Of a DNA stretch of 64,000 bases, positions 1 through 64,000 are shown piece by piece. The notes under the pieces were generated by a model. It was given only the letters and a program-made list of their open reading frames with translations, searched no databases and was not told the DNA's origin. The DNA lies in the NCBI RefSeq assembly GCF_900156875.1, contig NZ_LT707409.1, forward strand, positions 3,369,435 through 3,433,434. The letters run 5' to 3'. The position numbers and the translations under genes were made by a program. Within the stretch, counting starts at the first letter, position 1; every line of letters starts with the position of its first letter. This DNA comes from Robertmurraya dakarensis (GTDB lineage: Bacteria > Bacillota > Bacilli > Bacillales > Cytobacillaceae).

Positions 1-245
<245 letters not shown>

Positions 246-343
246 TCACTCTTATGCGGGTGCGCACCATCTCGTCTACGTGGTAGCAACGATTCATTCA
301 TGTATGTGGTTGATTTATTATTCGCAACTAATCACTACTATTG

Positions 344-364
344 AAAAAGCCATGTGCGCTTTTT
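344..364 (-). terminator. Probable terminator between spoIIID and mbl
   Basis: A 7-bp perfect stem (AAAAAGC / GCTTTTT) with a 7-base loop; the closing arm gives a short U-run on the minus-strand transcript. It lies ~130 bp after the spoIIID stop. The stem is short and AT-rich, so termination may be partial. Confidence 0.5.
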
Positions 365-494
365 ACAAATTCAGCTCTATCCCTAATTGAGTATTTTACC
401 ATATTTATAAAAAATAAAGTAATCATTTGTCAAAAATGCCGAGAAATTTGCTGAAATTTGTCAAAAGGAATGAAAAAAGCGGGATTTGGGTTGA

Positions 495-767
495 TTAAAT
501 CGGCTCTCCTTCTAATTCTTCTTCTTTCTTATATTTCATTTTTGTCGCTTCGCCCCCTCGCAGGTGACGGATTGATTTATGGTAATCTAAAATTTCTTTT
601 ACCTCATTTGCAAGATCTGGGTTGATTTCAGGAAGCCTCTCTGTCAAATCTTTATGGACTGTACTTTTGGATACGCCAAACTCCTTCGCAATTACGCGAA
701 CTGTTTTTTTCGTCTCCACGATATACTTTCCAATCTTGATAGTTCTCTCTTTGATGTAATCGTGCAC
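495..767 (-). CDS. spoIIID: Sporulation transcription regulator SpoIIID
   Basis: 90-residue DNA-binding protein, almost identical to B. subtilis SpoIIID as I remember it. It begins MHDYIKERTIKIGKYIVE, has a helix-turn-helix around residues 20-45 (VRVIAKEFGVSKSTVHKDL), and a basic tail including the HLRGGEATK motif. In the mother cell it activates and represses sigma-E-dependent genes, including the switch to sigma-K. The neighbours (mbl downstream, spoIIQ and spoIID some kilobases upstream) match the conserved order, although a transporter cluster separates them here. A possible sigma-E promoter lies about 210 bp upstream. Confidence 0.97.
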   Translation of the reverse strand: MHDYIKERTIKIGKYIVETKKTVRVIAKEFGVSKSTVHKDLTERLPEINPDLANEVKEILDYHKSIRHLRGGEATKMKYKKEEELEGEPI

Positions 768-1124
768 ACCACTCGCCCTCCCTAAATTGGATGTGAGAAG
801 TGTGAAATGAGACTCGCTCCGGCTTCATCTAACTACTATTATCGCACTGTGTTAAAGTACGTCAGAAAGCGTTTACTTTCTGAATTTACAAGGAATAATC
901 CATATCTTGGGCTAAGTATATGTTCTCGTCCTCAAACGATCCCTCACCTCAAACACTCTCTTTGTAAGGTTTATAACAGTGTATTAGCTTGGATATGAGA
1001 ATATGCACGAAAAACCTAATAAGGACAAGGGGATTTGTTATTTTTTGAAAATTTAACCAATTTATAGACTTAAAATTTATTTACCTTCATGTTCGAATAC
1101 ATGATTAAGCCATGCTGGTACCGT
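768..1124. other. Intergenic region upstream of spoIIID (357 bp)
   Basis: No convincing gene on either strand. On the minus strand it holds a candidate sigma-E promoter (978-1006) and an AT-rich leader toward spoIIID. No U-tailed hairpin is clear after the exonuclease gene, so that gene may read through toward spoIIID. Confidence 0.5.
978..1006 (-). promoter_or_regulatory. Candidate sigma-E promoter for spoIIID
   Basis: On the minus strand GCATATT (1000-1006) is followed after 14 bp by AATACACT (978-985). The sigma-E consensus is about KMATATT-N14-CATACAMT, so the -35 matches fully and the -10 misses one base. The start would be ~200 nt upstream of spoIIID, which is a long leader; that is the main doubt. 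Confidence 0.45.
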
Positions 1125-1790
1125 TTATAAAAACAATGAACGGGCGCTATTGTCTGTTGCATTGATAAGCTCACCCCATGTATCATACCCTCTGTTTTTA
1201 AACTGCCAGAGGAGTTCAACAAATAAATAGGCCGTCGTCAACGCGTCCCCTACCGCACTATGACGATCATACATCCTCGTACCAAAGATACGGGCGTACT
1301 TCTCCAGATCACGCATATCATAGGAGGGCGCAATGTAGCCTATTAAATCGAGGGTATCAATGGTGAACCAATCCTTTAATTGAACTTTTTCCCGCTTTAA
1401 CTCACTTTTGATTGCAAGCGAATCAAAGCTTACATAATGACCAACAAGACAGACGGTATTCCAAGACTGAACATAATCGATAAAGCTCAGAATTGCCTCA
1501 TGTGCAGGCGGCGCATCTCTTACTTTTTCGCCGGTAATCGACGTAAGCTCTGTTATTTCCCGAGAAATTTGTCGCTTCGGGTTCACAAATGTCTGAAAAA
1601 TCCCCTCCTCCAGCACCTCAAAGCCCATCACCTGAACAGCACCGATTTCAATTAACCGGTCTGTTGTCCCCACTTGAAATCCCGTTGTCTCTGTATCAAA
1701 AACCGTATATCGGAGCTCAGCCAACGGGGTTGAAAGTGGGATTGTATTATACTGCAAGCCGCAGGATATCTTCTTTCTTTGAAAAAACAT
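1125..1790 (-). CDS. DEDD-family 3'-5' exonuclease (DnaQ/epsilon-like)
   Basis: 221-residue exonuclease of the DNA polymerase III epsilon superfamily. Exo I is FDTETTG (residues ~31-37), with acid residues D and E binding two metals. Exo II lies in GHYVSFD (~130). Exo III is DRHSAVGDALTTA near residue 180, with the His and Asp of the DEDDh type. There is no polymerase, helicase or BRCT domain. The start at 1790 has GGGGTGAAGGT in front of it. It is the last gene of a probable minus-strand operon with the DUF294 protein and a sodium:solute symporter. The same association (symporter, DUF294, exonuclease) is known in proteobacteria, so the genes probably work together. The substrate is unknown. 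Confidence 0.85.
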   Translation of the reverse strand: MFFQRKKISCGLQYNTIPLSTPLAELRYTVFDTETTGFQVGTTDRLIEIGAVQVMGFEVLEEGIFQTFVNPKRQISREITELTSITGEKVRDAPPAHEAILSFIDYVQSWNTVCLVGHYVSFDSLAIKSELKREKVQLKDWFTIDTLDLIGYIAPSYDMRDLEKYARIFGTRMYDRHSAVGDALTTAYLFVELLWQFKNRGYDTWGELINATDNSARSLFL

Positions 1791-1860
1791 ACCTTCACCC
1801 CATATTGAAGCTTTTCCTTGCTTTCACGCTTAACCGCTGCATTAAATATCTACGACTGTC

Positions 1861-3753
1861 TCAAATAGAAAAATTTGACCATGTATTGTTTTGCAATTCC
1901 CGCAGTACTTTCAAACTCCAGATTAACGCTTCCTTTTCTTTCGTCGAAAGCTGGAGAAAATGAATGTTCGCTGTAAGCTCCTCGCCTTTTCTTGCCTGCT
2001 TGCGGCGGTGCTTGATATATAATGAAAGAAGCTGCTCCACAGCATCCTTTACATCCTGTACAAACGACGGGCTGAACACACCTTTATCCAGCAAAGCATC
2101 GATTTTCTCAAGTGGTGTGCCTGTTGGTATTCCGTGTAATAAAGCTAAGATTTGCAAACTATGATGATATGGAAACAGCGCTTCTTTTTTCAAATCCATG
2201 CTTTTTCTTTCAAGCTTAAACAGCGACCGAATCGGCTGATCAAGATCTGGTATTGGATGCTCCCGCTCCAATTGGGCAAGCCTGTATAAAAATATCTTGG
2301 ACCCATGCAGCAGTTCTTCTACCATCTTCTCGAACCGCATATGCAGATCTTCGCTTCCAATCAAAAAACGATAGGAAAAAAAGTTCTGTGCCAGCAGTAA
2401 ATTCGTATTGGTAGAATGCAGCATCCATGTACGCAGACGATTTTGCCAGTCGACCAAATTTCCCCGCCAGTTCGCTTCACTGCACATCATGAGCCCCTTA
2501 CAGCGCTCATAACCTGCCTTTTCCAAATAGTTGGTAATTTCCCCGCCCAACAGACGGAAGTAATCATGATCATTGGAATCATAAACAAGAAAGTGATCCT
2601 GATCGGTCAGCATGAACTGCTCACCTCTGCCGCTTGAACCCATGACATAGAATGAAAATGGCCCTCTTTCAGCATAACCTTCTTCCTTTAACTCCCTCAC
2701 CGCGAGCTCAACTGCGCGAATCACAAGTCTGTCCAGCAGCTTTGTTGTCATTTCAAGTGTTTTAAAAATCGGGATCTTCTCGCGCAGGAACAGGTCGATT
2801 AAGCTATAAACCGCCTCCTTTACCTCAGAAAGCTCGGATACATCCGCATGCTGAATCTTTTTGATCGTTGTCATCACACTTTCATTCTTTTTTCTAAGCA
2901 GATCGGACAACGTCACCATCCCCATGACTTTCCCGTCCTCCACAACTGGCAGATGCTTAATTTCTTCTGAAAAAATAAGTGAAATGGCATCATAATAGTA
3001 TGCACTTGGCGAAATGACAATTGGATTTTTCGTCATGATCTCCTTTGCCGGGAGATGATGAGGAAGACCCTTGGCGACAACGCGTCCGACCATATCTTTT
3101 TCGGTAATGATCCCGCATAGTTTTTCATTCTCAATAACAAGGACAGAACTAGTCCGTTCTTCGGCCATTGTTTTTGCCGCTTCCTGAACGGATGATTTCG
3201 GAGTGATCGAAACGACTCTTTCTGCCATCACATCCTGGACGCGGGTCATAAACGCCTTCTCTTCACCAAATTCATGTGCCAGCTTCACCTGTTCAGCTAA
3301 TGATCCGTATACATCCTTTAAGCGAGCCGACACCTGTGTTAATAAATAATTACGAACAGCTGGATCATCGAGACGCTTAGTGATGACATCAAAGGGAATG
3401 AACAAGGCTTCAACCTCTTTACCCGCCTTCACCTCGAAGCTTACTTCCGCCTTCACAGTATTCATGGCCCCAAGACAATCAGCTAGACCTGAGAATCCGA
3501 TCAGTTCTCCCTTTTGCACCACTTCCAGTACTTCATTGCCTTCGTTAATCAACACCTCCGCCATTCCATCAAGGACTAAAATTAGGCCGATGCGCGGATC
3601 CTGTCCATGAAGGAGGATAGAGTTTTTTTCATAAATTCGAAAATCACATCTTTCCATAAGAGAAAGGGCTGTGACAGAGTCCAGCCCTTGAAAAAAGGGG
3701 TGGAACTGCACAGCCTCAAGCAATTCTTTATTTGATGGTTTCTGTTTCGCCAT
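1861..3753 (-). CDS. cNMP-binding/CBS/DUF294 nucleotidyltransferase-like protein
   Basis: About 630-residue cytoplasmic protein. Order of domains: N-terminal cyclic-nucleotide-binding-like fold (residues ~10-140), two CBS repeats (~170-290; VVSITPKSSVQEAAKTM and NPIVISPSAYYYDAI), a GlnD-like nucleotidyltransferase region around 370-400 with GSSGRGEQFMLTDQDH (the GS...DxD-type metal site), and a DUF294 C-terminal domain. This suggests a signalling or modification protein that senses adenine nucleotides, probably controlling the adjacent transporter; the target is unknown. Start: ATG at 3753 (MAKQKPSNKE) has GAGG 11 bases before it, whereas the in-frame ATG at 3774 has no clear site. Either way it overlaps the end of the symporter gene by about 26 bp, suggesting translational coupling. 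Confidence 0.85.
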   Translation of the reverse strand: MAKQKPSNKELLEAVQFHPFFQGLDSVTALSLMERCDFRIYEKNSILLHGQDPRIGLILVLDGMAEVLINEGNEVLEVVQKGELIGFSGLADCLGAMNTVKAEVSFEVKAGKEVEALFIPFDVITKRLDDPAVRNYLLTQVSARLKDVYGSLAEQVKLAHEFGEEKAFMTRVQDVMAERVVSITPKSSVQEAAKTMAEERTSSVLVIENEKLCGIITEKDMVGRVVAKGLPHHLPAKEIMTKNPIVISPSAYYYDAISLIFSEEIKHLPVVEDGKVMGMVTLSDLLRKKNESVMTTIKKIQHADVSELSEVKEAVYSLIDLFLREKIPIFKTLEMTTKLLDRLVIRAVELAVRELKEEGYAERGPFSFYVMGSSGRGEQFMLTDQDHFLVYDSNDHDYFRLLGGEITNYLEKAGYERCKGLMMCSEANWRGNLVDWQNRLRTWMLHSTNTNLLLAQNFFSYRFLIGSEDLHMRFEKMVEELLHGSKIFLYRLAQLEREHPIPDLDQPIRSLFKLERKSMDLKKEALFPYHHSLQILALLHGIPTGTPLEKIDALLDKGVFSPSFVQDVKDAVEQLLSLYIKHRRKQARKGEELTANIHFLQLSTKEKEALIWSLKVLRELQNNTWSNFSI

Positions 3754-5401
3754 CGTGCATCCATACCTCGCCATCTTTATAGGTCATCTGCTCTGGATAA
3801 CGCAGGTCAATGACTTCATCTTGAAGCTTTTGTGATGGTGCTGCTGTTGATAATGACACAATCACATTTGCTAAGAAGCCTGCGAACGCCCCGAAGACGC
3901 CAGCACCCGTATCAATAATACCTAAAATCGTAAAGCCGCCGTACTTGGCCGCAAAAATATAGGATAGTGTAACCGCTAAACCAACTAGCAGTCCCGTGAT
4001 TACTCCCTTTGCATTCGAACGCTTCCACCAAACGCCAAGCACAAGTGCCGGGAAGAAAGTACCGGATGCGATCGCAAATGCCCATGCCACGATCTGGGTA
4101 ATAACCCCTGGTGGGTTTAAAGCAATTAAGCCGGCAAATAGAGTAGCTATTACGATCGACCAGCGGCCGACCTTTAAACGCTGCTTATCACTGGCGTTCG
4201 GTCTCATTAAGCGGTAGTAAATATCATGTGCAAATGCAGATGATATTGAAATCATTAAACCGCCTGCTGTTGACAATGCGGCAGCCATAGCACCGGCCGC
4301 AACAAGCCCAATGACAAACACGCCAAGGTTAGCAATTTCCGGTGTCGCCATTACGACGATATCATTGGAAATAACAAGCTCAGACCATTGAAGAACGCCA
4401 TCACCGTTTCCATCAGCGACTTGCAGCTTTCCTGTATCAACCCATGATTTCGTCCATGCAGGCAGCTGGCTAATTTGGCTGCCGGCAATTTGCGTTAAGA
4501 GAATGAAGCGTGAAAACGCCGCATAAGCCGGGGCCGAAAGGTATAACAGCCCGATGAAAAGCAATGCCCAGGCGCCTGACCAACGTGCCGCTTTCATGGT
4601 CGAAACGGTATAGAAACGAACGATGACATGCGGCAGCCCAGCCGTACCCGCCATTAAAGTAAACATTAATGCAATAAACTGCCATTTCGTCCCATTTGTA
4701 AATGGAGCAAAGTATTCGGAGATTCCTAGATCCCGATCAATCTCACCCATTTTTCCGACAATGTCACCGTAGGAAATCCATGGAATAGGGTTCCCTGTAA
4801 TTTGCAGCGACATAAAAATAACAGGAATTAAATAAGCAATGATTAAAACTAGATATTGTGCAACCTGTGTCCACGTGATCCCTTTCATCCCGCCCATTGC
4901 GGAGTAGAAAGCGATCAGGACTACCCCAATCATTGTTCCAAGCTTTGCATCAATTTCAAACAAGCGTCCGATGACCACTCCTGATCCTGATAACTGGCCA
5001 ATCGAATAGGTAAAGCTGATAATAATTGTACAAATTGCGGCAATCACGCGCGCTGTATGACTGTCATAGCGATCGCCAATGAACTCCGGAACGGTATAGC
5101 GTCCGTATTTCCGTAATTGCGGGGCAAGTAAGAACGTAAGGAATAAGTATCCACCTGTCCAGCCCATAATATAAGCTAATCCATCATAGCCAAGAAGCAT
5201 AATCGTTCCTGCCATCCCAATAAAGGAAGCAGCACTCATCCAGTCAGCCCCGATTGCCATCCCGTTAAAAATCGGCGGTACCCCGCGGCTTGCCACGTAA
5301 AAGTCCGAAGTGGCCTTCGCCGTATTAAAAATCGCGATTCCAATATATAAAGCAAATGTAGCTAAAATAATTAATAATGAGACCAAGAATTGTACATCCA
5401 T
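3728..5401 (-). CDS. Sodium:solute symporter, acetate/monocarboxylate type, with EF-hand-like loop
   Basis: 557-residue SSS-family permease with about 13 hydrophobic segments, close to the cation/acetate symporter branch that pairs with a DUF4212 small subunit. The 5' region has the usual GADWMSAASFIGMAGTIM and the YDGLAYIMGW core. Residues ~330-341 read DGNGDGVLQWSE, an exact EF-hand calcium-loop pattern, in a hydrophilic loop between membrane segments. GGGGGG stands 6 bases before the ATG at 5401; an ATG two codons upstream is too close to it. The likely substrate is a short carboxylate such as acetate, by family only. The gene is followed, with overlap, by the cNMP/CBS/DUF294 gene. Confidence 0.85.
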   Translation of the reverse strand: MDVQFLVSLLIILATFALYIGIAIFNTAKATSDFYVASRGVPPIFNGMAIGADWMSAASFIGMAGTIMLLGYDGLAYIMGWTGGYLFLTFLLAPQLRKYGRYTVPEFIGDRYDSHTARVIAAICTIIISFTYSIGQLSGSGVVIGRLFEIDAKLGTMIGVVLIAFYSAMGGMKGITWTQVAQYLVLIIAYLIPVIFMSLQITGNPIPWISYGDIVGKMGEIDRDLGISEYFAPFTNGTKWQFIALMFTLMAGTAGLPHVIVRFYTVSTMKAARWSGAWALLFIGLLYLSAPAYAAFSRFILLTQIAGSQISQLPAWTKSWVDTGKLQVADGNGDGVLQWSELVISNDIVVMATPEIANLGVFVIGLVAAGAMAAALSTAGGLMISISSAFAHDIYYRLMRPNASDKQRLKVGRWSIVIATLFAGLIALNPPGVITQIVAWAFAIASGTFFPALVLGVWWKRSNAKGVITGLLVGLAVTLSYIFAAKYGGFTILGIIDTGAGVFGAFAGFLANVIVSLSTAAPSQKLQDEVIDLRYPEQMTYKDGEVWMHDGETETIK

Positions 5402-5446
5402 AGCCATCCCCCCTGATACATATCTACTCTAAATTTTTCTTTCAAC

Positions 5447-5495
5447 GGTACCAGGTACCCTCCGTGGACAGTGTCCACGAGTGGTACCTGGTACC
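5447..5495. repeat. 49-bp palindrome with GGTACCAGGTACC arms
   Basis: The outer arms GGTACCAGGTACC (5447-5459) and GGTACCTGGTACC (5483-5495) are exact reverse complements. Between them lies a second palindrome, CGTGGACA-G-TGTCCACG. It fills most of the 94-bp gap between the DUF4212 and symporter genes and ends directly against the DUF4212 stop codon. Half-size relatives (TGTCCACG plus GGTACCAGGTACC) occur at 25707-25730 and 43298-43321. It may act as a REP-like repeat or a transcript-stabilising hairpin; no adjacent U-run is seen. Confidence 0.85.
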
Positions 5496-5798
5496 TTAGT
5501 GGTCAAGCGCTCTGCCTGAGCTGATTTGTTCGTTTTTGCTTTCGTCGATGCCGTATTTTTTATCAAGGTTGTCACCAAGTTTTGCGTTCACAAACAAGAG
5601 AATGATAAATGTTATTACTGCACCTTGAGCCCCCATATAGTAATGGAAAGGGAATCCCAAAAACGTCATATGACTTAGTGGCTCCGCAAACAAGACCACA
5701 CCGTATGAAACGATGAACCAAACAATAAAATAAATAATAATATTGCGGTTCTTTTCACGGAAATAACGATCAGCTACTTCCTTTTCAATTTTCTTCAT
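5496..5798 (-). CDS. DUF4212 small membrane subunit of sodium:solute symporter
   Basis: 100-residue protein with two hydrophobic segments (residues ~20-42 and ~55-75) and charged ends, of the DUF4212 family that is encoded directly before SSS symporters. It is likely to associate with the large subunit. The start at 5798 has AAGGTGGGGTGG upstream. It is the first gene of the symporter/DUF294/exonuclease cluster, and the long GGTACC palindrome separates it from the large subunit. Confidence 0.8.
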   Translation of the reverse strand: MKKIEKEVADRYFREKNRNIIIYFIVWFIVSYGVVLFAEPLSHMTFLGFPFHYYMGAQGAVITFIILLFVNAKLGDNLDKKYGIDESKNEQISSGRALDH

Positions 5799-5938
5799 AA
5801 ATCCACCCCACCTTTTGTAAAAATTTTCCTAATACATTGCAGCAGCATTTTTTTAACTGTCCCTCTTTGTACTCCTCCTTCAACCAATTTTCTCTATGAT
5901 CACTGCAGCACCGGAATAAAGCGCTTACAATTTGACCG

Positions 5939-6121
5939 CTACGAGTTCAAGCTAAAAATGAACTTAACCGTTTCGATAAATGGCAACGGAACAAGTATGA
6001 TCTGAAAGATAAAATACACGAAGATGGAAATGAATGGGATCGTTAAAAAGATGGCCTTTTTCATTCGCAAAGCAAGAATCAAACACACGGCAGTTACAAT
6101 CAGAAACAAATAAAGAATCAT
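5939..6121 (-). CDS. Small hypothetical membrane protein (60 aa)
   Basis: Not recognised. It has two hydrophobic helices (residues ~3-18 and ~25-50) joined by RMKKA, so both ends probably lie on the same side of the membrane. AGAGGAGG stands 5-6 bases before the ATG at 6121, which makes it a credible gene. It lies between the GntR gene and the symporter operon, with no obvious functional link. Confidence 0.6.
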   Translation of the reverse strand: MILYLFLIVTAVCLILALRMKKAIFLTIPFISIFVYFIFQIILVPLPFIETVKFIFSLNS

Positions 6122-6261
6122 ATTGGGCCTCCTCTTAAACTATATTTATATATTTATGAATATTGAGAAAATTCATATTAATATTATCCACAGAAAGCGA
6201 TCAGAAATCAAGGGAAATTCAAAAAAACTTTCTTAAAAAAATTGTCTAATTTTGCTTAGAA

Positions 6262-6300
6262 AAAACGAAAAGAGAACAGCACTCCAGCTGTTCCCTTTCC
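6262..6300 (-). terminator. Terminator of the GntR gene
   Basis: On the minus strand GAACAGC / GCTGTTC stem with a 6-base loop, followed by TCTTTTCGTTTTTT, a few bases after the GntR stop codon. Confidence 0.75.
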
Positions 6301-6307
6301 AGTACAT

Positions 6308-6961
6308 TTATTTCTCCTCAAACATCTCGAGAATTCGAAGCCAATTTGTCCTTGAGATTGCGGCAGCGCCTGCTTTATCTTTCTTTTCAAACGCTTTCAG
6401 TATTTCTTCATGTTCATCAACCGACTTTTCTGTAACGATAATCGAATCATGAAAGAACAGACGGAACACATGGGCCTGCAGCATCGAAACGCTGTTTGTA
6501 ATATATTGATTCTGAGCATTTTCTACAATGATATTATGAAACTGCTCATCTAACTTTATCGCAGAAATGGAATCACCCTTAGCAATCGCTTCTGCAAATC
6601 TTCTATTAATGTCACGCAATGAATCAATGACCTCTTGAGTCATTAGCGGCGTTGCGAGTTCCGAAGCTAATGCCTGCAATACGCCAAGCGGCGGTAAGAT
6701 TTTCTTTACATCTTCTTTTTTTACTGGCGTCACTTGTGTGCCAACCCCTGGGAACATCTCGACAAAGCCTTGGACATTTAATAGTTGAAGTGCTTCCCTA
6801 ATAGGCGTCCGGCTTACACCCAATGCTTGGGCAAGATCCGCATCATTTAACTTTTCGTTCGGCTGCAGAGTTCCATCAATGATCCACGTTTGAATTTGTG
6901 TAAAAGCTCTTTTTTTCGCAGTCATACGAACGGGTATTGAAAAATCTGTAGGTATCGGCAT
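6308..6961 (-). CDS. GntR-family transcriptional regulator, FadR/FCD subfamily
   Basis: 217 residues. The N-terminal winged helix has the hallmark LNDADLAQALGVSRTPIREA (~38-57). The C-terminal FCD all-helical ligand domain includes DEQFHNIIVENAQN (~140) and a later HEEILKAFE, whose Asp and His residues usually bind a metal and a small carboxylate or sugar acid. GGTGGA lies before the ATG at 6961. It is divergent from brnQ with a 335-bp shared region, so it may control brnQ and itself; that is inference from position. The effector is unknown. Confidence 0.88.
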   Translation of the reverse strand: MPIPTDFSIPVRMTAKKRAFTQIQTWIIDGTLQPNEKLNDADLAQALGVSRTPIREALQLLNVQGFVEMFPGVGTQVTPVKKEDVKKILPPLGVLQALASELATPLMTQEVIDSLRDINRRFAEAIAKGDSISAIKLDEQFHNIIVENAQNQYITNSVSMLQAHVFRLFFHDSIIVTEKSVDEHEEILKAFEKKDKAGAAAISRTNWLRILEMFEEK

Positions 6962-7296
6962 ACTGTATCCACCTTTTTTGTTCAGAGTTTCCTTTATATA
7001 AAAGTTTTATTTACATTTTCTAGTATATATGATTATGAAAGATTATCAACTATGTTCTTAATATAGTATTAAATTTAACCAATGTTGTAATTTTTCAGAA
7101 ATATATTGCATTTAATATTATTCTATGATATCTTTCATACATACAAAAAATATTCATATTCTTTCGAAGATGGGTTGCTTAAGCATCCTGGCTTTAGTAG
7201 AATTGCTTTTGTTGTTTAAAACGTGGGGTTTTAGACACATGCTATTAAAGTCATAAATAGTCGAAAAAATAGAAGGACATATAGGAGGATATAAAG
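6962..7296. other. Divergent regulatory region between gntR and brnQ (335 bp)
   Basis: Very AT-rich. It contains a CodY-like box (7090-7104) and an inverted pair of 9-mers, ATGAAAGAT (7035-7043) and ATCTTTCAT (7130-7138), which could be operator half sites but are far apart. brnQ has a strong AGGAGG site at the end of the region. I see no T-box or riboswitch. Confidence 0.4.
7090..7104 (+). promoter_or_regulatory. Candidate CodY-binding box upstream of brnQ
   Basis: ATTTTTCAGAAATAT matches the 15-bp CodY consensus AATTTTCWGAAAATT at 12 positions. Branched-chain amino acid permease genes are standard CodY targets, which supports the reading. The distance to brnQ is about 195 bp, so the exact effect is unclear. 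Confidence 0.4.
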
Positions 7297-8649
7297 ATGA
7301 ACGATAAAAAAATGTCCCTTTCATTTATAGTAGCTCTAGGTTTTATGTTATTCGCCCTATTTTTTGGAGCAGGAAATTTAATTTTCCCTCCAATGCTTGG
7401 TCAATCGGCAGGCTCTAATATTTGGGCAGCTAACGCAGGTTTTATTGTTACAGGCGTAGGACTTCCATTACTAGGGGTTTTAGCTCTTGGTTTCTCTGGT
7501 AAAGGGGACTTGCAATCACTTGCTAGCCGTGTACATCCAATATACGGTGTAATTTTCACAGTAGCTTTATATTTATCGATTGGACCATTATTCGCGATTC
7601 CTCGAACTGCGACTGTATCATACGAAATCGGGATTCGTCCATTCGTCCCTGAAGGAAGCGGGATGATCGCTTTATTAGCTTTCTCGGCTGTATTCTTTGC
7701 CATTACGATTATTTTTTCATTAAAGTCTTCAAAAATTGTTGATATCGTTGGGAAAGTCTTAACACCAGCACTACTAGTATTTATCGGAATTTTAATTGTT
7801 ACAGCTCTATTTAACCCTATTGGCGAGCTGCAGGCTCCTGCTGAAACTTATGTTAACGATGCTTTCTTTAAAGGGTTCCAAGAAGGATACCTGACAATGG
7901 ACGCTTTAGCAGCATTCGTATTTGGTATCATCATCATTAACTTCATTAAAGAAAGAGGCGCAACAACGAAGAAGCAAATCATGGTTGGTACAGCGAAAGC
8001 AGCCATCCTTGCAGCTTTCCTTCTTGCAATCATCTATGCATCCCTTGGCTATATCGGTGCAAAGAGTGTTGAAGGAATCGGTTCATTAGAAAATGGCGGT
8101 GCGATTCTAGCAGCTGTTTCAAACCATTACTTCGGATCATTTGGTGCTGTTCTATTAAGCTTAATCGTATTCGGGGCTTGTTTAACAACTAGTATCGGAC
8201 TTGTTACATCTTGTGCATCATATTTTAACAAGTTAATGCCAAAGATTTCTTACAATGCATTTGTGTATATTGTATCGATCTTCAGTTTAGTATTTGCTAA
8301 CTTTGGTTTAACACAATTAATCTCAATCTCTGTACCAGTTTTAGTTGCCATTTATCCTTTAGCTATCTGCTTAATGTTCTTAACGTTCTTACATCCTCTA
8401 TTTAAAGGAAGAAAAGAAGTTTATCAATTAAGCATTTTGTTTACAGGAGTTGTCGCTATATTTGACGGCTTGAATGCTGCAGGAATCAGTTTTACCACAG
8501 TGAACGATCTATTTACAAGCATCCTGCCATTATATACAGTGGGCTTAGGATGGATTGTTCCAGCCATCGTCGGTGCAGTACTTGGATATGTTTTTAGTAT
8601 CGTGAAGAAAGGCAGTGAAGAAGCTGCTGCCATCGAGAAGGTTTCATAA
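7297..8649 (+). CDS. brnQ: Branched-chain amino acid transport system II carrier protein
   Basis: 450-residue LIVCS-family permease with about 12 membrane spans. The opening ALFFGAGNLIFPPMLGQSAG is the family signature. It imports leucine, isoleucine and valine with Na+ or H+. TAGGAGG stands 9 bases before the ATG. It is one of only three plus-strand genes in the window and is divergent from the GntR regulator. A U-tailed hairpin follows the stop codon. Confidence 0.95.
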   Translation: MNDKKMSLSFIVALGFMLFALFFGAGNLIFPPMLGQSAGSNIWAANAGFIVTGVGLPLLGVLALGFSGKGDLQSLASRVHPIYGVIFTVALYLSIGPLFAIPRTATVSYEIGIRPFVPEGSGMIALLAFSAVFFAITIIFSLKSSKIVDIVGKVLTPALLVFIGILIVTALFNPIGELQAPAETYVNDAFFKGFQEGYLTMDALAAFVFGIIIINFIKERGATTKKQIMVGTAKAAILAAFLLAIIYASLGYIGAKSVEGIGSLENGGAILAAVSNHYFGSFGAVLLSLIVFGACLTTSIGLVTSCASYFNKLMPKISYNAFVYIVSIFSLVFANFGLTQLISISVPVLVAIYPLAICLMFLTFLHPLFKGRKEVYQLSILFTGVVAIFDGLNAAGISFTTVNDLFTSILPLYTVGLGWIVPAIVGAVLGYVFSIVKKGSEEAAAIEKVS

Positions 8650-8659
8650 TCGCATTATA

Positions 8660-8686
8660 AAGGTCAACTCCGGTTGGCCTTTTTTC
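8660..8686 (+). terminator. brnQ terminator
   Basis: AGGTCAAC-tccg-GTTGGCC stem (one internal mismatch) followed by TTTTTTC, 10 bp after the brnQ stop. Confidence 0.85.
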
Positions 8687-8693
8687 TTTGACA

Positions 8694-8725
8694 AAAAGAA
8701 AAAACCCGCGCCAGAGTGCGGGTTG
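8694..8725 (-). terminator. spoIIQ terminator
   Basis: On the minus strand an ACCCGC/GCGGGT-type stem with small loop is followed by TTTTTTC, about 20 bp after the spoIIQ stop. It faces the brnQ terminator, so the two convergent genes are insulated. Confidence 0.85.
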
Positions 8726-8744
8726 TACATTTTATAGATAAATA

Positions 8745-9665
8745 TTATGCATCAGAAGAGTCAGTTTTCTCTTCACTTTCTTTTTCATCTGCATTTTCAT
8801 CTTCATCTACGCTTTTTTCTTCATCTTTGCTTTCATCATTGGATGTACTGTCATCCTCTGATTTGCCTTCGTCTTCTGCAGGCTCTTCACCTGTTGTTGC
8901 ATCCTCTTCTTCGGATCCTTCAGAGCTTTCAGCTTTACCGCTGTCATCTACTTCTTGACCTTCCGCTACATCCTTTTCTTGAAGAGCACTTAGCGGTTTG
9001 TTGAAGAAGTCAATTGGGTTCACTGCTACATTATCTTTACGGATTTCAAAGTGTAAATGTGTACCAGCTTCCTCGTTATAAAGACTCTTTCCAGCCATTG
9101 CAAGAGTTTGTCCTTGTTCTACTTGGTCTCCAACTTTTACATCAATATCTGTAACAGATTGATATTGTGTTACAATACCTTTATCATGCTCAATTTCGAT
9201 TACGTTGCCAAGCAATGAATCTTCTTGGACATTTGTTACTGTACCGCTTAGGGCAGCCACTACTTCAAACGCTTCTCCGTTTTCCATGGTAATATCGATA
9301 CCTGTATTCGGATGGTACGTGTTGTTGTAGAATACTAGTGCAGCTTCCTGTTCTTCTTTCGAGCTTTCAAAATCATAGAATTGTTTTTGAATCTTTACAG
9401 AATCAGGATCAACCACTGGCATTGCAAAGTTTTCCATTGAACGGTTAACTTCGACAGCCGGCTCATTAAATTCTTTACCCGTAATATCGGTAGCTTCGTA
9501 ATCGATTTGCTCATCTGTTGCTTCGTTGCTGTTTTGGAACCAAAGAACCGCGGTTAGAATGATTGCAGCACTTGCAATATAAATCGCCGGGAATGCCCAA
9601 CGCTTTTTAAAGAAGCGCTTAATACTTGAATCTTGAGAAGTTTGTTTCTTTTCTTCCTCTCTCAT
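8745..9665 (-). CDS. spoIIQ: Stage II sporulation protein SpoIIQ (LytM/M23-like)
   Basis: 306 residues: short cytosolic basic segment, one membrane span (~24-42), LytM domain (~110-220), and a strongly acidic Ser/Glu/Asp tail (~229-306). SpoIIQ, made in the forespore, binds SpoIIIAH to build the engulfment channel. In the LytM domain the second zinc motif is intact (THLHFEIRK, His203 and His205), but the residue four before the conserved Asp124 is Asn120, not His (HPNTGID), as expected for a structural rather than hydrolytic protein. AGGTGATG precedes the ATG. A matching sigma-F promoter lies upstream. The gene is divergent from the VanZ-like gene, as in B. subtilis. Confidence 0.95.
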   Translation of the reverse strand: MREEEKKQTSQDSSIKRFFKKRWAFPAIYIASAAIILTAVLWFQNSNEATDEQIDYEATDITGKEFNEPAVEVNRSMENFAMPVVDPDSVKIQKQFYDFESSKEEQEAALVFYNNTYHPNTGIDITMENGEAFEVVAALSGTVTNVQEDSLLGNVIEIEHDKGIVTQYQSVTDIDVKVGDQVEQGQTLAMAGKSLYNEEAGTHLHFEIRKDNVAVNPIDFFNKPLSALQEKDVAEGQEVDDSGKAESSEGSEEEDATTGEEPAEDEGKSEDDSTSNDESKDEEKSVDEDENADEKESEEKTDSSDA

Positions 9666-9684
9666 TTATCATCACCTCAGCTAT

Positions 9685-9714
9685 CATTCTGAACAGATAA
9701 TGATAAATATATAC
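9685..9714 (-). promoter_or_regulatory. Sigma-F promoter of spoIIQ
   Basis: On the minus strand GTATA (9710-9714), 15 bp spacer, then GTTCAGAATG (9685-9694). The sigma-F consensus is GYWTA-N15-GGNNANNMTW: the -35 is exact and the -10 misses two positions. The same imperfect -10 pattern (GTnnAnnATG) occurs before spoIIR, which supports both calls. Confidence 0.6.
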
Positions 9715-9787
9715 ATTTTTGAAAAAACTTTTTTTGTCTTATTTTTCGACAAACATATTCTAATTATGCATCGTGAGGTGAATTTTT

Positions 9788-10225
9788 TTGAAAAACTTTT
9801 TAAAGTGGTTTTTTAGGCTGCTTCCGCTGCTTTATATGGGATTGATCTGGACCTTGTCCAGCATGCCTGCAGACGCGGTTGTAGAGCTTCCTGATTCAAA
9901 AATAGATGCATATGTGAAGGAGTCACTGCATCTAATCGAATTCGCGATTCTGTATTTGCTTTTTGTCATGGCGGCGTTTACGACAGGAACATTTTCTGAA
10001 AAGCTCAGCATCACCTTTGCGGTCATCTCCTGCCTGTACGGGGCTCTTGATGAGATCCACCAATCCTTTGTCCCATATCGATCTGCAACCTGGATTGACC
10101 TCGTTAAAGACGTTACCGGCGTATTGGCGGCCTACTACTTTGTCAGAAGAGGGTATCGCCGAAATGCGTTTGACACAATTCTTAACTATTTCCATCCTGA
10201 AATGGGTGTCTCAAAAGTTGATTAG
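9788..10225 (+). CDS. VanZ-like family membrane protein
   Basis: 145 residues with four membrane spans. It has the VanZ-family features: WTLSSMPAD early, HLIEFAILYLLF (~50), and LDEIHQSFVPYRSATWIDL (~94-112). The role of chromosomal VanZ-like proteins is uncertain; some relate to glycopeptide or phospholipid effects. Translation starts at TTG 9788, with GAGGTGAA about 6 bases before it. The position next to spoIIQ is like B. subtilis ywnJ. The gene's own terminator overlaps its last codons. Confidence 0.85.
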   Translation: MKNFLKWFFRLLPLLYMGLIWTLSSMPADAVVELPDSKIDAYVKESLHLIEFAILYLLFVMAAFTTGTFSEKLSITFAVISCLYGALDEIHQSFVPYRSATWIDLVKDVTGVLAAYYFVRRGYRRNAFDTILNYFHPEMGVSKVD

Positions 10226-10243
10226 CTTTTGGGACACCCTTTT
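10204..10243 (+). terminator. Terminator overlapping the end of the VanZ-like gene
   Basis: GGGTGTCTCAAAAG pairs with CTTTTGGGACACCC (one mismatch) around an 8-base loop containing the stop codon TAG, followed by TTTTT. A long, strong stem. Confidence 0.9.
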
Positions 10244-10251
10244 TGGCGTTT

Positions 10252-10362
10252 CGCGAATAAAATGTGCTGAACGAGAATAAAGCTCTATTTTTCGCGAATA
10301 TATGCTCCTGAACGAGAATAAATGCTGTGCGAAAGCGAATATCTACCCTTTAAACGCGAATA
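10252..10362. repeat. Six-unit array, GAATA octamers every 20-21 bp
   Basis: The octamer CGCGAATA / CGAGAATA / AGCGAATA occurs at 10252, 10272, 10293, 10313, 10334 and 10355, spacings 20, 21, 20, 21, 21. The first four alternate CGCGAATA and CGAGAATA, forming a ~41-bp higher unit that includes CTGAACGAGAATAAA twice. It sits between the VanZ-gene terminator and the spoIID stop codon and codes for nothing visible. Confidence 0.85.
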
Positions 10363-10367
10363 ACAAC

Positions 10368-11390
10368 TTACTTTTTAGCTGTTATTTTTGCTAAAAGATT
10401 CGTAGAAGAGCTGATTTCTGTTCCTTTGTAGTAATGCTGGACAATTTGGTCATATGTTTTGCCTTCAACTGCCATGCCGTTTGCTCCATATTGGCTCATC
10501 CCAACTCCGTGTCCATAGCCTTTTGTATTTATAACAATGTTTTTCCCTTTTCGCTGCCAAGTAAAATCAGTCGACTTTAAGTCAAGCTTTTCACGAATTT
10601 CCTTTCCTGTAAACACTTTTCCATTTATATCAACTTTACCCACACGATTTCCCGCTGTTCTTTCAACAATTTTTCCAACTGAACTTGCATCCGCCAGCTT
10701 CACACCCAATTTGGATTCAAATTCCGATACCGGCACCACCTTTTGTCCGCTGAATTTCGGACTGTTCACATCCCATGGACTTTCCACCGCTTTTAAATAA
10801 GGAAGCGAGTTAGGCCAAATTTCATCTGAACTCTCCGTGTATCCATTGCTCGTTGAAAAAAAGGTCGCATCAATCGGTGACCCATTATACGTTAGAATCT
10901 GCCCGTTTGTTTCTTGGACAGCTTTTCGTACTTTTTCAATTTTCCAGCTATACTCACCTTTCCACTGTTCCCTTAATTCTTCATCACTTTTATAAACCTG
11001 GTGAGTAACGGTGTCTGTTACATCAGCACCATCAGGAACCCCCAATTTTTCTTCATTCATGAGCTGCTGAATAATATACGTTCTGGCAGTAAGAGCTTGT
11101 GCCTTTAATGCTTCCATTTCGAAGTCTGCCGGCATTTCCGACGCGACTACGCCTACCACATATTCCTCAAGCGGCAATGTTTGCAGCTGCTGCTGCTGTG
11201 TTCGGTAGACAGCCACTTCTACAGCAGGTTCCATAGGGTCTACCACTTCAATGCTGGAACCTTTCTCTTGGAGCTCCTCCGCCAGCTTTCCGCCTGTTTT
11301 ATCCATAAAAGGGACGACCAGCATCGTAGGAATCATGAGCGTGACTACAAATAAGACTGCGGCTAATAGAACGATTGGTTTCATTTTCAT
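10368..11390 (-). CDS. spoIID: Stage II sporulation protein D, lytic transglycosylase
   Basis: 340 residues: N-terminal membrane anchor (~5-25) and a SpoIID/LytB domain. Hallmarks are LEEYVVGVVASEMPADFEME (around 75), LKAQALTARTYI, and near the C terminus GYGHGVGMSQYGANGMA. SpoIID cleaves glycan strands as part of the SpoIID-SpoIIM-SpoIIP machine that drives engulfment. ATG at 11390 has GGAGG 8 bases before it; an in-frame ATG at 11405 is itself part of the GGAGG region and is rejected. It follows murAA, as in B. subtilis. Confidence 0.95.
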   Translation of the reverse strand: MKMKPIVLLAAVLFVVTLMIPTMLVVPFMDKTGGKLAEELQEKGSSIEVVDPMEPAVEVAVYRTQQQQLQTLPLEEYVVGVVASEMPADFEMEALKAQALTARTYIIQQLMNEEKLGVPDGADVTDTVTHQVYKSDEELREQWKGEYSWKIEKVRKAVQETNGQILTYNGSPIDATFFSTSNGYTESSDEIWPNSLPYLKAVESPWDVNSPKFSGQKVVPVSEFESKLGVKLADASSVGKIVERTAGNRVGKVDINGKVFTGKEIREKLDLKSTDFTWQRKGKNIVINTKGYGHGVGMSQYGANGMAVEGKTYDQIVQHYYKGTEISSSTNLLAKITAKK

Positions 11391-11733
11391 GTTAGAGGCC
11401 TCCATATGTAAAATTGTACAGGTTCGTTAAGACACAACTGTCATGTCTTCATTCATACATATGGCATTGGACGAGCTATTATGACAATTTGAAGTCTCAT
11501 TTTTTAAAGTAATTCTGGGTTCTTCGGCGGCCTCTTTTTAACTTCCAGCCCTGTTGACAGCCTCATAAAACCCTTTTTTAAAAAACTATGTATAACATCC
11601 ACCGTCTTAAACCACACTATCTTATGTTGATTTCTTTTACTATCATCCAAACGGTCAGATTTTCTAACACAAAATAAAAACCGCAAAATGGCTTCCCATT
11701 CTACGGTTCGTCTTTAGGTGTTGGCACCTACTA
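11391..11733. other. Intergenic region between murAA and spoIID (343 bp)
   Basis: Contains the murAA terminator (11671-11708) and the spoIID promoter region. Around 11415-11470 the minus strand reads CATATG, 12 bp, CATGACAG, a weak sigma-E-like pair. Nothing else was recognised. Confidence 0.4.
11671..11708 (-). terminator. murAA terminator
   Basis: On the minus strand AACCGTAGAATGG pairs with CCATTTTGCGGTT (small mismatches) around GAAG, followed by TTTATTTT, 26 bp after the murAA stop. Confidence 0.85.
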
Positions 11734-13047
11734 TTATGCATTCATGTCTGATACATAGTTTTGCTGAAAAGAGGCATTTTGTTCTTCTTCCTCTTTCACG
11801 CGTTCAACATCGGCATCAAGACCGGCTAACTTTTCGTGGAAGTTCACATAACCGCGATCAAGATGCTTTAATTCTGTTACCCTTGTGACACCGTCAGCTA
11901 CGAGTCCTGTTAAAATCAGGGCTGCCGCTGCACGTAAGTCGGTAGCAGAAACTTCAGCTCCTTGAAGATTCGAAGGACCATTTAGAATGACCGAACGACC
12001 TTCAATTTTCACATCAGCATTCATTCTGCGGAATTCTTCCACATGCATGAAACGATTTTCGAATACCGTTTCTGTTATCATGCTAGTGCCCTTTGCACGA
12101 AGCAGCAGGGCCATCATTTGGGACTGCATATCGGTCGGGAAGCCAGGGTGTGGCATTGTTTTAATATCAACGGCCTTTAATTTCTCAGGTCCAATGACAC
12201 GCAAGCCATCCTCTTCCTCTTCAAAAATAACACCCATTTCTTCCATCTTCGCGATGAGAGAAGTTAAATGCTCTGGTACCGCTCCTTTTACAAGAACGTT
12301 TCCGCCTGTAATCGCAGCTGCTACCATGAACGTACCTGCCTCAATGCGGTCAGGAATAATATTATGCTCTGCGCCGAATAGAACATCTACACCTTCAATT
12401 CGAATTGTACCTGTTCCGGCACCTCTTACCTTTGCACCCATCTTATTTAAAAAGTTCGCTAAGTCGACTATTTCAGGTTCTTTTGCTGCATTCTCGATGA
12501 TTGTTGTACCTAGAGCAAGCGAGGCAGCCATCATAATATTTTCAGTTGCACCTACGCTTGGGAAATCCAAGTATATTTTGGCACCGTGTAATCGGTCTTT
12601 CACTTCTGCTTCGATAAAGCCATTACCGACCTTGACGACAGCGCCCATTGCTTCAAATCCTTTTAAATGTTGATCAATCGGTCTTGATCCAATTGCACAT
12701 CCGCCAGGCAATGCTACGCGAGCACGGCCATTACGAGCAAGTAATGATCCCATTACAAGCACGGAAGCACGCATTTTACGTACATATTCAAAAGGTGCTT
12801 CTACTTTTAACTCTCTTGATGCATCGACAGTGACTTCATTATCTTTAAACACCACATCGGCATTTAAATAGCGTAATACTTCATTGATGGTGTATACATC
12901 GGAGAGAGTTGGCACATCACGAATTACGCTTTTTCCATCACTAGCTAATAATGATGCGGCAATAACCGGCAAAACTGCATTCTTTGCTCCTTCTACTTTT
13001 ACAGAACCGCTTAGCCTTCTACCGCCGCGGACGATGATTTTTTCCAA
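11734..13047 (-). CDS. murAA: UDP-N-acetylglucosamine 1-carboxyvinyltransferase, MurAA type
   Basis: 437 residues. It transfers enolpyruvate from PEP to UDP-GlcNAc, the first committed step of peptidoglycan synthesis, in the cytosol. Signatures: N-terminal [20 protein letters not shown], the loop [15 protein letters not shown] with the catalytic Cys that fosfomycin attacks, and HPGFPTDMQ later. A charged ~30-residue C-terminal tail (VKEEEEQ) extends beyond the core. Its paralogue murAB is at 52770-54056. Position (ywzB-ywmB-murAA-spoIID) fits the MurAA orthologue. Confidence 0.96.
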
Positions 13048-13079
13048 GTGTATTCCCCTCCGCGTCCATTTTCTCTATA

Positions 13080-13835
13080 TTAATATTCAATCGTAATGAT
13101 TGGTGTGCCAACTACGAGGGTAGTCTTTGCGCCCAATCCTTGAGTTCTAATTCCAAGTTGTAAGTTCATGTCTTTATCTTTCGTTTTAATATGATCTGCA
13201 AAAAGCGGAGAATATGCCGATGTCGATATAAAATCCGTTTCAGTTAACGACTCAACTTCCTTCGCATGAAATGAGTCCAGAAGTTCGTCCATATAATCAG
13301 ATATAGTCACAGACGATATCATCTTATCATTCAACTGACCCTTTATACAAGAAAAAATTGTGGCATTTTCTCGAAATATGTCGGAAAGCGTTTTATTTAA
13401 TTCTTGTTTTAAAAATTGCTCAGTTTCTTGGTTAACCTTCTTACCTTGGACCTCATAAATGATATACGTTTGTGGTGTGCTTTTTGTGAGGGTAGATAGT
13501 ACATGAATGTTTTCTTGGAATTCTCCAGAAGTTACCTTCGTTGCCGTTGCTTCCCACTTATCGGTACTACTCTTTATTGTCCACTCCCAAGCAGGATATT
13601 TACTTCTGAGGTTTTCCACATGCTCTTGGACTTCATTCAGCGTGTTGAATTGCAGCCCTTTTTCTCTTGCATGTAGAGACCATTCATTGATATCTATATT
13701 CTCACTTTTCATAACTGACACTAGCGTGAGAAGATCAAGTTCTTCTTGAGCCATAGTATGTCTATTCCCGTTAATACTAATAAAGAAACCAACTATTCCA
13801 ATTATAAAAAAAACAAGTAATATTTTCTGTTTCAA
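13080..13835 (-). CDS. ywmB: YwmB-family exported protein
   Basis: 251 residues. A signal peptide or membrane anchor covers ~1-22 (ILLVFFIIGIVGFFISI), followed by a soluble, presumably extracytoplasmic domain of the YwmB (TATA-box-binding-fold-like) family. Function unknown. Translation most likely starts at TTG 13835, preceded by GGGGAGGAG at ideal distance; reading further upstream to 13904 would add 23 residues before the signal and has no binding site. It lies 32 bp before murAA and is probably cotranscribed with it. Confidence 0.8.
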   Translation of the reverse strand: MKQKILLVFFIIGIVGFFISINGNRHTMAQEELDLLTLVSVMKSENIDINEWSLHAREKGLQFNTLNEVQEHVENLRSKYPAWEWTIKSSTDKWEATATKVTSGEFQENIHVLSTLTKSTPQTYIIYEVQGKKVNQETEQFLKQELNKTLSDIFRENATIFSCIKGQLNDKMISSVTISDYMDELLDSFHAKEVESLTETDFISTSAYSPLFADHIKTKDKDMNLQLGIRTQGLGAKTTLVVGTPIITIEY

Positions 13836-14084
13836 CTTAAATCTCCTCCCCTTAATAACATTGTTACCAAGGAGAGCGTAAGCATACTCAAGATCTATCG
13901 TCACTTTTTGACAATTGAAATAGTATGAGCTCTATGTACTTGTTCAATATCGCACACACCTTAAAATTTTACTGAAAATAGTTAAAAAGAGAAAAGGTAC
14001 GAAGGCCTATCTTTTCAGATAACTTTCGTGTTAATTTTAAATACTTTTATCGAGGTATTTTACAATAAACGGAAAACCCGGTGC

Positions 14085-14321
14085 TTATTGGAATATTAAT
14101 GGAAGCTGCTGCGACCAAAGTAGATAATCAAGGAAAAAATTGCTTACAATAGATCCAATCGCGATCGACAATAATATAAACAGTACCCGTGCTTGGACAA
14201 CGTGACTTCCGCGGATAAACTTATCATAGTTTAGTGCTTGAAGTGCCCACCAGGATATGCCGATAAAGACTAGGTGAGAAAAAATACTTATGATTGCTTG
14301 ATAACCAAAACCAGAAACCAT
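14085..14321 (-). CDS. ywzB: DUF1146 / YwzB family membrane protein
   Basis: 78 residues with two membrane spans (~8-30 and ~45-68) and the motif WWALQALNYDKF. Function unknown; widespread in Bacillaceae between the respiratory or ATPase genes and murAA. ATG at 14321 has GGAGG 8 bases upstream, preferred over the in-frame ATG at 14345, which lies before that site. Confidence 0.85.
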   Translation of the reverse strand: MVSGFGYQAIISIFSHLVFIGISWWALQALNYDKFIRGSHVVQARVLFILLSIAIGSIVSNFFLDYLLWSQQLPLIFQ

Positions 14322-14640
14322 CCCAGATTCCTCCTTTTCTTTCATTTAGAGCAAGTGGGCAAGAAATCATATTATAATAGAACCTATTTCATCATACCCG
14401 ATTTTGCACAAAAATATGTTGAAAAAGCCTCTTTCATTAGAAAAACACGACTAACGGCCAATACTGCGGCGGAAATCAGTGTGATTCTTCGACTTTAGCC
14501 CTTAAAGTATCCCACTATAAAAAGAAGGGGCTTTTGACCCCTTCTTCCTATAAACCTCTATATAATCCCCTTTGTGCTTTCACCAAGATCCCCCAATCTT
14601 GATAAAAACATTAACCGTAAATCTCCCAAATTGTTCCTTC
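14322..14640. other. Intergenic region between nuoN and ywzB (319 bp)
   Basis: Holds the complex I operon terminator and the ywzB upstream region. No small gene or further structure is supported. Confidence 0.4.
14517..14547 (-). terminator. Terminator of the complex I operon
   Basis: GAAGGGG pairs with CCCCTTC around a 6-8 base loop and is followed on the minus strand by TTTTTATAG, about 95 bp after the nuoN stop. Confidence 0.85.
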
Positions 14641-16164
14641 TTATTGTAACAGATCAACAAAACCATTGAAATTGGTATGCAGAAAATCAAATCCGATGTT
14701 TGGCAGGATACCGAACAGAATCGTTGCCGCAACTGAAATGATAATCGCAATGACAAGTCCAATTGGAATATTTATTTTTTCCATACTAGCAGCAGGTCTA
14801 AAGAACATTTGCGTCAAGATGCCAAAATAGTAGAAATAAGAGACAACCGTTGTCGCAATCATCACAGCAGCAAGCACATAATGAGCAGGCTCTGTGATCA
14901 ATGCTCCCATAAAGATATTAAGCTTCCCGATAAACCCAGCTGTTCCTGGAATGCCTGCCAGGGATAAGATAAAGACTGCCATGGAGACTGCAAGGATCGG
15001 TGATCTTTTGTATAAACCGGCAAACTCGCCAATATCTTCGCGGTCACTGCTTCCTGTCATAATTTGAATGACAGCAAATGCCCCAACGTTCATGAAGAGA
15101 TAAGCTCCTAAGTAGAACCATAGCGCATCAAACATGAACGCAGAAAGCGCCGTAACGGCCACTAACAGGTAACCGGCATGCGCGATGCTGGAATAAGCGA
15201 ATAGGCGCTTAATATTCCGCTGTCTAAGGGCTACAACGTTACCGATAATCATGGTAGCTCCTGCTAAGAATGCGATGTAATCCTGCAGGCTGACTAAGAG
15301 CGGTGTCATCGCAGACAGCCCTGATGTTCCAGCAGGTGTGCTCAAGTAAACGACAATAATGATTCGCACCAGTAACGCAAATCCGGCCGTTTTTGACACC
15401 ACGCTTAGGAAAGCGGTAACGGGTGTCGCAGCACCTTGATACACATCTGGTGCCCACATATGGAATGGTGCTGTCGCCAATTTAAAGGACAGACCAATAA
15501 AAATCATGAAAAAAGATAACGCTAAAATATAAAGATACTGTGAATTCGCCAACTGAGCTAATGTTGGTCCCATTTCCATCAGATTAGTTGTTCCCGTGAT
15601 TCCGTAGACATAACTCATCCCGAAAAGCGTAATCGCTGTGGAAATTCCGCCATTCACTACATATTTCATTGCAGATTCATTTGAAGGCAAATGCTTTTTG
15701 CGAATCCCTGCTAAAATCCAAGAAGAGATGGTTAAAAGCTCCAAGCCAACAAATAAAGTAATCAAGTCACCGCTCGATGACATCATCATGGCCCCAAGCA
15801 AGCCTGTCAGGAATAGATAGTAAAATTCCCCTTTGTATTCCTGCATCCCTTCTTTCGGCTCATAGCTGATCGCAATCAGCATCACCAGCGCTGAGCCAAT
15901 TAAAAGAAGAATTTTAAATGCTTTAGCAAATGAATCAAGTCTAAACGTTTCATATAGTATGGATGTTGCTTCGAGCCCTGCTAAATTGAACAGAGAAGCA
16001 AGGGCAGCCAAAATTCCTGCTAGTCCGATCCATCCTAGTATTCTTCGATTAAAATGCTTTGGCGCGAAAAGGTCAACAATGGAAAGAATCGTTGCCACAC
16101 CAAGGATGATGAATTCTGGTGCCATAACTCCCCAGTCATATGATAATAATGTCTCTAGATCCAT
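14641..16164 (-). CDS. nuoN: NADH-quinone oxidoreductase-type subunit N
   Basis: 507 residues, ~14 membrane spans, antiporter-like proton-pumping subunit of complex I. Features include the proton-antiporter core with STAITLFGMSYVYG and FHMWAPDVYQGA (~235-250), where conserved Lys and Glu residues form the channel. It is the last gene of the operon, 6 bp after nuoM, and is followed by a terminator. Confidence 0.95.
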   Translation of the reverse strand: MDLETLLSYDWGVMAPEFIILGVATILSIVDLFAPKHFNRRILGWIGLAGILAALASLFNLAGLEATSILYETFRLDSFAKAFKILLLIGSALVMLIAISYEPKEGMQEYKGEFYYLFLTGLLGAMMMSSSGDLITLFVGLELLTISSWILAGIRKKHLPSNESAMKYVVNGGISTAITLFGMSYVYGITGTTNLMEMGPTLAQLANSQYLYILALSFFMIFIGLSFKLATAPFHMWAPDVYQGAATPVTAFLSVVSKTAGFALLVRIIIVVYLSTPAGTSGLSAMTPLLVSLQDYIAFLAGATMIIGNVVALRQRNIKRLFAYSSIAHAGYLLVAVTALSAFMFDALWFYLGAYLFMNVGAFAVIQIMTGSSDREDIGEFAGLYKRSPILAVSMAVFILSLAGIPGTAGFIGKLNIFMGALITEPAHYVLAAVMIATTVVSYFYYFGILTQMFFRPAASMEKINIPIGLVIAIIISVAATILFGILPNIGFDFLHTNFNGFVDLLQ

Positions 16165-16170
16165 CCCTCA

Positions 16171-17685
16171 TCAACCTCCTAACCCAAGCATGATTGTCTC
16201 AAGTGTTGCTTGTAATGTCTCACTAAGTACACTTGGGTAAACGCCGATTAAAACAATTAATGCCGTTAGTACAAGTACTGGTACGTACTCGACAGATTTC
16301 ATATCGGTAATGCCGGCAAATTCACGATGTGCTTTTCCATAAGTCATTCCGAGCACTGCACGAAGCAGGTAAACGGCTGTCATGATAATCCCAATACATC
16401 CGATTGCTGCAAGAACTGGCATCTCTCCAAACAAGCCGAGGAATGCCATAAACTCACTGACGAACCCTGACATGCCAGGAAGCCCAAGAGAAGCAAGCGC
16501 CCCTGCTAATAAGAAGCCCGCTGTGATCGGCATGCCCTTCGCCATACCGCCAAGGCTGGAAATCGTTGATGTGTGGAATCGTTCATAAAAGATCCCCACA
16601 AGGAAGAACAACAGTGCTGAAATTAATCCGTGTGATACGACCTGGAAGATCGCCCCTTGAATGCCCGCTTCATTCATCGCACCTAATCCGATTAAGACAA
16701 TTCCCATATGCGAAATCGAGGAGTAAGCAAGTACCATTTTGAAATCCTTTTGAATCCAGGCCAAGAAGGCGCCGTATAAAAGGTTGATTACCCCTAGGAC
16801 TGCTAAAAGTCCTGCAAGGCTCTGGAACTGCTCTGGGAAAATCCCCATACCAAAACGGATTAAACCGAACGCACCGATTTTTAAGAGAATACCAGAGTGA
16901 ATCATGACGATGGAAGGCGGTGCCTGTACGTGAACGCGAAGCATCCATGTATGCAATGGAAAAATAGGCAGCTTCACACCGAAAGCAATTAATAGCGATA
17001 TCAGCAATCCAAATTTCAATGACTCTGAAATTGGCGCTGGTGTATTTGGATTTTCAACTGCCATCAGCTGTGCAAGAGCTTCGATGTTCGATGTACCCGC
17101 ACGAGCGAACAAAATGACGATGACAATTAATAGTACCGCAGATCCTAAGCCGTTATAAATTAGATAGCTGTAAGCAGCTTTTTCTTTTTCAAAATAACCC
17201 CATTTTCCGATTAAAAAGAACATTGGAATCATCGTAATCTCGAAAAAGATGAAGAATAGAATTAAGTTCTCTGCTGCAAAGACACCGAGCATTCCAATTT
17301 CTAATAGAAGGAAGAGCATAAAATAGCCTTTCCATTCTGATTTAATATGAACGGAAGCTATCGCTGCAAGTGACGACACGATCGCTGTTAACACGATTAA
17401 TACCAGCGATAGGCCATTTAAGCCTAATTCATAATCAATCTTGAACAGTCCCATTTCGGCAAAATCACCAAAATGAATCCAATCTGCCTTTACATCATAG
17501 CGGTTGAGATCCGCTCCCCCTCTGTATTGAAAGAAAGCAATTAATGATAGAACAAGTGTCGGTACTGTTGCTAAAAAACCGATAAACTTGATCAATGTTT
17601 CACTGTTTTTTGGCAATAACGCCAAAATAATAATTCCAAGCAATGGGGAGAATACTAAAATGGATAAAAAGTATGCTTCGTTCAT
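16171..17685 (-). CDS. nuoM: NADH-quinone oxidoreductase-type subunit M
   Basis: 504 residues, ~14 spans, second antiporter-like subunit. Recognised by FFIFFEITMIPMFFLIGKWG (~140-160, with the channel Glu) and FPLHTWMLRVHVQAP (~240). The start codon overlaps the nuoL stop by 4 bp (ATGA). Supports proton translocation in the membrane arm. Confidence 0.95.
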   Translation of the reverse strand: MNEAYFLSILVFSPLLGIIILALLPKNSETLIKFIGFLATVPTLVLSLIAFFQYRGGADLNRYDVKADWIHFGDFAEMGLFKIDYELGLNGLSLVLIVLTAIVSSLAAIASVHIKSEWKGYFMLFLLLEIGMLGVFAAENLILFFIFFEITMIPMFFLIGKWGYFEKEKAAYSYLIYNGLGSAVLLIVIVILFARAGTSNIEALAQLMAVENPNTPAPISESLKFGLLISLLIAFGVKLPIFPLHTWMLRVHVQAPPSIVMIHSGILLKIGAFGLIRFGMGIFPEQFQSLAGLLAVLGVINLLYGAFLAWIQKDFKMVLAYSSISHMGIVLIGLGAMNEAGIQGAIFQVVSHGLISALLFFLVGIFYERFHTSTISSLGGMAKGMPITAGFLLAGALASLGLPGMSGFVSEFMAFLGLFGEMPVLAAIGCIGIIMTAVYLLRAVLGMTYGKAHREFAGITDMKSVEYVPVLVLTALIVLIGVYPSVLSETLQATLETIMLGLGG

Positions 17686-19556
17686 TTTAAGTACCCCCCT
17701 GTGATTGCAAATATTACTAGCAGCAATGCTAATCCAACAAAGGCCATTGCTCCATAGCCTTGAATTTGCCCGCTTTGGATTTTAGAGCCGATTCTGCCGA
17801 GACCCTGTACCACGCCCGTTATTCCTTTGACAATTCCTTCGACAAGGAATTTTTCAATATAGTGGAACAAGTAGGAGAAGAACTTGGTTGCGTTCACGAC
17901 TGATAACTGATAAAACTCATCGATATAATACTTATTGTAAAGGATGCCATACACGATCGGCATTCTTGACGAGAGCCAATCCCTTGATATTGAACGCTTT
18001 CCGTACATCATCCATGCTAAGAAAATTCCCAGTAACGACACAACTGTTGCAACGATCATAATCCAAGCCGGACCTTCAATATGACCATGGCCAAGTGCTT
18101 CGTTTCCATCTACAAGCCAATCGCCAAGGAATGTACCAAACCACGGCGTATTCACATAACCAGCCACTACCGCTAAAATTCCCAGTACAATCATCGGGAA
18201 CGTCATAACAGAAGGTGACTCATGAACATTTTTCATCTCACTTCGAGCATTGCCAGAGAAAACCATGAAGAATAGACGGAACATATAGAAGGCTGTAAAG
18301 AATGCAGCAATGACTGCCAGCCAAAATAAAACAGTATTTCCATGTGCCCATGCGGCAATTAAAATTTCATCTTTACTGAAGAAACCTGAAAATAATGGGA
18401 CACCGCTGATTGCCAATGTTCCAATTAAGAACAGCGGACCTGTGATGCGGAGCTTTTTCCAAAGTCCTCCCATTTCCTCAATATTTTGCGTATGAACGGC
18501 ATGTATGACGCTGCCGGCAGCTAGGAACAACAATGCTTTGAAGAAGGCATGTGTCATTAAGTGGAACACACCCGCTACATAGCCGGCTGACCCTAAAGCT
18601 AACATCATATAACCTAATTGACTGACTGTTGAGTAAGCAAGTACTCGTTTAATATCCTTTTGAACCAAACCAATGCTCGCTGCAAAAATGGCTGTCACTG
18701 CCCCGATAATGGCCACCACCATTAACGCAGTTTCACTCGCGGTAAATAGCGGGAATAGCGCTGCTACTAAGTACACACCGGCTGCAACCATAGTTGCGGC
18801 GTGAATCAATGCAGATACTGGTGTTGGACCTTCCATCGCATCAGGAAGCCAAGTATGTAGCGGGAACTGACCTGATTTCCCAACCGCCCCGACAAAAATG
18901 AGGATCGCGGTTAACGTAACCATTCCAGCTGAAACGCTGCCTGCTTCTACTGCTTGGAAAATCTCATCATATTCAAAGCTGCCAACTTGCCAGAATAACA
19001 GAATCATCCCGATTAAAAGCCCCACATCTCCAATACGAGTCATGATAAAGGCTTTTTTTGCAGCAGCTTTTGCTTCTTCTTTATAAAAATAGAAGCCAAT
19101 TAATAGGAAGGATCCTGCTCCTACTAATTCCCAGAAAATATAGGTTTGCAATAGATTAGGCGAAATCACCAGCCCTAGCATTGCAAAAGTAAATAATCCT
19201 AAATAAGCATAGAATACGTGGAAGCGATCATCGCCATGCATATAGCCTTTCGAATACGTATGTACTAGAAAACTGACGAGTGACACGATCACGAGCATCA
19301 ATGCATTTAATTGATTAATTTCAAAACCCGCTGTTAATTGAACATCCCCAATGGTAAGCCAAGTGGCTTCGGCCTTGTAGGTTGGATTCGAAAATCGATC
19401 GAACAACACGACAAGGGAGTAGATGAAAGAAAGTAGTGTGAACAGCATTCCGATGTACGCACTAGTTTCCTTTAATCTTTTACCAAATAGAAGAAGGAAC
19501 AAAAATGATAATAGCGGGAAAAGCGGTATGATCCATGCATTCTCCATCAATATCAC
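17682..19556 (-). CDS. nuoL: NADH-quinone oxidoreductase-type subunit L
   Basis: About 621-624 residues, ~16 spans, distal antiporter-like subunit. Signature stretches: FWELVGAGSFLLIGFYF (~140-155) and FPLHTWLPDAMEGPTPVSAL (~245). The long lateral helix and final transmembrane segment are present. Start: either GTG 19556 or the ATG at 19547 (MENAWIIPL); a GGGG run lies 3 bases before the first and 12 before the second, so the choice is open. A 135-bp spacer with hairpins separates it from nuoK. Confidence 0.95.
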   Translation of the reverse strand: MILMENAWIIPLFPLLSFLFLLLFGKRLKETSAYIGMLFTLLSFIYSLVVLFDRFSNPTYKAEATWLTIGDVQLTAGFEINQLNALMLVIVSLVSFLVHTYSKGYMHGDDRFHVFYAYLGLFTFAMLGLVISPNLLQTYIFWELVGAGSFLLIGFYFYKEEAKAAAKKAFIMTRIGDVGLLIGMILLFWQVGSFEYDEIFQAVEAGSVSAGMVTLTAILIFVGAVGKSGQFPLHTWLPDAMEGPTPVSALIHAATMVAAGVYLVAALFPLFTASETALMVVAIIGAVTAIFAASIGLVQKDIKRVLAYSTVSQLGYMMLALGSAGYVAGVFHLMTHAFFKALLFLAAGSVIHAVHTQNIEEMGGLWKKLRITGPLFLIGTLAISGVPLFSGFFSKDEILIAAWAHGNTVLFWLAVIAAFFTAFYMFRLFFMVFSGNARSEMKNVHESPSVMTFPMIVLGILAVVAGYVNTPWFGTFLGDWLVDGNEALGHGHIEGPAWIMIVATVVSLLGIFLAWMMYGKRSISRDWLSSRMPIVYGILYNKYYIDEFYQLSVVNATKFFSYLFHYIEKFLVEGIVKGITGVVQGLGRIGSKIQSGQIQGYGAMAFVGLALLLVIFAITGGYLK

Positions 19557-19691
19557 AATCCCCTTTTTAAAACGCGCATGGAAGTCTTTGCTTGATGATT
19601 GCGCGCTAGATTGTAGCCCTAGGCATTCCCAGGGTCACTTTTGCTTTGGGTAAAACGTAAAGCCTTTATCAATCAGGCTTTTCCACCGTTC
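19557..19691 (-). other. Structured spacer inside the nuo operon (nuoK-nuoL)
   Basis: In an operon whose other genes mostly overlap or nearly touch, this 135-bp spacer contains three potential hairpins on the transcript: 19659-19681 (AAAGCCT/AGGCTTT), 19617-19634 (7-bp stem with AATG loop) and 19572-19607 (CGCGC/GCGCG). The last is followed by TTTTAAAAAGG. It may process, stabilise or attenuate the message between upstream and downstream genes. No ORF is supported. Confidence 0.5.
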
Positions 19692-20006
19692 TTAATGTTT
19701 CATTGTGTTCATTTCATCAATATTAACTGTTTTTCGATTACGGTATAGTGCAATGAGGATGGCTAATCCAACAGCCGCCTCGGCTGCAGCAATCGCAATC
19801 GTGAACAAGGAAAATACTTGACCCGTAATGGATGGAACCATTCCAAACTTACTAAAAGCCACCAAATTAATGTTAACGGAGTTTAGCATCAATTCGATTG
19901 AGATTAGAACGATTACCATATTTCTTTTTGTTAACGCACCATACAACCCGATACAGAATAGAATCAGCGCTAACGTCAGGTAGGCTGAAATGGGAACTGA
20001 ACTCAT
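19692..20006 (-). CDS. nuoK: NADH-quinone oxidoreductase-type subunit K
   Basis: 104 residues, three spans, with the conserved Glu residues in [14 protein letters not shown]-like sequence ([20 protein letters not shown]) and [20 protein letters not shown], both needed for proton transfer at the junction of the membrane arm. Overlaps nuoJ by 4 bp. Confidence 0.95.
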
Positions 20007-20527
20007 TCCTTCTCCGCCTCCTTTTCATCATCCATTTTGGCAATCACGATCGCACCGATTAACGCAACCAATAACACGACAGAGGTAAGCTCAAACGGAA
20101 TAATATACTTTGAGTAAAGAGCAATCCCAATTTGTTCTGTGTTATCAACATGCAAGGCGACTTGTTCAGATCCAAAGTTTAGATCTGCGATGCCAATATA
20201 TACAGCAAAAGCAAACCCAATGATGCCTAAAAGCGTTAGGATCTTGCGCAGTTTTCCACCTTTTTGCTCTTCCGATTCATCGTCAGGTTTTGTCAGCATG
20301 ATTCCAAATAGCATGATGATGGTGATCGATCCTGCGTACACCAATACTTGCACTACTGCCACAAACTCGGCTGATAAAAGGATGAAAATACCTGCTATGC
20401 TGACAAATGTAAACAGTAAAGCTACAACCATATGAACCACTTTCGTAAGGTTCAGCAGCAGAACGCCGCCCATGATGGCTACTAATGCGAGTGCTAGGAA
20501 TGCTATAAATTCACCTGAAAATATCAT
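20003..20527 (-). CDS. nuoJ: NADH-quinone oxidoreductase-type subunit J
   Basis: 174 residues, five spans, with [21 protein letters not shown] (the conserved NuoJ third helix with the pi-bulge region) split here around residue 55-75. Charged C-terminal tail [10 protein letters not shown]. It overlaps both nuoI upstream and nuoK downstream by 4 bp, indicating coupled translation. Confidence 0.94.
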
Positions 20528-20943
20528 GGTTTATTCACCTTCCGAACATTCTCGTCATTTTCATCCAGCCATTCCAGGTTCTTAAACAGCATATCACGGC
20601 TATAGTCTGCTAATTCAAAGTTATTCGTCATGATGATTGCTTCAGTTGGACATACCTCCGTACATAAATCGCAGAGGATGCAAATTTCAAAGTTAATATC
20701 ATACGTATCGATGATTTTCCCTTTTTTCGTTGGATCCGGGTGTTTTTTACCCGTTAATTGGATGCAATCCGTTGGACAAATATTGGCACATTGATTGCAG
20801 ACAATACACTTCTCAGGATAAAACTTTTGAATTCCGCGAAAACGATCCGGCAGTGGAAGCGGTTCTTTCGGATATTCATAAGTTGGTTTTTCCTTCGTTA
20901 ATTGTTTTAGGGTATACTTTAAACCTTTCGCTAATCCAAGCAT
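20524..20943 (-). CDS. nuoI: NADH-quinone oxidoreductase-type subunit I (2x 4Fe-4S ferredoxin)
   Basis: 139 residues. Two ferredoxin motifs, CIVCNQCANICPTDCI (~47-62) and CILCDLCTEVCPTEAI (~87-102), each supply CxxCxxCxxxCP ligands for the N6a and N6b clusters that pass electrons toward NuoB. Overlaps nuoJ by 4 bp; 53 bp after nuoH. Confidence 0.96.
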   Translation of the reverse strand: MLGLAKGLKYTLKQLTKEKPTYEYPKEPLPLPDRFRGIQKFYPEKCIVCNQCANICPTDCIQLTGKKHPDPTKKGKIIDTYDINFEICILCDLCTEVCPTEAIIMTNNFELADYSRDMLFKNLEWLDENDENVRKVNKP

Positions 20944-20996
20944 GTTTTTTCACCCCTTATGAGTAAAATAATCTAAAAAACGAGTTAGGCATTCAA

Positions 20997-22010
20997 TTAA
21001 AATAGATTAAGAATTTCTTTTACGATAGCTGTTAAGAATATATTCGCTATTGCAATCGGCAACAACACTTTCCAGCACATTTCCATCAATTGATCTGGAC
21101 GCATACGCGGGAACGTCGCACGGAACCAAATTAATACCCAGATAACAGCACTGAATTTAAGCGCAAACCACACGGCACCTGGGATAAAATCAAGGAACGA
21201 GAACAGCGGCAGCCATCCACCTAGGAATAGTACTGTGATTAATGATGCCATTGCAAACATATACACATACTCAGCAAGCATAAACATCGCCCAGCGGAAC
21301 CCGGAGTACTCAACATGGAATCCGGCAATCAATTCGTTTTCTGCTTCCGCTAAGTCAAACGGAACCCTGTTCAACTCTGCTGTCGCAGCAATAAAGAAAA
21401 CGATGAATGCAATTGGCTGCATGATAATATACCAAAGATTTTCCTGAGCTGCGACAATATCATTTAAATTCATGCTGCCTGTTAACAGCACAATCCCGAC
21501 CACAGACATAACGAGTGGAATCTCGTAGGAGATCATCTGTGCGGCTGCACGCATCCCGCCTAATAAGGCGAATTTATTATTAGATGCCCATCCACCCATA
21601 AGCATTCCGATCGTTGTTAAACCAGTAACAGCAATATAATAAAGTAAACCCACTCCAACATCCGCAAACTGAAGCTTATCTGTCAGCGGTACAACGGCCA
21701 TTACCATAAAGGATGGAGCGAACGCGATAACCGGTGCAATGATATAGATTGGCCGGTCAGCCAGCTTTGGAATCGTGTCTTCTTTTAGTAAAAGCTTTAG
21801 TACGTCAGCGACCGTTTGCAATAAACCCCATGGTCCCCCAACTTGGTTTGGACCGTGACGTGATTGCATAAAACCTAACACTTTCCGTTCTGCTAGAATT
21901 CCATAGGTTACGAAACCTAAAATGACAAATAGCAAAAGGACTGCTCCTGCAAAAACAATTCCAAAATTTAAAAGCCCAGGTTCAGAATGCAATAAATCCT
22001 GCATCATCAA
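20997..22010 (-). CDS. nuoH: NADH-quinone oxidoreductase-type subunit H
   Basis: 337 residues, eight spans. Recognised by GILAERKVLGFMQSRHGPN (~38-56) and the acidic quinone-cavity segment NRVPFDLAEAENELIAGFHV (~215-234). Lies at the quinone-binding site where peripheral and membrane arms meet. The start overlaps the nuoD stop by 4 bp. Confidence 0.96.
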   Translation of the reverse strand: MMMQDLLHSEPGLLNFGIVFAGAVLLLFVILGFVTYGILAERKVLGFMQSRHGPNQVGGPWGLLQTVADVLKLLLKEDTIPKLADRPIYIIAPVIAFAPSFMVMAVVPLTDKLQFADVGVGLLYYIAVTGLTTIGMLMGGWASNNKFALLGGMRAAAQMISYEIPLVMSVVGIVLLTGSMNLNDIVAAQENLWYIIMQPIAFIVFFIAATAELNRVPFDLAEAENELIAGFHVEYSGFRWAMFMLAEYVYMFAMASLITVLFLGGWLPLFSFLDFIPGAVWFALKFSAVIWVLIWFRATFPRMRPDQLMEMCWKVLLPIAIANIFLTAIVKEILNLF

Positions 22011-23107
22011 CCATCCACCTCCCCAAGGATGATATCAACAGCTCCCAATATCGCAATTAGATTGGAAATACTTTCACCCTCTAGAAGCTTCGGCAATATT
22101 TGCAGATTGTAGAAGGAAGGTCTTCTAAACTTCAAACGATATGGTTCTTTTTTACCTTCACTTGCAATATAACAACCGATCTCACCACGCGGAGATTCAA
22201 TCCGAACGAATGCCTCTCCTTTTGGCGGTTTAATGATTTTCGGAACCTTTGCCATAATATCCCCTTCGGAAGGGAATTGCTCACAGGCTTGTTCAATAAT
22301 ACGAAGCGATTGTTCTACTTCACCGAGACGCACTAGATAACGGGACCAAACATCGCCTGCTTCTTGTGTCACAATGTCAAAATCAAAGCGGTCGTAAATG
22401 GAGTAAGGCTCATTTTTACGTAAATCCCATTTCACTCCAGTAGAACGAAGACTTGGTCCGCTTATGGAATAGTTCAGTGCATCTTCTTTTGAAAACTTAC
22501 CAATTCCCTTCATCCGGCTTTGGAAGATTTCATTTCCGGAAGCAAACTCACTATAGCCTTTTAGCTGTTCACGCGCATATGGAACAAACTCTTTAACCTT
22601 TTCGATCCAGCCTTCAGGTGCGTCCCATTTCACTCCGCCTACTCGCATATAGTTGAAAGTAATGCGCGCTCCTGATAACTCATTGAGTAAGTTCAATGCC
22701 ATTTCTCTTTCACGGAAGGCGTAAAGCAGCGGCGTTGTTGCCCCGAAGTCCAAGAGGAATGTTCCCCACCAAAGCATATGGCTGCAATAACGGCCAAGTT
22801 CCATGGCCAGCACGCGCAAATACTCCGCTCTTTCCGGAACTTTAATATCCATCATTGTTTCGACCGCATGACAAATCACATAATTATTAGTCATTGCCGA
22901 CACATAGTCCATCCGGTCTGTATAAGGAATGATTTGTGTATACTGAAGGTCTTCCGCAAGCTTTTCTGTTCCGCGATGAAGGTAGCCGATTACAGGCTTC
23001 GCTTCTTTAATGATTTCCCCGTCAATTTTCAAGACCAGCCGGAAAACACCATGCGTACTTGGATGCTGAGGTCCTACGTTCAAGAGCATTTCTTCTGTTC
23101 GTAACAT
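22007..23107 (-). CDS. nuoD: NADH-quinone oxidoreductase-type subunit D (49-kDa)
   Basis: 366 residues, homologous to the large subunit of [NiFe] hydrogenases without the metal cysteines. It opens with LNVGPQHPSTHGVFRLVL, the conserved quinone-pocket His loop, and has the ESPRGEIGCYIAS segment near the C terminus. Forms the quinone site together with NuoB and NuoH. It is a separate gene, not fused to nuoC. Confidence 0.96.
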   Translation of the reverse strand: MLRTEEMLLNVGPQHPSTHGVFRLVLKIDGEIIKEAKPVIGYLHRGTEKLAEDLQYTQIIPYTDRMDYVSAMTNNYVICHAVETMMDIKVPERAEYLRVLAMELGRYCSHMLWWGTFLLDFGATTPLLYAFREREMALNLLNELSGARITFNYMRVGGVKWDAPEGWIEKVKEFVPYAREQLKGYSEFASGNEIFQSRMKGIGKFSKEDALNYSISGPSLRSTGVKWDLRKNEPYSIYDRFDFDIVTQEAGDVWSRYLVRLGEVEQSLRIIEQACEQFPSEGDIMAKVPKIIKPPKGEAFVRIESPRGEIGCYIASEGKKEPYRLKFRRPSFYNLQILPKLLEGESISNLIAILGAVDIILGEVDG

Positions 23108-23109
23108 AC

Positions 23110-24414
23110 CTATACCTCCACATCATACGGTTCATAATCTTTTCTAAGTGGATATCCGACCCATTCTTCACCAAGCATGATCCGATGTAAGTTAGGATGA
23201 TTTTTGAATTTAATCCCTAATAGGTCATATGCTTCACACTCCGGCCAGTTTGATCCAGCCCATAGTGATACTAATGAATCAATCTCAGGATTATCACGAT
23301 CTAGTTTTACTTTAAGAGCAACCGATTGACTATTCTTATATGAATATAAGTGAACATATACTTCCATATATGTTTCATAGTCAACACCGTGAAGCTCTGA
23401 TAAGTAATCAAAACCAAGCTGTTCATTATATTTTAAGAACTCCGCGATTTTAAAATATGTACTTGGTTTTGCCAACAATGTCGGAACATCCTTGGAGAGT
23501 TTATTAATATAGAAATCTTCTAGAACATCTTTACCTAGATGCTCTTCAATCACTTTTACATATTTATCAAGTATTGGCTGGTTCGGAGATGGCTTGCTTT
23601 CCTCAGCAGGTGTATCAGCGGCTTTTGCTCCTCCAGCTGCTTTTGCCTTTGCAGCAGCGGCGGCTTTCGCTTTGGCTTTTGCGGCTGCAATGGCTTTCGC
23701 CTTTTCATCATCACCGCCAGCATCTCCACCGGCTTTCGCTAGAGCTGCGGCTTTTGCTTTTGCTGCAGCAGCAGCTTTTGCCTTCGCAGCGGCAGCAGCC
23801 TTTGCTTTGGCATCATCACCTGTTTCTTCACCAGCACCCTTGGCCATCGCAGCAGCTTTCGCTTTCGCGGCAGCGGCAGCCTTAGCCTTTGCAGCAGCAG
23901 CGGCCTTTTTCTTCGCTAGATCTTGATCCTCTTCTCCACCTTGAGCTTCAGAATCTGATTCTGCTTTTTGTGCTTTCATTTTCGCAAGTGCTGCAGCTTT
24001 CGCTTTGGCAGCAGCAGCGGCTTTTTTCTTCGCTAAGTCTTGATCCTCTTCCTCAGCTTGAGCTTCTGGCGCTGATTCTGCTTCTTCCTGCGCTTTCTTT
24101 TTCGCGAGGGCTGCAGCTTTCGCTTTAGCAGCAGCAGCGGCTTTTTTCTTCGCTAAGTCTTGATCCTCTTCCTCAACTTGAGCTTCTGGCGCTGTTTCTG
24201 CTTCTTCCTGCGCTTTCTTTTTCGCGAGGGCTGCAGCTTTCGCTTTGGCAGCAGCGGCGGCCTTTTTCTTCGCTAAGTCTTCTTCATTAGCAGTATCGGT
24301 GACTTCCTTAGCAGAGTCCCCCTGCTCTTTTGCTTGTTTTTTGGCTAAAGCGGCAGCCTTTGCTTTAGCAGCGGCTTCTTTTTTCAGTTGGTCTAGATCT
24401 TTTTCCCCACTCAT
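23110..24414 (-). CDS. nuoC: NADH-quinone oxidoreductase-type subunit C with long Ala/Lys repeat extension
   Basis: 434 residues, over twice the usual ~160-200 for NuoC. The C-terminal ~155 residues are the normal 30-kDa domain (motif WPECEAYDLLGIKFKNHPNL, ending GYPLRKDYEPYDVEV). Residues 1-~275 are low complexity: about four 40-residue units of AKKKAAAAAKAKAAALAKKK plus an acidic linker (EEAETAPEAQVEEEDQ), then shorter AKAKAAA blocks. At the DNA level the units repeat at 120-bp intervals and are nearly identical (for example 24061 and 24181), suggesting recent tandem duplication. The helix is highly charged and could be a spacer or a partner-binding arm; its role is unknown. Confidence 0.93.
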   Translation of the reverse strand: MSGEKDLDQLKKEAAAKAKAAALAKKQAKEQGDSAKEVTDTANEEDLAKKKAAAAAKAKAAALAKKKAQEEAETAPEAQVEEEDQDLAKKKAAAAAKAKAAALAKKKAQEEAESAPEAQAEEEDQDLAKKKAAAAAKAKAAALAKMKAQKAESDSEAQGGEEDQDLAKKKAAAAAKAKAAAAAKAKAAAMAKGAGEETGDDAKAKAAAAAKAKAAAAAKAKAAALAKAGGDAGGDDEKAKAIAAAKAKAKAAAAAKAKAAGGAKAADTPAEESKPSPNQPILDKYVKVIEEHLGKDVLEDFYINKLSKDVPTLLAKPSTYFKIAEFLKYNEQLGFDYLSELHGVDYETYMEVYVHLYSYKNSQSVALKVKLDRDNPEIDSLVSLWAGSNWPECEAYDLLGIKFKNHPNLHRIMLGEEWVGYPLRKDYEPYDVEV

Positions 24415-24417
24415 GGA

Positions 24418-24930
24418 TTAGATCACCTTCTTCCCAGTCTTTGCCTCATAACGTATTTTTTCTTTCAATTTATTAATTCCATAAATTAAAGCTGCTGGGT
24501 TTGGAGGGCATCCAGGGATATATACATCCACCGGTACAATTTGGTCTACGCCTTTTACGACGGAGTATGATTTCACGTATGGGCCTCCGGCAGTTGCACA
24601 TGAACCCATGGCAATGACCCATTTAGGTTCAGCCATTTCATCATATAGACGCTTTAAAAGCGGCGCCATTTTCTTCGTTACCGTACCTGAAACAATCATG
24701 ACATCAGACTGCCGCGGTGAGTTTCGGTAGAATGTGCCAAAACGGTCTAAATCGTAGTGGGAACTACTCGCACCCATCATTTCGATGGCACAACAAGCAA
24801 GCCCAAATGTCATTGGCCATAGGGAGTTGCTTCGCGCCCATCCTTTAATTTGTTCAAGCGTTGCCATAAATACAGTACGCTGTACCTCTTCCATTTCTTC
24901 CGGGCTGATGTTCTCTAATTTTAAATCCAT
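24418..24930 (-). CDS. nuoB: NADH-quinone oxidoreductase-type subunit B (20-kDa, cluster N2)
   Basis: 170 residues. Ligands of cluster N2, the last Fe-S cluster before quinone, are seen in ACCAIEMM (tandem Cys), GSCATAGG and [14 protein letters not shown] at 24930 (MDLKLEN) has GAAGGTG 5 bases upstream; it overlaps the nuoA end by ~10 bp. An in-frame ATG at 24951 is less likely. Confidence 0.96.
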
Positions 24931-25295
24931 TTTAACACCTTCTTTTTCCATGCATACGCAAGTCCAATTAGCAGCATAAATACAAAGATAGACATTTCAA
25001 TTAATGCAAAAATACCGAGCTTTTCATAGGCAACAGCCCATGGATACAAGAACACGGTCTCCACATCAAAAATAACAAATAAAAGGGCAAAAATATAATA
25101 GCGGACATTGAATTGAACCCTTGCATCATGGAATGGTTCATTCCCGCTTTCGTATGTGGTGAGCTTTTCATCAAAAGGATTGCTTGGTCGCAATAGTTTG
25201 GCAAAAAACAGCGCCACCACAGGCAGTAGTATACCTAGACATAGAAACACAAAGACTACCAGATAATTATTCTGATATAGGTTTAAAAGTTCCAT
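24921..25295 (-). CDS. nuoA: NADH-quinone oxidoreductase-type subunit A
   Basis: 124 residues, three spans. Contains the conserved loop [20 protein letters not shown] (~43-62) and the acidic helix [18 protein letters not shown]. First gene of the operon, with GGAGGGGAAGGGGC before the ATG and a good sigma-A promoter 59-87 bp upstream. Confidence 0.96.
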
Positions 25296-25353
25296 GCCCC
25301 TTCCCCTCCAAAGTGATTTATTTTTCTAAACTTTTAACTTTGTAACCGAATAC

Positions 25354-25382
25354 ATTATAACATTGTTACAATCTTGTGTCGA
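25354..25382 (-). promoter_or_regulatory. Sigma-A promoter of the complex I operon
   Basis: On the minus strand TCGACA (25377-25382), 17 bp spacer, TATAAT (25354-25359), with a TGn extended -10. Five of six -35 bases match and the -10 is perfect, so a strong constitutive promoter is expected. Confidence 0.75.
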
Positions 25383-25706
25383 CAAACCCTTGACAGTTTT
25401 GGGAATTATTAGCCTTTTTAAAAATTAATGTTCAATCTTTGAAAATACGAACTCATTTTTTTCAGGCCAATGAAGTCATCAACATACGCTAACACCACCC
25501 ATTTTTAGTACTCCTCCTACTATTAAAAAGGATAATAAATAAGATATCAGTGATAATTGTCAATAAATCGACATTTTTCTTAACTTTTTTTAATAATTTC
25601 AATTGTTCACTAGAGTCTACCCCTAAAGCTGTCCATACTAACACTACTCTATGAAACATCTAAACAGAATATCCCTGTCCTTTCCACACGTACAAATACA
25701 CCAAAC

Positions 25707-25730
25707 TGTCCACGGACGGTACCAGGTACC
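25707..25730 (+). repeat. Half copy of the GGTACC repeat
   Basis: TGTCCACG, three bases, then GGTACCAGGTACC: the same two modules as in the 5447-5495 palindrome, but only one side. Confidence 0.75.
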
Positions 25731-25741
25731 TAATCAACACA

Positions 25742-25780
25742 CAAAAAAACCTTTCGGCGAGGAGCCGAAAGGTTTTTTGT
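25742..25780 (-). terminator. ATP synthase operon terminator (symmetric)
   Basis: AAAAAACCTTTCGGC pairs with GCCGAAAGGTTTTTT around GAGGA. A-run and U-run on both sides allow termination in either direction. It lies 6 bp after the atpC stop. Confidence 0.93.
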
Positions 25781-25785
25781 GTGTT

Positions 25786-26193
<408 letters not shown>

Positions 26194-26212
26194 TTACCCT
26201 CCTGGTCCAGAA

Positions 26213-27649
<1,437 letters not shown>

Positions 27650-27656
27650 CTATAAA

Positions 27657-27774
27657 TGCGGAGGCGCCTCGCTCACCCCCGACTAGCATAAGACAAGCCG
27701 GCTGGAAGGTTGTCCTTTAACCTTCTAGCTGGATTGGCTTATGACTCGAGGGGGTAGGCGCCGGAGCTAGACAG
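27657..27774. repeat. 118-bp palindromic MITE-like repeat inside the atp operon
   Basis: A long imperfect inverted repeat between atpG and atpD: the left arm runs from GGCGCC through CCCCC, CATAAG and GAAGGTT; the right arm returns AACCTTC, CTTATG, GGGGG and GGCGCC. It starts TGCGGAGGCGCCTCGCT and ends CGCCGGAGCTAGACAG. The same two ends bound a related element at 49422-49566. It is non-coding and would fold into a long stem in the atp transcript. Confidence 0.8.
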
Positions 27775-27809
27775 TTCTAGCTTATATGTTTAATTTAGAG
27801 TTTTATCCT

Positions 27810-28673
<864 letters not shown>

Positions 28674-28765
28674 TCACCACCCTTTTCAAAGAATGTTCAG
28701 GCAAGAACTATAGGGAGAAAGCAGCAGCCTTCTTCCTATAATCTCACCTATCATAATGCTAGACC

Positions 28766-30289
<1,524 letters not shown>

Positions 30290-30298
30290 CTACGAATC

Positions 30299-31398
<1,100 letters not shown>

Positions 31399-31477
31399 TC
31401 ACTTATGAAAGCAATTGGTACGAATAATTTGAATTTGATAAAGGTAAACCTTCTATTTACCTATTAAGACATAAAGG

Positions 31478-31513
31478 AATGGCGAAGCAACTCATGGAAT
31501 GATCTTCGCCATT
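31478..31513 (-). promoter_or_regulatory. Perfect 10-bp hairpin just after atpE
   Basis: AATGGCGAAG / CTTCGCCATT with a 16-base loop, beginning 17 nt after the atpE stop and about 105 nt before atpF. No U-run follows on the minus strand, so it is not a classical terminator. It may protect the atpE message from 3' decay, fitting the high c-subunit stoichiometry; inference. Confidence 0.5.
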
Positions 31514-31529
31514 TAAAATTTCGTTACTA

Positions 31530-31757
<228 letters not shown>

Positions 31758-31817
31758 TTAAATGTATAAAAGATATGATTTTTTATTGTTTTGTCCATAA
31801 AATGAACAAGGTATATA

Positions 31818-32923
<1,106 letters not shown>

Positions 32924-32929
32924 ATTGGG

Positions 32930-33151
32930 TTAATCTCCTGAAAAAAAATGTTGGATCAAACGAAGCATTGCGTATACACCTGCCGCTAACCCTAGCAATA
33001 AACCGAGAATTAAAAAAAGCGGTTCGGTTCCAAATTGATTATCCAGCCACCTTCCGAGAAAGATGCCAATCAGTACGGATCCGACTAGTTGAGAAAGAAT
33101 CGCGGACATTAACGCCATCGCTTGAAACGGGTGGCGATTGTTCTGTTTCAT
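32930..33151 (-). CDS. atpZ: AtpZ/AtpI family small membrane protein
   Basis: 73 residues, two spans (~14-32 and ~42-62) with QLVGSVLIGIFLGRWLDNQFG, typical of AtpZ proteins that open atp operons and are proposed to work with AtpI in Mg2+ supply. It is the first gene after the atp promoter. Confidence 0.8.
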   Translation of the reverse strand: MKQNNRHPFQAMALMSAILSQLVGSVLIGIFLGRWLDNQFGTEPLFLILGLLLGLAAGVYAMLRLIQHFFSGD

Positions 33152-33265
33152 GATAACGCATCCTCTCTTTAAGAGAATGGTAAGAAGTCTTAATGCGTTG
33201 CCTAATTTAAAAATATTGGTAGAAATGGTCGAAATTTGTAAACCCTATCATTTATACCCTTAGTT

Positions 33266-33294
33266 AGCATACAATAGCACATTATCAATGTCAA
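33266..33294 (-). promoter_or_regulatory. Sigma-A promoter of the ATP synthase operon
   Basis: Minus strand TTGACA (33289-33294), 17 bp, TATGCT (33266-33271). Perfect -35, four of six in the -10. Confidence 0.65.
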
Positions 33295-33431
33295 TGCGTT
33301 TACAGTGAAAAAAATCACACATTAATGCGGTAAATCAGTGACGTTCACAAATTTTACATATTTACCTTTTATCACCATCTTGAACTTTCATTACACATCT
33401 GGTAAAGGGAGTAACATTCAGCTTCCTATCC

Positions 33432-33486
33432 TCAAAAAAAATCCCCTTCCAAGGATCGAACGAAGCACATTAGACCCTTGGAAAGG
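33432..33486 (-). terminator. Terminator of the S8 protease gene
   Basis: TCCTTTCCAAGG pairs with CCTTGGAAGGGGA (one bulge) with a ~30-base loop, followed by eight T on the minus strand, starting within 10 bp of the protease stop. Confidence 0.88.
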
Positions 33487-33493
33487 ATTATAC

Positions 33494-35713
33494 TTATCTT
33501 TTCTTAACAATTATTATATTTGACTCCAGCATATCCTCTTTCCCTGCTTTCCTCGCAAATACCTTGGCAATGTACATCCCGTCTTTGGGAAGTTTCTGGT
33601 TTGACAGCTCTTCTTTGAGCATTCCTTTGCCCACCTTTCGCTTCCAATCTAAAAATCCGACAAATTGATAACTGTCTGGATCGAACAGCGCAATTCCAAA
33701 CTCTTCTGCGCCTCCTGGTAAATACACTTCGTATCGATAGGTGCCTTCTTTATCACCCAAGCCGAAATCAAATCCCATCACCCTTGGATAGTCAGGTTCT
33801 TCAACTACATATAAATACGGAATTCTGATTTGCTGGCTGCCTGCACTCAATTCAAGATACCCATCATACAGATTCTTTGCCAGGACGTGAGGATCGACCA
33901 TCATTTTAACTTCTACTTTACGTTTTTCTTTTGGTTTTAGCGTAAAAGACTGAGGAAGCTCCCATTCTATCCCTTTTTCATTTCTTGGAATTTTGAAAGA
34001 ATATGTTTTTCTCTTCTCGCTGACATTTTCAATTTCGATATTCTGCTTGTGTACATGCAGCTGCTCACCCAGCTTGAACTGCCCGAATTGCAGCGACGCT
34101 GGTGTGGCAATTGATTCTGTTTCAATGGCGTCTTTTATTTGGATTCTCCCCGCGCCCTGCTCAAATGTTCTATAAGGACGCTTCTTTTCATCCTTTATCG
34201 GCAGCGCTGTATTCATTAACGCCCCTTTTATTTGTTCAGGGCTCCAATCCGGATGAGCTTGCTTAATTAATGCACACGCTCCCGCCACATGCGGGGATGC
34301 CATGCTCGTTCCCTGCAATGCCAGATAACCGCCTGGTATCGTGCTATTAATCGCTACCCCTGGCGCAACCACATCTGGCTTAATTTCCCATGTAGAAGTA
34401 ACAGGGCCCCGGGAGCTAAAGTCAGCAAGTAAATCTTTTTGTTCTATTATAGTAGTTGTTATAAATATCTCTTCTTTAGAAATGAGCTTTTTCAGCTTTT
34501 CGCCTACCTTTTTTGATAAAGTAGCAACAGGTATATCAATCGGCTGGTCAATGTTTCCTATAAAAGCACCCTTTGTATTGTTATAAATGACAACAGCCTC
34601 TGCTCCGGCCTCGCGTGCATTTTTTGCTTTTTCCGTAAACGTTATTTCTCCTCTTTCAATGAGAGCTATTTTTCCTTTAACCTTTTTCAGTTCTTCTGGC
34701 TTTCCTAACCCGCCGAAAGCCATTTGATAGGATCGGTCTAAATTCCAAAATTGTGCTCCCAGCATCGGCTCTAACCTTATTTTTAAATCTTTAACAGTAA
34801 GATAAGGTATCTTCATAGGCGGCGTCGAGGCACCTACTGAAATTGCCTTTGCCGCTGTACCCGGCGAACCTACCGTCCACATATTCGGACCAGAGTTACC
34901 AGACGAGGTTACCGCAACAATCCCTTTCTCTACCACTTTATTAAGAGCCAAACTAATCGGCAAATCCGGTCCATTGATGCTATTTCCCAGCGATAAATTG
35001 AGCACATCAACCTTATCTTTAACCGCTTCTTCAATCGCTGCCAGCACTTGTTCCGTTGTGCCGGAACCTCCTGGACCTAGCGCCCGGTACGCAATGACCT
35101 TAGCGTCAGGGGCCACGCCCTTGGATTTTCCGTTAGCCGCAATAATGCCTGCCACATGCGTCCCATGAAGAGTACTTTGTCCCGCTTGACTTTTCGTTTC
35201 CATTGGGTCATCATCGCCGTCCACCAGATCATGCCCCCCTGCATAGTTCCTTCTTAAATCGGGGTGGGTGTAGTCGATACCCGTGTCGATCACACCAACG
35301 GTCATCCCTTTTCCAGTCAAACGCTTATTTCCTTTGTCAAACATCCCCCTGACATCATCGCCGCCAATTAGAGAAATATTTTCAGCTTTTTCCGCTTTGT
35401 ATGTAAATACAGGAGAGACCATTTTAACATTTGCAGATTCTGCAAGCTTTGATAAAGAAGCCAGACTGCCTTTAACAGAAAAGCCTTGAAGCGCATGCTG
35501 ATAAATATAGCGCAACTTTAAATCAGGATAATCACTAATGAGCGATTCTATTTGCTCTTTGGAATGATTTTTCGGAAGAGTGACAATCGCTACTTTTTCT
35601 TCCTGCGGTGATTGTTCCGGAATCGGAGGGTGTTTGAGATCAAGGGCTTTGATGGGGGAAAGAGGCAGCATCATACATAAAGTTATGGTTAGGAAAAGCA
35701 TAATACGTTTCAT
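33494..35713 (-). CDS. Secreted S8 subtilisin-like protease with PA domain
   Basis: About 739 residues: signal peptide (1-~23), inhibitor I9 propeptide (~40-107), S8 catalytic domain with Asp143 (VGVIDTGID), His183 (HGTHVAGI), oxyanion Asn (SSGNSGP) and Ser470 (GTSMASPHVAG), interrupted by a PA domain (~340-420). A C-terminal ~180-residue beta-rich extension follows. It resembles Vpr-like minor extracellular proteases. The ATG at 35713 has AGGGGTG at 7 bases; a TTG two codons upstream is too close. It has its own terminator and sits between mnaA and the atp operon, unlike B. subtilis, where vpr lies elsewhere. Confidence 0.92.
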   Translation of the reverse strand: MKRIMLFLTITLCMMLPLSPIKALDLKHPPIPEQSPQEEKVAIVTLPKNHSKEQIESLISDYPDLKLRYIYQHALQGFSVKGSLASLSKLAESANVKMVSPVFTYKAEKAENISLIGGDDVRGMFDKGNKRLTGKGMTVGVIDTGIDYTHPDLRRNYAGGHDLVDGDDDPMETKSQAGQSTLHGTHVAGIIAANGKSKGVAPDAKVIAYRALGPGGSGTTEQVLAAIEEAVKDKVDVLNLSLGNSINGPDLPISLALNKVVEKGIVAVTSSGNSGPNMWTVGSPGTAAKAISVGASTPPMKIPYLTVKDLKIRLEPMLGAQFWNLDRSYQMAFGGLGKPEELKKVKGKIALIERGEITFTEKAKNAREAGAEAVVIYNNTKGAFIGNIDQPIDIPVATLSKKVGEKLKKLISKEEIFITTTIIEQKDLLADFSSRGPVTSTWEIKPDVVAPGVAINSTIPGGYLALQGTSMASPHVAGACALIKQAHPDWSPEQIKGALMNTALPIKDEKKRPYRTFEQGAGRIQIKDAIETESIATPASLQFGQFKLGEQLHVHKQNIEIENVSEKRKTYSFKIPRNEKGIEWELPQSFTLKPKEKRKVEVKMMVDPHVLAKNLYDGYLELSAGSQQIRIPYLYVVEEPDYPRVMGFDFGLGDKEGTYRYEVYLPGGAEEFGIALFDPDSYQFVGFLDWKRKVGKGMLKEELSNQKLPKDGMYIAKVFARKAGKEDMLESNIIIVKKR

Positions 35714-35775
35714 TTGCAATCACCCCTCTCTTTTTTCATTAGATTGTTCTTTAATGGGGGTGAATATGCGCATTA

Positions 35776-35808
35776 GAAAAAGCCGACGTTTTTAACGTCA
35801 GCCTTTTA
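35776..35808 (-). terminator. mnaA terminator
   Basis: GGCTGACGTT pairs with AACGTCGGC (one mismatch) around a short A-rich loop, then TTTTTCT on the minus strand. The upstream arm overlaps the mnaA stop codon. Confidence 0.85.
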
Positions 35809-36952
35809 AAGGTTGATAGGAATCAGGTCTATCACTTGTTTCTTTAAAATAGAAGCGAATCGCTTCGCAAATTCGTCTCGATGCTTCTCCATCACCGTAC
35901 GGATTTACCGCTTTTGCCATTTTTTCATAAGCAGTTTCATCTGTTAAAAGCTCAGTCGCTAAGCTGTAAATATTTTCTTCCTCGACACCAGCGAGCTTTA
36001 ACGTTCCCGCCTCAATTCCTTCTGGACGTTCCGTTGTATCACGAAGAACTAGAACAGGCACACCAAGAGATGGCGCCTCCTCTTGAACACCGCCCGAGTC
36101 CGTTAAGATTAAGTGCGCTCTCGCTGCAAAGTTATGAAAATCAATGACGTCTAGCGGTTCAATTAGATGAATACGGTGGTCATTTCCTAATACTTCTGAA
36201 GCAATTTCCCTTACGACAGGGTTTAAATGGACAGGATACACCACCTGGACATCCTTTTGTTCTTCCACAATCCGCTTGATTGCGCTGAACATATTTCTCA
36301 TCGGTTCGCCAAGATTTTCACGGCGATGTGCCGTTAGCAAAATCAAGCGGTCATTTCCGAGCTTGGTGAGAATTTCGTGTGTATACTCTTCTTTAACCGT
36401 CGTCTTTAAAGCGTCAATCGCCGTATTTCCGGTGATAAAAATATCTTCTTCATTTTTGTTTTCCGTGCGCAGATTTTCTGCCGATTTTGACGTCGGTGAA
36501 AAATGCAGATCAGCAATGACACCAGTAAGCTGGCGATTCATTTCTTCCGGGAATGGTGAATATTTATTCCACGTACGAAGGCCTGCCTCAACATGGCCAA
36601 CGGTGATTTGGTTATAGTAAGCAGCAAGGCTTGCCACAAATGTTGTTGTTGTATCGCCGTGCACAAGAACAATATCGGGCTTTACTTCCTTCATTACTTT
36701 ATCCAAACCTTCTAAGCCTCGGGTTGTTACATCCACCAATGTTTGACGGTCCTTCATGATATTTAAATCATAATCCGGAGTGATCCCAAAAATTTGCAGC
36801 ACTTGGTCAAGCATTTGGCGATGCTGCGCTGTCACCGTTACGATGGACTCAAAATACTCAGGGTACTTTTGGATTTCCAGAACAAGCGGAGCCATTTTAA
36901 TCGCTTCAGGTCTTGTCCCAAATATGGTCATGACTTTAATACGTCGGGTCAA
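35798..36952 (-). CDS. mnaA: UDP-N-acetylglucosamine 2-epimerase (non-hydrolysing)
   Basis: 384 residues. Interconverts UDP-GlcNAc and UDP-ManNAc for wall teichoic acid linkage and other surface glycans. N-terminal VMTIFGTRPEAIKMAPLV, LVHGDTTTTFV (~95), HVEAGLRTW (~118), and LTDSGGVQEEAP (~285) are family signatures of the GT-B-like fold. It lies 18 bp downstream of upp and probably shares its transcript. Confidence 0.95.
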   Translation of the reverse strand: MTRRIKVMTIFGTRPEAIKMAPLVLEIQKYPEYFESIVTVTAQHRQMLDQVLQIFGITPDYDLNIMKDRQTLVDVTTRGLEGLDKVMKEVKPDIVLVHGDTTTTFVASLAAYYNQITVGHVEAGLRTWNKYSPFPEEMNRQLTGVIADLHFSPTSKSAENLRTENKNEEDIFITGNTAIDALKTTVKEEYTHEILTKLGNDRLILLTAHRRENLGEPMRNMFSAIKRIVEEQKDVQVVYPVHLNPVVREIASEVLGNDHRIHLIEPLDVIDFHNFAARAHLILTDSGGVQEEAPSLGVPVLVLRDTTERPEGIEAGTLKLAGVEEENIYSLATELLTDETAYEKMAKAVNPYGDGEASRRICEAIRFYFKETSDRPDSYQPLKG

Positions 36953-36970
36953 TCAGAACACCAGCCTTCA

Positions 36971-37600
36971 TTATTTTGTGCCAAATAAACGGTCGCCTGC
37001 GTCACCAAGACCTGGCACGACATAGCCTTTTTCATTCAATTTCTCGTCTAATGCTGCAATATAAATATCCACATCCGGGTGAGCTTCTTTTACTGCTTCG
37101 ACCCCTTCTGGAGCTGCAACTAAACACATGAACTTAATATTCTTTGCGCCGCGCTTCTTTAATGAAGTGATCGCTTCTACCGCAGATCCTCCCGTAGCAA
37201 GCATCGGGTCCACAACGATGAAATCTCTTTCTTCGACATCGCTTGGCAGCTTAACAAAATATTCTACCGGCTTTAATGTTTGCGGATCGCGGAATAAGCC
37301 GATATGTCCCACCTTTGCAGCAGGGATTAATTTTAAAATTCCATCAACCATGCCGATGCCAGCACGCAGAATTGGGATGATACCGATCTTTTTACCTGAT
37401 AATACCTTAGATTTTGTTTTACTAACAGGTGTTTCAATTTCAATTTCTTCAAGGGGCATGTCCCTCGTAATTTCAAACGCCATTAATGTTGCAACTTCAT
37501 CAACCAATTCACGAAATTCCTTCGTTCCTGTGTCTTTTTCTCGTATGTATGTAAGTTTGTGTTGAATAAGCGGGTGGTCAAAAACGTAAACTTTTGCCAT
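36971..37600 (-). CDS. upp: Uracil phosphoribosyltransferase
   Basis: 209 residues, converts uracil and PRPP to UMP. PRPP motif [16 protein letters not shown] (~128-143) and the uracil loop near the C terminus ([16 protein letters not shown]). AAAGGAG stands 9 bases before the ATG. Order glyA-upp-mnaA is the Bacillus order. Confidence 0.97.
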
Positions 37601-37944
37601 CTAGATCTCTCCTTTTAGTCTTAGATGTAACACACTTCGTCTAATTTTACAGAAAAACATTTTCAAGAGCAACCTATAACGAGTTTTCTAAATAGGAACT
37701 TTTTATGACAGAACGTAATAAACAAGGGCAATCTCATTCTAATGACCCGCTTTTTGATAAAAAGAGTGCTGGCGGTTCATGAGGCATATTCTAATGGCTT
37801 TTTTTTATAAAAATTACCCCCATTGGGACTTAAAGATCTTTCTTAAGACCCATTTTATAAAAATTCTCTTATAAAACGGTCATGACCCTCAACCAAATAA
37901 AAAGCGAGACTCCTAAAACCGGAATCTCACTTTCTTTTACCATC
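37601..37944. other. Intergenic region between upp and glyA (344 bp)
   Basis: Contains the glyA terminator (37899-37937), a second hairpin without adjacent U-run (37824-37852; TGGG-CTTAA/TTAAG-CCCA) flanked by repeats of TTATAAAAATT, and a weak sigma-A-like element before upp (TTGCTC-N17-TAAAAT). No gene is supported. Confidence 0.45.
37899..37937 (-). terminator. glyA terminator
   Basis: AAAGTGAGATTCC pairs with GGAGTCTCGCTTT (small mismatches), followed by TTTTTATTT on the minus strand, within 10 bp of the glyA stop. Confidence 0.88.
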
Positions 37945-39186
37945 TTATAACTCAGGATATAATGTAAACTTGCTTGTAAGAGCTTCAACACGACGTGCCG
38001 CTTCTGCAAGCTTTTCTTGATCTTCGTGGTTTTTCAAAGTAAATCCGATGATTGAAGCAATTTCATCCATATCTTCTAAACCAAAGCCGCGAGATGTAAC
38101 AGCCGCTGTTCCAATACGCACTCCGCTTGTGACAAATGGGCTTTCTGTTTCGAATGGAATAGTATTTTTATTAACGGTAATACCGACTTCATCTAATACA
38201 TGTTCAGCTACTTTGCCTGTTAAGCCTAAAGAACGAACATCTACTAATAATAAGTGGTTGTCTGTTCCGCCAGAAACAAGGTTCAATCCTTCTTCTTGAA
38301 GCTTTTCAGCTAAACGCTTAGCGTTCGCAATAATGTTAGCTGCATATTCCTTAAAGCTGTCTTGAAGCACTTCGCCAAATGCAACTGCTTTTGCAGAAAT
38401 AACGTGCATTAATGGACCACCTTGAATTCCAGGGAAGATGGACTTGTCGATTTTTTTCGCAAATTCTTCTCTGCATAGAATCATTCCGCCGCGAGGTCCG
38501 CGAAGTGTTTTATGTGTTGTTGTTGTCACGAAATCAGCATATGGAACTGGGTTTGGATGAAGTCCAGCAGCAACAAGGCCTGCAATATGAGCCATGTCTA
38601 CCATGAAGTAAGCTCCCACTTCATCTGCAATTTCCTTAAAGCGTTTGAAATCAATTTCACGAGGGTATGCACTAGCGCCAGCAACGATTAATTTTGGCTT
38701 ATGTGTACGTGCTTTTTCTAAAACGTCCTCATAGTTGATCGTTTGTGTTTCTTTGTCAACACCATAATCAACGAAATTGTATTGAACACCACTGAAATTA
38801 ACAGGACTTCCGTGCGTTAAATGTCCACCGTGAGATAGGTTCATCCCTAAAACCGTGTCACCTGGCTCTAAGATTGTAAAGTAAACAGCCATGTTTGCCT
38901 GTGCACCTGAGTGCGGCTGAACATTGACATGCTCTGCTCCAAAGATTTGCTTCGCACGTTCACGTGCAAGATCTTCTACGATATCTACATATTCACATCC
39001 GCCATAATAACGTTTTGCCGGATAACCTTCTGCATACTTGTTTGTTAAAACAGACCCCTGTGCTTCCATAACTGCTTCACTTACAAAGTTTTCGGATGCG
39101 ATTAATTCAATTTTTGTACGCTGACGGCCTAATTCCTTTTGAATTGCCTGAAAAACTTGTTCGTCCTGCTGTGCTAAATGCTTCAT
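37945..39186 (-). CDS. glyA: Serine hydroxymethyltransferase
   Basis: 413 residues, PLP enzyme converting serine and tetrahydrofolate to glycine and methylene-THF. Signatures: [20 protein letters not shown] (~26-45), YGGCEYVD, and the PLP lysine in [18 protein letters not shown] (~225). AGGAGG precedes the ATG. A PurBox pair upstream suggests PurR control, as for B. subtilis glyA. Confidence 0.98.
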
Positions 39187-39297
39187 TTTCCATCCTCCTC
39201 ATGATCAAAAACGGTTAAATTTTTTGTCGATTTTGAAAATACTCATGTGTTACATTCTAATAGGAAATGGACAAATACGCAAGAACTCTTTTTAATA

Positions 39298-39342
39298 AAA
39301 TCCGAATACTTTTTGCGTTAACACTCATTAATGTTCGTTATT
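39298..39342 (-). promoter_or_regulatory. PurR operator (two inverted PurBoxes) upstream of glyA
   Basis: AAATCCGAATACT (39298-39310) and, inverted, AATAACGAACATT (39330-39342) match the 13-base PurBox consensus AWWWCCGAACWWT at 11 and 12 positions. The CGAA cores face opposite ways with a 19-bp gap. This is the arrangement PurR recognises in B. subtilis. It lies about 110 bp before glyA. Confidence 0.65.
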
Positions 39343-39368
39343 AGTGAATACACACTTTTTTCCCAAAA

Positions 39369-39402
39369 ATAAAAAACCTTTGCCCGAAGACAAAAGTTTT
39401 TA
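39369..39402 (-). terminator. ywlG terminator
   Basis: AAACTTTTGTC/GGGCAAAGGTTT stem on the minus strand followed by TTTTATTTTT, directly after the ywlG stop. Confidence 0.8.
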
Positions 39403-39406
39403 CTTC

Positions 39407-39982
39407 CTACGTACAAGAGCTGTTTTCTTCACTTTTCACATATACTGCCCGCGGACCGCCAATTAACTTTGGACGTGTTTTCGCCAGTGTCACATGTGCA
39501 CTGCCAACTTCCTTCCTTGAAACACGGACAGGAACAGCGACATGTTTGAGATGCATGCCAATCAGCGTATCGCCTATATCAATTCCTGCATCCGCCTTAA
39601 TATGCTCGACTACTACAGGATCTTCCAACTGTTCATAGGCATAAGCAGCCATTGCTCCCCCTGCCTTGCGTACAGGAATAACAGATACTTCTTCGAGTCC
39701 CTGGTTAAGTGCCGTCTTCCTTTCCACAACCACAGCTCGATTTAAGTGTTCACAGCATTGAAACGCCAGTGCTATACCTGTTTCCTTCTGGAGCTTCTTT
39801 ATTTCCCCGAAAATCATCGCCGCAACCTCAAACGTTCCGGCTGTACCGATTTTAGCTCCCATCACTTCACTTGTGCTGCAGCCAACCAAGAATACCTGGT
39901 CTTTTTTTAGAGCAACAGCTTCGTTAAACTCAGTCAGTATCGTGTTTAACTGCTGTTCCCATTCTTTAATTTCTGTTGACAT
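39407..39982 (-). CDS. ywlG: YwlG / TIGR01440 family protein
   Basis: 191 residues, DUF436-type family of unknown function conserved in Firmicutes. Typical segments: [19 protein letters not shown] (~32-50) and [13 protein letters not shown] (~80-92), with conserved cysteines. It lies between rpiB and glyA, the usual position. Confidence 0.88.
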
Positions 39983-40022
39983 CTACCTTCCTCCTTTCGT
40001 GAGAAAAGCAAGAATAGAATCA

Positions 40023-40463
40023 TTATTTACCTTCGTAGTCTGTAATTTTCCCAACGCGCTTTTCATGGCGCCCGCCTTCATATTCAGTTGTCAGCCAAGT
40101 TTCTGCAATTTCGCGTGCAAGACCAGGGCCAATCACACGTTCTCCCATTGCTAATACATTGCTGTCATTATGCTGACGCGTTGCTTTTGCACTAAAGACA
40201 TCGTGTACGAGTGCACAGCGAATGCCTTTTACCTTGTTTGCCGCAATACTCATTCCAATTCCAGTACCGCAAATAAGAATGCCCTTATCAAACTCACCAG
40301 CTGCAACTTTTTCAGCTACCGGCAAAGCATAATCAGGGTAATCAACAGATGTGTCGCATTCACAGCCAAAATCTTCGTATTGAATTCCCAGCTCGTCCAT
40401 TAATTTTTTTATTTCTTCACGGATATTAATTCCGCCATGATCTGATGCAATTGCTACCTTCAT
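40023..40463 (-). CDS. rpiB: Ribose-5-phosphate isomerase B
   Basis: 146 residues, interconverts ribulose-5-phosphate and ribose-5-phosphate. KVAIASDHGGINIREEI at the N terminus, and GILICGTGIGMSIAANKVKG (~64-83) with the catalytic Cys. AGGAGG precedes the ATG. It is ywlF in B. subtilis nomenclature. Confidence 0.95.
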   Translation of the reverse strand: MKVAIASDHGGINIREEIKKLMDELGIQYEDFGCECDTSVDYPDYALPVAEKVAAGEFDKGILICGTGIGMSIAANKVKGIRCALVHDVFSAKATRQHNDSNVLAMGERVIGPGLAREIAETWLTTEYEGGRHEKRVGKITDYEGK

Positions 40464-40595
40464 CGCTATTCCTCCTAGATATATACGTTTTCTCGCATGC
40501 GGTTATTATGAACGTTTTCATTTTGACATAAACATTTGAAAAATTAAAGATGGTTTGTCTTAATTTGGTACTATGTCATAATTTTTACATAAATA

Positions 40596-40628
40596 AAACA
40601 GACACACTTTACAGGTATGTCTGCTCCC
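40596..40628 (-). terminator. Terminator of the chemoreceptor gene
   Basis: CAGACATACC / TGTGTCTG stem and TTTTATTTATG on the minus strand, ~11 bp after the gene. Confidence 0.75.
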
Positions 40629-40638
40629 TATACATATT

Positions 40639-41934
40639 CTATATTTTAAACCTTGTAATCGTGTTTTTAAGCTGCTCTGCCTGACCTTTCAAATCTAAAG
40701 CTAACTTTTCCACATTCTCGATTACCCCTGCCTGATGATTGGTCGCTGTCGTCACCTCTTGCGCCCCAGCAGATGTCTCTTCTGCAATCGCAGCAACTTC
40801 CTGGGATTGTGTAGAGGTATGTTGAATGCTCTCCATTTGTTTATCCACAAGGGTTGTGATTTTCATAACAGAATCAGCCATTTCATGTACACTCTTCGTC
40901 ATCTCTTCAATCACTTCATTCGTCTTCGACCCTTTTTTCGCTTCATTGTTGGCAGAATCCACTTGTTCTGAGATTTGCTTGACAACATTACGTACCTCAG
41001 TTTGAATATTTTGAATGAGCTCCGAGATGCCTTGAACGGCTTTAGCACTTTCATCGGCCAGCTTGCGGACTTCTTCGGCTACGACCGCAAAGCCCTTCCC
41101 ATGCTCTCCTGCCCTCGCCGCTTCAATCGAAGCATTGAGTGCGAGAAGATTCGTTTGTGCAGCAATATCACCAACAAGCCCAATAATCTGCTCGACCTTT
41201 GCCGCATTTTCCTCTAACTTTTTTACAGTCTGCAGCGATTGCTCATTATCCGCCGCTAGCTTTTGAATACCAGATACTAATGAGTGTATGACATTTTTTG
41301 ATTGCTTAAGATCCTCTACCATTTCTTTTGACACCATTCCAGAAGTTTTAGCTGTTTCCTGTACTTCTTCTGCAATGCGGATGACATCTTCCACCGATTC
41401 TGCTGTTTCTTGGATAGAAACAGCGGAGTTGTCTGCACCAAGAGAAATTTCACTAATGGTTCTTGCAATCGCTTCCGCTTGTTCTGCTGCGGCTGTCGAT
41501 TCATTCGATATGGCGATCACTTTGTCATTTGTTTCACGGAAGTTCTCGTCAATTTTTTGAACCATTTCTCTAATATTATAAAGCATATGATTAAAGGCAA
41601 TCCCGAGCGAACGAATCTCATCATCTGATTTTGGCAGTTCAACGTCTTCACTAATATCACCATTTGCTGCCTTTAATGCTGCTTTTTCAAGCTTTTGGAG
41701 AGGTCTAATAATAAACCCGGCAGCAAGGAAGGCCAGCACGCCAGACCAAATGATTCCCATCAATAGCGTGAGGACCGTAAAAGCTGCCTCACTCATCGGT
41801 ATTGAGCCCTTTATATTTGGATAAATAAAATAGATAAACAGCGCACTTGTCGAATACGTAATCACCGCAAGTATCGTAATAAACAAGACAAGTTTCTTTC
41901 TAAGTCCAAATTTCAATCCTTTCGTTTCCTCCAT
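40639..41934 (-). CDS. Methyl-accepting chemotaxis protein without extracellular sensor domain
   Basis: 431 residues. Two membrane spans (~14-37 and ~52-76) flank a loop of only ~15 residues, so there is no ligand-binding domain. A HAMP domain (~75-130) is followed by the signalling coiled coil, whose tip contains [21 protein letters not shown]. It may sense membrane or cytoplasmic state rather than an external ligand. ATG at 41934 follows GGGAGG at 5 bases; a further in-frame start upstream overlaps ywlE and is rejected. It lies between ywlE and rpiB, an insertion relative to B. subtilis. Confidence 0.9.
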
Positions 41935-41944
41935 GTTTTCCTCC

Positions 41945-42397
41945 CTAGCTGTCACCAGCTTTTTCTATCTTTTTTATGATTTTATCGATTATGTCATGAA
42001 GCTCTTTGTATGTTTGCCGGTATAATTCAAGAGGTCCGCCGAATGGATCACTAATATCACCATAAGAATCACCTTCTGCAAACTCTTTCAATGTAAAGGT
42101 TTTTCCTGCTGCCATTGGAAACATATTGTTAATTGAATCCTTATGACTCCATGTCATTGTCAATATGTACGTTGCCCAATTTACACTCTCTTCCGTCAAC
42201 ATTGAAGATCGATGGTCATGGGTGATGTTTTGTTCTTTTAATACGGTTTGAGTATGCTGTGATGCTGATGCTCCATTTGCAGCAAATACTCCTGCCGACT
42301 TCACTTCAATCCCTGGAATCCCCTTGCTTTTTAAAATCGCTTCGGCCATCGGACTGCGGCATGTATTCCCCGTACAAACAAATAAAATTCGGATCAT
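41945..42397 (-). CDS. ywlE: Low-molecular-weight protein phosphatase, protein-arginine phosphatase type
   Basis: 150 residues. P-loop CTGNTCRS (residues 7-14) is the C(X)5R catalytic motif with the Thr in CTGNT that favours phospho-arginine in YwlE-type enzymes, and a general-acid Asp lies in [10 protein letters not shown]. YwlE counters McsB kinase in stress control. It lies upstream of a chemoreceptor, 10 bp away. Confidence 0.9.
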
Positions 42398-42562
42398 TAC
42401 TGGCTCCTCCTCGTTTCTACATTATATGACATTTTTCCTATTTAAAATAGGCATGTATTGTAAAACTAAGTAAAATTCCTTAAATATTCAAATATTATTT
42501 TTAAAATTTTAACATTTATAGATTGACAAATAAAATAGCAGAGAGAATTTTTAACAAAGTAA

Positions 42563-42591
42563 TAAAAAAGACGCCAATCGGCGCCTTTTGT
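42563..42591 (-). terminator. mntP terminator
   Basis: AAAGGCGCCGATTGGCGTCTTT hairpin followed by TTTATTAC on the minus strand, 30 bp after mntP; also has A/U symmetry. Confidence 0.85.
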
Positions 42592-42620
42592 TCTATACGA
42601 TACATCTTTGAACTTTTTTC

Positions 42621-43178
42621 TTAAAACAACAGGAGTAATTTCACACCAAATGCCATTAAAATACTTCCGCCAAGTGCTTCACTATATGTACCAAGCCATC
42701 CTTGCACTCTCCTGCCGATTAGAAGGCCCAGCCAAGTTAACAGACATGCCCCGGCGCCAAAGCATAAAAGTACTAAAGCGGTCTTGGCTCCGTAAATCCC
42801 AAGTGTTAGGCCGACAGAGAAGCTGTCAAGACTTACGCTTATCGAGAATGCCAATAGACCAAATCCCACAGGAGTAATGAGAGCACCTTCATCTTCTTTC
42901 CTGAAGCTTGACCATATCATTTGCACTCCTAGTATGATTAACAACACTCCCCCGACATAAGCGGCAAATGTCCCAAATTGCTCAGAAAGAAACCGTCCGG
43001 CAATAATCCCGAGCAGCGGCATAAAAATGTGAAATAATCCTATTGTTAAGCCAATCTTAAATATTTCCCTGAGGCGCAGTCGGAACATTCCCATTCCCAG
43101 ACCAACTGAAAATGCATCCATCCCTAGTGCAAACGCCATTAGTATTAGTGTTAGTAACTCGCCGATTATCGATGACAT
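42621..43178 (-). CDS. mntP: Manganese efflux pump MntP
   Basis: 185 residues, six membrane spans. The conserved acidic pairs MDAFSVGL (~20-27) and LDSFSVGL (~116-123) identify the MntP family. Exports Mn2+. It is ywlD in B. subtilis order. The 152-bp upstream region contains a GGTACC half-repeat; I see no yybP-ykoY type manganese riboswitch. Confidence 0.92.
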
Positions 43179-43297
43179 CCTTCGCGCCTCCCTAAACTTG
43201 CTAATTCAGCATATGCAAGTCCAACAGCGTTTAGAAGTCAAACATATCGCACAAACAGCCAATTCTAACCCAGCAAATGTCCACCCGAAAAAGACAC

Positions 43298-43321
43298 TGT
43301 CCACGACCGGTACCAGGTACC
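43298..43321 (+). repeat. Half copy of the GGTACC repeat
   Basis: TGTCCACG, three bases, GGTACCAGGTACC, as at 25707-25730, here between ywlC and mntP. It ends 10 bp before the ywlC stop. Confidence 0.75.
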
Positions 43322-43330
43322 TAAATTTAC

Positions 43331-44374
43331 TTATTCGATAACTTTATGGCCTGCGGCTTTGAGGAGGCGGTTCATGATGGCGTCGCCAACTCCTTCAGAT
43401 GGGAAGGTTTCGCTGAGGATCAGATCTACATCCGTATTATTGAAGCTTCGCAGCGCTTCATAGAGATGAGCTGCCACTGTTTCAAGCTCTGCCCTTCGTC
43501 CACATGCATAGACGACATCAGCATCATAGTACGCCTTATTTTCTTCCGTCGTCAGCACGCCAACCGAAAGGCCTTCCCGCCTTTTTTCATTTATGATCTC
43601 CTGCAACTCTTCACGTCCGCGCTTTACTAAATAAAGAGGGGCATCTGGAGCATAGTGCGTATACTTCATCCCCGGAGACTTCGGCGCTTCCTTCGATTTT
43701 AATAAAGCAGGATCGACTCCAACCTCTCCTACTACTTCTTGAAGCTGTTCCTTCGTTACACCGCCTGGTCTTAAAATGACTGGAATGTCTTCCGTACAAT
43801 CAATAACCGTTGATTCCACTCCAATTCCGGTTGGCCCCCCGTCAACAATCCCAGCAATCCTTCCGTTCAAATCCTCCCACACATGCTGAGCCGTTGTAGG
43901 GCTGGGCCGGCCCGAACGATTGGCACTCGGTGCTGCAATCGGGAGCCCCGATTCTTGCAGAATCGCTAAAGCGACCGGATGATCCGGCATTCTAACGGCA
44001 ACTGTGGATAACCCGGCTGTTGCAACATCCGACAATGCCCCTTCCTTTTTGTTAAAAATAATCGTCAACGCCCCTGGCCAAAAGGCCTCCATTAATTTAG
44101 CTGCTTTTTGAGGAACTTCCTGTACAAACTCCTCAATTTGTTCCATCTTACCAATGTGGATAATGAGTGGATTATCACTTGGACGTCCCTTCGCTTCAAA
44201 AATTTTCGAAACGGCTCCATCATTTTCAGCATTTCCACCTAATCCATACACCGTTTCTGTTGGAAAAGCTATTACTTCATTCTCTCTTAAAAGGTCAGCA
44301 GCCTGTGAAACTTGTGGATAGAGCTCTCGTTTGTCCACAGTTTTATCCACTGACCATCTTTTAGTTTCCATCAT
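43331..44374 (-). CDS. ywlC: L-threonylcarbamoyladenylate synthase (Sua5/YwlC)
   Basis: 347 residues. N-terminal Sua5/YciO/YrdC domain (~15-200) with FPTETVYGLGGNA and KGRPSDNPLIIHI, and a C-terminal Sua5 domain after residue ~220 (SPGMKYTHYAPDAPLYLV). It makes the TC-AMP intermediate for the t6A37 tRNA modification. The start codon region lies within a DnaA-box cluster. Confidence 0.95.
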   Translation of the reverse strand: MMETKRWSVDKTVDKRELYPQVSQAADLLRENEVIAFPTETVYGLGGNAENDGAVSKIFEAKGRPSDNPLIIHIGKMEQIEEFVQEVPQKAAKLMEAFWPGALTIIFNKKEGALSDVATAGLSTVAVRMPDHPVALAILQESGLPIAAPSANRSGRPSPTTAQHVWEDLNGRIAGIVDGGPTGIGVESTVIDCTEDIPVILRPGGVTKEQLQEVVGEVGVDPALLKSKEAPKSPGMKYTHYAPDAPLYLVKRGREELQEIINEKRREGLSVGVLTTEENKAYYDADVVYACGRRAELETVAAHLYEALRSFNNTDVDLILSETFPSEGVGDAIMNRLLKAAGHKVIE

Positions 44375-44574
44375 TGTCCACCTTCGCTATTTATACTCAT
44401 ATTACCTATGAAAGTATAAAAGAAGATGTTAGCGAACTCAAGTGTTATCCACAAAACGTGAATAACTTTCTTGAAAAAGTGGATAACTTCTCAATTTTAT
44501 CCACATTATTATAAATTTAGCATTAGAAATACAGAGTTATCCACAGTTAACAAATGATTCCCGTGTGTGGACAA
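44313..44574. promoter_or_regulatory. DnaA-box cluster spanning ywlC-ywlB
   Basis: Nine 9-mers match TTATNCACA with at most one mismatch in 262 bp. Three are perfect TTATCCACA (44445, 44497, 44537). One-mismatch boxes lie at 44313 (minus), 44331, 44343, 44457 (minus), 44478 (minus) and 44566 (minus). The same locus is one of the known DnaA-box clusters near ywlC in B. subtilis, which titrate DnaA and restrain initiation. Three boxes lie inside the ywlC start region and two within the ywlB 3' end. Confidence 0.88.
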
Positions 44575-44952
44575 AGATATCCCCTCTGGTAAATCTTCCT
44601 TATCCGTCTTCACAAAACCTAATGCCATAAAAAACGGCAGTGATGCTTCTTTATTAGTAGCTAAATAAAGGGTTTCCAATTGTTTATCTCTCGCCAGCAC
44701 AAGCATTTGTTCAAGCATGAGTAATAGATCTTTTTCACTCGTCCTGCTCGTCATCACCAATGACCTTAACAGCCCAATCTCTCCCAATGGTTCGATCCCC
44801 AGCGTCGCACGAATGCTGCCATCTTCATTCTCTAATAGTAAAAAATAATCAATAAATTCCTCCACACCTGCTGTCTCTAATCTTGCTTCAGTTAAAAAAG
44901 AGAGCAATCTCTGTTTATCAAGAGCCTCGGCACAGCGAATCGTTGATTCCAT
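44509..44952 (-). CDS. ywlB: GNAT-family N-acetyltransferase YwlB
   Basis: About 147 residues, GNAT fold. Visible are IGLLRSLVMTSRT and the acetyl-CoA-binding beta4-alpha3 segment, FFMALGFVKTDKEDL near the C terminus. Acceptor unknown; B. subtilis YwlB lies in the same place. ATG at 44952 (MESTIRC) has GGAGGG 7 bases upstream; an ATG five codons earlier overlaps that site. Confidence 0.82.
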   Translation of the reverse strand: MESTIRCAEALDKQRLLSFLTEARLETAGVEEFIDYFLLLENEDGSIRATLGIEPLGEIGLLRSLVMTSRTSEKDLLLMLEQMLVLARDKQLETLYLATNKEASLPFFMALGFVKTDKEDLPEGISLSTHGNHLLTVDNSVFLMLNL

Positions 44953-45065
44953 CCAATATCCCTCCATACGAAAATTAAAGTTATTCTATTAATATGAAAA
45001 GATAGAGAAAGTAGAACTTAATAGACTAGTTTTTTAAAAAATACTGTATTACTTTGCTAGAAATA

Positions 45066-45098
45066 AAAAAACCTCGCAGGGGGAGCAAGGCTTTTGGC
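45066..45098 (-). terminator. spoIIR terminator
   Basis: GCCTTGC / GCGAGG(T) stem with a C-rich loop and a run of seven T on the minus strand, ~37 bp after the spoIIR stop. Confidence 0.85.
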
Positions 45099-45134
45099 AT
45101 AATCTAGGTTCAACACCTATCAGAGATTTTTAAT

Positions 45135-45845
45135 TTATCCAAATATTTTTTGAAAGATTTCTACTAGAAAAAACTTCACTTTAACAGATTCTTCATCTTC
45201 TTTGACATAAACAGGAGGCTGCTCTTCCTTTTCTTCTTTATCTTCTTTTTCCTCTTTACTGTCATTCTCTTCCTTACTATCTTCTTTCTCTTTCTCTTCC
45301 TTTTGCTCCTCTTCTTCGTCAAAGCCTTCGCTGACTGCAACTCCATTTGAAAAATCTAAGAAACACAGCGGTGGAAATAAGACACACCACCAATTGGCGC
45401 CTTTCCCTTCACCCAAGGTGATCAAAATTGCTTCGTACTCACCTGCTGGATATAAGAATTCACCATATAGCTTTGTCGGAAACTGAACTGTTCCAAATTG
45501 AGATTGTACACTTTGTTGAACACCCTGTTGTTCTAGTACTTCTTGAGCTATTTTTTGAATTTCCGGGATTTTTGCTCTAAGTAGATTTCTAGCATCTTCT
45601 ACAGAAGTTAACTCTTCCACCCATTTTGTGATTTCTGCATTGACTGCATCTCTTACCTGTCTCTTAATCTCCTGATCCTGCGAACTGTCACTGTTAGCTA
45701 AAATTCTTAGTCTAATCGCTTCGTTCGGGATCACCTGCACATCATTAGCTGTTACTTCATTTTTCGGTATATATAAACTTAAAATCGTTCCAATCGATAA
45801 AATTAAAATGTATAAGGCCGCAAACGTTTTTGTTTTAATTTTCAT
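45135..45845 (-). CDS. spoIIR: Stage II sporulation protein R, with long acidic C-terminal tail
   Basis: 236 residues: signal or anchor segment (~7-27), conserved SpoIIR domain (~38-170; AIRLRILANSDSSQDQEIKR, NWWCVLFPPLCFLDF) and a Glu/Lys/Asp-rich low-complexity tail (~175-220). SpoIIR is made in the forespore and exported to trigger SpoIIGA cleavage of pro-sigma-E in the mother cell. A sigma-F-type promoter lies upstream. The tail is unusual and may be species-specific. Confidence 0.95.
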   Translation of the reverse strand: MKIKTKTFAALYILILSIGTILSLYIPKNEVTANDVQVIPNEAIRLRILANSDSSQDQEIKRQVRDAVNAEITKWVEELTSVEDARNLLRAKIPEIQKIAQEVLEQQGVQQSVQSQFGTVQFPTKLYGEFLYPAGEYEAILITLGEGKGANWWCVLFPPLCFLDFSNGVAVSEGFDEEEEQKEEKEKEDSKEENDSKEEKEDKEEKEEQPPVYVKEDEESVKVKFFLVEIFQKIFG

Positions 45846-45871
45846 GTCTTTGACACCGTCCCTTCACCACT

Positions 45872-45901
45872 CATTGTGGACAGGACGAGAGAATCTTAAA
45901 C
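45872..45901 (-). promoter_or_regulatory. Sigma-F promoter of spoIIR
   Basis: Minus strand GTTTA (45897-45901), 15-bp spacer, GTCCACAATG (45872-45881). Same spacing and same GTnnAnnATG variant of the -10 as before spoIIQ. spoIIR is a known sigma-F gene. Confidence 0.6.
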
Positions 45902-45961
45902 TATTAAATTTAAAAATTTTTTCATGCAGCTCTGTTAAATTATATTTCTGAAAAACCTGCA

Positions 45962-46028
45962 AGGTGATGAACCTTTCCACATGCTGTTAAACACTCACAA
46001 TAAAGGCACGTTCCAAGGCCCATCACCT
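45962..46028. repeat. Structured interspersed repeat, copy A
   Basis: Core 45972-46018 reads CCTTTCCACATGCTGTTA, a variable loop, AATAAAGGCACGTTCCAAGG on the plus strand. It is closed by CCTT/AAGG and then by AGGTGATG / CATCACCT (45962-45969, 46021-46028), an 8-bp perfect outer stem. It lies between prmC and spoIIR. Copies B and C share the core but not the outer stem sequence. Confidence 0.8.
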
Positions 46029-46036
46029 ATGCTGGG

Positions 46037-46900
46037 TTATTGTTCTATTTCCGCAAAAACCATACGATCTTTCCCATTAATATCGTAGACAACATCAACC
46101 TTACTTTGAGGAAATGCAGTTCTTAGCATATTGGATACAGCCTCACTTTGACCAGCACCTATTTCAAAACCAACCAATGCTTTTCTTCTCAAAACATACG
46201 GCAGCTCTTCCATCATCCTCAAGTAAAGGTCCAACCCATCCTCACCGGCAAAAAGAGCCCGATGCGGTTCATGCTCTGTCACCACGACAGACATACTCTC
46301 CAAATCACCCTGAGGAATATAAGGCGGATTCGACAAAATCACATCGAACTTTTCACCTCGGTTTATGAGCGGCTGAAGCAAATCACCTTGAATAAATTCA
46401 ATCTCAGCACCAAGCATATTCGCATTATGCTCAGCTACCGCGAGCGATTCTTGCGCTATATCAGTAGCAGTGACCGCAAGTGCTGGCTTTTCTAATTTCA
46501 ACGTAACCGCAATTGCCCCGCTGCCAGTTCCAATATCGGCAGCCTTCAAACTCTCATCATTTCCAAAAAGTGTTGAAATCCTTTTTAGTGCTTCCACAAT
46601 CAATTCTTCCGTTTCAGGTCGAGGAATCAGGACTTCTTTATTTACCATAAATCTCCGGCCATAAAATTCTTCATAGCCAATAATATACTGAACAGGTTCC
46701 CCTCCTGCATGCAGGTGCACAGCTTTTTGAAATGACTGCCAAACTTCTTCTGACAACTCATCCCTTAGGCTTGCATATAAAGAGGACCTGCTTACTCCCA
46801 TATAATGCCGCAGTAATAATTCTCCCGCATTTTCATCACGGCCTTGTTGTGTTAAAAAAGAAGAAGCCCATTTGAGGGCTTCAAATACTTTTTTAGACAT
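46037..46900 (-). CDS. prmC: Protein-(glutamine-N5) methyltransferase, release-factor specific
   Basis: 287 residues: helical N-terminal domain and SAM-dependent methyltransferase. [18 protein letters not shown] (~118) is the SAM loop and [10 protein letters not shown] (~190) the NPPY active site that methylates the GGQ glutamine of release factors. Start at ATG 46900; the gene overlaps the end of prfA by 8 bp, so the enzyme and its substrate are co-translated. Confidence 0.95.
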
Positions 46901-47972
46901 CAGATGCACTTTCCAGCTTTGCAGATTGCTCTTCTAAAATTAACGCATCGACGATTTCATCCATTTTTCCTTGAAGGATTTGGTCAAGCTTTTGAATCGT
47001 TAAACCAATGCGATGATCTGTTACACGATTTTGCGGGAAGTTATACGTGCGGATACGTTCAGAACGATCTCCTGTACCGACGGCAGATTTACGCTGCTGG
47101 TCATATTCAGCCTGCGCCTCTTGTTGAAATTTATCATACACACGAGCACGAAGTACTTTCATCGCTTTTTCTTTATTCTTAATCTGTGATTTTTCATCCT
47201 GACAGGAAACCACAGTACCGGTCGGAATATGCGTTAAGCGGACAGCAGACATCGTTGTGTTAACACTTTGTCCTCCTGGTCCACTTGAAGCAAATGTATC
47301 AACACGAATGTCCTTTTCATGGATATCGACTTCCACTTCTTCCGCTTCAGGCAATACCGCTACCGTTGCAGTAGAAGTATGGATGCGCCCGCCAGATTCT
47401 GTTTCAGGGACACGCTGCACACGATGTGCTCCATTTTCAAATTTCAACTTCGAATAAGCACCTTTTCCGTTAATCATAAAAATGATTTCCTTGTAGCCGC
47501 CGACACCTGTTGAACTTGCTTCAATCACTTCTGTTTTCCAGCCCTGCGCTTCGGCAAAACGGCTGTACATACGGTATAAATCTCCAGCAAAAAGGGCCGC
47601 TTCATCTCCGCCTGCAGCACCGCGAATTTCCATGATTACGTTCTTATCATCATTCGGATCCTTTGGAACGAGTAGAATTTTCAACCGGCCTTCGAGCTCT
47701 TCCTGACGTTCTTCGAGCTCATCTATTTCATCTTTGACCATTTCCCGCATGTCAGCATCAAGCTTTTCCTCCAGCATGGCCTTAGCATCCTTTAGCTGAG
47801 AACGGACTTCTTTATATTCACGATATGTTTCCACCGTTTCCTGTATATCGGATTGCTCTTTTGAATATTCACGTAATTTTTTCGTATCGTTTACAATTTC
47901 AGGATCACTCAAAAGCTCATTCAGCTTATCGTAGCGATCTTCAACCGCTTGAAGACGATCAAACAATGTCAT
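46893..47972 (-). CDS. prfA: Peptide chain release factor 1
   Basis: 359 residues, decodes UAA and UAG. GGQ motif in [20 protein letters not shown] (~230-250) and domain-2 tripeptide region near [10 protein letters not shown]. Methylated at the GGQ glutamine by PrmC, which is encoded immediately downstream. Confidence 0.97.
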
Positions 47973-48077
47973 TCACCTCAATTATTAAATAGGGCAGCGT
48001 TCACCTTATTTTTCTAGTCCATAACATTCTAATTATAGTATAGGTGATAAGCAACGTCAAAAACAAATCTTGATAAT

Positions 48078-48115
48078 AAAAAACATCAGTGTGGTTTCTA
48101 CCCATCACTGATGAT
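48078..48115 (-). terminator. Terminator of the YhcN/YlaJ-like lipoprotein gene
   Basis: CATCAGTG / CACTGATG stem with a ~14-base loop followed by TTTTTTATT on the minus strand, directly after the gene. Confidence 0.85.
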
Positions 48116-48120
48116 TTTTA

Positions 48121-48552
48121 TTACCTGCGGGTTTGCTCTCCAAGTATCTCGACATCGATACGATATCTCGGCACTGCCTGGGTTAACATTTGACGAAGAT
48201 GTTCCTCATTATCTTTTCTTTCCGCTTGAGTCATACCGCCCTTTTTACTCACTGTTACAAACATATCATTACCGTTAACCCAAATCGACTCAGATACATA
48301 CTCGTTTGTCATTTCAATGGTTTCTCTAGCCTTTTCAATATCTGCTTGTTGATTATTAACATTACCATTAAAATTTCTAAGGTTCGGATTTTGATCTGAC
48401 ATCGTCCGCCCGCGATCCTCTCCTGATTGCTGATTACCAAGCAGGGTTGTTTCCGGCTCCCAATTTTCTTGACCATCCATGCCTGCTTCATTTTGATTGC
48501 AGCCAGCAACGACAAACAAACTAAGAATGACCATAAAATATAGCTTTTTCAC
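48121..48552 (-). CDS. YhcN/YlaJ-family sporulation lipoprotein
   Basis: 143 residues. Signal peptide with lipobox FVVAGC (~13-18), then an Asn/Gln-rich linker and a C-terminal YhcN/YlaJ-type domain (IEKARETIEMTNEYVSESIW; LRQMLTQAVPRYRIDVEIL). Members are spore-coat or inner-membrane lipoproteins of unknown role. GTG at 48552 gives the compact MKKLYFMV signal and has GAGGAT upstream; starting at 48570 adds six atypical residues. It takes the place of racA/ywkA-type genes in the B. subtilis order. Confidence 0.78.
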   Translation of the reverse strand: MKKLYFMVILSLFVVAGCNQNEAGMDGQENWEPETTLLGNQQSGEDRGRTMSDQNPNLRNFNGNVNNQQADIEKARETIEMTNEYVSESIWVNGNDMFVTVSKKGGMTQAERKDNEEHLRQMLTQAVPRYRIDVEILGEQTRR

Positions 48553-48662
48553 AGATTGACACATCCTCATAATCAGTTTCTACTATTAGGATGTCCCTTC
48601 GATAGCTTATCATTTATCCACTTTTTTCAAATATGCTTTAAATATGCTTTGCTTTGGAACCA

Positions 48663-48710
48663 CCTTTCCACATGCTGTTATTCTTAACAGGATAAAGGCA
48701 CGTTCTAAGG
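48663..48710. repeat. Structured interspersed repeat, copy B
   Basis: Core CCTTTCCACATGCTGTTATTC, AACA-containing loop, GGATAAAGGCACGTTCTAAGG on the plus strand. The inner stem TTATTC / GGATAA differs from copy C (TTATTCT/AGAATAA) by G-U pairing. The outer stem of copies A and C is not formed here. A tandem 11-mer (AAATATGCTTT twice, 48630-48650) lies just before it. Confidence 0.7.
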
Positions 48711-48734
48711 ACCCTCCCCTTGCTAATAGCCAAA

Positions 48735-48773
48735 TAAAAAAGGCCGTTCGATCGTCATCGATTAGGCCTTTTG
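48735..48773 (-). terminator. tdk terminator
   Basis: AAAGGCC / GGCCTTTTTT around a ~19-base loop (which itself contains a palindrome ATCGATGACGATCGAA), just after the tdk stop. Confidence 0.85.
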
Positions 48774-48776
48774 CAC

Positions 48777-49394
48777 TTATGATAAAGATTTTGTTTCTGA
48801 TGGGATGACAATGGCTGGGGATTTCGGAACTTCATGATGATGTCTGCAGCGCGCCTCATATGACTCTGCCGCCCCCACTAATATAATAGGGTCATCATAG
48901 GAAGCTGGTTTCCCATTAATTAATCGCTGTGTTCTGCTCGCAGGTGAGCCGCAAACGGTGCAGACCGCCTGGAGTTTTGTAACCAATTCAGCTACCGCAA
49001 TGATCGCCGGCATTTGACCAAATGGTTCTCCTCGGAAATCTTGATCAAGTCCTGCCGTAATGACACGATGTCCGCTATTCGCAAGATGCTGAATGACTCC
49101 GACAATTTCTTCATCAAAGAACTGCACCTCATCGATCGCAACAACATCAATATCAGGAGCTATATGTTGAAAAATATCTGTTGATTGACTGATTGGTCTA
49201 GCATTAAAGGAAGTGCCATTATGCGAAACAACTGCTTCGTTACTATAGCGATTATCGATAATCGGTTTAAAAACAGCAATCTTTTGCTTGGCAAACTCAG
49301 CTCTTCTTACACGACGAATTAACTCTTCTGATTTTCCGGAAAACATACTTCCGCAAATGACTTCCACCCAACCGTGCTGGTCCATCACATACAT
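48777..49394 (-). CDS. tdk: Thymidine kinase
   Basis: 205 residues, phosphorylates thymidine. P-loop [18 protein letters not shown] (~11-28), base-binding loop DEVQFFDEE (~88) and the zinc-lasso cysteines CTVCGS ... CRHHH. ATG at 49394 has GGGAGAGG 7 bases before it. A longer in-frame reading from 49484 would run through a palindromic repeat element and is rejected. Confidence 0.95.
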
Positions 49395-49421
49395 AGACGG
49401 GCCTCTCCCTTCAAATTGAAA

Positions 49422-49566
49422 TGCGCAGGTGCCCCGCTTAGCGACGTATGGACTGGATGGCCCCGAGTGAGATAAAGGAAACACGAAGAACGATAGTGAT
49501 TCGATGTTGACTTATCGCAGGGAGGGGACGGAAGTACATTTGTCGCTGGACACCGGAGCTAGACAG
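49422..49566. repeat. 145-bp MITE-like repeat between tdk and rpmE
   Basis: Bounded by TGCGCAGGTGCCCCGCTTA (left) and CACCGGAGCTAGACAG (right), nearly the same ends as the 118-bp element at 27657-27774. Internally it has GGCCCCGAGTGAGATAAAGG and TTATCGCAGGGAGGGGAC, which can partly pair. It lies directly upstream of tdk, on the side of its start. Non-coding. Confidence 0.75.
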
Positions 49567-49620
49567 CTCTCTAAGTTAAAGTTAAGTATTTTTACGATTA
49601 TTATTTAACATATAAGAAAT

Positions 49621-49660
49621 AAAAAACAGGCAAGGGATGTTAGCTTCTTGCCTGTTTTTA
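49621..49660 (-). terminator. rpmE terminator
   Basis: AAAACAGGCAAGAAGC... stem (AAAAACAGGCAAG / CTTGCCTGTTTTTT) with a ~10-base loop and U-run on the minus strand, 8 bp after the rpmE stop. Confidence 0.88.
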
Positions 49661-49668
49661 TAAAACAA

Positions 49669-49881
49669 TTATTGTTGGTTTGACTTAATGCCATATTTTT
49701 TGTTGAAACGGTCAACACGTCCGCCTGCTTCAGCAAACTTTTGACGGCCAGTGTAGAATGGATGGCATTCAGAACAAGTTTCAATACGAATTGATTCTTT
49801 AACAGAACCAGTTTCGAACTCGTTACCGCAAGCACAAGTCACCGTTGCTTTTTTATAATTTGGATGAATTCCTGCTTTCAT
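49669..49881 (-). CDS. rpmE: Ribosomal protein L31, zinc-binding type
   Basis: 70 residues. Cysteines CACG (~16-19) and CSEC (~36-39) form the C+ zinc site; [16 protein letters not shown] is the L31 start. In the Zur-regulated scheme this is the zinc-containing form, replaced by a C-minus paralogue during zinc starvation. AGGAGATG before the ATG. Confidence 0.95.
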
Positions 49882-50061
49882 TCCTTTTCATCTCCTTCCG
49901 CCCTGAATCTTTCGAAACAGAGTTATCTTTACAGCATAGTTTTGACCATGCTGTTCATTATCATAAACAACTTCTCATATTATAACAGCGTAAAACTAGT
50001 TTTGCAACATAGGATTTAATATGGAGAAAACCAGTAATAACCCCACTATTTTACACTCACA

Positions 50062-51327
50062 TTATGACCGCTTTGCTTTCATTTCTTCATCAAGCTTTGC
50101 AAAAAACTCTGCATTAGACTTTGTTTGACGCAGCTTTCGAATGAACTTATCAACAAAGTCAGGAGCATCTGCCATCGATTTGCGAATCGCCCATAGCTTG
50201 TCCAAATGGTCTTTCGGGATAAGTAATTCTTCTTTACGTGTACCAGAACGGCGGATATCAATCGCTGGGAAGATTCTTCTTTCCGCAAGAGCACGGTCAA
50301 GATGCAGCTCCATGTTTCCAGTTCCCTTGAACTCCTCGTAAATCACATCATCCATTCTAGATCCTGTATCAACGAGAGCCGTCGCTAAAATCGTTAAACT
50401 GCCGCCTTCTTCAATATTACGCGCTGCCCCAAAAAACCTTTTCGGTCTATGGAAAGCCGCAGGGTCAATCCCGCCGGAAAGCGTACGGCCGCTTGGAGGG
50501 ATAACCAGGTTATATGCACGCGCCAAACGAGTGATACTATCCATTAAAATGATAACATCACGCTTATGTTCAACAAGTCTCATGGCTCGTTCAAGGACGA
50601 GTTCGGCTACTTTAATATGATTTTCCGGCACCTCATCAAATGTTGAACTCACCACATCTCCAGCAACAGAACGTTCGATATCCGTAACCTCTTCAGGACG
50701 TTCATCAATGAGAAGTACAATTAATTCTGCCTCAGGGTGGTTTGTTGTAATACTGTTAGCAATTTCCTTTAACAGCATTGTTTTCCCAGCCTTTGGAGGA
50801 GCTACAATTAATCCGCGCTGACCAAATCCAACAGGAGAAATTAAATCCATAATTCTCGTAGACATATGCTTTGGAGTTGTCTCTAGTTTCATTTGACGAT
50901 CTGGATAAAGGGGGGTTAAGGCAGGAAAGTGTACCCGTTCTTTTGCAGACTCAGGATCATCACCGTTTACCGCTTCAACATGCAGCAAACCAAAGTATCT
51001 TTCATTTTCTTTCGGCGGACGAACCTTACCGGATACTTTGTCACCGTTACGCAAATCAAATCTTCTAATTTGGGATGCAGAAATATAAATATCCTCTGAG
51101 CTTGGCGAGTAATTAATCGGTCTTAAAAAGCCAAACCCTTCTGACTGAATAATTTCGAGTACCCCTTCCATAAAGAAATACCCTTCTTGTTCAGCTCGAG
51201 CCTTAAGGATGGCAAAAATCAATTCTTTTTTCGTTAATTTGCTATAATAGGAAACTTTATAGGTTTTTGCCAATTCATAAAGTTCCTTTAGTTTCATATT
51301 TTCTAAACTGGAAATTGTTAATTCCAT
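50062..51327 (-). CDS. rho: Transcription termination factor Rho
   Basis: 421 residues, a hexameric RNA helicase. N-terminal Rho-N helices, cold-shock-like RNA-binding domain (~50-120; [21 protein letters not shown]), Walker [19 protein letters not shown] (~175-192), and R-loop [21 protein letters not shown]... split around 240-260. GAGTGGTGACAAA precedes the ATG. A long 430-bp upstream region with promoter and hairpin may carry autoregulation. Confidence 0.97.
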
Positions 51328-51483
51328 TTTGTCACCACTCTTTTATAAAATAAAGTTCATTCCACCCCAGAAACCTTATTAAAAATACAAAACAAAAGGG
51401 AATGGAAAAAGGAAAGAATAAAAATTGAGGCTTTTGGAAGCATAAGAAGAAATATATGACAGATTGCTGCTATTCTCTCTTTG

Positions 51484-51498
51484 TTGAAAACGTTTTAA
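51484..51498 (-). promoter_or_regulatory. Cre-like (CcpA) site in the rho leader
   Basis: TTGAAAACGTTTTAA matches the cre consensus WTGAAARCGYTTWCW at 14 of 15. It lies about 23-37 nt after the expected rho start, where CcpA would act as a roadblock. Function untested. Confidence 0.4.
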
Positions 51499-51527
51499 GT
51501 TAGGTCCAATTAAGTAAAACAATTTCT

Positions 51528-51557
51528 ATTGTACTCCAGTTTATAAAACTTAATCAA
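51528..51557 (-). promoter_or_regulatory. Candidate sigma-A promoter of rho
   Basis: Minus strand TTGATT (51552-51557), 18-bp spacer, TACAAT (51528-51533). It would give a leader of about 195 nt. Confidence 0.45.
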
Positions 51558-51661
51558 CACTATTTTTACTTTTTGACCATTTTAAGTAAGATTTACAGAA
51601 CACATCACTCAATAATACTAGTTTCGCCAGAAGATTCTTTTTATTAATCAGGAAATGTAGC

Positions 51662-51710
51662 GGGAAGAGATGCTGAGATCACATGCAGCAACTGGATCTC
51701 AGCCTTTCCC
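51662..51710 (-). promoter_or_regulatory. Strong hairpin after glpX without U-run
   Basis: GGGAAAGGCTGAGATC pairs with GATCTCAGCATCTCTTCCC (8-bp perfect core CTGAGATC/GATCTCAG, extended with mismatches), 14-base loop, beginning 47 nt after the glpX stop. No T-run follows on the minus strand, so Rho-dependent ending or mRNA protection is more likely than intrinsic termination. Confidence 0.55.
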
Positions 51711-51757
51711 ATTTTTAGAGGTAGAGTTGAGACTATGAAATGTCTTTCTCCTAATAT

Positions 51758-52720
51758 TTATTTAATTACCAAGTTTGGCTTCTTTTGCAAGCTGTGACGG
51801 CCTTCAATAAAACGAACCGTACCAGACTTTGCACGCATAACTAATGAATGGGTAGATGCAAAAGATCCTTTAAATTGGACTCCGCGAAGCAGCTCTCCAT
51901 CTGTGATGCCTGTCGCTGCAAAGATAGCGTCATCCCCTTTAACAAGGTCTTCCATAAGTAATACTTTGCTTACATCTAATCCCATCTTCTTACAGCGTTC
52001 TAGTTCTTCATCATTTTGCGGCAGCAGTCTTCCTTGAAGTTCACCGCCTAAGCATTTTAATGCAACAGCAGCGATTACCCCTTCAGGAGCACCGCCTGAT
52101 CCGAATAAAATATCAACACCTGTACGATTAAAAGCTGTGTTATAAGCTCCTGCAACATCACCATCGTTGATCAATTTAATACGAGCTCCCGCTTCACGTA
52201 TTTCATTAATAATCTTTTCATGGCGAGGTCGATTTAAAACAGTTGCGACAACATCTTCAATATCTTTTCCCTTTGCTTTCGCGACAGCTTTTAAATTATC
52301 TGTTACGGAAGCATTGATATCGATTTTCCCCACTGCTTCAGGACCAACAGCAATTTTATCCATGTACATATCTGGAGCATGGAGAAGGTTTCCATGGTCA
52401 GCAATTGCGATAACAGCAAGTGCATTCCAGCCGCCAGACGCAACAAGATTTGTTCCTTCAACGGGATCAACCGCTACATCCACTAAAGGTCCATTTCCAG
52501 TTCCGAGCTTTTCTCCAATGTAAAGCATCGGTGCCTCGTCCATTTCTCCTTCACCAATTACAACAGTTCCCTGCATGGGGATCGTATCGAAGACCTCTCT
52601 CATTGCAGTCGTAGCTGCATCATCTGCTTCGTCCTTTTTACCTCTTCCCATCCAGCGCGCTGATGCTAATGCGGCACCTTCCGTAACCCGCACAAGCTCC
52701 ATTGTTAAACTTCTTTCCAT
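51758..52720 (-). CDS. glpX: Fructose-1,6-bisphosphatase class II
   Basis: 320 residues, GlpX-type gluconeogenic phosphatase. Metal ligands are seen in [11 protein letters not shown] (~50-60) and [20 protein letters not shown] (~75-94); a further Glu lies in [22 protein letters not shown] at 52720 (MERSLTMEL) has GGGAG 8 bases upstream; a further in-frame ATG at 52735 sits on that site. It lies 49 bp after murAB and before rho, as in B. subtilis. Confidence 0.95.
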
Positions 52721-52769
52721 GGTTTCATCTCCCAAACAATTCTTATATCAATATACAGTTTGCCCACTT

Positions 52770-54056
52770 TTAGGCATTTTTCATTTGATCAATTTCTTCT
52801 TTTGTCAAAGACTCCCGCCAAATCGTCGCACCAAGGCCATTTAGTTTTTCAACCAAATGACTGTAGCCTCTGTCGATATGATCAACCCCGGTAATTTCAG
52901 TGACCCCTTCGGCAATCAACCCAGCAATCACTAAGGCTGCCCCAGCACGCAAATCGCTTGCTTTCACCTTCGCTCCTTGAAGCTTAACAGGACCGCTGAT
53001 GATAGCTGACCGCCCCTCAACCTTAATGTTCGCATTCATTCTTCTGAGCTCATCAATATGTTTGAAGCGCGCACTATAAATCGTATCCGTGACCATGCTT
53101 GTCCCCTCTGCTTTCGTCAACAGTGACGTAAGCGGCTGCTGCAGGTCTGTCGGAAACCCTGGGTACACAAGTGTTTTCACATCAACCGGCTTAAAAGCGC
53201 TGGCTTTGCCCACAAATGCCTGATCATCTTTTGTTTCAATTGGTACACCCATTTCACGGAGCTTCGCAATCAAAGATTCTAAATGCTGCGGGATGATGTT
53301 ATCTATTAAGATCCCTTCCCCTACAGCAGCTCCTAAAATTAAATAAGTGCCTGCTTCGATTCGATCCGGAATGATCGTATGTCTGCAGCCATGGAGCTCG
53401 TCCACCCCTTCAATCCGGATGACATCCGTACCTGCTCCTTTAATCTTCGCACCCATATTCGTCAACAAGGTAGCTACGTCAATGATCTCCGGCTCTTTCG
53501 CCGCATTTTCAATAACGGTTCTTCCCTTTGCCCTTACGGCAGCAAGCATGATATTAATCGTTGCTCCAACACTGACCACATCAAGATAGATCCTCGCACC
53601 GACTAATTCATCTGCCCGCAAGTAGATGGCCCCTTGTTCGTTCGTCACTTTTGCTCCTAATGCTTCAAATCCCTTAATATGCTGATCAATCGGTCTTGGA
53701 CCTAAGTGGCATCCGCCAGGTAATCCAATGACAGCTTTTTTAAAGCGCCCAAGCATCGCTCCCATTAAATAATAAGATGCACGAAGCTTTTTCACCTTGC
53801 CATTAGGCAATGGCATTGAAATCATAGCAGAGGGATCGACAGTCATATCATTATTCGTAAACTGAACAGTTCCGCCGATCTCCTCTAAAAGCCCTTTAAG
53901 TATCTCAACATCAGAAATATCTGGTAAACCTTCAATCGTGACAGGTGAATCAGCCAAAATAGTCGCTGGTATTAGTGCAACGGCACTATTTTTAGCACCA
54001 CTTATCCGGACAGTTCCTTTTAAAGGATAGCCCCCTGCGATTTTGAGCTTTTCCAT
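52770..54056 (-). CDS. murAB: UDP-N-acetylglucosamine 1-carboxyvinyltransferase, MurAB/MurZ type
   Basis: 428 residues, paralogue of the MurAA gene at 11734-13047. [20 protein letters not shown] contains the catalytic Cys; [20 protein letters not shown] opens the protein. Two MurA enzymes are usual in low-GC Gram-positives, with MurAA the main one. Placement between tal and glpX matches B. subtilis murAB. Confidence 0.95.
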
Positions 54057-54350
54057 CTCTGACTCCCTTCTAAGCCTACCCTAGCATATCGACTATTGAA
54101 CAAGTATGGTTATAGGCATACTCGATAAGTTAGGCTTATCATTTTTCGTTATGCTCAAAAATTCCACCTGTTTTCTAGCTGCTAGGAATCTTTTTCCAGT
54201 AAATACAGGCAAATTCCGACATTATTATCCTTATCCATATAGTTTACACGAAAAAACAATTTTCATGTATATTTATGAAAAAAAGTTTAATTTAAGAAAT
54301 AATACCTATTTACGGAACGAGAAAATGGTTAGCTAAAAGGCAGAAGATAG

Positions 54351-54995
54351 TTACCCGCGGTTGTTCCAATCAGCTAGAAATGCTTCAATTCCCTTATCTG
54401 TAAGCGGGTGGTTAAATAGTTGCTTAATGACCTTGTATGGAATTGTTGCAATATGTGCTCCTCTTAATGCAGCATCCGTAACATGCTGTGGGTGGCGAAT
54501 AGATGCAGCGATAATTTCTGTTTCAATTCCATGGATGGTGAAAATATCAGCAATTGTCGAAATTAAGTCTAAACCATTATGACCGATGTCATCTAATCTT
54601 CCTAAGAAAGGAGAGACATATGTCGCACCTGCACGAGCAGCCAAAAGTGCTTGATTAGCACTGAAAATCAGCGTCACATTCGTTTTAATTCCTTCTTTTG
54701 AAAAAGCAGATACTGCCTTTAATCCGTCTGGTGTCATCGGAACTTTAATCGTGATATTTGGAGCGATCGCCGCAAGCTCCTTTCCTTCTCTGATCATTCC
54801 TTCTGCATCAAGTGCAATAACTTCAGCACTTACAGATCCAGGCACTAATGCCGTGATTTCGCGCAAACGGTCCTCAAATGATACATTTTTTTCTTTTGCC
54901 ACAAGAGATGGATTTGTCGTCACACCTGCCACAATTCCTAATGCATACGCTTCTTTAATTTCTTCCATGTTTGCTGTATCAATAAAAAACTTCAT
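54351..54995 (-). CDS. tal: Transaldolase / fructose-6-phosphate aldolase family protein
   Basis: 214-residue short (TalC/FSA-type) aldolase. [21 protein letters not shown] at the start, Schiff-base Lys in [13 protein letters not shown] (~80-92), and [18 protein letters not shown] (~125-142). The family includes both transaldolases and fructose-6-phosphate aldolases; the pentose-phosphate role is more likely here. GAGGGAAT precedes the ATG. Between fbaA and murAB as in B. subtilis (ywjH). Confidence 0.92.
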
Positions 54996-55066
54996 CTGTT
55001 ATTCCCTCGCTTCTTTATGTTTTAATTATTCGCTTTGTTAGTAAGATTATCGCTATCACTCGCGCC

Positions 55067-55129
55067 GTGCTGAACCTCTCCATGTGCTGTTATTCTTTCA
55101 GAATAAAGGCACATTCCAAGGTCCAGCAC
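55067..55129. repeat. Structured interspersed repeat, copy C
   Basis: Core 55075-55121 (CCTCTCCATGTGCTGTTATTC ... AATAAAGGCACATTCCAAGG read in two pieces) with the inner stem TTATTCT / AGAATAA (loop TTC) and TGC/GCA, enclosed by CCT/AGG and the outer stem GTGCTG / CAGCAC (55067-55072, 55124-55129). Compared with copy A the outer stem bases are changed on both sides so pairing is kept. Located between tal and fbaA. Confidence 0.8.
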
Positions 55130-55175
55130 TCTGCTTTAATTCCATCATCAATTTTAAAATTAGTTGAAATAAATC

Positions 55176-55204
55176 AAAACCGCCCTATTAAAAGGCGGTT
55201 TTTA
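55176..55204 (-). terminator. fbaA terminator
   Basis: AACCGCC / GGCGGTT stem with a 9-base loop followed by TTGATTT on the minus strand. The pairing is good but the U-run is short. Confidence 0.75.
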
Positions 55205-55262
55205 TGAAGATCATTCCGCATTAACAGGATCGATCTATCTACGTGAGCGTTATAGAAAACTT

Positions 55263-56120
55263 TTATGCTTTACCAGAAGAACCGAATTCGCGCATTTTTC
55301 CGATAACCGTTTCTTTAATAGCGTCACGTGCAGGTCCTAAGTATTTACGTGGATCATACATATCAGGATTTCCAGCTAGTACTTCGCGAACTTTTTTCGC
55401 TGAAGAAATTTGGTTCTCTGTATTAACATTGATTTTAGCTGTTCCAAAAGAAATCGCTTTTTGGATATCTTTTGTTGGGATCCCCGTTCCTCCATGAAGA
55501 ACCAATGGCACACCAGTTGCTGCCCCGATCTCTTCCATTTCCTTAAAGCCTAGGTTTGGTTCTCCTTTATAAGGACCATGAACAGAGCCTAGAGCTGGAG
55601 CAAGGCAATCAATTCCAGTTCGCTTAACAAGCTCTTGACATTCCGCTGGATCAGCGTAAATTACGCCATCAGCAACAACATCGTCTTCTTGTCCGCCAAC
55701 TGTTCCTAATTCCGCCTCAACGGAAACTCCTTTTGCATGTGCATATTCTACGACCTTAGTCGTTTTTTCAATATTCTCTTCAAATGGATCATGAGAAGCA
55801 TCAATCATAACCGAAGTAAATCCAGCATCAATGGCTTCTTTACACTTTTCAAAGCTTGAACCATGGTCTAAATGGATAGCAACAGGCACTGTGATTTTGT
55901 AGTCTTCCATCAGTCCCTCAACCATTTTGACAACCGTTTTAAAGCCGCCCATATAACGTCCTGCTCCTTCGGAAACACCAAGAATAACTGGTGATTTTTC
56001 CGCTTCAGCAGCTTGAAGAATCGCTTGAGTAAACTCCAGATTATTTAAGTTAAACTGTCCAACTGCATAGCCTTCTTCTTTTGCTTTGATCAGCATTTCT
56101 TTCATAGAAACTAAAGGCAT
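55263..56120 (-). CDS. fbaA: Fructose-bisphosphate aldolase class II
   Basis: 285 residues, zinc-dependent glycolytic aldolase. Zinc ligands are in [13 protein letters not shown] (~80-92) and [16 protein letters not shown] (~205-220); the acidic ligand is in [15 protein letters not shown] (~130). Glycolytic and gluconeogenic; adjacent to tal and near glpX. AGGAGG precedes the ATG. Confidence 0.96.
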
Positions 56121-56331
56121 CGTTCTTCCTCCTTATAAATGATATCTACCATCATTTTTTAGCATAACGTGTCTTATAAAGTTTTACCGTTTGCTAACTT
56201 GAATATGTACTGTGTATCGATTGTCTGATGGATAACTATTCCAAACAATCCATTTGTATCATATCAAAATGGAAAAAGAATTGCTACGATTCATCTTTAA
56301 TTTACAAACCGTTCACAAACGCATTATATGC

Positions 56332-56703
56332 TTAGTTTGCTTGTACCTTTATATATTTTTTCACAGCGGTACGAATATCATCAATATCAAAAGGTTTTGC
56401 AAAGTGAGTCAACGCTCCTAAATTCTTCGCCTCTTGAATCATGTCCAATTCGCCATAAGCAGTCATAATAATCACTTGAATATCCTGATCAATGACCCTC
56501 ATTCTTTTTAATATTTCAATTCCATCCATTCCTGGAATCTTCATATCAAGCAAAACTAAATCTGGTGAATGCTTTTGAAGAATATCCAACGCTTGAACTC
56601 CATTTGCCGCCTGATAGGTCTCGTACCCTTCTTTTTGGAGAACCTCGTTCAACAAGATCCGAATTCCAAATTGATCATCAACAATCAATACCTTTCCTTG
56701 CAT
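56332..56703 (-). CDS. spo0F: Sporulation phosphorelay response regulator Spo0F
   Basis: 123-residue single receiver domain. Acid pocket Asp9-Asp10, phospho-acceptor Asp53 ([15 protein letters not shown]), Thr in IMTAYG (~81) and Lys103 (THFAKPFD). No output domain: it receives phosphate from sensor kinases and passes it to Spo0B. The short terminal KYIKVQAN fits Spo0F. A sigma-H promoter precedes it; divergent from ywjG. Confidence 0.95.
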
Positions 56704-56769
56704 AACAAAACACCTCTTTCTCCCTAATATCGTTTCTATGTACGCACTTCACCCTTATTCTCTTCTCCT

Positions 56770-56799
56770 TTATTCTATTTTGCTCTTACTATTTCCTGC
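56770..56799 (-). promoter_or_regulatory. Sigma-H promoter of spo0F
   Basis: Minus strand GCAGGAAAT (56791-56799), 12 bp, ATAGAATAA (56770-56778), matching the sigma-H form RNAGGAWWW-N11-12-RNNGAATWW at all defined positions. spo0F is a known sigma-H gene. The start would be about 60 bp upstream of the coding region. Confidence 0.7.
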
Positions 56800-56889
56800 T
56801 TAATTTCCTTTTTTTACGAAAGTGATGACATTTTACCTTTTAGCAAACGTTTTTTATAATAAGAACTGTCCAAAGGAGGTCATGTTAAA

Positions 56890-57417
56890 TTGCTTAAAAT
56901 GTTTTCAACTCAGTTAACTGGGTTATTAAATACCCTTCATGAAAAAGAAAGCTTTGCGTTTGAAGATAGCGCAAGACTTCTCGCCCAAGCCGCCGTTGGC
57001 GAAGGGAATGTTTACCTATATGGAGAAAAAGAAATGGATGCTGTCATTTCAGAAGCACTCTGCAGCACCGAACCATTTCAATCCGCAAAAAAATGGGATG
57101 GCAAGGATCCCTCCCTTTCCTATCAAGATCGGGTTATTATTTTCACAAGATACACCCATGATGAACAAGCAGTTGCAGCAGCCAAATGGCTTTTAGAAAA
57201 AAACATTCCATTTGTGGCGGTTTCAACCGTACTTCCCGTTGATTCTGAGGCAGATAGCTTAGCAGATTTAGCAGATGTTCACATTGATCTGCGTTTAAAA
57301 AAAGGCTTGCTTCCTGATGAAGAAGGAAATCGCTTTGGATATCCAGCATCCATCGCCGCTTTATATGTTTATTATGGAATTAAATTAACTTTTGATGAAA
57401 TTATTGCGGAATATTGA
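56890..57417 (+). CDS. ywjG: DUF2529 family protein (YwjG)
   Basis: 175 residues, DUF2529, SIS-like fold suspected, function unknown. Segments GEGNVYLYGEKEMDAVISEAL (~35-55) and VHIDLRLKKGLLPDEEGNRFG (~130-150) are conserved in Bacillaceae. Plus strand, divergent from spo0F and convergent with pyrG. It starts at TTG 56890, with AAAGGAGG ten bases upstream. Confidence 0.82.
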   Translation: MLKMFSTQLTGLLNTLHEKESFAFEDSARLLAQAAVGEGNVYLYGEKEMDAVISEALCSTEPFQSAKKWDGKDPSLSYQDRVIIFTRYTHDEQAVAAAKWLLEKNIPFVAVSTVLPVDSEADSLADLADVHIDLRLKKGLLPDEEGNRFGYPASIAALYVYYGIKLTFDEIIAEY

Positions 57418-57429
57418 GTAAAGCCAACT

Positions 57430-57466
57430 AAAAAAGACGTTCAGAACAAATTCTGCACGTCTTTTT
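57430..57466. terminator. Bidirectional terminator between ywjG and pyrG
   Basis: AAAAAGACGTTCAGAA / TTCTGCACGTCTTTTT stem (one mismatch) with a short loop, T-run on both strands, 8-13 bp from each convergent stop codon. Confidence 0.9.
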
Positions 57467-57473
57467 CAATTTA

Positions 57474-59090
<1,617 letters not shown>

Positions 59091-59201
59091 TTAATCAGTT
59101 TGTACATTATGGTGTTAGTTTAATGAATAAAATAGTGAAATAATTTGTGCTAGGGGAATACGATGTTTCTTTTGTTTATATTTAATATATCCTGACAAAA
59201 T

Positions 59202-59240
59202 AAAAAAACGCCCCACTTACACTGCAGTAAGGGAGGCGTT
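59202..59240 (-). promoter_or_regulatory. pyrG attenuator hairpin
   Basis: AACGCCTCCCTTAC pairs with GTAAGTGGGGCGTT around TGCAGT, then seven T on the minus strand. The 5' arm holds CCTCCCTT, able to pair with poly(G). In B. subtilis low CTP makes RNA polymerase add extra G at the start of the pyrG transcript, and the G tail blocks this arm, allowing readthrough. All parts are present here. Confidence 0.8.
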
Positions 59241-59278
59241 AGTTGCTATAAATAAAATCGTTCCTTTTAAAAGGAGCC

Positions 59279-59315
59279 CAAAAATGATTCTACAAGCACA
59301 TTCTTAAAAAGTCAA
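59279..59315 (-). promoter_or_regulatory. pyrG promoter with GGGC start
   Basis: Minus strand TTGACT (59310-59315), 17-bp spacer, TAGAAT (59287-59292), then 7 bp to GGGCTCC (first G at 59279). A start of three G before C is exactly what reiterative initiation requires. It lies directly after the rpoE stop. Confidence 0.75.
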
Positions 59316-59318
59316 CTA

Positions 59319-59894
59319 TTAAAAATCATCCTCTTCATCTGAATCAGGGTCTTCGTCTTCTTCGTCCAGTTCTTCGAATTCCTCGTCTTCATCCAAGAGA
59401 TCATCTTCATCTTCAAAATCATCTGCATCCTCGATATCGTCATCATCATCATCGTCATCGTCGTCTTCATCGATGTCATCAAAGTCATCTTCTGTTTCAT
59501 CTATGTCGTCGAAGTCGACATCTTCTTCATCTAGTTCATCATAATCTTCTAAATCAAGATCGTCGTCTTCATCAACAACCTTCTTCTTCGCTTTCTTCTT
59601 CTTTGGTTTCGCTTGTGTTACCGTATCCTCCTCTGTCTGATCAACAGGATACCAAACACGTAAGCCCCAGCGGTTTTCGCCTAAAGCCATGAACCGGCCA
59701 TCTATGTTTAAATCTGTATAAAATTGGGCAATTCTCTTTTTTACTTCCTCATCACTCAAATCAAGCGCTTTCGCAATTTCGTCTACTATTTCTTTAAAAG
59801 CAGCAGGTTGTTTATTACTATTGAGGACTTCAAAAGCGATTTCAATCCAAGACATCTCTTTTAATTGCTCTTGTGTATATTGATTTAGACTCAA
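59319..59894 (-). CDS. rpoE: RNA polymerase delta subunit
   Basis: 191 residues: N-terminal HARE-HTH fold (~5-80; QYTQEQLKEMSWIEIAFEVL, IAQFYTDLNIDGRFMALGEN) and a long acidic, disordered C-terminal half rich in Asp and Glu, including an Asp run. Delta increases RNA polymerase recycling and promoter discrimination. TTG at 59894 (MSLNQYTQEQ) follows AAAGGATG; an ATG eight codons upstream includes that site and would give an atypical N-terminus. Confidence 0.93.
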   Translation of the reverse strand: MSLNQYTQEQLKEMSWIEIAFEVLNSNKQPAAFKEIVDEIAKALDLSDEEVKKRIAQFYTDLNIDGRFMALGENRWGLRVWYPVDQTEEDTVTQAKPKKKKAKKKVVDEDDDLDLEDYDELDEEDVDFDDIDETEDDFDDIDEDDDDDDDDDDIEDADDFEDEDDLLDEDEEFEELDEEDEDPDSDEEDDF

Positions 59895-60100
59895 AGTTAT
59901 TGCACATCCTTTCACCATCTAGACACTTCAAAGGCATACTCGCTCTGATAGCATATTTTCCATTATAAACAAATTATTGGTCTTTATGCTACTTCTAGCA
60001 TGTGATTATTATACTTTTTTAAGAGGAAGTATAATTATGCCTTTCCCTCTGCATCACCATAGGTTTCAAAACCCTTCATTTCCTCCTATGAGCTTGACCT

Positions 60101-60277
60101 CTACCTCGATGGTTTTTTAAATTTTTTAGTTGATTTGCTGGAAAACTCTTTTTTTGCTAAGGAAAAGAAAATAATCGATAGAATGAAAAACGAAATCGCA
60201 CCAAGCTGATATTTATACAAATAGTACATCGCTGTTAAAAGCAACACCATACCGATAAATAAAGTAATTTTTTTCAC
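60101..60277 (-). CDS. Small membrane protein (58 aa), hypothetical
   Basis: Two hydrophobic segments (~4-20 and ~25-42) and a basic tail rich in Lys and Ser. GTG at 60277 has AGGAAG at 8 bases; a longer reading from 60337 has no site. It lies between icmF and rpoE. I do not recognise a family. Confidence 0.55.
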   Translation of the reverse strand: MKKITLFIGMVLLLTAMYYLYKYQLGAISFFILSIIFFSLAKKEFSSKSTKKFKKPSR

Positions 60278-60390
60278 TGCACTCACTTCCTGCGAAAAAG
60301 TAGCTTTCCTTTCCATATTGATTATATAGAAAAACAATTTAGTTTTGCTCTATATTTTTCTATAAATAACATTTTTTACATTATCGCAAA

Positions 60391-60428
60391 GAAAAAGGGC
60401 CTATAGCGTGAACTATAAGCCTTTCACC
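60391..60428 (-). terminator. icmF terminator
   Basis: GGCTTATAG / CTATAGGCC stem with a 6-base loop and CTTTTTC on the minus strand, 6 bp after the gene. Confidence 0.8.
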
Positions 60429-60433
60429 AACCA

Positions 60434-63400
60434 TTACATATTGCGGCGGTATTGACCTCCTACTTCGTATAAAGCATGGGTGATTTGACCAAGGCTAGCC
60501 ACCTTAACCGTCTCCATTAACTCAGCGAAAATATTTCCTCCGCTGACAGCTGTTGCTTTAAGGCGATTTAGCGCTTGTTCAGTTTGATCCCCATTCCTTT
60601 CCTGAAATTCTCTTAAGTTGTGAATTTGCAGCTCTTTTTCCTCTTTCGATGCACGAGCTAATTCCATTTTATCAATTTCCTCTTCTGACGGAGGATTCGG
60701 ATTTAAATAGGTATTAACGCCGATAATCGGAAGCTCGCCTGTATGCTTCTTCATTTCATAATACATCGATTCATCCTGAATTTTTCCGCGTTGATACTGT
60801 GTCTCCATCGCTCCGAGCACACCGCCGCGGTCATCGATTCGTTCAAATTCCTGCAGAACCGCTTCCTCGACTAAATCCGTTAATTCTTCAACAATAAAGG
60901 AACCTTGAAGCGGATTTTCATTTTTCGTTAAGCCATGTTCCTTTGTAATGATCATCTGAATAGCCATCGCACGGCGCACCGATTCTTCTGTCGGTGTTGT
61001 AATTGCTTCGTCATACGCATTTGTATGAAGAGAGTTACAGTTATCATGCAGTGCCATCAATGCCTGAAGGGTGGTGCGAATATCATTAAAGTCTATTTCC
61101 TGAGCATGCAATGAACGGCCGGATGTTTGGACATGATACTTAAGCTTTTGGCTTCGCTCATTAGCACCATACTTTTCTCTCATAACGGTTGCCCAAATGC
61201 GGCGCGCAACACGGCCAATCACCGTATATTCCGGATCAAGTCCATTTGAGAAGAAGAATGAAAGATTCGGTGCAAAATCATCTATATGCATGCCTCTGCT
61301 TAAATAGTACTCCACATAAGTTAGGCCATTTGCCAATGTAAAAGCAAGCTGCGAAATTGGATTCGCCCCAGCTTCAGCTATATGATAACCAGAAATCGAG
61401 ACAGAATAATAATTGCGGACTTTTTGATCAATAAAGTATTGCTGGATATCCCCCATCATTCTAAGCGCAAATTCGGTTGAGAAAATGCAGGTATTCTGGC
61501 CCTGATCTTCTTTTAAAATATCCGCTTGCACCGTTCCTCTAACCGTCTGCAATGTGCGCGCTTTAACTTCCTCAAGCTCTGCATCATTTAATGAACGCCC
61601 CAGCTCTTTTTCTTTCGCTTCAATCTGCTGCTGGATCGCCGTATTCATAAACATCGCTAATATGATCGGTGCCGGTCCATTTATCGTCATTGAGACCGAA
61701 GTAGATGGATGACATAAGTCAAAGCCCGCATAAAGCTTTTTCATATCATCAAGCGTACAAACGCTGACACCGCTTTCTCCTACTTTTCCATAAATATCTG
61801 GGCGGTAATCCGGATCTTCTCCGTAAAGGGTAACCGAATCAAATGCCGTACTTAACCGTTTTGCATCATCATCCTTTGATAAATAATGGAAGCGGCGGTT
61901 CGTTCTTTCCGGCGTTCCTTCCCCGGCAAACTGGCGCTTCGGATCTTCCCCTTCACGTTTGAATGGAAATACGCCCGCAGTATAAGGGAATTCACCCGGA
62001 ACATTTTCTTTGTATACCCATTTGATAATCTCGCCATAATCGCGGTATTTCGGCAGGGCCACTTTTGGAATAGAAAGTCCTGATAAGCTCTTTGTCTTTA
62101 AAATGGTGACGATTTCTTTATCACGAATTCTTGTAACAAATTGATCACCAGCATACTTTTCTTTTTTCTCTTCCCAGCCTGCCAAGATATTCTTCGATTG
62201 CGGTGAAAGTTTTCCTTCCACATCCTCTTTTAAAACCTCTAATGCTTTTAGGACCTCGCTATTTCCATCTCCAGCCTTTACTGCTTCAATCGTTCCTTCA
62301 ATTTGGAACAGCTTCCGGGCGAGTTCAGCCTGCTCTTCTGCTTTTTTATGATAAGTCCGTACCGTATCAGATATTTCCCGTAAATAATAGCGGCGGTCAT
62401 TTGGTATAATGACACTTTGCTTTTCAACAACAGCATTCTTGCTAAAAGTTGTCGTCAACTTACTTCCTGTTTTTTCGTTTAGGACTTCAACTAGTGCAGC
62501 AAACAAGGCATTTGTTCCAGCATCATTAAACTGGCTGGCAATTGTCCCGTACACAGGCATTTCATCCAAGTCTTTTTCAAAAAGCATGCGGCTGCGCTGA
62601 TACTGCTTTTGAACCTGACGCAGTGCATCTTCAGAGCCTTTTTTTTCAAATTTATTGATGACAATTAAGTCAGCGTAGTCAATCATATCGATTTTTTCCA
62701 GCTGTGAAGGTGCCCCAAACTCACTTGTCATCACATACATCGATACATCACAGATTTCTGTAATCTCGGCATCTCCTTGGCCAATTCCGCTTGTTTCCAC
62801 CACAACCAAGTCATAGCCGGCTGCCTTTACGACCGAAATCGCATCCTGGATAGCTAAGGAAAGCTCCGATTTTGATTTACGTGTTGCCAAACTTCTCATG
62901 TAGACTCGTGGAGAGAATATTGCATTCATGCGGATTCTATCACCTAAAAGCGCGCCGCCTGTTTTTTGCTTCGTTGGGTCAACGGAAAGGATCGCGATCT
63001 TCTTTTCCGGAATTTCGTTAATAAAACGGCGGATTAACTCATCTGTCAGCGAGCTTTTTCCTGCCCCACCTGTCCCGGTAATTCCCAATACAGGAACTGT
63101 CTTTCCAATCGCCTTCACCTTTTCCATGACAGAATCGATTGCAGCAGCGCTTTCTTTCTCTACTCCATTTTGGTGCTCAGCCAGAGTGATCAATTTGGCC
63201 GTGGCAATGGTATCTCCTGTGGCCAGCTTCTCAATGAATTGAGTCATTTCAGGAGTAACAGTTGGAAAATCACATTCTTCAAGCATGATATTAATCATTC
63301 CCTGAAGGCCGTATTTGCGCCCATCTTCAGGTGAAAAAATCCACGCAATCCCGTAATCATGCAGTTCTTTAATTTCTCTTGGGATAATAACACCGCCGCC

Positions 63401-63700
63401 CCCGCCATAAATGCGGATGTGGTCAGCACCTCTTTCCTTTAATAGATCATACATGTATTTAAAATACTCAACATGGCCCCCTTGATAAGAAGATACTGCA
63501 ATCCCTTGGACATCTTCCTGTATCGCAGCATTGACCACTTCTTCCACTGATCTGTTATGACCAAGATGAATAACCTCTGCACCGCTTGCCTGAATGATCC
63601 TGCGCATAATATTAATCGATGCATCATGACCATCAAAAAGACTCGAAGCCGTTACAAAACGCACATGATTTTTCGGCTTGTAAATTTCCTGTGTACTCAT
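60434..63700 (-). CDS. icmF: Fused isobutyryl-CoA mutase IcmF
   Basis: 1,088 residues, adenosylcobalamin enzyme. Domains: B12-binding (~10-150; [20 protein letters not shown], with the DxH cobalamin His), MeaB-like G-protein chaperone (~200-400; P-loop [17 protein letters not shown]), and the substrate-binding TIM barrel (~560-1050; [30 protein letters not shown]). It converts isobutyryl-CoA and n-butyryl-CoA, with a built-in chaperone guarding the cofactor. ATG at 63700 has AGGAGG and GGGAGAG upstream; an in-frame ATG at 63754 overlaps the TetR gene. It probably belongs to a branched-chain/fatty acid oxidation cluster. Confidence 0.95.
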
Positions 63701-63722
63701 ATCTCTCCCAACTCCTCCTAAC

Positions 63723-64000
63723 TCATGATTTAGAACTTTGGCTAATCCCATCAAAAATCAAGCTAACTTGAATATCAATATAATCTTCAAGTGAACACAT
63801 TTTTTGAATGGCCCATCTTCTAAAACCCCACATTTGCCCTTCAACGACAATATTGTGAGACAGTATTTTCATTTGCGCTTCTGTCAAAGAAAGCTCTCCA
63901 TTTTCAACACAATGCTTGATAATTTCCTCCAAAAAAGCTGCCATTTCCGTTTCTTTTTTCAATACATATGGAAGGGCATCCTTTGAGAGAGACTTTGATT
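63723..64000 (-). CDS. TetR-family regulator, C-terminal part (cut by window edge)
   Basis: The open frame continues past the window end; 91 visible residues are the ligand-domain helices of a TetR/FadR-like repressor, e.g. [20 protein letters not shown] and [21 protein letters not shown]. The first visible residues are [19 protein letters not shown]. The DNA-binding domain lies outside. It stops 22 bp before icmF and likely controls the acyl-CoA genes, as in other Bacillus. Confidence 0.75.

Follow-up and report, generated by a model that had tools for sequence, protein, structure and literature searches.

The window, that is, the whole 64-kb stretch of DNA that was analyzed (G000:C11:3369435-3433434, from a genome of 5.48 Mb), contains the gene ywlC, which starts with an ATG at position 44374 on the minus strand and whose product matched TIGR00057 with 225.9 bits (cut-off, 123.2) as well as PF01300 and PF03481. 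The adjoining gene, which from its position we take to be ywlB, gave no Pfam match for its product, and a match to an ArsN2 acetyltransferase was weak and below the cut-off; the SpoIIR gene comes next beyond ywlB, upstream of it. On the same grounds we assume mntP, ywlE, rpiB, and ywlG at this locus, and the neighborhood is presumably largely collinear with that of B. subtilis (prfA-prmC-spoIIR-ywlB-ywlC-mntP-ywlE-rpiB-ywlG-glyA-upp), except that ywlE and rpiB are separated by a chemotaxis-receptor gene. Judged by eye, this is a methyl-accepting chemotaxis-type gene at positions 40639 to 41955.

Between positions 44313 and 44574 are nine DnaA boxes, of which three are perfect and six nearly so (Table 1). 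The perfect ones match TTATCCACA, and five of the others deviate from it by one mismatch. Read from the letters, the ninth, TTATTCACG, is one mismatch from TTATNCACA and two from TTATCCACA, and the nine boxes of the original prediction are correct under its own TTATNCACA motif. It had overlooked two more perfect boxes, both inside ywlC (44003 and 44155), with which the cluster extends over 572 bp (44003 to 44574) and comprises five perfect boxes and 10 with at most one mismatch. The box at 6184, which it gave as its example of perfect boxes elsewhere, is one of seven in the window, together with those at 40841, 44003, 44155, 44445, 44497, and 44537. A terminator-like match at 44312 to 44340 is simply due to two DnaA boxes of ywlC in inverted orientation. 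When two perfect boxes 5 bp apart were sought, no instance turned up.

Table 1. Genes, likely promoter, and DnaA boxes at the ywlC locus (coordinates within the window; recurrence counted in loci of the order).
Feature	Coordinates	Strand	Position from ywlC ATG	Mismatches to TTATCCACA	Remarks
ywlC, Sua5/TsaC-type L-threonylcarbamoyladenylate synthase (t6A pathway), 347 aa	43331..44374	-			TIGR00057, PF01300, PF03481
DnaA box in ywlC	44003..44011	-	+363	0	Codons LST; same position in 13/114 loci
DnaA box in ywlC	44155..44163	-	+211	0	Same position in 40/114 loci
DnaA box CTATCCACA in ywlC	44313..44321	-	+53	1	Codons YPQ; same position in 67/114 loci, 24 families
DnaA box TTGTCCACA in ywlC	44331..44339	+	+35	1	Codons VDK; same position in 43/114 loci, 18 families
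DnaA box TTATCCACT in ywlC	44343..44351	+	+23	1	Codons VDK; same position in 91/114 loci, 37 families
Likely ywlC promoter	44413..44441	-			-35 TTGAGT, 17 bp, -10 TATACT; -35 begins 3 bp after box 4
DnaA box, box 4 of conserved upstream module	44445..44453	+	-79	0	
DnaA box TTATTCACG, box 3 of module	44457..44465	-	-91	2	12 bp to box 4, likewise in 65/114 loci
DnaA box TTATCCACT, box 2 of module	44478..44486	-	-112	1	33 bp to box 4, likewise in 62/114 loci
DnaA box in ywlB-ywlC spacer	44497..44505	+	-131	0	
ywlB, 152 aa	44509..44967	-			Name from position
DnaA box in ywlB 3' end	44537..44545	+	-171	0	Codons TVDN
DnaA box TTGTCCACA in ywlB 3' end	44566..44574	-	-200	1	

The whole genome (5,481,671 bp) contains 63 perfect boxes and 1,678 with at most one mismatch, compared with 51 and 1,401, respectively, for the reversed pattern. 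Under a uniform Poisson model that ignores base composition, the five perfect boxes seen in 543 bp at ywlC compare with 0.006 expected, and the 10 with at most one mismatch in 572 bp with 0.18. In the genome-wide list of all 63 perfect boxes, inspected by eye, ywlC tied with oriC for the most perfect boxes in 600 bp (five each), followed by a group at C10:715.9 kb with four and the others with one or two. When one mismatch was allowed, the best 600 bp held 10 boxes at oriC, 10 at ywlC, nine at rlmH/yyzF, eight at C10:716 kb, seven at tsaD, and four at yqeG, a ranking among the eight stretches fetched around groups of perfect boxes. The density claimed for the cluster, far above the genome background, is thus borne out. 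The array lies near the origin (dnaA at C11:3595449 and the ywlC start at C11:3413808, ca. 182 kb apart) and does not itself qualify as oriC; an oriC-like array sits beside dnaA at C11:3.595 Mb.

The ywlC regions compared comprised 72 loci (L001 to L072) out of 150 listed places, the best-scoring part of 396 matches, picked to spread over genera, together with loci from 40 of 63 genomes of a second set, 40 of 112 of the same class, and 20 of 88 of the same phylum. One further locus, the single usable one of four from a contig scan (L081), was placed in family f1 by hand. The 114 loci of the order represent 46 of its 47 families (f34, in which the gene is split, was left out). The array was considered present when at least three boxes with at most one mismatch fell within -500 to +400 of the ywlC ATG. 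By this measure, it was found in 110 of the order's 114 loci (45 of the 46 families sampled), with a mean of 8.1 boxes, whereas a control window at +1500 to +2400 of the same loci reached three boxes in none, with a mean of 0.35. A chance cluster specific to one lineage is ruled out by this retention. Within the order, the array was absent from L098, L105, L109, and L110. Other orders of the class had it in 22 of 40 loci (including L154, a 34% match that is perhaps not an orthologue and was dropped from the tree), and loci from elsewhere in the phylum in 0 of 20. By families, it was kept in 65 of the 80 sampled, with 45 of 46 inside the order and 20 of 34 in the rest of the class.

These counts treat loci singly, and shared ancestry was allowed for on a YwlC tree built without the box codons, where the array was present in 132 of 153 rows with 10 changes, gain and loss not being distinguishable. 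The array would have arisen near the ancestor of the class and then been lost in places; its loss in four of 114 loci within the order and in 18 of the 40 from other orders indicates that it is dispensable. Among the titles and abstracts searched, none dealt with conservation of the ywlC cluster throughout the class (Okumura 2012 and Ishikawa 2007 may report it in near relatives), and, as far as the literature searched goes, the conserved geometry and the codon constraint appear to be undescribed.

The boxes at +23, +35, and +53 recur at fixed codons of ywlC, encoding VD[KN], VD[KN], and YP[QH], respectively. Val9 is GTG in 99 of 105 cases, against 707 of 2,621 (27%) elsewhere in the same genes, with a family mean of 0.88 over 43 families. 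Similarly, Pro20 is CCA in 76 of 83 cases (509 of 1,562 elsewhere in the same genes), Val13 is GTG in 47 of 58 (389 of 1,428), and Asp10 is GAT in 87 of 91 (background, 72%). At the box at +211, Val72 is GTC in 46 of 94 cases (background, 21%). Ser123 is TCC in 20 of 42 (12%), and Thr124 shows no clear excess of ACA (46 of 102 against 38%). Control positions F37, P38, N68, P69, and L70 had no codon excess like that at the box codons, and the other N-terminal valines 34, 35, 42, and 55 were GTG in 27 of 88, 24 of 95, 23 of 114, and 35 of 90 cases; as a counter-observation, Val23, outside the box codons, is also GTG-rich (9 of 15). Six loci have a non-GTG codon for Val9 (L068, L092, L098, L101, L104, and L124), five of them without a box there. 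The trend was weaker in the 40 loci from other orders (Val9 GTG in 13 of 20 against 39%; Val13 GTG in 12 of 13). Judging from this codon usage, the boxes in the ywlC frame dictate codon choice. Array retention, codon choice, and the control window together argue strongly for selection on the sites, as had been claimed from the single locus.

Coding boxes at +79 were compared with those at +35, +53, +42, and +32 in the 112 of 154 loci that have at least one such box. Ten of the 12 loci with the +79 box lack the others, against six of the 100 without it (Fisher p 8e-9 on raw counts); compensation is not established, since the tree holds only five changes and two supported independent pairs. No joint change of upstream boxes and VD residues was seen on the tree either (of six pairs, 1.5 went the same way and 1.0 the opposite).

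Upstream of the gene, boxes keep fixed spacings of 12, 21, and 12 bp. The pairs recurring in the 114 loci are 12 bp (+-) in 65, 33 bp (+-) in 62, 21 bp (++) in 51, and 12 bp (++) in 45. Boxes 2, 3, and 4 at 21 and 12 bp occur together in 46 loci (16 families), as in G000 when the TTATTCACG box is counted, and all four boxes in 25; boxes 2-3-4 appeared in 0 of 2,280 mononucleotide shuffles. Among the 40 loci from other orders, the 12-bp +- pair was found in nine, boxes 2-3-4 in one, and all four in none.

The likely promoter is no evidence by itself, the locus having one promoter-like site against 2.5 in shuffles. The promoter score alone was also dropped as weak support (≥9.5 in 38% of loci versus 23% of shuffles; ≥10 in 11% versus 9%), and a -35 scoring at least 4/6 was present at the expected offset in just 16% of the 102 loci that could be anchored on box 4. 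In these 102 loci, TANNNT starts at offsets of 35, 36, 37, and 38 bp, counted from where box 4 begins, in 36, 8, 24, and 6, respectively, versus 0 to 8 at any other offset from 20 to 74, and their consensus has TAnA-type letters at offset 35. By eye, L073, L001, L010, L024, and L043 read CTTGnG/T and then TTCT(T/A)(T/C)TATACTTT at the place of the promoter. The distance from box 4 to the ATG ranges from 31 to 272 bp, so that the spacing between the promoter and the coding boxes varies. With the -10 fixed relative to box 4 and the ATG at a variable distance, the module is locked to the promoter and not to the start codon. Box positions at the ywlC codons and promoter are also kept where no adjoining ywlB homologue was found (e.g., L003 and L018 to L022). 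The conserved location of the array is therefore explained first by ywlC and its promoter, through fixed codons and a fixed promoter distance. The original prediction had argued for selection on location from a cluster that stayed in place despite rearrangement, a weak argument given that the locus is presumably mostly collinear with that of B. subtilis.

The ywlC array corresponds to the DnaA-binding region that lies between ywlB and ywlC in B. subtilis, and its kind is already known. Region 6 of that species, upstream of ywlC and downstream of ywlB with nine sites, shares with it the gene pair, a number of about nine boxes, and the place at the ywlB end and ywlC start, and differs only by organism (PMC4447404). 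What the present analysis adds are the fixed codons, spacings, and promoter phasing measured across the class, which the available portion of PMC4447404 did not contain. The original prediction thus correctly placed a DnaA-box cluster where B. subtilis has one, and its further statement that this cluster limits initiation has to be narrowed, that effect belonging to six B. subtilis clusters deleted together, with a strong phenotype only then (PMC5295017, available part).

In the explanation that we consider probable, the array serves as a control element that is occupied by DnaA, repressing ywlC and, being near oriC, also tying up DnaA. DnaA would load on the upstream boxes 2-3-4 (21 and 12 bp apart) and on the boxes in the first 60 bp of ywlC, and its presence on both sides would keep RNA polymerase off the ywlC promoter; with 3 bp between the end of box 4 and the -35, DnaA bound there would crowd the polymerase. 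Thereby ywlC, and with it t6A synthesis, would be repressed at high free DnaA and relieved once DnaA is drawn away. Located ca. 180 kb from oriC, the array would be duplicated soon after initiation and add to the DnaA-binding pool. The boxes, their fixed positions, the codon constraint, and the promoter phasing were computed here, and binding and repression come from work on B. subtilis. There, as far as the accessible parts of these papers go, the ywlC sites have a Kd of 0.25 µM with ATP-DnaA and DnaA "appears to directly repress" ywlC (PMC4447404), and PywlC-lacZ with the fragment from -240 to +73 goes down when DnaA is raised about twofold (PMC12112137). This fragment spans the region of the conserved module, and the decrease fits repression, as does the promoter phasing measured here. 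We infer the same DnaA binding and repression in this organism, as well as the two-sided occlusion and the share of titration.

In G000, boxes are also grouped at oriC, upstream of mnmE (L074), after tsaD (L076), upstream of yqeG (L077), and at rlmH/yyzF (L078). Another cluster, of eight boxes (L075:7878-8051, at C10:715.9 kb), lies in a 1-kb gap between a gene for a LysR-type regulator and a TIGR01777 gene, and we know of no B. subtilis counterpart that could be named for it. The oriC, mnmE, tsaD, yqeG, and rlmH sites are DnaA-binding regions in B. subtilis (PMC4447404, available part), where the last four correspond to the clusters trmE(mnmE)/jag, gcp(tsaD)/ydiF, yqeG/sda, and yydA(rlmH)/yyzF, and in G000 each of these four has boxes in a matching gene context. 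The spacing differs from locus to locus, e.g., steps of 22 and 9 bp after tsaD, where the array follows the gene instead of occupying a promoter. Each of the arrays at tsaD, mnmE, yqeG, and rlmH (L165 to L194, L195 to L224, L245 to L274, and L275 to L304, respectively) showed its own recurring spacings, and upstream of yqeG a + box followed by a - box 15 bp apart recurs.

Titration might instead come first, the cluster being one of several oriC-proximal DnaA sinks and its effect on ywlC a by-product, an alternative that we regard as rather unlikely. It agrees with the early initiation of B. subtilis after deletion of the six clusters, partly relieved by one re-inserted cluster (PMC5295017, available part), and with the word "sequester" in what is accessible of PMC11019786. 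Most of 30 genomes have at least three boxes at the other sites as well (tsaD in 26, mnmE in 27, yqeG in 23, and rlmH in 23, compared with 28 for ywlC, in windows of differing size), and the tsaD array is off any promoter. Furthermore, ywlC is near oriC in all measurable genomes, at 124 to 301 kb from mnmE, which adjoins oriC, in 13 of the 13 (of 30) with both genes on one contig without wrapping. However, a sink requires a number of boxes, not fixed codons, 12/21/12 spacings, or a phased promoter, and the strong phenotype took all six deletions.

Losses were not uniform. The genome G422 (family f50, 7.3 Mb; L129, L192, L222, L272, L304, and L323) has zero or one box at ywlC, tsaD, mnmE, yqeG, and rlmH, and keeps eight upstream of dnaA although all five non-oriC arrays were lost together. 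In G036, the ywlC array is absent and the tsaD array kept, while G099, G078, and G135 have kept that of ywlC and lack that of tsaD. Clusters can thus vanish one by one or together. A changed DnaA specificity was rejected as the cause of the losses, since 13 of 15 array-less genomes readable upstream of dnaA still have at least eight boxes (at most one mismatch) upstream of dnaA, the two exceptions being G410 and G466 with four and two; this count leaves out G036, G013, G468, and G399 (which begin at dnaA), G402 (contig end), and G440. Four genomes without the ywlC array (L332, L316, L326, and L315, from families f62, f63, f75, and f76) have 16 to 18 boxes upstream of dnaA, and eight readable array-bearing genomes have 9 to 11.

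E. coli datA and DARS1/2 are likewise chromosomal arrays of DnaA boxes outside oriC, and they affect initiation (PMC5295017, available part). It seems very improbable that the ywlC array is of that type, its fixed geometry assembling a DnaA complex that changes the nucleotide state of DnaA. The geometry does exceed the needs of a sink, and a 2026 review describes the regulators of the DnaA-ATP/ADP balance in B. subtilis as unknown and datA/DARS as absent; however, promoter phasing is a simpler reason for the geometry, and datA, which promotes DnaA-ATP hydrolysis, requires IHF, absent from B. subtilis (PMC13220808, as far as accessible). Hardly credible is the absence of any DNA site, with a conserved protein N-terminus, an RNA leader, or a hairpin matching the box by accident: boxes +211 and +363 do lie in a well conserved protein stretch and the inverted +35/+53 pair scored as terminator-like, but synonymous choice is driven towards the box, the upstream boxes are outside the gene, and an RNA element or hairpin is ruled out by an Rfam search of 43000 to 46000 without a match at E ≤ 1 and by the unpaired boxes (+35 alone in 12 of 114 loci, +53 alone in 36, and both in 31), from which the hairpin is not kept.

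Returning to the DnaA-occupied control element, a fixed-geometry site kept in 65 of the 80 sampled families does something that matters, and an array at the promoter and in the coding sequence of the gene is present in most of the related families checked, beyond B. subtilis. The role of single clusters in that species has been left open, and DnaA sites outside oriC are treated species by species in the literature available. As codons, spacing, and promoter phasing are all fixed, the effect of spacing on ywlC control or initiation timing could be cleanly separated from that of box number. It is possible, although we rather doubt it, that one fixed switch has placed t6A synthesis under DnaA control across the class since about its ancestor and that the boxes wrote part of the YwlC N-terminus. 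If so, the parts written by boxes would be VDK/VDN, VDK/VDN, and YPQ, a box could arise at +79 upon loss of +35/+53, adding Trp-Ile (ALWIK for the AAELL type), and selection would act on the DNA site rather than on the enzyme. In that case tsaD, another t6A gene with such an array, would join the same link between replication and translation. Apart from the intact tsaD at C10:198021, G000 has extra tsaB-like copies with a truncated tsaD (the first 83 of 314 positions) at C10:184334-185663 and C11:2641055-2642384, a partial duplication or an assembly artefact.
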